Positions 1-40,099 of a DNA stretch of 40,099 nt are shown in pieces. Source of the stretch: a virus; IMG/VR virus record IMGVR_UViG_3300031227_000142, positions 1 through 40,099 of that record; one strand, written 5' to 3'. Made by a program: the position numbers and the translations under genes. Position 1 is the first letter of the stretch; the number at the start of each line of letters is the position of its first letter. Below the pieces are notes generated by a model. That model saw only the letters and a program-made list of their open reading frames with translations. It searched no databases and was not told the DNA's origin.

Positions 1-600
1 AACACTGTCACTTCGGCTAATACTTGGTGAAATACTAGAGCTAACTGAAACTGAAGGACTCAGAGATTCACTTACACTAGGACTCAGAGAAACACTTAGA
101 CTTTCGCTTGCTGAAGGTGATAATGAAACACTTAATGATTCACTTAAACTTTCAGATGTACTAGGGCTGACACTTGCTGATTCACTTACACTTTCAGAAG
201 CACTAGGGCTTGAAGAAGGTGAAGCAGATAAACTTGGTGAAGATGAACCTGCATCGGTTTCCTTCATCCAGTGAGCTTTGGTAGTTGTACCCATATTTAC
301 CCAAACAATACTTCCTGAACTTGCCAGTAAGTAGTATTTAGCTCCGACTGCAAAGCCGGTGTAATCTTCAGGTACAGTTTCACCTTCTGCTTCCAGGATA
401 GTATCGCTACTAGTTGCCGGAACAGCATTTAATGAAGTTCTATATCTTAAAATTCTATTTTCCAAATAAGGGTCTAAAGCGGTTAAAAAGTCAGTATCTC
501 CGTCTGAGCGAACACCACTGTCAATAGCTTCTATACGAATTATCTCTTTTTGAGTTAATGCGGGTAGATCAGATTTGACTTCGAATGTTTTTGATGCCAT
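1..600 (-). CDS. putative head fibre protein, allele A, N-terminal 200 codons (cut by window start)
   Basis: The ATG is at 598-600, and the frame is still open at base 1. Residues 1-120 form a compact domain nearly identical to that of the 300-residue protein at 38986-39888. From about residue 120 the sequence becomes a Ser/Pro repeat (SPSASESASP style). It lies just downstream of the capsid gene, where decoration or head-fibre genes are common, so a capsid-bound fibre is my inference. Relative to the other copy, by-eye differences in the N-terminal domain include K4T, G34E, T36A, D37N, F38L, A59T, T63S, D78N and T106I. No family is recognised. It is probably the same locus as the right-end gene, seen as a strain variant. 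Confidence 0.75.
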   Translation of the reverse strand, partial: MASKTFEVKSDLPALTQKEIIRIEAIDSGVRSDGDTDFLTALDPYLENRILRYRTSLNAVPATSSDTILEAEGETVPEDYTGFAVGAKYYLLASSGSIVWVNMGTTTKAHWMKETDAGSSSPSLSASPSSSPSASESVSESASVSPSTSESLSESLSVSLSPSASESLSVSLSPSVSESLSPSVSVSSSISPSISRSDSV

Positions 601-612
601 TTTGCTCTTTCT

Positions 613-668
613 AATAACTAAGCCTAGTATCTAGTGTTTTACCCCTAGAACACTAGGCTCTTGTTATT
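613..668 (-). other. long hairpin between capsid and head fibre genes
   Basis: Outer arms AATAAC (613-618) and GTTATT (663-668), then AGCCTAGT (621-628) with ACTAGGCT (652-659). An alternative stem pairs CTAGTGTT (631-638) with AACACTAG (649-656). The right-end copy (39901-39956) has two changes but keeps pairing. There is no T-run, so it is probably a stability or partial-termination element that tunes head fibre against capsid. Confidence 0.5.
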
Positions 669-682
669 TAGTTACTTACTAA

Positions 683-1795
683 TTATGCAAAAGTTGCAAA
701 TAACTCGACAGCCATGTGCCTACGAGAGTCTGCTACCTTAGCACCGTATACAAAGAGGTCTTTGTATGCAGATCCGAAGTTACCAATTAGGTCTTCTTCG
801 ATATCAGCTTCTAACAGCTTCTCGGCAAATGTACACCAGTTGGTGTGACCTGCTAAGATTCTGTACCCATCGGAGTTGTTTCCGCTGAGTCTATTAGATC
901 TGAAGATCTTCATACCGAGCAACTCTGTAACCAATCCCTTTTTGACAAGTTCTGAATAAACCTCAGGTACATGAATGGCTACGCCACTTGCACGAACTAA
1001 AGTGTTTTCAAACTCAGGTGGAACGATCATCCATCTGCCCATGTCGGGAACTGCATTGTTGTCGTATTTCTCTGCTTCATCCATTTTCTGTTTAACATCT
1101 GCAACTTTCTCTAAGAGGTTAGTTGTAGTGATAGAAACGGCTGTGCTAGCTTCGATTACATAGGAAGCCCCTACTGTTATTGCTCCACCTGTGTAGGCTG
1201 AGTCAATATCATCAAGGTCATCTTCAATTACGATACTTGTAGTATTGGTAAAGGTTTTAACTCTATACCAAGCTGAGTGACCAGTGGCTTTGAAGCCTCT
1301 GCCAACCATGCCTGAAGTGAAAGTTGTACCATCACCGGTTACTAAACCAGTGGTTACATCAACTGTAACTGTACCGGTATCATAATCTGTTCCTACACGA
1401 TTACCTGCTCCAACATCAGCATAAAGACCAAGAACGAATTCGTCCATGTTCTTATTGCGTTCGTCAGCTTTTTGGGCTACGACAGTTGAATGAGGGTCTT
1501 TAATGTAAGACTTCCAGTTATCGATAGCATATTCTTTCCAGTAGAAAGACTTCAACTGATCGATTGTTAATGTTGCGTTATTCTCTAAAAGAGAATCCGC
1601 TGTTAAATTTGCTCCCGTATATGCCTTCTCAGAAATACGATCAAGATTTAAGATATTCAAAACAGAACCAACTTGGTTGATTTCGCCCTGGTAATCTCTA
1701 TTGACGATAACATCAGTCAATGATCGATCATACATTTCTTTGAGAAGTCTATTCGAGAAACCCTGTGCGAGGGTTGTTGCTCTTGCTGATCCCAT
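683..1795 (-). CDS. major capsid protein, HK97-fold type
   Basis: A 370-residue coat protein. It sits directly after a scaffold gene and follows terminase and portal, the usual place for the major capsid protein. The N-terminus is helical; the C-terminal half (VPDMGRWMIVPPEF, then a KIFRSNRL region and an alternating beta C-terminus) looks like the A-domain and C-terminal strand of P22/HK97-like coats. Residues about 137-210 (TGTVTVDVTTGLVTGDGTTF onward) look like an inserted all-beta domain and may form a surface knob. I place the start at the ATG at 1793-1795, preceded by AAAGGA; an in-frame TTG at 1805-1807 is less likely. A promoter lies about 60 bases upstream. The capsid role is well supported by position and length; the insertion domain is inferred. 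Confidence 0.85.
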   Translation of the reverse strand: MGSARATTLAQGFSNRLLKEMYDRSLTDVIVNRDYQGEINQVGSVLNILNLDRISEKAYTGANLTADSLLENNATLTIDQLKSFYWKEYAIDNWKSYIKDPHSTVVAQKADERNKNMDEFVLGLYADVGAGNRVGTDYDTGTVTVDVTTGLVTGDGTTFTSGMVGRGFKATGHSAWYRVKTFTNTTSIVIEDDLDDIDSAYTGGAITVGASYVIEASTAVSITTTNLLEKVADVKQKMDEAEKYDNNAVPDMGRWMIVPPEFENTLVRASGVAIHVPEVYSELVKKGLVTELLGMKIFRSNRLSGNNSDGYRILAGHTNWCTFAEKLLEADIEEDLIGNFGSAYKDLFVYGAKVADSRRHMAVELFATFA

Positions 1796-1857
1796 AGATC
1801 CTTTCAAGTAATTATTACTATTACTTACCGGCTCTATGAGGTTAGGAAGTTACACTT

Positions 1858-1886
1858 AAATTACACGATTTTATGGGCTTTGTCAA
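1858..1886 (-). promoter_or_regulatory. promoter of the capsid gene
   Basis: -35 TTGACA (1881-1886), 17 bp, -10 TAATTT (1858-1863) on the minus strand; start about 1851, leader about 56 bases to the ATG at 1795. It would boost capsid over the upstream head genes. Confidence 0.6.
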
Positions 1887-1897
1887 TATATACAGTT

Positions 1898-2740
1898 TTA
1901 TTCCTCGACTGCGATACGACCGGCTTTTAGTTCAGCAAGATATTGTTTGTAGTTTACTGTTCTAAGTCTTCGAGATTGTGAGAGAGTTAATTTTCCGTCA
2001 TTTGGCTTAGGTTTGTTTGCTCCGGGAGTACCACTTGGCATCTGAGAACCTTTATTCTTTACGACTTTTTTACCTGACTCATAAAGGAATGAGGAAACTA
2101 AAACATCAAAATCTACGCCCCTTCTTGTTGGCATACTAGAGAATAGTTTGAACGCTTCTTCTTTACCTTCTAAGTCTGGGTTATTTACCAGGGTTTCAGC
2201 ATCAGCCATAAAGCTATCAACTTTACCATTCCAGGCATCCATATCTTTGAAATCTTTAGTAGCTTCTCTGAGAGAACTCAACTGTTTATCATGAGCCATA
2301 TTCTGTTTAGCCATGTCTTTTTCAAAGTCAGACATAGTATCCCAATCGGAATATTTAGCTGTAAGTTCTTCTTGTGTTGGTTCAACTACTTCACCGGCTT
2401 TTTCAATAGCTTCAGCCATTTTCTTATTCTTGTTATAGAGAACCTGAGCCTCTCTTGAGGAATCTTCATATCGTTTCTTAAACTTTGGGTCTTTAGGATC
2501 TTCGGGGTCTTCCTTTGGGTCTTCAGGATCTTTTGGGTCTTCTTTAGGATCTTCTTTGGGATCAATAGGATCTTCTTTTGGTTCTTCCTTAGGATCTTTA
2601 GGATCTTCCTTAGGATCTTCTGCACCAATTTCTTCCATGATTTTATCTTTAGGAGCTTCACCGGCTTTATCTAACTTCTCTAGTGAAGCATCGATGTTTT
2701 GTTGCATTTCCTCTTTAGAAGGTTGTTTATGTTTTGGCAT
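1898..2740 (-). CDS. scaffolding protein with Asp-Pro-Lys-Glu repeat
   Basis: A 280-residue, very charged protein immediately upstream of the capsid gene, matching the position and composition of phage scaffolding proteins that guide prohead assembly and then leave or are digested. Residues about 38-83 are a low-complexity tract of EDPK/DPKE units. The rest is predicted helical (YEDSSREAQVLYNKNKKMAEA; LSSLREATKDFKDMD) and ends in a basic segment (LTLSQSRRLRTVNYKQYL), like the coat-binding C-terminus of known scaffolds. No protease gene is adjacent. The assignment rests on context and composition rather than sequence identity. Confidence 0.72.
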   Translation of the reverse strand: MPKHKQPSKEEMQQNIDASLEKLDKAGEAPKDKIMEEIGAEDPKEDPKDPKEEPKEDPIDPKEDPKEDPKDPEDPKEDPEDPKDPKFKKRYEDSSREAQVLYNKNKKMAEAIEKAGEVVEPTQEELTAKYSDWDTMSDFEKDMAKQNMAHDKQLSSLREATKDFKDMDAWNGKVDSFMADAETLVNNPDLEGKEEAFKLFSSMPTRRGVDFDVLVSSFLYESGKKVVKNKGSQMPSGTPGANKPKPNDGKLTLSQSRRLRTVNYKQYLAELKAGRIAVEE

Positions 2741-2765
2741 AATTGGACTCTTTCGGAGCGTTAAA

Positions 2766-2957
2766 TTATTTCTTAGTTACTTGTTTTGCTTTTGGTTTTG
2801 CTTTTGGTTTTAGTTTTAGAACAGAAGCGTATTTCTCTAACTGCTCACCGTTTAGATAAGAGCTTCTAGCTTTAAGAAAAGCTATATCTCCAGGAGTAAG
2901 AGCTTTTATTTCTTTTTTAACAGTTTCTACCAAAATATCTTGAAATCTTCTAATCAT
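2766..2957 (-). CDS. small hypothetical protein in head operon
   Basis: A 63-residue protein with a helical N-terminus (MIRRFQDILVETVKKEIKAL) and a very basic C-terminus of Lys-Pro-Lys-Ala repeats (KLKPKAKPKAKQVTKK) that could bind DNA or RNA. The ATG is preceded by a good Shine-Dalgarno (AGGATGA). It lies between the scaffold and a 108-residue unknown in the head operon. A copy of the early-promoter element CAAGCGGTAGTAT lies just upstream, at 2974-2988. I recognise no family. Confidence 0.6.
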   Translation of the reverse strand: MIRRFQDILVETVKKEIKALTPGDIAFLKARSSYLNGEQLEKYASVLKLKPKAKPKAKQVTKK

Positions 2958-2973
2958 ATATTCATCCTATTCT

Positions 2974-2988
2974 TTAATACTACCGCTT
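2974..2988 (-). promoter_or_regulatory. early-type promoter element within the head operon (no clear -35)
   Basis: Minus strand CAAGCGGTAGTATTAA before the 2957 gene. The CAAGCGGTAG element and -10-like TATTAA (2974-2979) are present, but TTGACA lies too close (8 bases). It may be a remnant or an internal promoter. Confidence 0.35.
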
Positions 2989-2989
2989 G

Positions 2990-3316
2990 TCAAGCCTTCT
3001 TGATATTACCAAGAGCGTTCTCGACCAATCTTCTAGCTTTTTTAGGAGTAAGTAAGAATGATTCTATCAACATATAGTTCTTGAGTCTTGCTTTAAGGAA
3101 GATGTGTTTTCTGTTTGAAAATATAAACCAGATCTTTTCCGGCGTATCTACTAACTCTTCTTCGACAGCATATTTCATGTTTTGAATACTATCAAGCATT
3201 ATTGCGGGAGTAATCATTCCCTGCTTCAAGCCTTCTAACATCTGAGCGTATGTGTCTTTCTCAGTTGGGTTTAAGTCGTCATATTTCAATCCGACTCTTT
3301 TGAGTATGTCGTCCAT
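2990..3316 (-). CDS. hypothetical protein between portal and scaffold
   Basis: A 108-residue protein with a strong Shine-Dalgarno (GGAAAGGAATT before ATG). The N-terminal half is helical and acidic (MDDILKRVGLKYDDLNPTEKDTY); the second half contains IWFIFSNRKHIFLKARLKNY and a basic helix (LTPKKARRLVENALGNIKKA). Its place just after the portal suggests a minor head or head-completion protein. No homologous family is recognised, so the role is open. Confidence 0.65.
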   Translation of the reverse strand: MDDILKRVGLKYDDLNPTEKDTYAQMLEGLKQGMITPAIMLDSIQNMKYAVEEELVDTPEKIWFIFSNRKHIFLKARLKNYMLIESFLLTPKKARRLVENALGNIKKA

Positions 3317-3396
3317 AATTCCTTTCCTATTCGTATACTACTGTTATATTTGATGCTTGTGTAGTTTCCCGATCAGTACATCTATATCATTAGGCA

Positions 3397-5169
3397 TTAA
3401 GCTCCTTGTAGTGTTTGCAATCTGTTTACCGCCTCACCCTGCAAAGGATTTGGTGGTGTTTTGGTTGGTTCTGCTTGTGGTTGTCCTTGAGGAGTTACAG
3501 GTAATGCTTGATTTTGACCAAGACCGGCTTGTGCGAATTGTTCTTGTTTTCTTCGCTCATAATCCATGACCTGATTGTTCTCTTCTGGAGTAAGATCAGC
3601 AAACTCTAATAATTTTCTCTTGTAGATTTCGTCTAGCTTAGGATTATCTGGCATTGTTGTCTTAGCCAAGTTCATCTTCTGTAGTGAATCTGTAGTTTGA
3701 GAGTTCTTCTCTTCTTGAGTCCAGATCTTACATCTGTAGCCAGATTTAGTCATCCAATCTTTAGGATAGATTTCTCTACCATAGAGATCGTTAGTGTTTT
3801 TACCCTTCTTCCAAATCTTAACCATGTCTAGTTTGTCAGCACCGGCTTCAATTAGCTTATCAAAAATTAAACCTCTACGCTTCCAAGCAGGTGTATAGAA
3901 TTTACTCATTCCTTTAGTTCTCTCTTTGGCTTCACCTAGAGCAAGTTCTACTTCTCCTAGAGTGACTGACTTAGTCTGAACATTACCCTGTTGGGTAGCT
4001 GTAGCACCGGTAGCTTTTTCTACCATTTGAATCATGTACTGCATTGTTTCAATGTTGCCAGCTAGTTGAGGGATATCTACTCTCTGTAGAAGATCTTTAG
4101 GATTACCTGGAACTCCATAGAATCCGAATGGTCTAGCTTGATAAGTGTTTGGGTTAAACCCATTCTTAGCATTATAGAAAGTCATTCCGAAGTTACGAAG
4201 CGTTCTATTTTCTGCTTCTTGTGACATAAAGACATTGAGAAGTTTATTTGGTTGTCTGACAATATCACCGATACCATCTGACCAGAAATCTTGTCGTTCT
4301 ACATCATCACCCCAAGTAACATAGTTATAGTGGCTTCTCCAGAAGTTGTCTTTGGTCTTACCAATTACTTCTTCAAGAGGTTTCTTCATTAAGACTTCAC
4401 GATCATCAGCCTCAACATACATATAAATCTGCTCTTCTTCATCGTCTGCTTCTGCTCTCCATACGAGATGGATAGTTAGCTCGGCGACTGTTTCACCTAG
4501 TATTGGAGAATCGACATCATCCAATCCCATGTTCTGCATCTTTTTGTTTTTATCAGTTAGTGATTCTTGGTTACTCGTTGATTTAATCAAACCCATCGTA
4601 CTTGCATACCATGTCTTTAATCTTGCAACTGCTTCTTTATCGTAGTCATCATTTCTCTCAATAACAGAGAGTGGTGTGAAAATATGTTGATGTATCAGGA
4701 ATCTTGAGGAGTCTAAATTGGTTGGATCACAATATCTATCGACTAATAGATCCATAGGGTCTTGAATTGTCTGCTTGATTCTTCCATCCATAATCTGCCA
4801 TTGGTCGAATGATCTTCCAAATAGTAAGACTTGTCGCTTATCAACAATGTCTTGAACAGTCATGTTGTTTTCTTCAACAGTTATGTTCCAAAACTCGTTC
4901 TTAAATTGTTCTGCTGTTTTATCATTATCTAAATTCTCGTAGTAAAGCACCGGCATATCATCAATATCTTTAAGAATTGTTCTGACGGTCTGCTTCATCA
5001 AGGGGATGTTTACTGTTTGTCTTTGAACTAAGCGATCAGTGATAACCGTATCTCTGTATAAAGTGTAGGTTTCATTCCATTGGTCGTGTCTTCGTTCTCG
5101 GTAGTTATATCCTGACTTTTTATTGTTCAGGAGCATTTGCATCTCGTCTGTAATGTGTTTTTCTGTCAT
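3397..5169 (-). CDS. portal protein
   Basis: A 590-residue protein directly after the large terminase, matching the location and length of phage portals, the dodecameric ring through which DNA is packaged and ejected. It shows the usual layout: an N-terminal helical/alpha-beta region (ERRHDQWNETYTLY), a central DPMDLLVDRYCDP segment, a segment with NYVTWGDDVERQDFW, and a C-terminal helical crown ending in a Gln/Pro-rich tail (LGQNQALPVTPQGQPQAEP). The start is the ATG at 5167-5169, with AGGAGT eight bases upstream. Assigned from synteny and overall pattern. Confidence 0.82.
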   Translation of the reverse strand: MTEKHITDEMQMLLNNKKSGYNYRERRHDQWNETYTLYRDTVITDRLVQRQTVNIPLMKQTVRTILKDIDDMPVLYYENLDNDKTAEQFKNEFWNITVEENNMTVQDIVDKRQVLLFGRSFDQWQIMDGRIKQTIQDPMDLLVDRYCDPTNLDSSRFLIHQHIFTPLSVIERNDDYDKEAVARLKTWYASTMGLIKSTSNQESLTDKNKKMQNMGLDDVDSPILGETVAELTIHLVWRAEADDEEEQIYMYVEADDREVLMKKPLEEVIGKTKDNFWRSHYNYVTWGDDVERQDFWSDGIGDIVRQPNKLLNVFMSQEAENRTLRNFGMTFYNAKNGFNPNTYQARPFGFYGVPGNPKDLLQRVDIPQLAGNIETMQYMIQMVEKATGATATQQGNVQTKSVTLGEVELALGEAKERTKGMSKFYTPAWKRRGLIFDKLIEAGADKLDMVKIWKKGKNTNDLYGREIYPKDWMTKSGYRCKIWTQEEKNSQTTDSLQKMNLAKTTMPDNPKLDEIYKRKLLEFADLTPEENNQVMDYERRKQEQFAQAGLGQNQALPVTPQGQPQAEPTKTPPNPLQGEAVNRLQTLQGA

Positions 5170-5207
5170 ATACTTATACTCCTACATAATACTATTTGAA
5201 GGCAAGT

Positions 5208-6611
5208 CTAAGCCAAAGTTCCCGGTATGTAAGGATTCATTCCGCCAACATCAGTGGGTTGAACGAAATCTTCGACTTCTTTTAATTCAAAATACATTCG
5301 CATCATAAGCATATCAGAAAAGTCAGGGGATCTACCTAGAGCTTCTTTGACTTCATCTTTTGGTACTAAAGTATGCTTCTGTTCGGTAGTCGTTATTTTT
5401 CTCTTTAACTGCATCAACTCTTCGATAATTTCTTCCTTAGTAGCATCATCGATTGGAGCGGTGATAGATATCTCGTGGTTATTGATCTTTTCAGCCAGTA
5501 TAAATCCGCACTGACTCTTTAAGTTTCTGTAGTTTTGGGTTGGTAGTTTTTCGTCTTCTTCTCGCTCTGTTTTAATTGGTGAGCTATTAGCTACAAATCC
5601 CTTGATTCCCCTCAAGTTGTCTACAACACCACCACCCACTCCATCATCATCAGCAATAGCGTGAGAATAGGGGATTGCATCGCCTCTAAGTAGATCTCTA
5701 ATATCAGTCGTGGTTTGATCTACACCTCGCTTGACCTTCCAAATGATTTTATTAACTTCTAAGCCCTTCCAAGTACCGATAACGGTCTTATCAGACCCAT
5801 ACCTTGCAACATCAGCCGAGAGATACTTTTCGTTTGATTTTTCCAGTACATTAGTAAAGAGATCATTGATAGCATCGTAAGTACAAAGAGCATTATCACT
5901 TGCCATATATTCCCAATTCCCAACCTTTAACCTAGCCTTCATGATTGGGTCGCTAATTTTACTTAATTGTTCTTCATATTCATCTCTAGTGTATGAGTTA
6001 TCCCCATAAAGAGATTGAATGAAAGCATAGTCTGTACCTAGAGTACCTTTTTTCCAGGGTTTATAGAAGATACGATACAGCCAGTTTTGTTCAGGGTTCA
6101 TTGTTAGAAGAATCTTAGCCGGGAATAATCCATACTCTTTATTTTTCCACCTACCGACACGAGTTTTCAACATATCAAAAGCCTGGAAAGATATCTCACC
6201 TGCCTCTTCTATCCATCCGCTAGTGTATTCAGTTGAACCTAGATCTTGGAATTGAGGGTCTGACGGTGTTAGTTTGAGATCAAGTAGATCTATTCTTGAA
6301 CCGTTCTTGAATTGTATGTAGTGATACTGACCATTTAGTTTCCAGTCGCTTCTAGGGATATCATGAAATTCACATACCTTCATAAAAGTGGCGAAAGAAG
6401 ATCCCATTAGATTAGTAAGTTTATTTCTGCCGATAAACCATTTAGTTCCGGGGTACATATAGCACATGGTAATTATCCACTCAGCACCTAGCCAAGATTT
6501 ACCACCACCTGCTCCACCACCGAATCCAACATAATGAGTTACTTTATCGAATAGTTTCTCATAGGCAAGGTGTTGCTTATACTCAGGCTTTATTGTTGGG
6601 GTTATCTTCAT
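5208..6611 (-). CDS. terL: terminase large subunit (packaging ATPase/nuclease)
   Basis: A 467-residue packaging motor. The N-terminal ATPase has a Gly-rich Walker A (GGGAGGGKS, residues 31-39) and a Walker B with catalytic Glu (GWIEEAGE, about 132-139). The C-terminal RNase H-like nuclease has its first acidic motif at about 262-270 (LSADVARYGSDKT), a second Asp cluster near 318 (IADDDGVGGG) and a late Asp (SPDFSDMLMM, about 433). The ATG lies inside the end of the small-subunit gene (29-base overlap) without a clear Shine-Dalgarno, implying translational coupling. Confidence is high. Confidence 0.95.
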   Translation of the reverse strand: MKITPTIKPEYKQHLAYEKLFDKVTHYVGFGGGAGGGKSWLGAEWIITMCYMYPGTKWFIGRNKLTNLMGSSFATFMKVCEFHDIPRSDWKLNGQYHYIQFKNGSRIDLLDLKLTPSDPQFQDLGSTEYTSGWIEEAGEISFQAFDMLKTRVGRWKNKEYGLFPAKILLTMNPEQNWLYRIFYKPWKKGTLGTDYAFIQSLYGDNSYTRDEYEEQLSKISDPIMKARLKVGNWEYMASDNALCTYDAINDLFTNVLEKSNEKYLSADVARYGSDKTVIGTWKGLEVNKIIWKVKRGVDQTTTDIRDLLRGDAIPYSHAIADDDGVGGGVVDNLRGIKGFVANSSPIKTEREEDEKLPTQNYRNLKSQCGFILAEKINNHEISITAPIDDATKEEIIEELMQLKRKITTTEQKHTLVPKDEVKEALGRSPDFSDMLMMRMYFELKEVEDFVQPTDVGGMNPYIPGTLA

Positions 6612-7002
6612 TTGGTTTGGTGTAGTTGAAACCGACTACAACCTTCTCTCCATCAGTCGTAATGTCAGTGTCGCTTTTCTCTCTCATGCCATGATTACTC
6701 ATTAGCATTAACTTAGTGATTGTCGAATTTACATCCTTATCAAACAGACCTCTATCAATCAACATTTTTCGCTGTTCATCCTTAATATTATCTAAAGACT
6801 TACGAAACTCTTCATTCTCATTAGCCCAAGCATGGAGTGTTTTCTCTGGTACACCAATGATAATAGCTATATCAACTATCTTTGGTAGTGTGTTTGCAGT
6901 GGGGGATATCTCAGAGATATATTTCTCTACTGTCCGTATATATTTTGGACTGTATTTTGAAGGTCGTCCGTTTTTAACTTTTGCTTTTTTCTTCTTTGCC
7001 AT
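6583..7002 (-). CDS. terS: terminase small subunit (DNA recognition)
   Basis: A 139-residue protein that starts with a basic stretch (MAKKKKAKVKNGRPSKYSP). A helix-turn-helix-like region follows (IVDIAIIIGVPEKTLHAWAN, residues about 43-62), then a helical oligomerisation part. It overlaps the large-subunit gene. These are the features of small terminases that mark the packaging site. The ATG is preceded by CAGGAAC and by a promoter (-35 TTGCGT, 18 bp, -10 TATACT) giving a leader of about 30 bases. It is the first gene of the head operon. Confidence 0.85.
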   Translation of the reverse strand: MAKKKKAKVKNGRPSKYSPKYIRTVEKYISEISPTANTLPKIVDIAIIIGVPEKTLHAWANENEEFRKSLDNIKDEQRKMLIDRGLFDKDVNSTITKLMLMSNHGMREKSDTDITTDGEKVVVGFNYTKPNEDNPNNKA

Positions 7003-7039
7003 GTTGTTCCTGTCTATTACTAGAGTTAGGTAATAATCC

Positions 7040-7069
7040 AGTATAGATGATACGAGTGGTTATACGCAA
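7040..7069 (-). promoter_or_regulatory. promoter of the packaging/head operon
   Basis: -35 TTGCGT (7064-7069), 18 bp, -10 TATACT (7040-7045) on the minus strand. The start is about 7033, with a 30-base leader containing CAGGAAC before the terminase ATG. The 7003-7089 gap holds no gene. Confidence 0.7.
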
Positions 7070-7089
7070 GTCGTTTATTTACTATCTCC

Positions 7090-7329
7090 TTAAATACTTT
7101 GTTTTAGTGTGTTAACTTTTCTACTAGCATCTTTTCTTTCAAAGGGCTTTCCACTCTCATCTAAAAATCCTTTTAGTTTAAGATACTTAATTAAAATATA
7201 AACATGACTAAAATGTATTCCTATTATCTTAGATATAACTCTACCAGATGGTGGTTTCCAAAGATGTTCACTAGACAATAACTCTAATACTTGTTTTTCT
7301 CTTTTAGTTAGGTCTGTGTTCATATTCAT
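7090..7329 (-). CDS. small winged-helix DNA-binding protein
   Basis: A protein of up to 79 residues with a winged-helix pattern: LTKREKQVLELLSS, then SGRVISKIIGIHFSHVYILI as a putative recognition region, and a basic wing (KPFERKDASRKVN). Two in-frame ATGs lie at 7329 and 7323; the AAGGAGA Shine-Dalgarno is better spaced for 7323, giving 77 residues. It is the last gene of the early region, just before the terminase promoter, so a role in the early-to-late switch is possible but not shown. Confidence 0.65.
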   Translation of the reverse strand: MNMNTDLTKREKQVLELLSSEHLWKPPSGRVISKIIGIHFSHVYILIKYLKLKGFLDESGKPFERKDASRKVNTLKQSI

Positions 7330-7350
7330 TATCTCCTTATTAAGTGTTGG

Positions 7351-7671
7351 TTAGTTTTTCTTTAATTCATTTAATTTATGTTGTAACTCAATAATTAAAT
7401 CTCGGTTATATGCAGTGGTATTAAAGTCAGCTATTGATTGATCTACTGCATTTGATATTTCTATTTTATAGCTATTTGGTTTAACAAACACATATTTTTC
7501 TCGTTCTTCTGCCTTAGCCTTTTTAACAATCTTCATAATGGGGTCAAGCCACTTATCCATAATCATCATTTGTTTTGTTGTAATTGACTCAGATTGATAC
7601 CCCTGTATATAACAATCTTTAAGTAGTTCTTCTAACCGCTTCTCTGTTCTTTTCTTCCAGTCATTGTTCAT
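7351..7671 (-). CDS. hypothetical helical protein
   Basis: A 106-residue charged, mostly helical protein (KRTEKRLEELLKDCYIQGYQ; MKIVKKAKAEEREKY) with no recognised domain. Its ATG overlaps the TGA of the 51-residue gene upstream (ATGA), so the two are translationally coupled. It belongs to a run of short early genes. Function unknown. Confidence 0.6.
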   Translation of the reverse strand: MNNDWKKRTEKRLEELLKDCYIQGYQSESITTKQMMIMDKWLDPIMKIVKKAKAEEREKYVFVKPNSYKIEISNAVDQSIADFNTTAYNRDLIIELQHKLNELKKN

Positions 7672-7823
7672 AAGTTTATTTCCTCATTAAGATACTTTTC
7701 TTCAAACTCGTTTAATAAATCCATTATTGCTGGTATTGAATTTCCCAATTCTCCATTTAATGATTTAATCATTGTTTCTTTTCTAAATGCTTGTACAAAG
7801 TTTTTAATTTCTTGTTTTTTCAT
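7668..7823 (-). CDS. 51-residue hypothetical protein
   Basis: A short gene read from the ATG at 7821-7823 to the TGA at 7668-7670. It begins MKKQEIKNFVQAFRKETM and ends EEKYLNEEINL. It fills the gap between its neighbours, has AGGA upstream, and overlaps the next start by four bases (ATGA), which supports it being real. It is predicted helical and acidic at the C-terminus. No family is recognised. Confidence 0.6.
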   Translation of the reverse strand: MKKQEIKNFVQAFRKETMIKSLNGELGNSIPAIMDLLNEFEEKYLNEEINL

Positions 7824-7829
7824 AGTGTT

Positions 7830-8015
7830 TTAATCCTTTAGTATAGCTATTGCATCATTTATAGCTTGATAATAATAATCTTGATGATCTAAACTGTGTC
7901 CTGGTTTTTTCTTTAGCTTGTTAATATTTTTAATCATTTCTTCTATTTGTTTAGCCTTAGCCTTTTTAATTAGCTTAGCGATATATTGGTTTTCTTGTTG
8001 GGTAAAGTGTTTCAT
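7830..8015 (-). CDS. 61-residue hypothetical helical protein
   Basis: A small Lys-rich protein (YIAKLIKKAKAKQIEEMIKN; then HSLDHQDYYYQAINDAIAIL), likely helical. AAGGA lies three bases before the ATG. Upstream is an intergenic hairpin at 8031-8072. The KKAKAK segment resembles a patch in the downstream 106-residue protein (VKKAKAEE), but this is too short to argue homology. Function unknown. Confidence 0.55.
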   Translation of the reverse strand: MKHFTQQENQYIAKLIKKAKAKQIEEMIKNINKLKKKPGHSLDHQDYYYQAINDAIAILKD

Positions 8016-8030
8016 TAGTCCTTTTCTTTT

Positions 8031-8072
8031 AGGCAGTTTGTTAAGCAGACCTGCCGACTGCTAATTTTGCCT
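8031..8072 (-). other. intergenic nested hairpin
   Basis: Between the 8071-8361 gene and the 8015 start, outer arms AGGCA (8031-8035) and TGCCT (8068-8072) pair. Inside them TTAAGCAG (8041-8048) pairs with CTGCTAA (8058-8064). No T-run follows on the minus strand, so it is more likely a processing or stability element than a terminator. Confidence 0.4.
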
Positions 8073-8361
8073 AGTAGTACCAAGATGATCGATAGCTTGA
8101 TCTATAAGGGGTGTACCAACTTGAAGAATAGCTCTTAGTTGGGTAATAGTATGATCTATTATATCCATAGCCATTTGAGTAGCTAGGACTCTTATAAGAG
8201 TAATTATCATAAGTGTAGGCGTTTGGCATAGACTTATAATGACCACTGACATAAGTTCCATTAGATCGGTAATATCCATTAACATAATATGCTAATGCTT
8301 TTGCACTTGAACTGGCAATCAATGCTAGAAAAAGAGCAAATCCTAATATAATTTTTTTCAT
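8071..8361 (-). CDS. secreted Tyr/Ser-rich small protein
   Basis: A 96-residue protein with a clear Sec signal peptide (basic KK, hydrophobic IILGFALFLALIASS, then an Ala-X-Ala-type site, residues about 1-25). The mature part is rich in Tyr, Ser and Asn, with YVNGYYRSNGTYVSGHYKS and a DNYSYK motif. This GYYRSNGTYVxxHxxS...DNYS pattern recurs in small exported bacterial proteins of unknown role. The Shine-Dalgarno is AAAGGAAAAC. It sits just downstream of the tRNA-like gene. A surface or envelope function, such as host modification, is plausible but unproven; it may be a host-derived morph. Confidence 0.75.
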   Translation of the reverse strand: MKKIILGFALFLALIASSSAKALAYYVNGYYRSNGTYVSGHYKSMPNAYTYDNYSYKSPSYSNGYGYNRSYYYPTKSYSSSWYTPYRSSYRSSWYY

Positions 8362-8373
8362 GTTTTCCTTTCC

Positions 8374-8391
8374 CTAACTAATAATAGTTAG
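8374..8391 (-). other. hairpin just 3' of the tRNA-like gene
   Basis: CTAACTA (8374-8380) and TAGTTAG (8385-8391) form a 7-bp stem with a 4-base loop. It lies two bases past the tRNA acceptor stem and before the Shine-Dalgarno of the secreted-protein gene. It has no T-run. A tRNA 3'-processing or mRNA-protecting role is possible. Confidence 0.4.
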
Positions 8392-8393
8392 AA

Positions 8394-8467
8394 GCAGGGG
8401 GCAAGGATTTTAACCTTGCACTCTAGTGATTTTTAGTCACCTGTGTTTAACCTTCCACCACCCCTGC
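8394..8467 (-). tRNA. tRNA-like gene, isotype uncertain (apparent anticodon AAA)
   Basis: Read on the minus strand, a cloverleaf folds. The acceptor stem is GCAGGGG/CCCCTGC (8461-8467 with 8394-8400). A 3-bp D stem GTG/CAC has a Gly-Gly loop and a conserved T8 and A14. A 5-bp anticodon stem GGTGA/TCACT has loop CTAAAAA, and the T arm is GCAAGG/CCTTGC. The geometry gives anticodon AAA (8432-8434). Oddities: no encoded CCA, T-loop TTAAAAT instead of TTCRANY, a 6-bp T stem, and a Leu-like D arm without a long variable arm. It could be a decayed or remodelled tRNA. A 7-bp hairpin follows at 8374-8391. Confidence 0.5.
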
Positions 8468-8492
8468 TTTTAGCTATCATATTAAATTGCTG

Positions 8493-8684
8493 TTACCATA
8501 TAATTTTCTGCCATTCATTATTATCTATTTTTACATTACAAATAAATGGGAATGTCATTTTAGTCTTAGCGTTATCGAATCTCTCATAAGATTTACAGGT
8601 TAAAAAGTAAGTGGTAAATAGAAATACCCAAGCAGAAACGATTGCCGTAGTGATTACTATTAGAATTGCTACTGATTTTTTCAT
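8493..8684 (-). CDS. single-pass membrane protein
   Basis: A 63-residue protein with one long N-terminal hydrophobic segment (VAILIVITTAIVSAWVFLFTTYFL, residues 5-28) and a short polar C-terminus with two Cys (C30, C49). The start overlaps the upstream gene stop as ATGA, so it is coupled to the zinc-finger gene 8681-9136. Function unknown. Confidence 0.62.
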   Translation of the reverse strand: MKKSVAILIVITTAIVSAWVFLFTTYFLTCKSYERFDNAKTKMTFPFICNVKIDNNEWQKIIW

Positions 8685-9136
8685 TTATATCCTAAAAATC
8701 CTATATTACCTTTGCGACCCTTCCAACCTGTTATTTCAGAAGCTCTTGGATCGCCTTTTTTATATCTTTTATCTGCCCCTGCCTCTAAGTTCTTGAAAGT
8801 ACCGTTTTCTAAAGCCTGGTCGCCCTTCATTTTCTTATACCAAGCAGGTATGACACCTTTTGATATAGGAAGATCAAATTCTACCTTATATTCTCTAGCT
8901 AAAGTCTTATGAGCCTGAACTGTATGACTTCCGATTTGAACATACCATTTTCCACAAATTAGACATTGAATTTTGCCAGGATCATATTCTCCTCGCTTAT
9001 TTCTAGCCCATTGTTTTTGATAATCTCTATTTTTTCTATTAGTAGCTTTATTTCTACACTTAGTAGAGCAATAAGTTCTAAATCTCTTGGGGAGATCTCC
9101 GCCACATTCTTTGCAGTTTGTTCTTATTTCTACCAT
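8681..9136 (-). CDS. Ros/MucR-like zinc-finger protein, leaderless
   Basis: A 151-residue protein with two metal-binding parts. The first is an N-terminal four-Cys ribbon (C8, C11, C23, C27) followed by a very basic stretch (RNKATNRKNRDYQKQWARNK). The second is a Ros/MucR-type C2H2 finger with C58, C61, H71 and H76 (CLICGKWYVQIGSHTVQAH). In Ros/MucR regulators this finger binds AT-rich DNA. The ATG coincides with the predicted transcription start (-10 TAGAAT at 9143-9148, -35 TTGACA at 9167-9172). There is no Shine-Dalgarno (GGTGGT separates -10 and ATG). A phage transcription regulator is likely; an HNH-like role is the alternative. Confidence 0.75.
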   Translation of the reverse strand: MVEIRTNCKECGGDLPKRFRTYCSTKCRNKATNRKNRDYQKQWARNKRGEYDPGKIQCLICGKWYVQIGSHTVQAHKTLAREYKVEFDLPISKGVIPAWYKKMKGDQALENGTFKNLEAGADKRYKKGDPRASEITGWKGRKGNIGFLGYK

Positions 9137-9142
9137 ACCACC

Positions 9143-9172
9143 ATTCTACCGCTTGTATATATAGTTTGTCAA
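9143..9172 (-). promoter_or_regulatory. leaderless early promoter of the zinc-finger gene
   Basis: On the minus strand -35 TTGACA (9167-9172), 18 bp, -10 TAGAAT (9143-9148). The start computed seven bases past the -10 box is 9136, the A of the ATG. The spacer ends in CAAGCGG, part of the shared early element. Confidence 0.75.
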
Positions 9173-9502
9173 TTACTTCTCTACTTTTGCTTCTTTTACT
9201 AGGTTAAGAAATTCATCTATATCTAATACAACTAAAATAGGTCGATAATTACCACTAATACAGAGAACCGGCGGTTTATTATTAGCCGGATGACTCCTAG
9301 CTTGATCCCACCACTCCCAAATTCTAACTTTTTCTTGGTTTTTACACTCTATTGAATAATATTGATTGTAGATATCTTCTTTGAAGTTCTGACCATTTCC
9401 AGATCCGGGAGTACGAACAGCATATCCTATTTTACTTCTCCACAATGTTGCGACTTTTTGCTCTAGTCTTTTTCCTTTTGCTTTTATTGAGGTTGGTTTC
9501 AT
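9173..9502 (-). CDS. PD-(D/E)XK nuclease, Holliday-junction-resolvase-like
   Basis: A 109-residue protein with the Hjc/PD-(D/E)XK layout: helix Glu in GKRLEQKVATLW (E14), then GSGNGQNFKEDI (D43), then SIECKNQE (E52-X-K54). A helical part with WDQARSHPA and a core strand LVVLDIDEFLNL follow. Such nucleases cut branched DNA during recombination or before packaging, which fits the ERF/YqaJ genes upstream. The Shine-Dalgarno AAGGAG is 7 bases before the ATG; the gene overlaps the previous one by about 70 bases. A generic restriction-like nuclease is the alternative. Confidence 0.75.
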   Translation of the reverse strand: MKPTSIKAKGKRLEQKVATLWRSKIGYAVRTPGSGNGQNFKEDIYNQYYSIECKNQEKVRIWEWWDQARSHPANNKPPVLCISGNYRPILVVLDIDEFLNLVKEAKVEK

Positions 9503-9713
9503 CGAGTTTCTCCTTCCTAACTCTATCTTTTTCTACTTCTTCTCTAAATCTCATGAGTCCATGATCCCATTCTTTAATAGACTTCTTGAAAGCAAAACTA
9601 GCCTTCTTCTTCATTTCAGGCGACCAATTTATCCATGCTTTTTTTAATTGACTATAGTTCTTCTCATGAATCTTAGATATTTTTCTTAATAGTTTGGCTG
9701 TTTTTTGGTTCAT
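9432..9713 (-). CDS. basic hypothetical protein
   Basis: A 93-residue, strongly basic helical protein (KLLRKISKIHEKNYSQLKKA; ending KSKRKKTRAKSRN). It could bind nucleic acid. It starts with an ATGA overlap on the winged-helix gene upstream and overlaps the nuclease gene by 71 bases, so the three form one translational unit. No family is recognised. Confidence 0.6.
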   Translation of the reverse strand: MNQKTAKLLRKISKIHEKNYSQLKKAWINWSPEMKKKASFAFKKSIKEWDHGLMRFREEVEKDRVRKEKLDETNLNKSKRKKTRAKSRNIVEK

Positions 9714-9964
9714 AGTCGCCTTAATTGGACATAGTAGCTCTTGTTAGAAATAATAACCGCTCTTCTGATATAGCCCTTCTTTAAGAGAGCTTTAATAGCG
9801 TTTATTGTGTTGTAATTTTTAACTCCCTGGTCTTCCATTTGATCTAAAATTTCTTTATGAGCTATTGGAGTTTTGTTTTCTCTAGCCCATTTGTCTATGA
9901 CCTTCATTACGCTTTCCTGTAGTTGTGTTATACCGAAAAGATCAACATATTTGGTTTTAGACAT
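9710..9964 (-). CDS. winged-helix regulator, leaderless
   Basis: An 84-residue protein: MSKTKYVDLFGITQLQESVM, then PIAHKEILDQMEDQ, then NYNTINAIKALLKKGYIRRA, and a beta wing (VIISNKSYYVQL), a compact winged helix. The chosen start is the ATG at 9962-9964, because the promoter boxes (-35 TTGACA 9995-10000, -10 TATATT 9971-9976) place the transcript start on that A. A longer in-frame TTG start at 10000 would lie inside the -35 box and is rejected. Likely an early regulator or replication-associated DNA-binding protein. Confidence 0.72.
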   Translation of the reverse strand: MSKTKYVDLFGITQLQESVMKVIDKWARENKTPIAHKEILDQMEDQGVKNYNTINAIKALLKKGYIRRAVIISNKSYYVQLRRL

Positions 9965-9970
9965 ACAATC

Positions 9971-10000
9971 AATATACAACCGATTGAAAGATGTTGTCAA
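9971..10000 (-). promoter_or_regulatory. leaderless early promoter of the winged-helix gene
   Basis: -35 TTGACA (9995-10000), 18 bp, -10 TATATT (9971-9976) on the minus strand. The predicted start is 9964, the A of ATG. The spacer ends CAATCGGTTG, a variant of the early element CAAGCGGTWG. Confidence 0.75.
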
Positions 10001-10006
10001 ACCTGT

Positions 10007-10465
10007 TTAGGTTCTCCATTCGATAGTATCTACCTTTGGAAAGTGTTCAGTATCAGGATTGCCGACTATTTCTGACATTGTTAATACGCTGTCGCTATAA
10101 CCGACCACTCTATTATTGAAGACCTCAACATATTTATGAGTTCCCATTTCGTTATTGAGAAAGTTGTACCCCTTGTGAGTAACCAACCAATATCCTGAGA
10201 GTCGTTCCCCGGCTTTTGTTTTACATTTAGCAACTAAGCCATGATATCTGAGCTTCTGAAAGTTGTTATATTCCGAGCTTGATAAACTTAGATCTTTGTC
10301 CGGGTGAACTTTATTTATTCCTGTAGATTTGATGTGACTAGCGACTTTATAAAGGGTTCTTATAATTCCCTTACTAAGGCTCTCTTTTCTAGGAGATATT
10401 GTTTGACCACATTCACTACAACATGGTTTTTTAGTAGAAAACTGAAATTCAGTCGTCATTACCAT
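10007..10465 (-). CDS. zinc-ribbon plus helix-turn-helix-like protein
   Basis: A 152-residue protein. The N-terminus has CCSECGQ (residues about 15-21), half of a zinc knuckle. A helical DNA-binding-like middle follows (IIRTLYKVASHI; LSLSSSEYNNFQKLRYHGLV), then a wing-like stretch (SGYWLVTHKGYNFLNN). This resembles winged-helix proteins with a Cys-pair preface. It overlaps the upstream gene by 17 bases. Two ATGs (10465 and 10459) are possible; AAGGTAA fits the second better. Function unknown, possibly regulatory. Confidence 0.6.
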   Translation of the reverse strand: MVMTTEFQFSTKKPCCSECGQTISPRKESLSKGIIRTLYKVASHIKSTGINKVHPDKDLSLSSSEYNNFQKLRYHGLVAKCKTKAGERLSGYWLVTHKGYNFLNNEMGTHKYVEVFNNRVVGYSDSVLTMSEIVGNPDTEHFPKVDTIEWRT

Positions 10466-10742
10466 TTACCTTATTGTGAAGGATATCTGAGAGAAGGTGT
10501 TTCATTCCTTCCATGTCTGCCTTCATAGTGACTACATCTTGTACCTCACCAGTGATAGATTTTTCAATAATACTTCTAAGCCATCCAATTTGCTCTGTAA
10601 AAGCGAACTGCTTTAGCTCCATGATTTCCAACTTAGCTTTGAGTTTGATAATCTCAATGTCTTGGTCGTGGATTTCATCGACATTTTCTTGTCCTGAATT
10701 TTTAATCTCTTCGTACATTTTTTTGTATGATGGTTTCTTCAT
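10449..10742 (-). CDS. coiled-coil hypothetical protein
   Basis: A 97-residue acidic, helical protein with long heptad-like stretches (VDEIHDQDIEIIKLKAKLEI; LRSIIEKSITGEVQDVVTMK). It is likely a coiled coil. It lies in the run of small genes downstream of the SPFH gene. No family is recognised. Confidence 0.58.
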   Translation of the reverse strand: MKKPSYKKMYEEIKNSGQENVDEIHDQDIEIIKLKAKLEIMELKQFAFTEQIGWLRSIIEKSITGEVQDVVTMKADMEGMKHLLSDILHNKVNGNDD

Positions 10743-10744
10743 AA

Positions 10745-10927
10745 TTAGTTTCCTTGATAATATTTAATACATCTTGCAGGGATATCTTTCATAGCCCAAT
10801 TTTTATAATAACTACATTTTGTTGGATTTTCCTTTCTTTCTTTTTTTAATGAGGAATATCTAAATGCTAGGAAGATCACCATTAACATAGCTATTGTTGG
10901 GAGTATGTAGGGGGCAATCTTCTTCAT
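10745..10927 (-). CDS. single-pass membrane protein next to SPFH
   Basis: A 60-residue protein with one N-terminal TM segment (YILPTIAMLMVIFLAFRYSS, residues 7-26) followed by a basic stretch and two Cys (CSYYKNWAMKDIPARC). It begins two bases after the SPFH gene stop, so it is almost surely cotranslated. It may be an SPFH membrane partner; that is inference from position only. Confidence 0.58.
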   Translation of the reverse strand: MKKIAPYILPTIAMLMVIFLAFRYSSLKKERKENPTKCSYYKNWAMKDIPARCIKYYQGN

Positions 10928-10929
10928 AA

Positions 10930-11874
10930 TTATTTACCTATATTCATTAGTAAGTCTGAGTCGCCTGAGATTACCGTTGGCAAAACACCGTTCCACTTCT
11001 CGTAGAACTTGTTCTGTAGCACTTGGTCAGAGAGAGTTTCTCTTAGAAGTCTTTGAGTTTCAGCTTCGGCTTCTGCTTGAGTGATTTTTCTCTCCTTCTC
11101 AAACTTAGCTGACTCAGCTTTGTTCTTCTCAGTTTCAACCCTAACAGCTTCGATTTGTTTATCTTCAATAGCGTTCACATATTCTTCTGAGAAACTAATT
11201 TCTCTTATGCCGACACTATCAAGAATAATTCCATTCTCTGCAAAAGTTGGTAAGATTTTATCAAATACTTGTTGCTGAAAATCTTGGACTCTGCCTGTAT
11301 ATAGATCGTCTGCTGTATATTCTCTAGCGATAGTTCTTACCCAAACTCTACTTTCGGTTTTGATAATCTTATCTACTAAGGAATCTTCAGATCCTAAGTT
11401 TTGAGTAATATCATCAGCCATAGTTGGATCTACTGAGAACCTTATGGTGTAGAAAATCTTTACTTGCTGACCGTCACTAGTATTAGTATCTACTGGATAA
11501 TCTTTATAATCTGCCTCTGTATTATCTTGAGATTGTTCTGTTGAAGTTTCGTAAGTTACTTTTTTAGTAGAATATTCAGTTGTTCCATCCATAAATGGAG
11601 CTTTCAAGTGAAATCCTGGTTCTAAAATTCTGCCAGTTACTCTGCCAAACCTAGTAACAACTTTAACTTCACCGGCTTTAACAGTGGTAAATGAAGACAT
11701 TAAAGTAGTAAATATAAATAAATAAACTAATCCTGTTAATAGTGTCTTTCCTATTTTTAATTCATAGTCACCATATTTATCCTTTTTATAAAAAAAAGTA
11801 TCTTCGGTTTTAGGCTTTTTTGATTGAAGCCTAGCGTTCTGCATTTTTTGTTCATCTTGATATGACATCGACAT
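10930..11874 (-). CDS. SPFH / band-7 (prohibitin-stomatin-like) membrane protein
   Basis: A 314-residue protein. A cytoplasmic N-terminus precedes one TM segment (TLLTGLVYLFIFTTLMSS, about 44-61). The band-7 domain follows (AGEVKVVTRFGRVTGRILEP, then GFHLKAPF), with IREISFSEEYVNAIEDKQ and a long Ala/Glu-rich coiled coil (about 232-275; KKN/AEAEAET segments). SPFH proteins form large cage-like oligomers on membranes. In phages the role is unsettled: superinfection exclusion, membrane protection or lysis timing are options. Length and domain order are normal. Its neighbours are small membrane or coiled-coil proteins, suggesting one assembly. Confidence 0.88.
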   Translation of the reverse strand: MSMSYQDEQKMQNARLQSKKPKTEDTFFYKKDKYGDYELKIGKTLLTGLVYLFIFTTLMSSFTTVKAGEVKVVTRFGRVTGRILEPGFHLKAPFMDGTTEYSTKKVTYETSTEQSQDNTEADYKDYPVDTNTSDGQQVKIFYTIRFSVDPTMADDITQNLGSEDSLVDKIIKTESRVWVRTIAREYTADDLYTGRVQDFQQQVFDKILPTFAENGIILDSVGIREISFSEEYVNAIEDKQIEAVRVETEKNKAESAKFEKERKITQAEAEAETQRLLRETLSDQVLQNKFYEKWNGVLPTVISGDSDLLMNIGK

Positions 11875-11894
11875 ATTATCTTTCTTTATAGTTA

Positions 11895-12245
11895 TTATTT
11901 TTGATATCTACTTTCCATTCGTTCTGCCATTTTAATTTTAATCGTGTACTTCATGGCGTTGATAAGCTCTTTAGTTACCTCTAAATGACCTTCCATCCTG
12001 AGCTTATTCTCGTATTCCTGACTTGCTTTAGCTTTTGCTCTAGCTTCAGTTACTTTTTCAACCTCTTGGGTTTTCTTCTCAAAATACCGGTTATATTCCA
12101 TCTCAGCATCGATCCAAAGTTCGGTGATGCTTCCAAGAAGTGATGCTAACTTATTAAGTAGATTACTTGCTGTTTCGGCATCATTACAGTTGTATGAGGC
12201 TTTTCTGATGGTTTCTAATACATCCGGTACTGTGAGTTCTGACAT
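11895..12245 (-). CDS. coiled-coil hypothetical protein, SPFH cluster
   Basis: A 116-residue helical protein (TIRKASYNCNDAETASNLLN; EYNRYFEKKTQEVEKVTEAR) with no TM segment. Its ATG overlaps the upstream stop (TAATG). It sits directly upstream of the SPFH gene and downstream of a two-TM coiled-coil gene. It could be a soluble partner of the SPFH assembly. No family is recognised. Confidence 0.6.
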   Translation of the reverse strand: MSELTVPDVLETIRKASYNCNDAETASNLLNKLASLLGSITELWIDAEMEYNRYFEKKTQEVEKVTEARAKAKASQEYENKLRMEGHLEVTKELINAMKYTIKIKMAERMESRYQK

Positions 12246-12511
12246 TATTTTTTAGCCTTCTTAGGTTTTCTGTTTTCTTCTTCTTTTTTCATCCTAGCTA
12301 TTTCTACATCTAAAACCTTATCTAGTTCTGAGATGTGTTTTTCCATCATTTTAAGCTCTTTTCTTGAGTGATTAAGCTCTATAAGAGTTACAATGACAGC
12401 TCCAAATAACCACATAGCACTATTGATGGTTGTTATTCTATTGTCTGAGAATAATCCCGCTATAGCCCATGCTTGAGATGTTGCGATAAACACCCAAAAT
12501 GAATTTTTCAT
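12245..12511 (-). CDS. two-TM protein with coiled-coil tail, SPFH cluster
   Basis: An 88-residue protein starting MKNSFWVFIATSQAWAIAGL. It has two hydrophobic segments (about 4-20 and 31-47; INSAMWLFGAVIVTLIEL) and a charged helical tail (LKMMEKHISELDKVLDVEIA) ending in Lys/Pro. I take the ATG at 12509-12511, one base past the exonuclease stop; a longer frame start inside the exonuclease gene is unlikely. Membrane protein of unknown role. Confidence 0.62.
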   Translation of the reverse strand: MKNSFWVFIATSQAWAIAGLFSDNRITTINSAMWLFGAVIVTLIELNHSRKELKMMEKHISELDKVLDVEIARMKKEEENRKPKKAKK

Positions 12512-12512
12512 A

Positions 12513-13106
12513 TTATTGTACTTTCTTGAGGATTTCCTCAATTTGTTTAATACCTGCTTCGAGTCCTGCTTTGATCTTAGCAATTTTTTCTTCATCTCTC
12601 TCTACTCTAAAAACTTCGATTTTATCTAAACTATCATTAAAGACTACGAAGTCTACCCATTTGCGATCAGCCACCAACATTTGATGTTGCATCTGCCACA
12701 TATATTTAGTTTCAGGTTTTTTAGTTATTAAAAAGCGGATAAAGTTGGCATCAGTAGGACACTTGATTTCAACCATCCCATGCTCCCCGACTAACCCATC
12801 GGGGCTAACACCAACTCTATCGCTTTCTTCAATGTACCCTACTTGAGTTACGACATTCCCGGACTTGATTTCGTAAGCAGATCGAGCGGTATTTTCCAAC
12901 TCGTTGCCACGCTCCATGTCTGGATTTACATAATTAGTTTTGGGTCTACCTGTAATGATCTCACCGACTTTTTCATAGCATTTGGTTTCTAAACCTTTAC
13001 CTGCTGTAGCTACTGCCTGAGCATCTGTTCCGCCAAACTTTCCTATTCTGGTTGCTAACCATTTTTCAGATCCTTGAGGCAATTCTTCGTTTGTATAGAT
13101 TTTCAT
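12513..13106 (-). CDS. YqaJ-type phage recombination exonuclease
   Basis: A 197-residue member of the YqaJ/lambda-exonuclease PD-(D/E)XK family, which resects double-stranded ends. It shows the N-terminal substrate motif (GSEKWLATRIGKFGGTDA), a helix Glu (GNELENTARSAYE, about 70), the active Asp in GVSPDGLVG (about 102) and VEIKCP (Glu-X-Lys, about 112-114). A further helical motif YMWQMQHQMLV is typical. It lies immediately downstream of the ERF annealing gene, the usual exonuclease/annealase pair for homologous recombination and concatemer or end repair. Confidence 0.93.
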   Translation of the reverse strand: MKIYTNEELPQGSEKWLATRIGKFGGTDAQAVATAGKGLETKCYEKVGEIITGRPKTNYVNPDMERGNELENTARSAYEIKSGNVVTQVGYIEESDRVGVSPDGLVGEHGMVEIKCPTDANFIRFLITKKPETKYMWQMQHQMLVADRKWVDFVVFNDSLDKIEVFRVERDEEKIAKIKAGLEAGIKQIEEILKKVQ

Positions 13107-13697
13107 TTAAGCCTCACTTTCGTTTTGAGCGAACTTAATTTTTACTTCATCATATATAGGAGTAATTAAACTCTGTTTATATTTCTTAGTAAGAGTGTTA
13201 CAAACTGCCGAGAGTTCTTTTTGATTCTTACAAGCCCTGATAGTTTCTTCATCTTTAGCTTCAACAGCATCTTTCATATCGATGGCGAGTTTATCTACCG
13301 CATCAGACTCAACAATTTCGAAAGCACTCATTAACATATATCTACGCATATAGGTGATTTTAGCTCCCAATTCTTTAATTGGAGTTCCCTTTGGAAGTGT
13401 TGCTGTTGCTGTAGGACAAGTGAAGATAATCATATTAGTTAATTCGTTATCAACTTCTATATCTACAACTCTAAGGACTGCTGTTTCAACTAAATGAATA
13501 ATTCCTTCATCTAAAGAATTGTTTTTAGCTTCAATAGTAAACTGAGTCATAAACCCATGCTTCTTTGCCAGGGCATTTATAGCCGGAAGAAAGTCACCGA
13601 GTTCATAATATTTGATTGATTGATTACTACCAGATTTCTTGAGTTTCATCTCTTGGAGATCTACTCTAGCTTCTGTTACTTTTTGGTAAATTGTCAT
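13107..13697 (-). CDS. ERF-family single-strand annealing protein
   Basis: A 196-residue ERF recombinase. The typical start (MTIYQKVTEARVDLQEMKLK) is followed by YYELGDFLPAINALAKKHGF, then a beta-rich region, and GTPIKELGAKITYMRRYMLM, the conserved ERF signature before an acidic C-terminus. It anneals complementary strands after exonuclease resection and lies directly upstream of YqaJ (stop and start nearly touching). P22 Erf-type proteins circularise phage DNA with terminal repeats, which fits a circularly permuted genome. Well supported. Confidence 0.9.
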   Translation of the reverse strand: MTIYQKVTEARVDLQEMKLKKSGSNQSIKYYELGDFLPAINALAKKHGFMTQFTIEAKNNSLDEGIIHLVETAVLRVVDIEVDNELTNMIIFTCPTATATLPKGTPIKELGAKITYMRRYMLMSAFEIVESDAVDKLAIDMKDAVEAKDEETIRACKNQKELSAVCNTLTKKYKQSLITPIYDEVKIKFAQNESEA

Positions 13698-13960
13698 TAT
13701 TCTATCTCCTGATTATCGTCTTCTAAACCAGTTGGTTCATCATTGAAGGCGTTGATACCGTAATTATAATTCTTAGCAAACTCTATAGCGTGAATGAGCT
13801 TATCTGCTTGTTCAAGAGTTTCTCCAAAAATAATCTGTTGATCTTCATCAAAAACGGTGATATCTGAAATAGATCCATCATCTTTGAAGTCGATATCGAC
13901 CATATAATTATCGACAACGAGCGATGCCGATCTGAGGGGGGTTGGGTTAGTTTGTTTCAT
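13697..13960 (-). CDS. hypothetical acidic protein, leaderless start
   Basis: An 87-residue protein with a predicted beta N-terminal half (SASLVVDNYMVDIDFKDDGS, then ISDITVFDEDQQIIFG) and an acidic tail (DEPTGLEDDNQEIE). It could be an early DNA-mimic or a small regulatory protein; no family is recognised. The ATG A coincides with the predicted transcript start of a strong promoter. It precedes ERF with a one-base stop-start overlap (TAATG), so it heads the recombination operon. Confidence 0.65.
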   Translation of the reverse strand: MKQTNPTPLRSASLVVDNYMVDIDFKDDGSISDITVFDEDQQIIFGETLEQADKLIHAIEFAKNYNYGINAFNDEPTGLEDDNQEIE

Positions 13961-13966
13961 ACTGTA

Positions 13967-13996
13967 AGTATACTACCGCTTGTATGATTGTGTCAA
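13967..13996 (-). promoter_or_regulatory. leaderless early promoter of the recombination operon
   Basis: -35 TTGACA (13991-13996), 18 bp, -10 TATACT (13967-13972) on the minus strand. The computed start is 13960, the A of ATG. The spacer ends in CAAGCGGTAG, the full early element. Confidence 0.8.
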
Positions 13997-14003
13997 TAGA
14001 TCT

Positions 14004-14186
14004 TTATAGATCAGTTTCGTTTTTGTCTGGATTTTGGTCGGTTTTACTCTCTTTTTCGGCTTTCTCTGCTCTTACCTTAGCCCATCTCTTATTAACCATA
14101 TCTCTAAAATGATTTCTACCGTATTTCTTTAAGGTTTTCTTACCGCCCATTGATCCTAGTTGTTTTGCTATGTCAGATTTGTTCAT
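14004..14186 (-). CDS. small basic protein, Gly-Gly-Lys-Lys type, leaderless
   Basis: A 60-residue protein (MNKSDIAKQLGSMGGKKTLK and a Lys/Glu-rich tail ending DQNPDKNETDL). The GGKKTLKKYGRNHF segment resembles small Gly-Gly-Lys proteins that recur in metagenomic bacterial and phage genomes with unknown function. The start is the ATG at 14184-14186, since the -10 box (14193-14198) puts the transcript start on it; a TTG at 14201 overlaps the promoter and is rejected. It is the first gene after the RNA-rich gap. Confidence 0.65.
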   Translation of the reverse strand: MNKSDIAKQLGSMGGKKTLKKYGRNHFRDMVNKRWAKVRAEKAEKESKTDQNPDKNETDL

Positions 14187-14192
14187 TATTTC

Positions 14193-14223
14193 ATTATACA
14201 ACCGCTTGGGTACTTCAAGTCAA
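14193..14223 (-). promoter_or_regulatory. leaderless early promoter with 19-bp spacer
   Basis: -35 TTGACT (14218-14223), 19 bp, consensus -10 TATAAT (14193-14198) on the minus strand. The start is 14186, the A of ATG. The spacer carries CAAGCGGTTG next to the -10 box and TGAAGTA next to the -35, so it combines marks of both promoter classes. Confidence 0.78.
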
Positions 14224-14564
14224 TAGTAATTAGTTAAATATAGTAACGAAGTTTATTCCTGAGATTAGATCGTTCGAAGAAAAAGTTTGTTGCCCCCTAC
14301 CCCCTACTTGAGGTAATATCATGATAAACGATTGCTTCAGTCCTTTTCAGGAGAGCGACTCCCACCTACCGTTTGAAGGGTCTTTGTCGCTATTAACAGC
14401 TCTATTCCGGCGATTGAGTCGTCCTTGAATGAGTCGGGAAGTAACTATTAGAGTCGTTCTTCCACTTATGTTGCCCACGACTTTAGCTTATTAGCTAAGT
14501 ACTCGATCCAATTAGTCGTTTGCCTGCCCGACAACAATCCAATCAGATCGAATACTCAACCAAT
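14202..14564. other. gene-free region with iteron-like AGTCG repeats and G-rich track
   Basis: No credible gene. GAGTCG/AGTCGT occurs at 14416, 14431, 14451 and 14514, with inverse copies (CGACT) at 14356 and 14477 and more at 14571-14585 in the terminator. There is a hairpin TTAGCT/AGCTAA (14483-14498), a 10-base palindrome TATCATGATA (14317-14326) and, on the minus strand, GTAGGGGGTAGGGGGC (14292-14307). Together these suggest an origin of replication or a protein-binding array; the function is inferred only from repeat structure. Confidence 0.4.
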
Positions 14565-14589
14565 AAAAAAACGACCTCTCAGTCGCTTT
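14565..14589 (-). terminator. rho-independent terminator
   Basis: On the minus strand the arm AAAGCGAC pairs with GTCGTTTT (core 4 bp CGAC/GTCG plus a G-T and A-T pairs), with loop TGAGAG, followed by a run of T (14565-14571). It ends the third unit of the intergenic RNA region. Confidence 0.55.
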
Positions 14590-14622
14590 GTTCAATAGTG
14601 CTTGTAATCTTACTTGTAACAT

Positions 14623-14640
14623 AAAAAAACTACTTGGTAG
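14623..14640 (-). terminator. terminator of the pseudoknot RNA
   Basis: Minus strand CTAC, loop CAA, GTAG, then seven T (14623-14629). The upstream CTAC arm (14637-14640) is also the end of stem 2 of the RNA, so the two folds exclude each other. Confidence 0.6.
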
Positions 14641-14701
14641 AGATGTCGGCATTGGTCGAGCTTTCCAACACCTCTACGAAATAGTTTAATTGCTCGACCA
14701 T
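14623..14701 (-). ncRNA. predicted small RNA with H-type pseudoknot topology (about 78 nt)
   Basis: On the minus strand, stem 1 pairs UGGUCGAGC (14692-14700) with GCUCGACCA (14653-14661), 9 bp. Stem 2 pairs GUAGAGGUGU (14668-14677) with ACAUCUCUAC (14637-14646), 10 bp including one G-U. The arms are interleaved (a-b-a'-b'), i.e. a pseudoknot or two exclusive states. The G-U becomes an A-C mismatch on the other strand, supporting minus-strand function. A promoter with TATAAA at 14707-14712 places the start at 14700, the first base of stem 1. The terminator hairpin CUAC-CAA-GUAG plus seven U ends it and competes with stem 2. No known RNA family is recognised. Confidence 0.65.
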
Positions 14702-14706
14702 CTATA

Positions 14707-14735
14707 TTTATAAACTCTTTTAGAATTAGTTGCAA
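14707..14735 (-). promoter_or_regulatory. promoter of the pseudoknot RNA
   Basis: -35 TTGCAA (14730-14735), 17 bp, -10 TATAAA (14707-14712) on the minus strand. The predicted start is 14700. It shares ATACTTGCA with the neighbouring promoter 75 bases away, and its spacing and -35 differ from the mRNA promoters. Confidence 0.6.
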
Positions 14736-14740
14736 GTATC

Positions 14741-14767
14741 AAAAAAGCCCACCTTGTGAATGAGCCT
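14741..14767 (-). terminator. terminator after the holin gene / mini RNA
   Basis: Minus strand AGGCTCA (14761-14767) pairs with TGGGCTT (14745-14751), 7 bp with two G-U wobbles and a 9-base loop, followed by six T. It ends lysis-operon transcription and the predicted 35-nt RNA. Confidence 0.65.
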
Positions 14768-14775
14768 CGTTGGAT
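14741..14775 (-). ncRNA. possible 35-nt terminator RNA (weak)
   Basis: A promoter (TTGCAG, 17 bp, TATAGT at 14782-14787) would start at 14775, directly before the terminator hairpin, giving a transcript of about 35 nt. It could instead be a promoter that needs antitermination to read into the pseudoknot RNA and early region. Confidence 0.35.
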
Positions 14776-14781
14776 CAAATA

Positions 14782-14810
14782 ACTATACAGACTTTTTAAT
14801 ATGTCTGCAA
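14782..14810 (-). promoter_or_regulatory. promoter overlapping the end of the holin gene
   Basis: -35 TTGCAG (14805-14810), 17 bp, -10 TATAGT (14782-14787) on the minus strand. The same 17-bp spacing and TTGCAR box occur in the promoter of the pseudoknot RNA, so the two look like copies. Confidence 0.5.
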
Positions 14811-14813
14811 GTA

Positions 14814-15023
14814 TTATTTTTTAGCGTGCCTAATGTAGCCTTCTTCGGCTAACTCTTTTTGAATGATGACAGCTAGTAAATTTAACACCGGAGCTAACCC
14901 AACAAGTTTCGGGTCATCGGTTATATAAACTAATCCTAGTGAAATTCCCCACGAACCTAATAGGAAGGCAATTACTTTAAGATGCTTCCATGTTACTTCG
15001 CTGATTTGTTCTGGTTTTATCAT
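14814..15023 (-). CDS. putative holin (two TM segments)
   Basis: A 69-residue protein, MIKPEQISEVTWKHLKVIAF, with two hydrophobic segments (IAFLLGSWGISLGLVYI, about 18-34; LVGLAPVLNLLAVIIQ, about 40-55) and a charged tail (KELAEEGYIRHAKK). Small size, two TM helices and a place right after the amidase fit a class II holin that opens the membrane at lysis. The start is the ATG at 15021-15023 with AAAGGGA upstream; a longer TTG start at 15131 is rejected. A terminator and the small-RNA region follow. Confidence 0.7.
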   Translation of the reverse strand: MIKPEQISEVTWKHLKVIAFLLGSWGISLGLVYITDDPKLVGLAPVLNLLAVIIQKELAEEGYIRHAKK

Positions 15024-15034
15024 TTTTCCCTTTC

Positions 15035-15053
15035 TATAGGCACTTTGCCTATA
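15035..15053 (-). promoter_or_regulatory. hairpin directly before the holin ribosome site
   Basis: TATAGGCA (15035-15042) and TGCCTATA (15046-15053) form a perfect 8-bp stem with a 3-base loop. It ends a few bases before the holin Shine-Dalgarno (AAAGGGA) and could modulate holin translation or mRNA stability. Confidence 0.5.
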
Positions 15054-15079
15054 AAAACTGTTATTTGTAGTTAGCAGTT
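15052..15079 (-). terminator. weak terminator between amidase and holin
   Basis: Minus strand AACTGCTA and TAACAGTT pair (8 bp, one mismatch), followed by TTTTTAT. It would attenuate holin transcription from the amidase side. The rest of 15080-15153 holds no gene. Confidence 0.4.
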
Positions 15080-15153
15080 GCTTGTATCTTCTGCTATGTT
15101 GAGCCTGTTTCGTTATTAGCTCGTATATCAACCGTTTTTTACGATGTTTTCGG

Positions 15154-15912
15154 CTATTTTTCGAACAGCTTCTTAATACACTCTACCATTTTCTTAAAAG
15201 TACAGCAATCTACCTCAATTATAGGCTCAATTTCTGGACATTCAGGACATTCTTGATTTTCGAGTTCGGTTCTTAGATTCTGGTTTTCTTCGGATAATCT
15301 ACCATTAACAATTAAGGTACTATCTAGCTGTTTTTGAACAATAATTAGTTGCTGTTTATACAGTTCACATGGATCTTCTATTTCCGGCATAAGAGCTTTT
15401 AATATTCCACTAGTTATTCCTTCAACGACTTTATCCTGACTATGCCAAAGAGTTCTCCAATCTTCTTCAACTCTCCAACCTACGCCGGCTTCAATAATTA
15501 CGCATGGAGTATTTGCAGACATCTTAGACCACATATAATAGAACTTGGTGTTCTTGTTAGATCGATTCATTTTTTCAGGGATGCCAGTAATAGAAAAATA
15601 AGTCTTCCTCATTTCGTCAGCGATTCTATTTGATTCTTTAGTTGCAAAGTCTGTAGAAGGATCTGGGGTGTCAATGAAAGCACCTCTATCGTTATAAATA
15701 TCAGCATCATAGTGAACGGATAAAAAGAGATCCCAATCACCGGCAATATCTTGAGCGGTTGGATCTGCATTACATTCTCCAACTTCAATACCATGTTCTC
15801 TGAGTTTAGAGGCAATTTTAGGAACTATTTCACTAGTCCATTTTTGTTCACCTGGAGCACCAGTAGCACCAGAAGTACGACCCTTGTGACCTGCTTGAAT
15901 TAAAATTCTCAT
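15154..15912 (-). CDS. N-acetylmuramoyl-L-alanine amidase endolysin (Amidase_3)
   Basis: A 252-residue lysin. The N-terminal zinc amidase (about 1-180) has the first His in IQAGHKGR (H9), a Glu ligand nearby (E22 or E28), the second His in FLSVHYDAD (H67) and the catalytic Glu in VIIEAGVG (about 141). It cleaves the bond between MurNAc and the peptide. The C-terminus is a coiled coil (QLIIVQKQLDSTLIVNGRLS) and a Cys-rich end (ECPECPEI; DCCTFKKMVEC), not a standard wall-binding domain. AGGAA precedes the ATG. Confidence 0.9.
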   Translation of the reverse strand: MRILIQAGHKGRTSGATGAPGEQKWTSEIVPKIASKLREHGIEVGECNADPTAQDIAGDWDLFLSVHYDADIYNDRGAFIDTPDPSTDFATKESNRIADEMRKTYFSITGIPEKMNRSNKNTKFYYMWSKMSANTPCVIIEAGVGWRVEEDWRTLWHSQDKVVEGITSGILKALMPEIEDPCELYKQQLIIVQKQLDSTLIVNGRLSEENQNLRTELENQECPECPEIEPIIEVDCCTFKKMVECIKKLFEK

Positions 15913-15914
15913 AG

Positions 15915-16169
15915 TTATTTCCTACAATTAAGTATTTTTTCTTCTAAATTATTAAATCTAAGATCATTATATTCTCTCTCGGTTTCAAACTTTAATTCGA
16001 ACCACTCCTTTGTTGGAAAATCAGCTTGAACAGTTTCAATAGCATCTACTCTTAAAATTGTATTAACCATTTCAGTTTGTAAAACAATGACTGCAACAGC
16101 TCCAAAAAAAGCTACTGTTAATATCTGCCATAAGTGATTTGTAAAAAATTGTGAGATTGTTTTAGGCAT
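15915..16169 (-). CDS. small membrane protein of the lysis cassette
   Basis: An 84-residue protein with an N-terminal TM segment (LWQILTVAFFGAVAVIVLQ, about 13-31) and a soluble helical tail (FETEREYNDLRFNNLEEKIL) ending in NCRK. An N-in, C-out, coiled-coil layout upstream of the amidase resembles an i-spanin or antiholin; no outer-membrane lipoprotein partner is seen, so the role is open. Its promoter lies at 16181-16210 with a leader of only about five bases. Confidence 0.6.
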   Translation of the reverse strand: MPKTISQFFTNHLWQILTVAFFGAVAVIVLQTEMVNTILRVDAIETVQADFPTKEWFELKFETEREYNDLRFNNLEEKILNCRK

Positions 16170-16180
16170 GATATATATTT

Positions 16181-16210
16181 AGTATGACTTGTAAAGCTAC
16201 TTGAAGTCAA
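16181..16210 (-). promoter_or_regulatory. promoter of the lysis operon (near-leaderless)
   Basis: -35 TTGACT (16205-16210), 18 bp, -10 CATACT (16181-16186) on the minus strand. The start is about 16174, five bases before the ATG. The spacer begins TCAAGTAGCT, matching the second class of promoters. Confidence 0.6.
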
Positions 16211-16211
16211 G

Positions 16212-18389
16212 CTATTTGTATTTCTTCTCTATTGTAGCTTTAGAAACCTTCCCATCCTTGAACTCTACAATTACTTTTTGTGCTTCGGTTTTACTTATTT
16301 TCTTAGCTTTTAAGGCTCTAATTAGAATGTTCTCTACAGTGGTATAGCTAGAATGTTGTTTTGTAGTGACTATCTTTAGGTTATCTCTATCGTTTGAACC
16401 ACCTAATCCTAGTGGAATAGTATGGTCTAATTTCATTTCTTTATTCTTATCTCCGGTTTCAGCTTTGATAGCCTGAGATTCTCCAACCGGGATTCTTTCA
16501 ACAATGATTGCATCGTTGCTAATTTTGACGATTCTTTGACCAGTAAATATTCTATTGAAGGCTGTTTCTGGGTCAGTACCAAATGCTTTTGCATAAAGAG
16601 TAACCACATTTAAGAAGTTATCGTTGCTTATTTCTTTACCAAGAGGTATTGCTCCGGATTTCTCATTTGACTCAGGGTATGAGGTAACAGAGAAGCCTAA
16701 GGCATCGATTAACATCGTTCCTAAGACAAATTCTGCTGTTGGATCACTCATGAGTTCTATACCATTTTGAATAACAAGTGGAACAGTACCCTGATAGATA
16801 GCTTTTCCAGGAGTGAACTTTTCACCACCAAAGAACTCTCCGGTTACTACACTCTTAATAAGTTGGAACATTGGAGAGAGTTTATTATTAAACACTCCAT
16901 CGACTAATATATCCCAAGCATCATCGGTTTTATATCCACCTTCTCTAAGATCAGTCCAAGTTCCGGTACTACTCTTTTTCCATTGACTCCATCGACCATC
17001 GTGATAAGTAGGCATTACTCTCATGGCTAATCTGAAGACTCCACTCATTCCGCCAGTGATATCTACCCATTTACCCCAGATTTTAATCTTTCCGAAGTTG
17101 GTAGATCTTGGATCTTCATCAACACTGTCTGGATCTAGTAACTTAGCCATAGTTAAAACCACCGCTACGCTAGTGACTATTCTTGCTAAACTTTGTACTG
17201 CTTGTTTTCTTGCTACTGGATTATTTCTAACCTTTGGATCTGTTAAGTGGGCTGTTAGAGTATCGAAGTTAGATTTGAAGAACTTAGCTGAAAAGAGAAG
17301 AACATTCAACTCTTTAGAAACAGGTTCAAACTTACCAAGACTTCCTCTACCAGTCATAGATTGAACGAGTCTACCCATTCCGATAGCATCATCCTTATTT
17401 AACATATTCAAACCATTTTTCTCACCAATATCGATCATCATGTCTGCTAAATCAGCTCTCATTCGTAAAGCTCCGCCGGTATAAGCCGATTCTGAGGCTT
17501 TGAATAACCTACCAAATCCAGGGATCTTCTCTGGTATCGAGGTAGGGAAGGCTTCTTCATTTAGAACATTAAGTCCAAATCCACCAACATCATATTTACC
17601 ATTGATAGAGTTTGGTCTTGAGTAGATGTCTGCTTTGATTAAGTCCATAGCTTCACCACCCTTGAGTTCTGTTTTGATGTCGCCCCATGATTTTATAAAG
17701 GCTTTAACCCATATCTTAGATGTCTTAGGATCTAGGAGAGTTTTAATACCCTGTCTGCCAAAGAATGAATTATCAAGAGAAGCCACGAGTGATTTCATAG
17801 TTCCAGGCATATCTAATACACCTTTTTGATAAATAAACTTTAGAGGGTCTTCTTTGAAGTTCATTGTCTTAGCATCGAGCTTGAGGTCGTTTACAAAGTT
17901 CTCAAGGTTTACCGCATCCATTCCATATTGAAGTCGTTTTGTTTCACTTGGGAATACACCATCTTCATTGGCTAGAGATTTTGACTTAGAAGCCTTCTTA
18001 GCTAGATCGTGTATCATTTTAGTTTCTTCTTTAGTTACTCCAAGTTTTAGCCTGGTAGTAGCTAGATCACGAAGGAACTGCTCTTGTTCGGCTGTACTTA
18101 AAACTTCGTCCATTCTCTCTAGTTTGGAGAGTAGGTCAAATTTAGTAGCCGGGGTAATATTAGTTATTCTCTTAGCCCAAGTTATCATTCCTCGCTTCTG
18201 ATTCTTTAGAAGTAATTTACTTTCAAATAGTGAGTTCATCTTGAGAGCGTTTTCCTCAGTAGTAAACTTACGGAATAAATCATGTCGCTCTTCGCTAGTC
18301 ATAGCAGAAAGTTTAATAGGATCAATAGAACCATCGATCAAGGCTCTCTTGAACTTGTCGGCTTCTGATTTTATTAAACACCATGCCAT
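16212..18389 (-). CDS. large polyvalent-type virion protein with C-terminal HNH-like domain
   Basis: A 725-residue protein resembling the LPD38-type region of phage polyvalent proteins (about 200-620: SLDNSFFGRQGIKTLL; LNVLLFSAKFFKSN; Ala-rich TM-like VTSVAVVLTMAKLL). A His-metal nuclease-like end follows at about 670-700 (KLDHTIPLGLGGSNDRDNLK, then KQH), with the Asp-His pair and Asn-rich loop of HNH_5. Polyvalent proteins are thought to be ejected with DNA to counter host defences. It starts with a strong AGGAG and follows the 1950-residue gene by 9 bases. The role is inferred from family resemblance. Confidence 0.7.
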   Translation of the reverse strand: MAWCLIKSEADKFKRALIDGSIDPIKLSAMTSEERHDLFRKFTTEENALKMNSLFESKLLLKNQKRGMITWAKRITNITPATKFDLLSKLERMDEVLSTAEQEQFLRDLATTRLKLGVTKEETKMIHDLAKKASKSKSLANEDGVFPSETKRLQYGMDAVNLENFVNDLKLDAKTMNFKEDPLKFIYQKGVLDMPGTMKSLVASLDNSFFGRQGIKTLLDPKTSKIWVKAFIKSWGDIKTELKGGEAMDLIKADIYSRPNSINGKYDVGGFGLNVLNEEAFPTSIPEKIPGFGRLFKASESAYTGGALRMRADLADMMIDIGEKNGLNMLNKDDAIGMGRLVQSMTGRGSLGKFEPVSKELNVLLFSAKFFKSNFDTLTAHLTDPKVRNNPVARKQAVQSLARIVTSVAVVLTMAKLLDPDSVDEDPRSTNFGKIKIWGKWVDITGGMSGVFRLAMRVMPTYHDGRWSQWKKSSTGTWTDLREGGYKTDDAWDILVDGVFNNKLSPMFQLIKSVVTGEFFGGEKFTPGKAIYQGTVPLVIQNGIELMSDPTAEFVLGTMLIDALGFSVTSYPESNEKSGAIPLGKEISNDNFLNVVTLYAKAFGTDPETAFNRIFTGQRIVKISNDAIIVERIPVGESQAIKAETGDKNKEMKLDHTIPLGLGGSNDRDNLKIVTTKQHSSYTTVENILIRALKAKKISKTEAQKVIVEFKDGKVSKATIEKKYK

Positions 18390-18398
18390 ATTATTCTC

Positions 18399-21300
18399 CT
18401 AACATTCTATTGACTGTATGAATGTATTCCAGTCATATTTACTGACCTTCTTTACACTCTCTTTTATTTTTTTAACTTCTGCTTTTATCGCTTTTTCTTC
18501 GGTTATTTTTTTATGTCGCCTCTTAAATATCTTAGCTCTCTCGTTTGCTAGGTCTTGAACTTTAGATAGAACAGAGTTCTTTTCTCGTTCTCTAAGTAGC
18601 CTTAGTTCTGAGGCGTGAATACTTGTTTCAGATACCAGGGGAGAAGTTGCCATGCTTCTTAGTAGATCTAAATCTCCGCTAGTTTCGACATATTTCTCAA
18701 CACCGGCTATAAACATACTACCACTCATTCCAGCCGGAAGAGGTTCTTTGCCTGTAACTATATCTCTAACTTTATCAATATCATTAGCTATTAACTGACT
18801 GACTAACTTAGATTGACCCTTTACTGTTCTACTCTCAAACCCCGCTAGGTTTTCAAATCTCTCGTTTAGGTTTTGTTCGATACTCACCGCCACCTTAGAT
18901 ACTTTAGTAGTTCCTGGTTTGGTCTTAGTTGTTGCTTGTGCTTTATTATAGATGTCGGTTAATTGTTGTTTTGTAGTAAAATCCATTTTATCTTCTAATA
19001 AACCAAATGCTTGTCTTCCAACTCCATCCGTTGAACCTTTTAATCTACCAGAATATACATTTGCATCTATTTGTGGGTTAAAGTCGTGAGCAATCTTTTG
19101 TCTACCAGTAAACTTATTTATAATATTTGCTACTCTGTGGTTTCCATCAATAACATAATATTTATTAGTATTAAGATCGTGATAAACCTCTATTGGCTTT
19201 GTTGAATCTGTCGTTGCTTTTACTCCCTCACGCCTTATTTTATTAAGGGCATCAGTATATTCAACATCCATATTTGATTTAATATCTTTCCATCCTATTT
19301 TTGTCTTTTCTCCAATAGCACCATGATAAACAGGTTTAGACTTAACAAACTCCTCAGCACTCTTATACTTCTTGGCTTTTTCTAAAATAGATGTTTCTTT
19401 AGCTTTCCCGGTAATAATTTCTTCGTACATCTTCTCAATTTTACTAGCGTTCTTGTTGAAGGCTTTGATCCTGGAGAAAATCTTCTTGAAGAATCTACCC
19501 AACACTCCCTTAATAGATTTAGCATTATTAGCGTATTTAATGAAGTCTTCAGCTATCTTTTCCTCGACTAGAGCCATATCATCGGTTTTATATCTCTTCA
19601 TTCCCTCTTCAAATAGTCCAAATTGTTCTGCCTTAGTGGTAAAGACATCAATATATTTATGAACTGCTTCATGGAAGAAAGTATCTTTTGGATTAGTCTG
19701 CTTACCTAGAACCTCGATCATCTTCTGGCTATAAGACCCAAGAGCTTTGTTGTTGGCTAGGATCTGAGAAGTAATCTTAATATCGTCATCACCAAAAATC
19801 TTCTTGTTAAGGTCAATAATTTCTTGTTCCTGTTGATCGGTAATATTTAGTCCGACATCAGCTAGATCGTCTTTAATTCTGAAGGCGATGGTAGCATTTT
19901 TATCAGCTTCACTAAGTTTTGATTCATACCACTCAAAGCCTCGATCATCTTCGACTAACTCGATATTGCCCTTCCTGAGCTTCTTGATGTATCTGTTAAG
20001 CTGTCTTTCATAGAATCTAAGAACTGTTTGTTGTTCACTTGCATAATCTTCGATTTCAAACTCTTCAATACCAACTGCCGGTTCGTAGTCATCTGGTTGT
20101 TGGAATTGTTCAACCTGTCCTTCTGCGGTATAGACCATTGTGTCGTTGCCCTGTTGTTCGAAGAAAACATTTTCATAAATACCTTCGTAATCTGGTTCGT
20201 AGTCTTCTTCCATTGATTCTCTAACATCATCTTCGATATCACCCCAAGCAATAGGTTTTTCAACTAATACATAAACTCCGTCAGCATCAGCTTCTTCAAC
20301 AGCACCAAATTCAGCTATTTGTCTAACAGCGACTTCTTCTTCGCCAAGACCATAATTCCATCTATTTTCTTTTGTTTTATCAATTACGACCTTTGGAATA
20401 CCCTTTAGCTCTTTAGCTGTTGGTTTTGTTCTGGCTTTTATTTTTTTGATTCGATCATCAAAGATTGCCTCAAGTTGTCTTAATCTCTTTTCTGACTGAG
20501 ATAACTTAAACTCATATTCTTCTATTTGTCTATCTGCTGTTTCAAGAGCTTCTACTTTAGCTTCTTGTATATTAGTTCTTCCTTCAAGACCGCTTGGGAT
20601 TAAGTAGTTCCAATAACCATGATCTATACCATATTTTTCTTCTAGTTTATCTTTGAAAGACAAGTCGTGGATTGTTTCAGCGGTTATACCCTCTTTCTCA
20701 ATTACTCCATCATTAAGAAGTTTCTTAAACTTAGTATAATCTTCTATGCTTTTTTTATGTTTTTTAATTGCCTCTTCTTCGGTAGCTATATCTCCATCAT
20801 TCTTGAGGTTAGTTTCTTCTCTCTCTAGGTCTTCAGCTTTGTTTGTATATTCAGAGAGTTTTTTTAGAGAATCTTCAGAGTCTAAAATAAATTGAGCCTT
20901 CTCTTGAGTATCAACCTTGCCCCATATTTCTTCTAAGTCTTCAAACTCAGACTGGACATCTTCTATCCTGTTGTCGATATCTTCTGACCTAGCTTCACTG
21001 TCTAAGAAGTTATTAACTTCACCAGATGGAGCTACTGTAATATTTCCTTGATCTGCATCTATTACCATCATTTCTTCACCACCATATTCAATGAGGTCGC
21101 CATAGGTTAGGCGTTCTTCATCATTTGCTGATGTGACTTCATAAGGCATACCACCATCTTCGCTAGTGTAGCCCTCAATAAATGCAATAGTTCTTGGGGT
21201 AGGGAAACGGATTGTTTCAAATCCCTCAAGAGCTTTAGTCCTGATAGATTCTCGAACAGTTCTTTCATGCCAGATGTTTTTGTATTCTAAAAATTGAGCT

Positions 21301-24251
21301 TTTTCTTTGCTTATTTCTTTTACTTCATCTCTTGCTTTTTTAGAGTGTTCTACTCTAGCTTCAGCATTGGATACTTCTTCTTTAGAACCCTTAACAGCTA
21401 GTTCAAATCTCTTAATGTCGTCTTGGTCTTTTCTGCCTATGGCTCTCTCTAACTGAGTTTCCATTCTCTTTAGATAAGCCTGGTCATTTTCAAGAACATT
21501 TTCATCTGCTGTAACAGCTTCAGCGAGTCTTTTAGAGTCATCAATACTACTTATATTCTGGAATGAGTCTGACTGTATCTCGGCGATATGAGCGATTTCA
21601 TTTACATCAAAAGATCTGTAGTGAGAGAATAAACCAGATTTAGTGTTATTAACTATGAATCTTCCAGAAACCTCTTGGCTATGCTGATTGATCCACTCTT
21701 GAGCATTTTCTTTGCTAGTTGCGACTGTAAACACATTATCTTGGATGTTTGCTTCGGTTAGCTCTACACCCTTCTGGAGAACAGCCCATTTAGCTCTAGG
21801 ATTACCTTCTTGAGCCGGGATCTCTTTTATCTCAACTTGATCTATATCTATATCTAATTTGAAGTCGCTACTAAAGTGACCTGTCTTACCATGCTTATAT
21901 GGAGCATCCATAATGTAGGTAGTGGTATTGTCAGCACTAATGTCAATATTGTCTGAGCCATAATCTGCATAAGTAGAACTCTTGATAGTGTTAAGAGGCA
22001 TTAGCTCACCAATCACTAGTCGTCTGAAATCCTTCATGTTAATATTTTTGTCATTTAGATAGTTTTTATCTAAGACTCTCTTAATAATAATCTGCTCTTT
22101 AGGTTTGAGTCCGAGTTTATTTGATCTACTGAAGTTATCTAGGAAACTGTAGCTACCTTTAGTTAGGTTTTTAATCTGAGGTGACTCTAAAAATTTAGAA
22201 GTAACTGCTGACTCTTCAACATCTTCAATAGTGTTGATTTCACCTTCTCTAAACTTAGTGGTTTTCTTATTATCTATATACTCATTGATTTTATCGGCTC
22301 TTGTTTGAGCTTCGGTTCTTTTTTTAATTTCAGTTTTCTTTTTAGTAGCTTTTCCTGGTTTTGCTTTTCCACCGCTTCTTTCCTGAACTCCGTCAGACTC
22401 TTTAGTCTTTTCATATTTATCCTGTCTACCTTGCTTCGCATATTGGTCAGCGACCAACTTTTCTTCTGCATAGAAGGCATTGTTTTCTAGGTCGTGCCAC
22501 TCTTTACCTTTACTTTTTAATTGGCTGTTATTGTATTGAATAGCATCGAACTGACCCCTGAAGGCTTCTCTGATAATTCTATCTGAAATTCCATAATCAA
22601 CTCTCTTCACATTAGCAGGTAAGCTCTCTATGTGAGCCTTAGCATCTTCATTTCCGGCTTCAGCCAGTCGTTTCATAAAGTCATATTGATCTTTAGGAAC
22701 TACTAGCGTTCTCTCAAAACTTACATTTTGTTCTGTTACTTTACCTTTAGATCCCCTAAATACTTTTTGTTCAACCACCGGTTCTTGTGAATAGGTTTTT
22801 GATATCTCTTGGACTTGTTGGACTTGTGACTCGGTAGTACCTTGAATAGATCCATCGGTAGCACCCTGTCCGTTTAATATCGATTCTAATCTAGTTTGGT
22901 CGAGTTCCATCTCGCTAACTTGCTTCTGAATATTCTCTGGAATGTTGGTTGTGTTTTTGTCTACAATTTCTAAGGTTAGTTTGCCATCAGTAGTATTTAT
23001 TCTGACACTTTGATCTGTTTTTTGAGCTTCAAGAGCTACTTTGAGTATTTCTTTACCTTGAGGCGTATCTTGAGCTTTAGAGTCAATGATTTTGTCTATG
23101 ATGTCATCGGCATCCATAATGGATTCATCTTGGTTGATAATCTCAGTACCTTCTTTATTAAATTTAATTCCTGTGGCAATAACTTTACCACCTTCCAGAA
23201 CTCTGATTCCACCATCACCCATAGCACCCATAAGAAGACCGAAGAATCCGGCTTCTTTCCAACCTGCAAATAAATCTTGGTTTTCGTTATATGACCTCTT
23301 GAAAGCGTTGGCTAGAACTTCTTGTACGATCTCAGTACCACCTTCTAATCCTGTTCTAACAACAGTACCAATAAGTTCTTTTTTAAGACCGCCTTTTAAT
23401 AATCTAGTAACTATTTTTCCTTCTCCGAGTTCACCTGGAACTAGAGCTTCAACAATACCTGCAAGAACACCATATCCTGTGGCTAGTCTAGTAGCCTCTT
23501 CATCACTGACACCTTCTTCTCTGGCTTCAACATAAAAGTTTCCACCCTCAAGCATAATAGCTGTAGGGATAACACCAACACCACCAGTAAGAAGACCTAC
23601 TCCAGTAGTAACAGCAAAGTTAGGAAGATTCATCGTTAAACCACGAGCTACCCATTGAGGGTCTTTAATCTTATCTCCAAATTTTTCGTAAGTATCAGCT
23701 TCAATAGGATTTTCTGCTAAAAACTCTTGAGCTTTGATTCTGTCTTTCATTGACCACTCTAACCACTTGTCTTCAAAATCTTCTTGTCTTTTAGGTTCTT
23801 CTTTTTTCCAGATAGCAATAGCTTTGTCATACTGTTCTTGATTAACAGCTTCTTCACCCCTAATTTTTCTCATGATATCTACCTGCCACTTTTTAGGAGC
23901 AAGTTGATCGATTGTATATATATCTGGAACTGCAATAGGAAGAGTCTTAATTGTAGAGAGTAGTTGTTGCCCTGCGGGTTTAGCTACTTTTTTAATTTCT
24001 TGACCAAAAGAACTAACCCAATCTTTAGCCTTAGCCCAGAATCCTTTTTTCTCTTCTTGAGGTTGAGGTTCGTCATAAGCCTTAGTAATAGGCTGTTCTT
24101 GTCTTTGTTGTCTTATAGCTCCACCATTATAGGCGTTTTCTCTTCTATCCCAAAAAGAACCACTTACTTGAGATCCAGATGGGGTTGAACTTCCACCTTC
24201 ATCATCAAGCCCATAAGCCGATGCTCGTTGTTTGTAGAAGTTGTTTGCCAT
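18399..24251 (-). CDS. giant polyvalent internal virion protein (1950 residues)
   Basis: The largest gene. After a polar N-terminus comes a Gly/Ala-rich helical region (about 205-340; VGLLTGGVGVIPTAIMLEGG) like membrane-inserting parts of ejected proteins. Motifs then include AHIAEIQSDSFQ (about 885) and IRFPTPRTIAFIEGY (about 1020), an EIQSD...PT..EGY pattern seen in polyvalent proteins. Next are a metallopeptidase-like FHEAVHKYID (HEXXH, about 1527) and a ParB-like YVIDGNHRVANI (about 1705). Coiled coils fill the rest. With no tape-measure-like repeats, I read it as an internal, ejected multifunctional protein acting on host entry. Enzyme activities are unproven. Confidence 0.72.
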   Translation of the reverse strand: MANNFYKQRASAYGLDDEGGSSTPSGSQVSGSFWDRRENAYNGGAIRQQRQEQPITKAYDEPQPQEEKKGFWAKAKDWVSSFGQEIKKVAKPAGQQLLSTIKTLPIAVPDIYTIDQLAPKKWQVDIMRKIRGEEAVNQEQYDKAIAIWKKEEPKRQEDFEDKWLEWSMKDRIKAQEFLAENPIEADTYEKFGDKIKDPQWVARGLTMNLPNFAVTTGVGLLTGGVGVIPTAIMLEGGNFYVEAREEGVSDEEATRLATGYGVLAGIVEALVPGELGEGKIVTRLLKGGLKKELIGTVVRTGLEGGTEIVQEVLANAFKRSYNENQDLFAGWKEAGFFGLLMGAMGDGGIRVLEGGKVIATGIKFNKEGTEIINQDESIMDADDIIDKIIDSKAQDTPQGKEILKVALEAQKTDQSVRINTTDGKLTLEIVDKNTTNIPENIQKQVSEMELDQTRLESILNGQGATDGSIQGTTESQVQQVQEISKTYSQEPVVEQKVFRGSKGKVTEQNVSFERTLVVPKDQYDFMKRLAEAGNEDAKAHIESLPANVKRVDYGISDRIIREAFRGQFDAIQYNNSQLKSKGKEWHDLENNAFYAEEKLVADQYAKQGRQDKYEKTKESDGVQERSGGKAKPGKATKKKTEIKKRTEAQTRADKINEYIDNKKTTKFREGEINTIEDVEESAVTSKFLESPQIKNLTKGSYSFLDNFSRSNKLGLKPKEQIIIKRVLDKNYLNDKNINMKDFRRLVIGELMPLNTIKSSTYADYGSDNIDISADNTTTYIMDAPYKHGKTGHFSSDFKLDIDIDQVEIKEIPAQEGNPRAKWAVLQKGVELTEANIQDNVFTVATSKENAQEWINQHSQEVSGRFIVNNTKSGLFSHYRSFDVNEIAHIAEIQSDSFQNISSIDDSKRLAEAVTADENVLENDQAYLKRMETQLERAIGRKDQDDIKRFELAVKGSKEEVSNAEARVEHSKKARDEVKEISKEKAQFLEYKNIWHERTVRESIRTKALEGFETIRFPTPRTIAFIEGYTSEDGGMPYEVTSANDEERLTYGDLIEYGGEEMMVIDADQGNITVAPSGEVNNFLDSEARSEDIDNRIEDVQSEFEDLEEIWGKVDTQEKAQFILDSEDSLKKLSEYTNKAEDLEREETNLKNDGDIATEEEAIKKHKKSIEDYTKFKKLLNDGVIEKEGITAETIHDLSFKDKLEEKYGIDHGYWNYLIPSGLEGRTNIQEAKVEALETADRQIEEYEFKLSQSEKRLRQLEAIFDDRIKKIKARTKPTAKELKGIPKVVIDKTKENRWNYGLGEEEVAVRQIAEFGAVEEADADGVYVLVEKPIAWGDIEDDVRESMEEDYEPDYEGIYENVFFEQQGNDTMVYTAEGQVEQFQQPDDYEPAVGIEEFEIEDYASEQQTVLRFYERQLNRYIKKLRKGNIELVEDDRGFEWYESKLSEADKNATIAFRIKDDLADVGLNITDQQEQEIIDLNKKIFGDDDIKITSQILANNKALGSYSQKMIEVLGKQTNPKDTFFHEAVHKYIDVFTTKAEQFGLFEEGMKRYKTDDMALVEEKIAEDFIKYANNAKSIKGVLGRFFKKIFSRIKAFNKNASKIEKMYEEIITGKAKETSILEKAKKYKSAEEFVKSKPVYHGAIGEKTKIGWKDIKSNMDVEYTDALNKIRREGVKATTDSTKPIEVYHDLNTNKYYVIDGNHRVANIINKFTGRQKIAHDFNPQIDANVYSGRLKGSTDGVGRQAFGLLEDKMDFTTKQQLTDIYNKAQATTKTKPGTTKVSKVAVSIEQNLNERFENLAGFESRTVKGQSKLVSQLIANDIDKVRDIVTGKEPLPAGMSGSMFIAGVEKYVETSGDLDLLRSMATSPLVSETSIHASELRLLREREKNSVLSKVQDLANERAKIFKRRHKKITEEKAIKAEVKKIKESVKKVSKYDWNTFIQSIEC

Positions 24252-24253
24252 TA

Positions 24254-25405
24254 TTATTTTGATCCATAGTAGTATTTGTTTATTTCCTCTTCAGATTCCT
24301 TTGCCTCTTCATAAATACTATTATTATTATAGACATTTAAGATTTCTGCGGGGGTTAGATAAGTTGCATATACCGACATGATATCGCCAGAACTATCTCC
24401 AGAATAGTTTATAAGAGGTTTTCCATCCCTAGCATCTTGGGCTAGTTGGGCTACTATTTCTTGTTTACTTGCAGTTCCGCTACCACTGCTACTACCACCA
24501 CTACTAGAAGTACCACCAATCATTCCTAAACTTTGTTGGTTAAGTATTTCTCCAGTAGATCCATTCACTAAACTAACGGTAACTTCTCCAGTACCTTTAT
24601 TAGTTGTTTCAATTAACTTAGCGTTTTTAGAGGCTGAAGATTTAACAGCGTTCATGAGTAATTCACCCGGAATACCAGTAGCTCTTGTTATTTGAGCAAT
24701 AGATTCACCCGAAGCACCGTTCAAAGCACCTGAGTCAAGTAATGTGTTGAAGTAATTAAGAGCATCTCGACTGGCTTGTGAGTCAATATCAATCTGCTTC
24801 ATTTGAAGAGCCATTTCTGTTTCAATGTCAGCCTTCTTCATAGCAATTTCGCTTCTGATTGGGGCTGTTTCCTCTTCATATTTTCTATTTAATCTCTGTA
24901 ATCTCTGATCTACTTGAGAAGCTGAAGTGAATGGATTATCGCTAATCTTGCCCTTAGCCTCTAAATATTTACCCTCTAGGTCTACTAAACTAGCTTCTTT
25001 GACATCTATTCCTGAGTTAGCAAATAAAGTCTTTTGTAGATCTGGTAGGTTGATAGCACTTGTGGCTAAACCTTGAGTAACTCCCGCACCCGCACCTAGA
25101 CTTACACCAGTTCCTACACCTGCACCAGTTCCCGCCGGAGTTCCAGTTTGTTGTAGTTGTTGAGTTCTTTGTTGTGCTAAGTATTTCTCAATATCGCCGG
25201 GATTAAGCCCTTGAGCTTGATCTGATTGTAAGTTTATTTGAGGAGAAACTAATTGACCCGCACCTTGCTGATCGCTCATTGGATGGATTACGCCTGGATC
25301 TCCGAATGTACCGCCTTTATATTGGCGACCTTCGTACCATCCTAGATCTTCAAATCCGCCTTCTGGTGTTTTTATATTTAGTTGTGATTGACTGTATGTT
25401 GGCAT
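24254..25405 (-). CDS. putative internal virion protein
   Basis: A 383-residue protein, MPTYSQSQLNIKTPEGGFED. It has a Gly/Ala-rich stretch (GTPAGTGAGVGTGVSLGAGA, about 85-110), a long coiled coil (QRLQRLNRKYEEETAPIRSE, about 160-230), an ALNGASGESIAQITRATGIP helix and a Gly/Ser linker. Similar helical proteins lie between adaptor and ejection proteins in podovirus-like genomes. The start is the ATG at 25403-25405, one base past the previous stop; a longer frame start inside that gene is unlikely. It is perhaps an ejection-channel protein; no firm family. Confidence 0.6.
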   Translation of the reverse strand: MPTYSQSQLNIKTPEGGFEDLGWYEGRQYKGGTFGDPGVIHPMSDQQGAGQLVSPQINLQSDQAQGLNPGDIEKYLAQQRTQQLQQTGTPAGTGAGVGTGVSLGAGAGVTQGLATSAINLPDLQKTLFANSGIDVKEASLVDLEGKYLEAKGKISDNPFTSASQVDQRLQRLNRKYEEETAPIRSEIAMKKADIETEMALQMKQIDIDSQASRDALNYFNTLLDSGALNGASGESIAQITRATGIPGELLMNAVKSSASKNAKLIETTNKGTGEVTVSLVNGSTGEILNQQSLGMIGGTSSSGGSSSGSGTASKQEIVAQLAQDARDGKPLINYSGDSSGDIMSVYATYLTPAEILNVYNNNSIYEEAKESEEEINKYYYGSK

Positions 25406-25406
25406 A

Positions 25407-26123
25407 TTAGTTAAAGTTTCCTGTGTTTTGTCCTTTAGAGCTATTAGATCCGAAGAAGTCTGGCACATCGAAGAACGGTTGGTCTTTTTCGTATTTCATC
25501 TGCTCTTGTTGGATATTATTCCATGCTAACACAAGTATTTGCTTAGCTTGAGATGATCTAAACTCACCAGCTTTTTCTTCTTCCACCTTATTTTTAAGAA
25601 TTGCTACTGCTTCTAGTAAGACAGCTTCATTACACTCTGGTTGAGAGTAAGAGAAGATAGTCACATCTGAGTTTTCTGTCATGGAGTCTACAACTTTTTG
25701 ACCCCATACTGAGATGTTGTAAGTTCCGACCGAAGTAGGTACTGGATAGACGAAAAATCTTCGCTTCTGATTAGCCCATTTCTTATCTGTAGATCCTGAG
25801 TTAATAGAGCTGTTTCTCCAAATTAAATAGTCTTCAAACTTCATAGGAGAACCATCTGGTAATTCACCATATTGCTTATCATCAATCTCTATTCTCCAGA
25901 TTGAATTATCTCTCCAGTTTTGAGGGTAATCGTAATATTCTGCGTTTAATTGAGTTGATGTTTTCTTAGCATCTTCAGTTCCAGACCATCTAAATAGACC
26001 ACCTGACTTGATGTAAGCTCTATTGATAGCACTCTTAACAGTAGCTAAAGGAAATAGTGGTGAAGTGTCGTTTACATTTAGGTCTGACTGTACCGCTAGT
26101 ATTAGATCTTCAAATGTGTTCAT
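25407..26123 (-). CDS. putative head-tail adaptor protein, leaderless
   Basis: A 238-residue protein with the look of podovirus adaptors (P22 gp4/gp11-like): a helical start MNTFEDLILAVQSDLNVNDT, then FPLATVKSAINRAYIKSGGL, a mixed centre (YYDYPQNWRDNSIWRIEIDD; KFEDYLIWRNSS) and a helical C-terminus (CNEAVLLEAVAILKNKVEEE). Such proteins dock below the portal. The -10 box (26130-26135) sets the transcript start on the A of its ATG, without a Shine-Dalgarno. The role is inferred from pattern and position. Confidence 0.68.
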   Translation of the reverse strand: MNTFEDLILAVQSDLNVNDTSPLFPLATVKSAINRAYIKSGGLFRWSGTEDAKKTSTQLNAEYYDYPQNWRDNSIWRIEIDDKQYGELPDGSPMKFEDYLIWRNSSINSGSTDKKWANQKRRFFVYPVPTSVGTYNISVWGQKVVDSMTENSDVTIFSYSQPECNEAVLLEAVAILKNKVEEEKAGEFRSSQAKQILVLAWNNIQQEQMKYEKDQPFFDVPDFFGSNSSKGQNTGNFN

Positions 26124-26129
26124 AATTTA

Positions 26130-26159
26130 AGAATAGATTGTCTAACTATTTTAAGACAA
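26130..26159 (-). promoter_or_regulatory. leaderless late promoter of the adaptor gene
   Basis: -35 TTGTCT (26154-26159), 18 bp, -10 TATTCT (26130-26135) on the minus strand. The start is 26123, the A of ATG. The spacer begins TAAAATAGTT, closely matching the 33214-33243 promoter. Confidence 0.75.
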
Positions 26160-26160
26160 G

Positions 26161-26364
26161 TTACTTTTCCTCTTTCAGATTGAAAGAAATCTGCATACCA
26201 TGTTTTGACATCATCTTTAGAGCGAAGTCTACTTCATCAGGTAATACTTTATAAATTGGGAAGTCTACTTTGTAGATCACCTTGAGTTTATTTTCTCTAA
26301 TCATTTTTTCGAAGTCTTTCATGACCTCTGTTGGAGCTTTAAGCTCTTTTTCTTCTTCAGACAT
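26161..26364 (-). CDS. small hypothetical protein after fibre gene
   Basis: A 67-residue protein, MSEEEKELKAPTEVMKDFEK, ending MMSKHGMQISFNLKEEK, helical then beta. The start chosen is the ATG at 26362-26364 with AAAGG upstream, ten bases after the fibre stop; longer in-frame starts overlap the fibre gene and are less likely. It could be a tail-fibre chaperone by position. No family is recognised. Confidence 0.5.
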   Translation of the reverse strand: MSEEEKELKAPTEVMKDFEKMIRENKLKVIYKVDFPIYKVLPDEVDFALKMMSKHGMQISFNLKEEK

Positions 26365-26374
26365 ACGACCTTTC

Positions 26375-27934
26375 TTAAACCTTTGCTTGTCGCAAAAAGT
26401 CTTCATTTTTATAATATTGTTCTGCTGTTTTAGATTCAAATCTTTTATTTGAGTGTCCTCTTCTTCTTCTCCAAACTTGATAACCATCTTCGGTTTTAAT
26501 CCATTTAATCTTACCTTCAGTTACCTCAAGAAACATTGGGTCTACTGAGTCTTTAGTATCACAAAAGTCAAAGAACCATACCTCAGGAGCTTCAGCACAA
26601 TATAAAGCGTTATACCCTTCAGAAGTTCCCATAATTGCTGACTTATCATATCCGTTTATATGAAACCAAGATCCACTAGAATCAACTTCAAAGTTAGCTC
26701 CGTTACCCCAAGACAAACCTGCCCTACCTGCTCCGCTTTTATATGAGGTTAATCCCATATTTCTTACAGCAAAACTTACGGTAGAATGATCTACTGAGAA
26801 GTCTATATTGTCATAAGATAGTTTTAGTTGTCTGGATATTTTACAGTCGCTAGTTACATTCAGGTTTCCATCAGCATAAACACCACCCCTCATAGTCACC
26901 TGACCAGACGAAGGTATAATAATTTTTTCATTATTACTAACATAGATGTACATCGGACTACCAATAGAGTTTATTCCTATTCTATTTGATGAATCAGACC
27001 ACATCTTAGATCCACCTTCCCATCGAAGATAAGAATCTTGGTTATATCCACCGCCTCTTTTCAAATAAATATATGATGGTTGGCTTGTTCCACCAACTGA
27101 GAGTGTACCTGTTGTGATATTACTTGCATTTAAGTTTGTAAGAGAAATAGTGTTTCCACTGATACCACCTCTATTAAGATTATCGGCATTAAGATTTGTA
27201 ACATTGATCGTACTAGCATTTAGAGTTCCAGTGGTTATGTTATTGGCATTAAGACTTCCAGTATTTATGACTCCAGAATCAAGAGTTCCGGCTGTTATTT
27301 TACTAGCTGATAAATTATCTACATAAGTTCCACTAATAGCTGATCCTGACCCTGTTGTTATTTTTCCACTTACTTCAACACTAGAGGCATATAAAGCCCC
27401 TGCCATACTTACTCTAAATGGAGCTGAACCATAGGTAGCGTTTCCCAAATAAATTCCACTAGAATCTGCTTTGAAAACATTGTTTGCTGTACCGATTGTA
27501 AAATCTACACCAGTAATAGTTCCACCGATAATATTATCACCACTAATAGTACCGGCAATAATGCTTCCGGCTTGAATAGTTCCCAGGAATGTAGCATCAC
27601 CAGTTGTTCCATCAATAGCAAAGGTAGTAACACCAGAATCATTTCTAGCAGTAATGCCATTAGGACTTAACCTGAGGTCGCCAGTTACACTACTTTCGTA
27701 CTTTCCAATCTGAATAGCTCCAGACTGAGTGAACTGAAATTCTTCAAGGATTTTACGAGTCTTAGTGTTGAGAGAACTTGTGATAACCTCTATTCTTTTA
27801 GGAAGAGGTTGGGGAAGAATCTCCACATTAGAATAATTATCATTAGATGTGCTTTGAGTCGTGTCTATTGACTCAGATGTACCCTCAATGGGTTGATCTT
27901 CGATGATAGTTGGTTCATATACTTTATCTGTCAT
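26375..27934 (-). CDS. tail fibre with pentapeptide-like repeats
   Basis: A 519-residue protein. A variable N-terminus leads to DLRLSPNGITARNDSGVTTF, then a repeat region (about 110-280) of near-pentapeptide units such as ITTGTLNASTINVTNLNADN, typical of beta-helical trimeric fibres. A C-terminal domain contains YINGYDKSAIMG-like and CDTKDSVDPMFLEVTEGKI segments and a basic end (YQVWRRRRGHS). The start is the ATG at 27932-27934, one base past the upstream stop. It likely takes part in host attachment. Confidence 0.75.
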   Translation of the reverse strand: MTDKVYEPTIIEDQPIEGTSESIDTTQSTSNDNYSNVEILPQPLPKRIEVITSSLNTKTRKILEEFQFTQSGAIQIGKYESSVTGDLRLSPNGITARNDSGVTTFAIDGTTGDATFLGTIQAGSIIAGTISGDNIIGGTITGVDFTIGTANNVFKADSSGIYLGNATYGSAPFRVSMAGALYASSVEVSGKITTGSGSAISGTYVDNLSASKITAGTLDSGVINTGSLNANNITTGTLNASTINVTNLNADNLNRGGISGNTISLTNLNASNITTGTLSVGGTSQPSYIYLKRGGGYNQDSYLRWEGGSKMWSDSSNRIGINSIGSPMYIYVSNNEKIIIPSSGQVTMRGGVYADGNLNVTSDCKISRQLKLSYDNIDFSVDHSTVSFAVRNMGLTSYKSGAGRAGLSWGNGANFEVDSSGSWFHINGYDKSAIMGTSEGYNALYCAEAPEVWFFDFCDTKDSVDPMFLEVTEGKIKWIKTEDGYQVWRRRRGHSNKRFESKTAEQYYKNEDFLRQAKV

Positions 27935-27935
27935 G

Positions 27936-29456
27936 TTATTCAAAAAATGTTCTTATCCTATGTACTTCTGGGCTACTATTTCCGGTAGGATTTAGCACGA
28001 CTCTTGGTTCAAAGATATCTCCCTCAGCCCCTAGAATAAAGACTGCTTTTTGAGTGTTTGCGATGCTATGAGTTAGATCGCCATCAGTAGTGTAGGCTTG
28101 AACAAAGTCACTGTCCTTATTCATTCTGTACCAAAATTCCAAAGAAGATCCACTTGGTAGTGGGTCAAAGTAAAGTTCGGTCATTTTCCAATTAGTTATA
28201 AGTGTTGGTTTTTCCAGAGGTGATCTAAAGTCTAATCCTTCATAAACTGCTGTAGCTTTAGCGGTTGAATCTTCTGCTAGAACTCCAAAGTCTGTTCCAT
28301 CTTGATAAGAAACTAGGGTAGTTCCACCGGCATTGATAACAGCACCGATTTCATCTACATCCATAGCTACCTCAAGGTTTAGAGTCATAGCTTTATTCTT
28401 AGATTTTCTACCATAAGAATAGACTCCATTTTTACCCGAATCTGCATTAAATATTCCAAACAGAGCTAAATTTCCCACTGATTGTTTATCTATCCAACTT
28501 GAAGCTCCTTCTTCCCATGTAAAGAAATTAACTTCCTTTATGGTATTAGCTACTCCGCCGGGATTAACTTTACCGCCACCTGGAAATCTGAGAATAGGTG
28601 TTTGATCCATCATGTTTGCGTAGAATAATTCTCCATCATCACCGACTTGAGCTAGAGGTACTTCGCTATCGATAGCTCCATTAACTCCTCTTGAGGTATC
28701 TGAGCCTCTAACAGTTCCTATGACAGCCCTACCATCTCTCTCTACCATTGTTTTAGTAATATTTCCTGGAACTAAATCTGTAGCTTCTGGAGTGTATGAT
28801 TCGTCATATCCAACATAAGCAACAAACTCATTATTACAAATAGTCAATGCTCCACCAACCTGAGCCATAGTGTGCCAATCAGCACTCCATAAATCACCGA
28901 CTTCAGTGACATCATTCCAATCGTCATGATTAAATAATTCTTTTTTATAAAGTTTGGTAGTTGTAGCAAAAAAGAGATAAACTTTTCCTGTATCTGCGTA
29001 CCATTCTGAAGCTCCAACAATACCTTTAGGATGTTTATAAACCCTCGCCCAGAATCCATCTGAATCTCTTTTATAAACAGACCCGGAGTTGCCAAAACCG
29101 TAGGTATAACCATCTTTGGCTTCAACAAAAAACAGTATAAGGTCGTCAAATACCGTAGTTAAACCGGGCGAGGGGCTTACAGATGGGCTAGTTGATCCTG
29201 ATGCGGAAGAACTAGGTGATACTGAAGAACTAGGACTTACACTTTTAGAAGCTGATTCACTTGAGGAAGGAGAAACTGAGGCACTTGGAGAAGAGCTACT
29301 GTCTAAACCTTCATCGGTGTAGGCTTGATTTGCTATAAGAGAATCGATTTTCCTTCGAATATCCAAAGCAGACCCAAACTTAAATGAGCCTCTAATTCCT
29401 TTATCATCGTATTGGCTTATGCCACCATCAAATGTTTTAATTTCAAATGTGTTCAT
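27936..29456 (-). CDS. tail protein with Ser/Pro insert and propeller-like domain
   Basis: A 506-residue protein. Residues 1-50 (MNTFEIKTFDGGISQYDDKG) anchor; 52-95 form a Ser/Pro-rich linker (SPSASVSPSSSESASKSVSP); the rest has repeating beta units with YTYGFGNSGSVYKR, WYADTGKVYLFFATTTKLY and GDDGELFYANMM, suggesting a beta-propeller. It could be an adhesin or tail knob. The start is the ATG at 29454-29456 with AAAGG upstream. The linker resembles those in the 1237-residue fibre and the head fibre. Confidence 0.68.
   Translation of the reverse strand: MNTFEIKTFDGGISQYDDKGIRGSFKFGSALDIRRKIDSLIANQAYTDEGLDSSSSPSASVSPSSSESASKSVSPSSSVSPSSSASGSTSPSVSPSPGLTTVFDDLILFFVEAKDGYTYGFGNSGSVYKRDSDGFWARVYKHPKGIVGASEWYADTGKVYLFFATTTKLYKKELFNHDDWNDVTEVGDLWSADWHTMAQVGGALTICNNEFVAYVGYDESYTPEATDLVPGNITKTMVERDGRAVIGTVRGSDTSRGVNGAIDSEVPLAQVGDDGELFYANMMDQTPILRFPGGGKVNPGGVANTIKEVNFFTWEEGASSWIDKQSVGNLALFGIFNADSGKNGVYSYGRKSKNKAMTLNLEVAMDVDEIGAVINAGGTTLVSYQDGTDFGVLAEDSTAKATAVYEGLDFRSPLEKPTLITNWKMTELYFDPLPSGSSLEFWYRMNKDSDFVQAYTTDGDLTHSIANTQKAVFILGAEGDIFEPRVVLNPTGNSSPEVHRIRTFFE
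29164..29300 (-). repeat. short Ser/Pro codon repeat tract
   Basis: The DNA encoding the linker of the 506-residue protein. It is a minor member of the family of imperfect Ser-codon repeats found also at 29555-30665 and 38999-39530. Confidence 0.7.
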
Positions 29457-29463
29457 ATTGCCT

Positions 29464-32400
29464 TTATGTATACCAATTCTTGTATTTATCAATGTAAGTG
29501 TTCCCAACCACTGCATCATATTTATCAGCATATCTAGCCTCTGAAGGCGATGCTGAAGGACTTGATGAAATACTTGAACTTATACTAATTGATTCACTAG
29601 CTGATTCTGAAGATGAAGGGCTTCCACTAGCTGAAGGACTAGAAGATTCTGATGCTGATACAGAAACAGAAGGGCTTAAAGATTCTGAAACAGATGGAGA
29701 TAAAGATATACTTGCCGATGGTGAGAAAGAAAGACTAGAACTAGGACTTCTTGATCTTGAACTACTTTCAGAAACAGAAGGGCTACTAGAAGGAGATGGA
29801 GATAAAGAAGGACTTGCACTTTCCGATACAGAAGGGCTTAAACTTTCAGATACAGAAGGGCTTAAACTTATACTAGCCGAAGGACTTGCACTTATCGATA
29901 ATGACTCTGAACTACTAGGAGATTCTGATGCTGAAGGACTTAGTGAGATAGATAATGATTCACTTACTGAAGGGGATAAAGATTCACTAACACTAGCTGA
30001 ACTTGAAGGGCTTACTGAGCTAGATTCTGATGCAGATTCACTTGTTGAAGGACTTAAACTTTCACTACTTGATGGAGATTCACTTGCACTAGGACTTTGA
30101 GATGATGACTCCGATGATGAAGGGCTAGAACTTCCGCTAAGAGAAAATGAGCTAGATTCTGAAGCAGATTCGCTTATTGAAGGACTTGCACTTTCACTAC
30201 TTGATGGAGAAGGCGTTGATGATTGAGAAGAGCTAGGACTACTAGAAGGTGAATAAGTTGCCGAAGGACTTGGTGAGCCAGATGACGAAATTGATGACGA
30301 AGGACTCAAACTAGACGAAGGTGAAAGACTTATAGATGAAGATTCTGATATAGACGGACTTAAAGACTCACTTATTGAAGGACTTGAAGATTCTGAAACT
30401 GACTCCGAACTTGAAGGACTTCCAGAAGCACTTGGGGATAAAGAAGGACTAAGTGATTCAGATGAACTTTCCGATACAGAAGGACTTAAAGACTCACTAA
30501 CCGAAGGAGATCTTGATTCGCTTAGTGAAGGTGATGCTGATGGTGACAATGATTCGCTTAATGAAGGTGATAAACTCTCACTTAAACTCTCACTTACACT
30601 AGGACTAGCACTTTCACTAGCAGAAGGACTAGCACTAGGACTAGCACTTTCACTTATACTTGGAGAAGGTGATCCTATTAAATCCCAAAATGTTGTAGGC
30701 GAGTTTAGATTGTTAGACTCTGTAACCAACCAGTCTGACGATAAATCTTTAGTTGCTACTCTTATGTCACTAACTAAACCATCGATCCAGTTTCCGTAAG
30801 CACCAACATCATTACCGATTGAAATATTTGTTCCCGGAGCTGTTGTTGATGGCGCTCTATCTAAATCAGCTTTAATCTCAACACCATCAATATACATTCT
30901 AAAATCTATATTACTTGCTCCGTTTGAGGTAGTTCTTATAGAATAAAGATGTTCTGCATCAGTAGCATAAGTATCGCCTGTTTGTTCCCAAGCCTGACCT
31001 GCAATTAAACCAACTACTTCAGTTGGCACATTTGGAGTTCCACCAGTACCATCAGTTCCTAAATATAATCCATAACCACCAGTAGCAGGACTGCCACCAG
31101 TATATACAAGGGTGTTACCGCCACCCGTTGTTCTTGCTCTACCCATCGCACTAATAGTTATGTCTTTTGATGTAAGTGATTCACTTGCTGTAACAGTAGC
31201 TTCATCATCTGTTCCATCAAAATCCCATGCTTTACCAACCTTACCGGCTACTAAATCGCCAGAGGTCATAGTTCCGGCTGATGTACCTTTATAAGAATCT
31301 TCAGCACTACAATATAATTGAGGAGCGGTTGCACTAGGATCTTGGTTAAAATGCAAAACAGTCTGATAATCGCTCCAAACAGCCTGACTTCCAAAAAGAT
31401 CATCTGCTTGATATCCAACTGCATCTGCATTTCCATACCAGATAAAAAGACTCGTTGCGTTTGTATAACTTAATGTAGGTACTTTAGCCCAAATCTCACA
31501 AGTTTCGGCTGTAGTATCTAAACTAACTATTTCAAAAGGTACTTCTGTAGTTCCTGCTGAGTCGGTAGTTATTCTTAAATCACCTGCTGTTTTATATCTA
31601 ATAATGACAATTCCTGAACCACCATCTCCACCATCACCATCTGCATCACCACCACCACCACCACCGCCACCAGTATTTACAGTTCCAGATACACCGGCGG
31701 TACTAACTCCTGCAGAAGCTCCCGCACCACCACCACCAGTTCCACCATCTCCAGGAGCATAATTAGCTGATCTTGAATATCCACCACCACCACCACCACC
31801 GGCATAATATGTAGCTAATCCAGAAAGACTACTTGTTAAACCATCACCACCACCACCACCAACTAGAGTAGTAGCACCACTTCCAACTTCACTTGCACCA
31901 CCACCGCCACCACCCATTAAATATGGAGATGGATTATTTGCACCACCCGCATATCCTTGACCAGAAGTTCCAGAAGCTCCATTTTGTGAAATACTTTTAG
32001 CACCAGCACCTGCACCTGATCCACCACTTGAGGGGGTACTTTCATTATAACCATTTGCTCCACCACCACCGACTGAAGTTAGAGTATCAAAAACTGAATT
32101 AGAACCGTTAGCACCCTTATTGCTAGTATAGCCACCCGCACCACCGCCACCTACAGTTATTGAATAGGCTTTAGCTGTAACAGCATGACCTATGCCAGTT
32201 AAAAATCCACCTGCTCCACCACCACCACCATGACCGGCATATCCACCGCCACCGCCACCACCTGCTACGACTAAATATTCAATATTTTTAGAATCAGGGG
32301 GCGTGAATGTTCCATCTGAAGTAAAGGTGTGAATTGTATAACCGTCTTTATGAGTTATAGTTCCACCAGTAGCATCTTGTTGTAATCCGGCATAGACTCC

Positions 32401-33177
32401 ACTACTTAAATTATCACTTGAAATAAGAGCCGGATAATTTGTTAAATTACTTGACCCTGATACCTTAGTGGGATCACTATCTATTTGATATGGAGCTGAC
32501 CAATCACCATCTTTTAATAATCCTGAATAATATAAAGCATTTATCTCTGTATCAGTTAAGGCTCTATTAAAAATTGCACAATCATCAATAACTCCATCAA
32601 AATACCAGTTACTTGAAAAAGCACCCAGTCTACCAATAGAAAAATCTCCATCTGAATGAGTATGAGTTCCCGATGCTACTGCTTCTTTTTTAGTTCCATT
32701 AACGAAAACTTTATTTAATCCAGCACTTGAGTCATAAACACCTGCAACAAAATACCAAGAACCTGCAACAATAGCTACATCTGATGTAATTTGCGCTCCA
32801 GTTAAACCATTAAGATTAAAACCTACTGTACCAGTTGTTACATTTACATAAAGACCAGCCCATGCAGTAGCTCCACTATCTGATTTACCCATAACTGCCA
32901 TCTGAGCTATACTTTCAGCTTTAATCCAACCACACCATGTTTGAGATCCACTTATCTCTAAATTAGCACAAGAAGCATCGGCAATATTAAGATAATTACT
33001 TGAACCACTTTCAAAATCACCACCATTACTAAACTTAGCACTAACATAACTTGGAGCAGTACCAGTTAAATTATAACTATTATCAGAAGTATCATTAGCA
33101 TTTTCTAATCTCCAATATCCTTGAAGGTTAGCATCATCTAGTAAGCTAGTTGAGTTAAGTTCTATTCCTGAAGCCAT
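29464..33177 (-). CDS. giant adhesin: LamG, split DUF2341, poly-Gly and Ser/Pro stalk
   Basis: A 1237-residue surface protein. Order: LamG-like sandwich (about 1-215; IDDCAIFNRALTDTEINAL), first half of DUF2341 (about 225-260), a poly-Gly block (about 296-525; GGGGGGGYAGHGGGGGAGG, GGGGAGG repeats), second half of DUF2341 (about 529-592; FIWYGNADAVGYQADDLF), a second LamG (about 600-825), a Ser/Pro/Glu repeat stalk (about 839-1206) and a short end (ADKYDAVVGNTYIDKYKNWY). LamG and DUF2341 bind glycans, so a receptor-binding fibre is likely. The poly-Gly block interrupts DUF2341, as in polyglycine-II phage tips. AAGGA precedes the ATG. Confidence 0.82.
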   Translation of the reverse strand: MASGIELNSTSLLDDANLQGYWRLENANDTSDNSYNLTGTAPSYVSAKFSNGGDFESGSSNYLNIADASCANLEISGSQTWCGWIKAESIAQMAVMGKSDSGATAWAGLYVNVTTGTVGFNLNGLTGAQITSDVAIVAGSWYFVAGVYDSSAGLNKVFVNGTKKEAVASGTHTHSDGDFSIGRLGAFSSNWYFDGVIDDCAIFNRALTDTEINALYYSGLLKDGDWSAPYQIDSDPTKVSGSSNLTNYPALISSDNLSSGVYAGLQQDATGGTITHKDGYTIHTFTSDGTFTPPDSKNIEYLVVAGGGGGGGYAGHGGGGGAGGFLTGIGHAVTAKAYSITVGGGGAGGYTSNKGANGSNSVFDTLTSVGGGGANGYNESTPSSGGSGAGAGAKSISQNGASGTSGQGYAGGANNPSPYLMGGGGGGASEVGSGATTLVGGGGGDGLTSSLSGLATYYAGGGGGGGYSRSANYAPGDGGTGGGGAGASAGVSTAGVSGTVNTGGGGGGGGDADGDGGDGGSGIVIIRYKTAGDLRITTDSAGTTEVPFEIVSLDTTAETCEIWAKVPTLSYTNATSLFIWYGNADAVGYQADDLFGSQAVWSDYQTVLHFNQDPSATAPQLYCSAEDSYKGTSAGTMTSGDLVAGKVGKAWDFDGTDDEATVTASESLTSKDITISAMGRARTTGGGNTLVYTGGSPATGGYGLYLGTDGTGGTPNVPTEVVGLIAGQAWEQTGDTYATDAEHLYSIRTTSNGASNIDFRMYIDGVEIKADLDRAPSTTAPGTNISIGNDVGAYGNWIDGLVSDIRVATKDLSSDWLVTESNNLNSPTTFWDLIGSPSPSISESASPSASPSASESASPSVSESLSESLSPSLSESLSPSASPSLSESRSPSVSESLSPSVSESSSESLSPSLSPSASGSPSSSESVSESSSPSISESLSPSISESSSISLSPSSSLSPSSSISSSGSPSPSATYSPSSSPSSSQSSTPSPSSSESASPSISESASESSSFSLSGSSSPSSSESSSQSPSASESPSSSESLSPSTSESASESSSVSPSSSASVSESLSPSVSESLSISLSPSASESPSSSESLSISASPSASISLSPSVSESLSPSVSESASPSLSPSPSSSPSVSESSSRSRSPSSSLSFSPSASISLSPSVSESLSPSVSVSASESSSPSASGSPSSSESASESISISSSISSSPSASPSEARYADKYDAVVGNTYIDKYKNWYT
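29555..30665 (-). repeat. 1.1-kb Ser/Pro codon repeat tract in the adhesin gene
   Basis: The minus strand encodes about 370 residues made of SPS-x-S units with Glu, Ala, Val and Leu at variable positions. On DNA, short units such as CTTGCACTTTCAC recur imperfectly. The plus strand stays open for about 600 bases here as a by-product. These tracts are candidates for slippage and recombination with the copy at 38999-39530. Confidence 0.85.
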
Positions 33178-33213
33178 ATTATTTATTATCCTTAGTCTTT
33201 ACTATATAACCTA

Positions 33214-33243
33214 AGAATATAGCCACGAACTATTTCAAGTCAA
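33214..33243 (-). promoter_or_regulatory. late promoter of the adhesin gene
   Basis: -35 TTGACT (33238-33243), 18 bp, -10 TATTCT (33214-33219) on the minus strand; start about 33207, leader 30 bases with AAGGA. The spacer begins TGAAATAGTT like the adaptor promoter. Confidence 0.75.
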
Positions 33244-34996
33244 AGACAACCTTGCCCCAACCGGGGATCTCATTAGCTTCAGTCCAACCTTTAGTGTATT
33301 TCTTATTTCTGAATTTATCAGGACTCCATCTAGTAGCAGTAGAATTAGCTCCATGCCTGATATCGACATTAGGGAGCTTAGAATTGAAGGCTTCTGAACC
33401 GAAATCATCAACTCTTTCAGATCTGCTATGAGTTCCTGGCTCAAACCCGATCTTTCTGACATAGCGATTAAAATCTTTATCTAACTCAACTCTGTCGTTG
33501 TGATCTTCTGCAAAAAATCTTAGATCTAAATCCATTTGAAAGTCTTCTAGCATTTGTAGGCGTTTCTTGAAGTGTTTGATAGCAAACTCTCTATTACAAA
33601 CCAATCCGCTTAACTGTCTACAGTCATCTGTTCTTATTGAATGACCATCTTCAGCTCTTACCTTCCAAACATTAGTGTTGTAGTAAAAAACATCATCCTT
33701 TGGTGGAGTGAAGTCAAAATGACTTTGGTGATAAACAACATCATGTTCGCAAAAGAAGACATATTTAGCTCTTGATGCTTCCAAAGCACCTATAATTTGC
33801 TTATTCATGGTGATCCAACCTCGCTTTAACTTGAGGTGAACATTGATTCCCATATTCTTCATTGGCTTGAGAGATGCACTAGCTATTGGTAGACCAATAT
33901 CTCTAAGAGTCTTTTGAACCCTATGAGCGATCTTCAAATTTAGTTGATTATCAGTATAAAAAATAATACCCTTATTAGTTCCGTACATAGCACCTTCTTT
34001 CATTACTAGGTCTAATACTTTACTTGCTTTCTTAGGGTCATCTCTTTTAGTCATAGTATGCCATCCGGGAACTGGCTTAAACTTATCAAGCAACCAAGCT
34101 AGGGGTTTTGTTTGACCTTCCCATCGATTATAAAAAAACAGATCTCTTGAGAGTTTTCTAGCACCATTTATTTGAGATTGATCTTGCTTATATGGGAATC
34201 CAAAGTCACCGCCTTGAGTTCTAAACATGTGAGCATACCAAGTCTTTCGGTTAGTAACTAACCTACCACCAGACAACCAGGTCTTACAGGCAACTTCAGT
34301 ACCTTGCTGACCCCAAGAACCAAACGCTTCATCTGATATATTTAATTCCCAATACTTCTTTCTAGTAAGCATAAAACAAGAGCCTTGAGCTGATAAAGTT
34401 TCTACAATATCGCCCTTCTGCTTTTTCTTCAATGCTCCCCAATACTGAAAATGAAGAGTAGTGTCAAACCGATAGCACTCAGATCTTCTTGATTTGCGAG
34501 GCTCAAAGTAGATCTTCTTTTCAAACTCAGTGGAGTCACATTTATTATTACGACCTTTGTTTTCTCCGGGATTACGACAATTAGATGGTGTAGGTGACTG
34601 ATACCATTCATTTCCGCACTTCTTACATCTCCAGTTAAAGGCGTGAAGATTAAACATAGTTGGGAGCATAGTCCAGTCGTCATGACCTTCAATCTCCTTC
34701 ATCATTTTGACATCAAATCCTTCATCAACAGCACAATGAGCATCTATTTTCATTATCCATCTAGCTTTTGAGAGCTTACAGGCTTCATTGGTAGCTTGTC
34801 GCTGACCAACAGATTTATTGTGTTGGATGATAGTTAATCGCTCGTTATCTTCTAAAGCAGGTTCTACCCATCCGCCATCCATGACAACAATTATCTCGGT
34901 GTTACCCCTGATGTTCTTTAGGATATTTTCAACAGTTCTCTTGAGGAAAACTTCATTTCTAGCAGGGATTAAGATCGATAATTCTATTTCTCCCAT
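33230..34996 (-). CDS. two-domain glycosyltransferase with zinc ribbon
   Basis: A 588-residue fusion. Residues 1-320 are a GT2-type GT-A domain (ELSILIPARNEVFLKRTVEN; metal motif MKIDAHCAVDEGFD near 85; catalytic region WGQQGTEVACKTW). It is interrupted at about 119-140 by a four-Cys ribbon (CKKCGNEW...C). Residues about 335-588 form a second, different GT-like domain (IIFYTDNQLNLKIAH; FFCEHDVVYHQ near 416), similar to the protein at 36321-37097. It probably adds sugars to a capsid or fibre glycan or modifies host surface. The first 13 bases overlap the dehydrogenase gene. Confidence 0.8.
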   Translation of the reverse strand: MGEIELSILIPARNEVFLKRTVENILKNIRGNTEIIVVMDGGWVEPALEDNERLTIIQHNKSVGQRQATNEACKLSKARWIMKIDAHCAVDEGFDVKMMKEIEGHDDWTMLPTMFNLHAFNWRCKKCGNEWYQSPTPSNCRNPGENKGRNNKCDSTEFEKKIYFEPRKSRRSECYRFDTTLHFQYWGALKKKQKGDIVETLSAQGSCFMLTRKKYWELNISDEAFGSWGQQGTEVACKTWLSGGRLVTNRKTWYAHMFRTQGGDFGFPYKQDQSQINGARKLSRDLFFYNRWEGQTKPLAWLLDKFKPVPGWHTMTKRDDPKKASKVLDLVMKEGAMYGTNKGIIFYTDNQLNLKIAHRVQKTLRDIGLPIASASLKPMKNMGINVHLKLKRGWITMNKQIIGALEASRAKYVFFCEHDVVYHQSHFDFTPPKDDVFYYNTNVWKVRAEDGHSIRTDDCRQLSGLVCNREFAIKHFKKRLQMLEDFQMDLDLRFFAEDHNDRVELDKDFNRYVRKIGFEPGTHSRSERVDDFGSEAFNSKLPNVDIRHGANSTATRWSPDKFRNKKYTKGWTEANEIPGWGKVVFDLK

Positions 34997-35874
34997 GTTG
35001 GTTTTTCAGGAATTAGTTGCTCTTTACTGTCAATATATTCTCTACGAATTACATTCTCTTTAATAGAGTGTTCTAATCTAGGAAGTGGATGCCCCATCTG
35101 CTTCATCTTGAAAGCTAGGGCGTTCATATCCTTTGGCAAACACTTGCCTGACCAACCCATATTATCTGGGTAAACATTAGAGTGAGTTCTATTGAGTCTT
35201 GGGTCTAAAACCAATCCTTCTCTTACACCTGTAAAACTTGACCCTAAAACATTACAAACTTCAAAGACATCGTTCCAAAAATCTACTCTCCTAGAGATCC
35301 ACATATTCTCACAATATTTAATAATCTCTGCTTCTCTTGAGGTAACTAGGTGAATAGGGGCTGAAGCGTGAAGAACTTTCATGAACATTCTAGCTACTGC
35401 TTCACGAGCTATTTTATTTCCACCGATAATTTGGAAAGCATTTTTTCTTGATTCAAGTAATGGATGACCTAGAGTTTCCCCGACATACTCAGGACTCATA
35501 CAAACTGACACATCATATTTTTTCTCTAATCTCTCACAAGTTCCGATCTCTACGGTTGATTTAACTAAAAAGATATCCACATTTTCCCTATGCTTTTCCA
35601 CAACCTTTTCCACAATAGAGGTATCACATTGACCAGTTTCGGGATTCATTGGGGTAGGTACTCCAATAATAGCTAAGTCATAGTGTTCTTTATTCGAGGT
35701 GGGTTCGTTATTCGATACTTTATAGAAGTTTCCTGATTGATTTGTATAGTTGGCGGTCTTGAAATACTTACCCATGTACTGACCAACCCAACCATAACCA
35801 ATAAGTAAAACTTTAGGTTCTTTATTTACAACATCGCTTGATGATTGTGGCTTCCCTAGTTCCTTAGATAACAT
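34984..35874 (-). CDS. short UDP-sugar dehydrogenase-like protein
   Basis: A 296-residue protein of the UDP-glucose/GDP-mannose dehydrogenase family. It has a Rossmann motif (LLIGYGWVGQYMGKYF, about 20-35), a middle helical domain and the catalytic Cys loop GWSGKCLPKDMNAL (about 245). It lacks the usual C-terminal UDP-binding third (family members are about 430 residues), so it may be inactive, use an altered sugar or act with a partner. The start is the ATG at 35872-35874 (AAGGGAA upstream), overlapping the HNH stop by 11 bases. It is part of the glycan module. Confidence 0.78.
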   Translation of the reverse strand: MLSKELGKPQSSSDVVNKEPKVLLIGYGWVGQYMGKYFKTANYTNQSGNFYKVSNNEPTSNKEHYDLAIIGVPTPMNPETGQCDTSIVEKVVEKHRENVDIFLVKSTVEIGTCERLEKKYDVSVCMSPEYVGETLGHPLLESRKNAFQIIGGNKIAREAVARMFMKVLHASAPIHLVTSREAEIIKYCENMWISRRVDFWNDVFEVCNVLGSSFTGVREGLVLDPRLNRTHSNVYPDNMGWSGKCLPKDMNALAFKMKQMGHPLPRLEHSIKENVIRREYIDSKEQLIPEKPTWEK

Positions 35875-36310
35875 AATATTTCCCTTCGGCTTCTTTACGA
35901 GCCATAATTGCATCTTTTATATCATTAAAACGACCAAGAAAAATCGATTTGCCACCCAATTTTATTTGAGCAAACCATTTTTCCCTATTTTTATTCCAAT
36001 GAACTCCAACATAACCAGAAGTATTGTTGCTTTGAATATTCCTATTAAAATGATTTTCTTGGCTTGTTACAGATCTTAAATTTTCCTTTCTATTATCTAA
36101 ACGATTTCTATTTATATGATCTGTTTGTAAATTATCTGGAGTATTATTTAGCAATCTGTGCATAGAGATTACTTTATATTTACCATTAACTCTTTTTCCA
36201 TAAGAGGCATAACCAACATTATCTTTACGCCATCTAAACTGACTTAACCAGTTAAAATCTTCGCTGTCTATGATTGTAAATCCACCATTGCTTAACTGAA
36301 TTTTCTTCAT
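35864..36310 (-). CDS. HNH homing-type endonuclease with AP2-like domain
   Basis: A 148-residue HNH nuclease. The core has MHRLLNNTPDNLQTDHINRN and LDNRKENLRSVT (His-Asn-His type) followed by an AP2-like DNA-binding part (SGYVGVHWNKNREKWFAQIK). AAAGGAGG sits right before the ATG. Free-standing phage HNH genes of this type move by homing; its insertion between sugar genes and overlap with the dehydrogenase start suggest a recent arrival. No intron is seen. Confidence 0.88.
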   Translation of the reverse strand: MKKIQLSNGGFTIIDSEDFNWLSQFRWRKDNVGYASYGKRVNGKYKVISMHRLLNNTPDNLQTDHINRNRLDNRKENLRSVTSQENHFNRNIQSNNTSGYVGVHWNKNREKWFAQIKLGGKSIFLGRFNDIKDAIMARKEAEGKYYVI

Positions 36311-36320
36311 ATTCCTCCTT

Positions 36321-37097
36321 TCATCTTGTTTCTTCCTTTCCCCATAATTTCATAATATCTTCCGCACGACCCCATTTATCTAACTCAACAATCTTGATGT
36401 CGCCATGTCTTTTTCTAGTTCCCTGAGATAAGAAGCCAAAGGCTTGAGGGTGTGAGAATACTATCGAAGGACTTTGAGAGAATGATTCGTATGAGTTTCT
36501 AGGACTGACCTTGAGTTGTTTTTCATACCTTCCGGGATCACCGAAGAACTTTAAGATTCTCTCTTCTTCGTTACCTGCTTTTACAAAATCAGCAACTCTT
36601 TTGAATCTCTCTTCCATAGAGCTAACCAGATAATCTTTTTCACATAGCAGTTGATTGACAACTTTGCGTTTAGATCTGAATGAGAAAATAGGTGGATTAG
36701 TCCATGTAAATAGAGATACCTTGTTCATGTCATAGATGAATGTTTCTGGTAGAGATTCTAGGTCGTGGATTATTTGCTTAGAGTGGAAGTGTGATTCGCT
36801 GTAAAGAATATCATCTTCAGCCATCGCTACATATTTAGTTTTAGCTTCTTTTGTTCCTACCAACATCTGCCAATAAATATTTAAGTGGTGTCTACCCTCT
36901 TTATGAAGTTCATAATCTCTACCTGCTACCAAATTGGTAAACCCGCCTGAGTTAAACTTCTCTACCGGCTTATGGCTAACCACGATAAGTGGTAGATCTC
37001 CAATAGCTTTGGCTAATTGCTTCTTAGTGTTTCGTAAAAATAGCGGATTAGTAACATCAAGGTGATTGCTAGTGTAATAGATTATTGTTCGATTCAT
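36321..37097 (-). CDS. GT-A-like glycosyltransferase
   Basis: A 258-residue protein, MNRTIIYYTSNHLDVTNPLF, with acidic metal motif YVAMAEDDILYSESHF (about 94) and a similar fold to the C-terminal domain of the 588-residue protein. The start is the ATG at 37095-37097 (ATGA overlap with the methyltransferase); an upstream in-frame Met is possible. Donor and acceptor are unknown. Confidence 0.72.
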   Translation of the reverse strand: MNRTIIYYTSNHLDVTNPLFLRNTKKQLAKAIGDLPLIVVSHKPVEKFNSGGFTNLVAGRDYELHKEGRHHLNIYWQMLVGTKEAKTKYVAMAEDDILYSESHFHSKQIIHDLESLPETFIYDMNKVSLFTWTNPPIFSFRSKRKVVNQLLCEKDYLVSSMEERFKRVADFVKAGNEEERILKFFGDPGRYEKQLKVSPRNSYESFSQSPSIVFSHPQAFGFLSQGTRKRHGDIKIVELDKWGRAEDIMKLWGKEETR

Positions 37098-37693
37098 TTC
37101 TTTAACCATAGCCATAAGCCATAGTCCTTTACTGCTTCTGTTCTTATTAGTTCGTAGCCAGTTTCTTTAATTAAGTTTCCGATTGTTTGTTCGGTATAAG
37201 ATACTCCAGACCACCATTGATCCATTTTAACCTTATCTGTTCTAATCCTAACCTTAAATATTCCACCAGGTTTTAGAACTCTGAGTACCTCTTGAAAGTT
37301 AGATTCAACCATTTCTTTAGTTTTGAAGTGTTGGAATACTATATAAGAGAAAACAATATCTATAGAGTTATCATCAAATGGTAGTGTATATCCATCTGTT
37401 TCTGCAAAATAAACTCCAGGAACTCTCTCTCTAGCTTCTTCTATCATCTTTCCTGAAATATCAGTTGCTAGTACGGTAAATGCTTCTTTAATAAACTCAG
37501 TCATTCGACCATTACCACAACCTATCTCAAGCAGAACCTTATGACAGCGTAGTAAATCGTCTTTGTTTATATATTTAATACAATCTTCCTGACCGCTCTC
37601 CCTGAACTGATCTTCAGTAATCTCTTTACCATAATCTGTATTTATATAATACTTAGAGTTCTTCTTAGCTAGTTTTTCCCAAAGTTTTTTCAT
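37094..37693 (-). CDS. class I SAM methyltransferase (Methyltransf_11-like)
   Basis: A 199-residue protein with SAM motif VLLEIGCGNGRMTEFI (about 50-65), VLATDISGKMIEEARE, PFDDNSIDIVFSYIVFQHF and VLRVLKPGGIFKVRIR. These are the classic motifs I, II and post-motifs of small-molecule methyltransferases. In this cassette it may methylate a sugar. The start is the ATG at 37691-37693. Confidence 0.87.
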   Translation of the reverse strand: MKKLWEKLAKKNSKYYINTDYGKEITEDQFRESGQEDCIKYINKDDLLRCHKVLLEIGCGNGRMTEFIKEAFTVLATDISGKMIEEARERVPGVYFAETDGYTLPFDDNSIDIVFSYIVFQHFKTKEMVESNFQEVLRVLKPGGIFKVRIRTDKVKMDQWWSGVSYTEQTIGNLIKETGYELIRTEAVKDYGLWLWLKK

Positions 37694-37695
37694 AA

Positions 37696-38235
37696 TTATT
37701 CTTTTATAAACCACCAACAAGGACATTTATCATCCTTGTGTTCGGCTACTCCCTGTAGTGTTAAATTGATACTAATTCCATGAGATTGAGCATAAGCGTT
37801 TACTGCTTCAACTACTCCACCAGATCCAAACTGATAGTAGTCATGACCAGATACGATGCCACCCTTCTTGACCTTCTTAGACCAGAGAATAATGTCTGTC
37901 ATTACTGAATCAAACTGATGATCCCCATCAATAAACACGAAGTCTAAAACTTCATCCATAATTTTAAGAGATGCTTCTACTCCGGTAGTTCTGAGAATCT
38001 TAGCGTTGAATGTGCTGAGTCGCTCCATAGCTGTTTCGTAGGCTTTTTGTTGATAGTCGTTACTTCTCCAGTTACCCTCATATTTCATGTAAGGATCAAT
38101 ACAGTACAGCTGTAGTCCTGGGATTTCTTGACAAAGTATTTCAGCATACCGACCATCGGCTGTACCTACTTCAGCTCCATATACGAAGCCCTTTTTCTTG
38201 AAGTGTTTTGCGAGTTCAATTCTATCGGTTATCAT
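37696..38235 (-). CDS. class I SAM methyltransferase (Methyltransf_24-like)
   Basis: A 179-residue protein with motif VYGAEVGTADGRYAEIL (about 18-34), a FVFIDGDHQFDSVMTDIILW block (about 100-120) and GGIVSGHDYYQF, as in sugar-modifying O-methyltransferases and cephalosporin-hydroxylase-like proteins. It overlaps the upstream GT gene by 14 bases. It likely methylates a glycan. Confidence 0.82.
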   Translation of the reverse strand: MITDRIELAKHFKKKGFVYGAEVGTADGRYAEILCQEIPGLQLYCIDPYMKYEGNWRSNDYQQKAYETAMERLSTFNAKILRTTGVEASLKIMDEVLDFVFIDGDHQFDSVMTDIILWSKKVKKGGIVSGHDYYQFGSGGVVEAVNAYAQSHGISINLTLQGVAEHKDDKCPCWWFIKE

Positions 38236-38944
38236 ATAGATCCTTTATTTCTTTTCTAGTTTTCTTTTGATCTTCGTTAAGCGAGTAACCTCTACCTTTG
38301 GTTTTATGCCAGTGAGCATACCAAGTTTTAGTGTTCCTCATTACCATACCACCATTTTGCTGACATTTTATTCCCATCTCTTGAGCTTCTTGCCAAAATC
38401 CGCCGAATCTATCTTCATCCATGAGTTCTAGTTCGTGGAAGTAGTCTTTTCTCATAAACCAACACGATCCTTGAAAGCTAGGTGTTCTTATTAGGGAATT
38501 ATCTTTTCTCTCTGTTGTTTGCTTGCCTTGAAGGTTTTCGTCTAAATTCATCACATCTATGGGGTACTTAGCATCAGTACGCTCTTCAATAACCCATTTT
38601 TCGGGGTCTAGTGGGTATCTTCTTGGGATAACTATCCAATTTTTCTCACAATCGGCTACTAATTTTTCATCAAAGCCTTTATCAAACATACAGTGAGCAT
38701 CGGTCTTCATGATGTAATCACCACGAGATAAAGAAACCCCAGAGTTTATTGCATTTCTCATTCCTCTTGCTTTGGAATAATGAATGTAATTTACTCTAGG
38801 GTCTTTGTTGTAGTCTTCTGGTTTAAGCCACCATCCATCTAGGATTATGTATATCTCTATATCTCCAGTGGCTTTTGCCAATAAATCTTTAACTGTTTTT
38901 GCTGTGTACTGTTCGTTTCGTGAAGGAATAATGATAGTTACCAT
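38222..38944 (-). CDS. GT2 glycosyltransferase, leaderless
   Basis: A 240-residue GT-A enzyme: MVTIIIPSRNEQYTAKTVKD, metal motif IMKTDAHCMFDKGFD (about 80), FQGSCWFMRKDYFHEL and ETWYAHWHKTKGRGY-like end. It matches the N-terminal half of the 588-residue protein without its zinc ribbon, so the two are paralogues. It heads the glycan operon. The ATG A is the predicted transcript start, so translation would be leaderless. Confidence 0.85.
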   Translation of the reverse strand: MVTIIIPSRNEQYTAKTVKDLLAKATGDIEIYIILDGWWLKPEDYNKDPRVNYIHYSKARGMRNAINSGVSLSRGDYIMKTDAHCMFDKGFDEKLVADCEKNWIVIPRRYPLDPEKWVIEERTDAKYPIDVMNLDENLQGKQTTERKDNSLIRTPSFQGSCWFMRKDYFHELELMDEDRFGGFWQEAQEMGIKCQQNGGMVMRNTKTWYAHWHKTKGRGYSLNEDQKKTRKEIKDLYDNR

Positions 38945-38950
38945 GTAACC

Positions 38951-38980
38951 AGTTTATTCCATTCAACCGCTTCTAGTCAA
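38951..38980 (-). promoter_or_regulatory. leaderless promoter of the glycan operon
   Basis: -35 TTGACT (38975-38980), 18 bp, -10 TAAACT (38951-38956) on the minus strand. The start is 38944, the A of ATG. The spacer contains AAGCGGTTG, but nearer the -35 than in the other members. Confidence 0.7.
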
Positions 38981-38985
38981 TAGCG

Positions 38986-39888
38986 TTAAGTATTATCCGG
39001 GAAGGATGGACTTGCACTAGGACTTAGAGAAACCGAGTCACTTGGGCTAACGCTTGGTGAAGCACTAACACTTGAACTTGGACTCTCAGAAAGCGAAGGA
39101 CTTGGACTATAACTTGCACTCTCAGAAGAACTTCCTGAGGTACTAGCACTAGGACTTGCACTTCCAGAATATGAGGGCGATAGCGATGCCGAAGAACTTG
39201 GGCTTACAGAAGGACTCAAACTTTCACTAACTGAAGGACTTGCACTCTCAGAAGAACTTCCAGAATAGGAAGGTGATACTGAAGGTGAAACACTGTCACT
39301 TCGGCTAATACTTGGTGAAATACTAGAGCTAACTGAAACTGAAGGACTCAGAGATTCACTTACACTAGGACTCAGAGAAACACTTAGACTTTCGCTTGCT
39401 GAAGGTGATAATGAAGCACTTAGTGATTCACTTACACTCTCAGATGTACTAGGGCTAACACTTGCTGATTCACTTACACTTTCAGAAGCACTAGGGCTTG
39501 AAGAAGGTGAAGCGGATAAACTTGGTGAAGATGAACCTGCATCGGTTTCCTTCATCCAGTGAGCTTTTGTAATTGTTCCCATATTTACCCAAACAATACT
39601 TCCTGAACTAGCCAGTAAGTAGTATTTAGCTCCGACTGCAAAGCCGGTATAGTTTTCAGGTACAGTTTCGCCTTCTGCTTCCAGGATAGTATCGCTACTA
39701 GATGCTGGAACAGTGTTGAGTGAAGTTCTATATCTTAAAATTCTATTTTCCAAGTAGGGGTCTAAAGCGGTCAGTAAGTTAGCGTCTTCGTCAGAACGAA
39801 CACCACTGTCAATAGCTTCTATACGAATTATCTCTTTTTGAGTTAATGCGGGTAGATCAGATTTGACTTCGAATGTTGTTGATGCCAT
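38986..39888 (-). CDS. putative head fibre protein with Ser/Pro stalk, allele B
   Basis: A 300-residue protein. Residues 1-120 form an anchor domain (MASTTFEVKSDLPALTQKEI; YTGFAVGAKYYLLASSGSIV); about 120-295 are SPS-x-S repeats ending SFPDNT. The start ATG is at 39886-39888 with AAAGAG upstream. It lies just after the capsid gene, separated by a long hairpin. By analogy with phage head fibres with a capsid-binding base and flexible stalk, it probably decorates the head; the fold is not recognised. The left-end copy (1-600) is a variant of the same gene. Confidence 0.7.
   Translation of the reverse strand: MASTTFEVKSDLPALTQKEIIRIEAIDSGVRSDEDANLLTALDPYLENRILRYRTSLNTVPASSSDTILEAEGETVPENYTGFAVGAKYYLLASSGSIVWVNMGTITKAHWMKETDAGSSSPSLSASPSSSPSASESVSESASVSPSTSESVSESLSASLSPSASESLSVSLSPSVSESLSPSVSVSSSISPSISRSDSVSPSVSPSYSGSSSESASPSVSESLSPSVSPSSSASLSPSYSGSASPSASTSGSSSESASYSPSPSLSESPSSSVSASPSVSPSDSVSLSPSASPSFPDNT
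38999..39530 (-). repeat. Ser/Pro codon repeat tract in the head fibre gene
   Basis: About 530 bases of imperfect Ser-codon repeats. It is closely related to the 29555-30665 tract and duplicated in part at 1-240, which is identical for the first 127 bases. Confidence 0.8.
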
Positions 39889-40099
39889 TTTGCTCTTTCT
39901 AATAACTAAGCCCAGTGTCTAGTGTTTTACCCCTAGAACACTAGGCTCTTGTTATTTAGTTACTTACTAATTATGCAAAAGTTGCAAATAACTCGACAGC
40001 CATGTGCCTGCGAGAGTCTGCTACCTTAGCACCGTATACAAAGAGGTCTTTGTATGCAGATCCGAAGTTACCAATTAGGTCTTCTTCGATATCAGCTTC
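39289..40099. repeat. direct terminal overlap, right copy
   Basis: Partner of 1-811. It suggests a circular or circularly permuted genome of about 39.29 kb with strain variation, rather than exact terminal repeats. Confidence 0.9.
39971..40099 (-). CDS. major capsid protein, C-terminal 42 codons (cut by window end)
   Basis: This equals 683-811 with one base change. It encodes the last residues of the capsid (ending ELFATFA). It is the same locus as the left-end gene under the circular reading. Confidence 0.8.
   Translation of the reverse strand, partial: EADIEEDLIGNFGSAYKDLFVYGAKVADSRRHMAVELFATFA

Follow-up and report, generated by a model that had tools for sequence, protein, structure and literature searches.

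Between its endolysin and recombination genes, the genome of an uncultured phage carries a short minus-strand element with a putative promoter, two interleaved stems and a U-tract, which raises the question whether this locus encodes a small RNA of its own or the beginning of a message. The window analyzed here is the whole virus record of 40,099 bases (37% G+C), and nearly all of its long genes are located on the minus strand. Upstream of the element (14623-14735) are the endolysin gene and a small ORF following it (14814-15912), and downstream lies the recombination block (12513-13697) with an Erf-like annealing protein and a RecE-like exonuclease. A preliminary description had presented the locus primarily as a self-standing small RNA with its own promoter and terminator.

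Promoter, stems and terminator in the window

The features of the element are collected in Table 1. The predicted transcript starts at the first base of B, as had been proposed before; a stricter promoter scan, which required T at the last position, missed the hexamer pair TTGCAA/TATAAA. Stem B:B′ was confirmed by direct reading as nine perfect pairs (14700-14692 with 14661-14653), and in 4000 shuffles of the sequence such a helix was never reached. It ties the RNA 5′ end to the terminator loop and thereby crosses C:C′, so that the two stems are indeed interleaved. The ten pairs described earlier for the second stem (14677-14668 with 14646-14637) are present, but this length was too short, since the inner stem of C:C′ extends to 13 bp (14677-14665, GUAGAGGUGUUGG, with 14649-14637, CCGACAUCUCUAC). 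Likewise, pairing specific to the minus strand was borne out, with two G-U pairs (G14671-U14643 and U14667-G14647, C/A mismatches on the plus strand) instead of the single one named before. An outer extension crosses one mismatch (ACUAUUU/AAGUAGU), giving a terminator hairpin of about 20 pairs in total. The lowest-energy fold of 14701-14623 is this hairpin alone, which extends as far as the U-tract (−26.8 kcal/mol, z −4.8; equal stability in 0 of 200 shuffles), and it replaces the 4-bp CUAC-CAA-GUAG hairpin previously taken for the terminator. Immediately 3′ of the U-tract stands an ATG (14622-14620), which had gone unmentioned.

Table 1. Features of the element on the minus strand of the window
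Feature	Position	Strand	Basis and remarks
−35-like hexamer TTGCAA	14730-14735	−	direct read; 17-nt spacer to −10
−10-like hexamer TATAAA	14707-14712	−	9/12 consensus matches; predicted start ~14701-14700
B, putative antiterminator 5′ arm, UGGUCGAGC	14692-14700	−	shuffle test; equivalent stem in 8 relatives
C, terminator hairpin 5′ arm	14665-14685	−	inner 13 bp (14677-14665) plus outer extension
B′, GCUCGACCA, within terminator loop, partner of B	14653-14661	−	direct read; shuffle test
C′, terminator hairpin 3′ arm	14629-14649	−	SD-like AAGUAG at its end
U7 tract, terminator tail and spacer to start codon	14623-14629	−	direct read
36-codon ORF, ATG right after U7	14512-14622	−	coding status doubtful; no Pfam family

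Related elements in uncultured phages

Relatives were sought in IMG/VR via exonuclease and SPFH-like protein searches. A topology scan, which asked for a terminator hairpin preceding a U-run and for complementarity between part of its loop and upstream RNA, picked L017, L018, L020 and L028, which have the same arrangement in very different letters. L029 was added by inspecting U-run/ATG sites, L030 and L035 were found by a DNA pattern consisting of the 3′ strand of a further hairpin, P1, and U7AUG, and L075 by a pattern built from P1 alone. The resulting family has nine members, all from uncultured phages. Six of them (window, L017, L018, L020, L028, and L029) are located in contigs that were not fetched for U7AUG, L029 nevertheless having been noticed through this motif. 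Of the 45 matches to the P1-3′-strand and U7AUG pattern, 40 were dismissed as chance matches, as were L076 and L077 from the search with P1 alone. L023 had a high score in an early scan, but it has no AUG and a differing layout. L016, the closest relative by its exonuclease, has a similar B-C-B′-C′ series at ~2700-2800 and was left out for want of a U-tract. Further searches with the Erf-like protein and the endolysin gave one relative each and that with a 725-aa protein none, while a portal-region protein yielded close relatives whose contigs stop short of the element's locus. Among annotated phages no DNA similar to the window region was found, and the concatenated elements gave only chance-level matches against phages.

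All nine members share one order of parts: a sigma70-type promoter, B, C, a loop with B′ near its end, C′, a U-tract, and AUG. The tract is U7 in eight members and U6-A in L075, and in most of them C′ ends in an AAGNRG-like sequence, these SD-like ends being weak. In seven members, here called extended, hairpin P1 lies between the promoter and B, and its loop segment A pairs with a segment A′ in the terminator loop; all seven have a TTGACA or TTGATA promoter upstream. The window and L028 represent a short form without P1, in which B occupies the first transcript bases. The letters of the helices differ wholly between members, with only P1 and an AUAA conserved in a subset, while the pairing between A and A′ is kept (GGCAAG/CUUGCC, GGUAAG/CUUACC, GGAAAG/CUUUCC, GGUAAAG/CUUUACC, GGCCAAG/CUUGGCC, ACCAAGC/GCUUGGU). 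What connects the short form of the window with the long form is the architecture, the promoter and the U7-AUG, not the sequence, and convergence is possible. MAFFT alignments of the extended members place B and B′ incorrectly.

Two alternative folds and their statistics

For an RNA ending after B′, the best computed fold contains B:B′ in all nine members. With the full-length RNA, the terminator C:C′ is the best fold in eight, and L020 stays antiterminated. Both folds are separately significant in every member (z −3.5 to −7.0 and −4.3 to −7.6, respectively). In the relatives, C is meanwhile engaged in local hairpins, chiefly with A′, the neighboring segment of the loop (p 0.002 to 0.25). B and C are separated by 1-14 nt, and the terminator arms measure 12-29 nt. 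Because these linkers are so short relative to the arms, B:B′ and C:C′ should not be able to coexist in full, as judged from inferred geometry; the folding programs themselves leave pseudoknots unscored. The earlier expectation of alternative states in place of one rigid pseudoknot agrees with computed folds that flip between B:B′ and C:C′. The estimated barrier on the path from the first to the second fold is 14-26 kcal/mol, and the early fold may therefore outlast the passage of the polymerase over the U-tract; the modeling suggests that B:B′ would persist during this step.

In each member, less than 1.2% of the shuffles gave a contiguous B:B′ helix. Three members had been recruited without reference to B:B′, and their p values were 0.010, 0.0005, and 0.0005 (combined by Fisher's method ~1e-6). 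The P1-loop helix taken member by member is modest (p 0.0008 to 0.14). When partners were swapped between members, all three helices were destroyed and the own partners were better, a matrix that illustrates the point as the segments were picked for complementarity, so that the weight is carried by the contiguous-helix shuffle test. The latter was used instead of a gapped duplex test of leader versus loop, which was too insensitive. In a uniform scan of 1971 U-runs in 1.55 million strand-bases, with overlapping fetches of one contig counted once, eight distinct loci scored at or below −30, all of them family members followed by AUG or AAUG. The window element was the second-best of all matches; L029 scored −27, and non-members reached up to −29.3. 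Conservation of both stems with compensatory changes in relatives, the check suggested in the preliminary description, thus came out positive.

Proposed mechanism and alternative explanations

Since the U-tract runs straight into an AUG in all nine members (once as U6-A-AUG), the element most likely serves as the 5′ leader of a message, with the 80-nt terminated RNA as its OFF product. An intrinsic terminator lies between promoter and start codon, and in the computed folds an earlier-forming alternative excludes it. The reading that we favor and regard as probable is that of a two-state transcription attenuator at the 5′ end of a phage transcript; a two-state switch over termination, already considered in the preliminary description, is supported by the folds computed for nine members. 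RNA polymerase would start at ~14700, and B would pair with B′ once the latter emerges, thereby enclosing C. In the ON state, C would be unavailable while C′ and the U-tract are made, so that the polymerase continues, leaving the ribosome site in C′ free and the AUG after U7 usable. In the OFF state, with B:B′ prevented or undone, C:C′ would form and the polymerase would stop at U7 just before the AUG; in read-through transcripts the same hairpin would cover the ribosome site, so that the leader probably also hides this site in C′. We infer that the element is transcribed and that termination is controlled in this way. As the early fold would persist past the U-tract, read-through would be the default, and termination would follow if B:B′ failed or were kept from forming. 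For the extended relatives, the likely handle for such control is the P1 loop through its pairing with A′, and P1 is absent from the short form of the window. More speculative, and in our view rather improbable, is the idea that the switch family (A B C A′ B′ C′ U7 AUG, with free letters) acts as a signal-free kinetic timer, born ON and later turning OFF to give a short pulse of the leading gene, whose 80-nt terminated RNA might pair via B/B′ with incoming leaders of the same type and thus confer superinfection immunity without a repressor.

A stand-alone small RNA of ~80 nt, trans-acting or serving as a decoy, with a pseudoknotted 3′ terminator hairpin and an incidental AUG after U7, would agree with the presence of an own promoter and terminator, and in the window and L020 the ORFs after U7 have merely 36-37 codons and are followed by structured RNA. 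We nevertheless consider it unlikely, as the AUG occupies the same place in 9/9 members and opens ORFs as long as 153 aa, including two homologous ones; furthermore, the sequence and its targets would both need to change freely, and no perfect 9-nt copy of B was found elsewhere in the window. Both stems might also be present at once in a constitutive pseudoknot, e.g. for nuclease protection of the 5′ end or for ribosome stalling. B′ and C′ use different bases, so base competition alone would be no bar, and the 14-nt linker could span the inner 13 bp in the window; in most members, however, a complete C:C′ would probably be out of reach with linkers of 1-14 nt, and the alternative local partners of C in the relatives would be needless in a constitutive knot, which makes this explanation very unlikely.

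Least probable of all appears to us a reading of P1 in the extended relatives not as an RNA hairpin but as a palindromic DNA operator within the spacer of a second promoter, with the conserved TATAA as its −10 and B at or before the start. Sequences overlapping P1 do resemble promoters in L075 (TTGGCA-18-TATAAT, 11/12) and L017 (TTGTAA-18-TATAAT, 10/12), but an operator leaves the complementarity between the P1 and terminator loops and between B and B′, maintained through change, unexplained. Moreover, the TTGACA or TTGATA promoter is located further upstream in 7/7 extended members, and the window has no P1 while its G-U pairs point to RNA. Two further classes were rejected. For a leader-peptide attenuator no conserved short ORF exists: there is a 23-codon frame in the window (14701 to the U-tract) and a 6-codon frame in L020, and by inspection none in the others. 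A metabolite riboswitch would have a strongly conserved unpaired aptamer core, which was not seen; the helix letters differ completely, and the window and L028 are without P1.

Relation to known systems

In accordance with the preliminary description, which recognized no Rfam-type motif, the Rfam 15 covariance models gave no credible match over the element in the window, L002, L017, L018, L028, L029, L030, L035, and L075, with only miRNA models appearing below cut-offs. The nearest known logic is that of the repC attenuator of the staphylococcal plasmid pT181, in which an antiterminator sequesters the 5′ half of an intrinsic terminator in the ON state and transcription stops before the gene in the OFF state, the ribosome site lies within the terminator 3′ half, and an antisense RNA kisses a sensing hairpin for control (PMC5435934, PMC4878617). 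Here, by contrast, it is pairing with the terminator loop that creates the stem around the 5′ arm, no gap separates the U-tract from the AUG, and there is no sequence or Rfam relation. A promoter scan of the opposite strand gave none in the window element and weak candidates in some relatives. HK022 putRNA is also a short structured phage leader and favors read-through in early transcription, but its two stem-loops bind RNA polymerase and act processively on later terminators, the RNA itself being no part of a terminator (PMC9378689). In the P4 CI/seqA system and its relative IsrK, short complementary segments likewise decide on premature termination before replication genes, there with a processed antisense RNA acting in trans (PMC4825925), whereas all partners reside here in one leader. 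No trans partner was found.

The open-access literature yielded no description of the element, such absence being weak evidence, and we regard it as an attenuator variant and the family as one of apparently undescribed phage gene switches. If this is right, these phages control a leading gene by RNA alone, via a terminator blocked through a stem with its own loop, and the letters may vary freely provided that complementarity stays, which would make a new attenuator class and a source of mutually independent control parts. The switch would then also mark variable downstream phage genes of unknown function. A structure-first search can find RNA families that are missing from sequence-based models.

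Downstream genes and surrounding sequence

The ORFs opened by the AUG have 36 to 153 aa, and no Pfam family was found in them. The 93-aa product in L017 and the 87-aa product in L029 are homologous proteins (32%, E 4e-9), so that both AUGs can be taken as real starts. In L018, the AUG opens a Cys-rich ORF of 153 aa, and same-strand genes leading to the exonuclease come after it. The ORFs of the window and L020 (36-37 aa) are doubtful, and a second terminator-like hairpin is located inside that of the window. As different phages have different ORFs at this position, the switch precedes different genes.

Several further observations were made in these contigs. Right after a second terminator, a noncoding stretch of 360 nt is present in the window (14200-14566, minus strand) and in L002 (2581-2945, plus strand). 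Both stretches contain long stems, of 28 bp in the window (z −2.9 and −2.4, respectively). They have the letters UUGGUUGAGU...ACU(U/C)AGCUAAUAA in common and may represent a large structured phage RNA that Rfam does not include. A 37-nt direct repeat (73%) at 13946-13982 and 14172-14208 of the window carries two minus-strand −10 regions; the promoters (TTGACT/TTGACA with TATAAT/TATACT) stand ahead of ORFs 14201 and 13960 and share CAAGCGGT(A/T)G, and the repeats are likely paired early promoters with a common operator. The recombination block includes an SPFH/prohibitin-like membrane protein (phrog_200; 10930-11874, minus strand), which is 54-65% identical in several uncultured phages. A tRNA-Phe gene is predicted at 8393-8467 (minus strand) of the window, with the anticodon AAA, unusual for phenylalanine. 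Beside the leader element of L029, positions 2094-2177 gave a sub-threshold match to the tmRNA model (39.8 bits, E 2e-12), and ARAGORN reported no tRNA or tmRNA there. In L016 (2700-2810), which has no U-tract, the promoter TTGCAA-17-TAGATT and a B-C-B′-C′ series immediately precede an ORF of 232 aa whose ribosome site is normal, an arrangement that is possibly a translation-only version of the switch.
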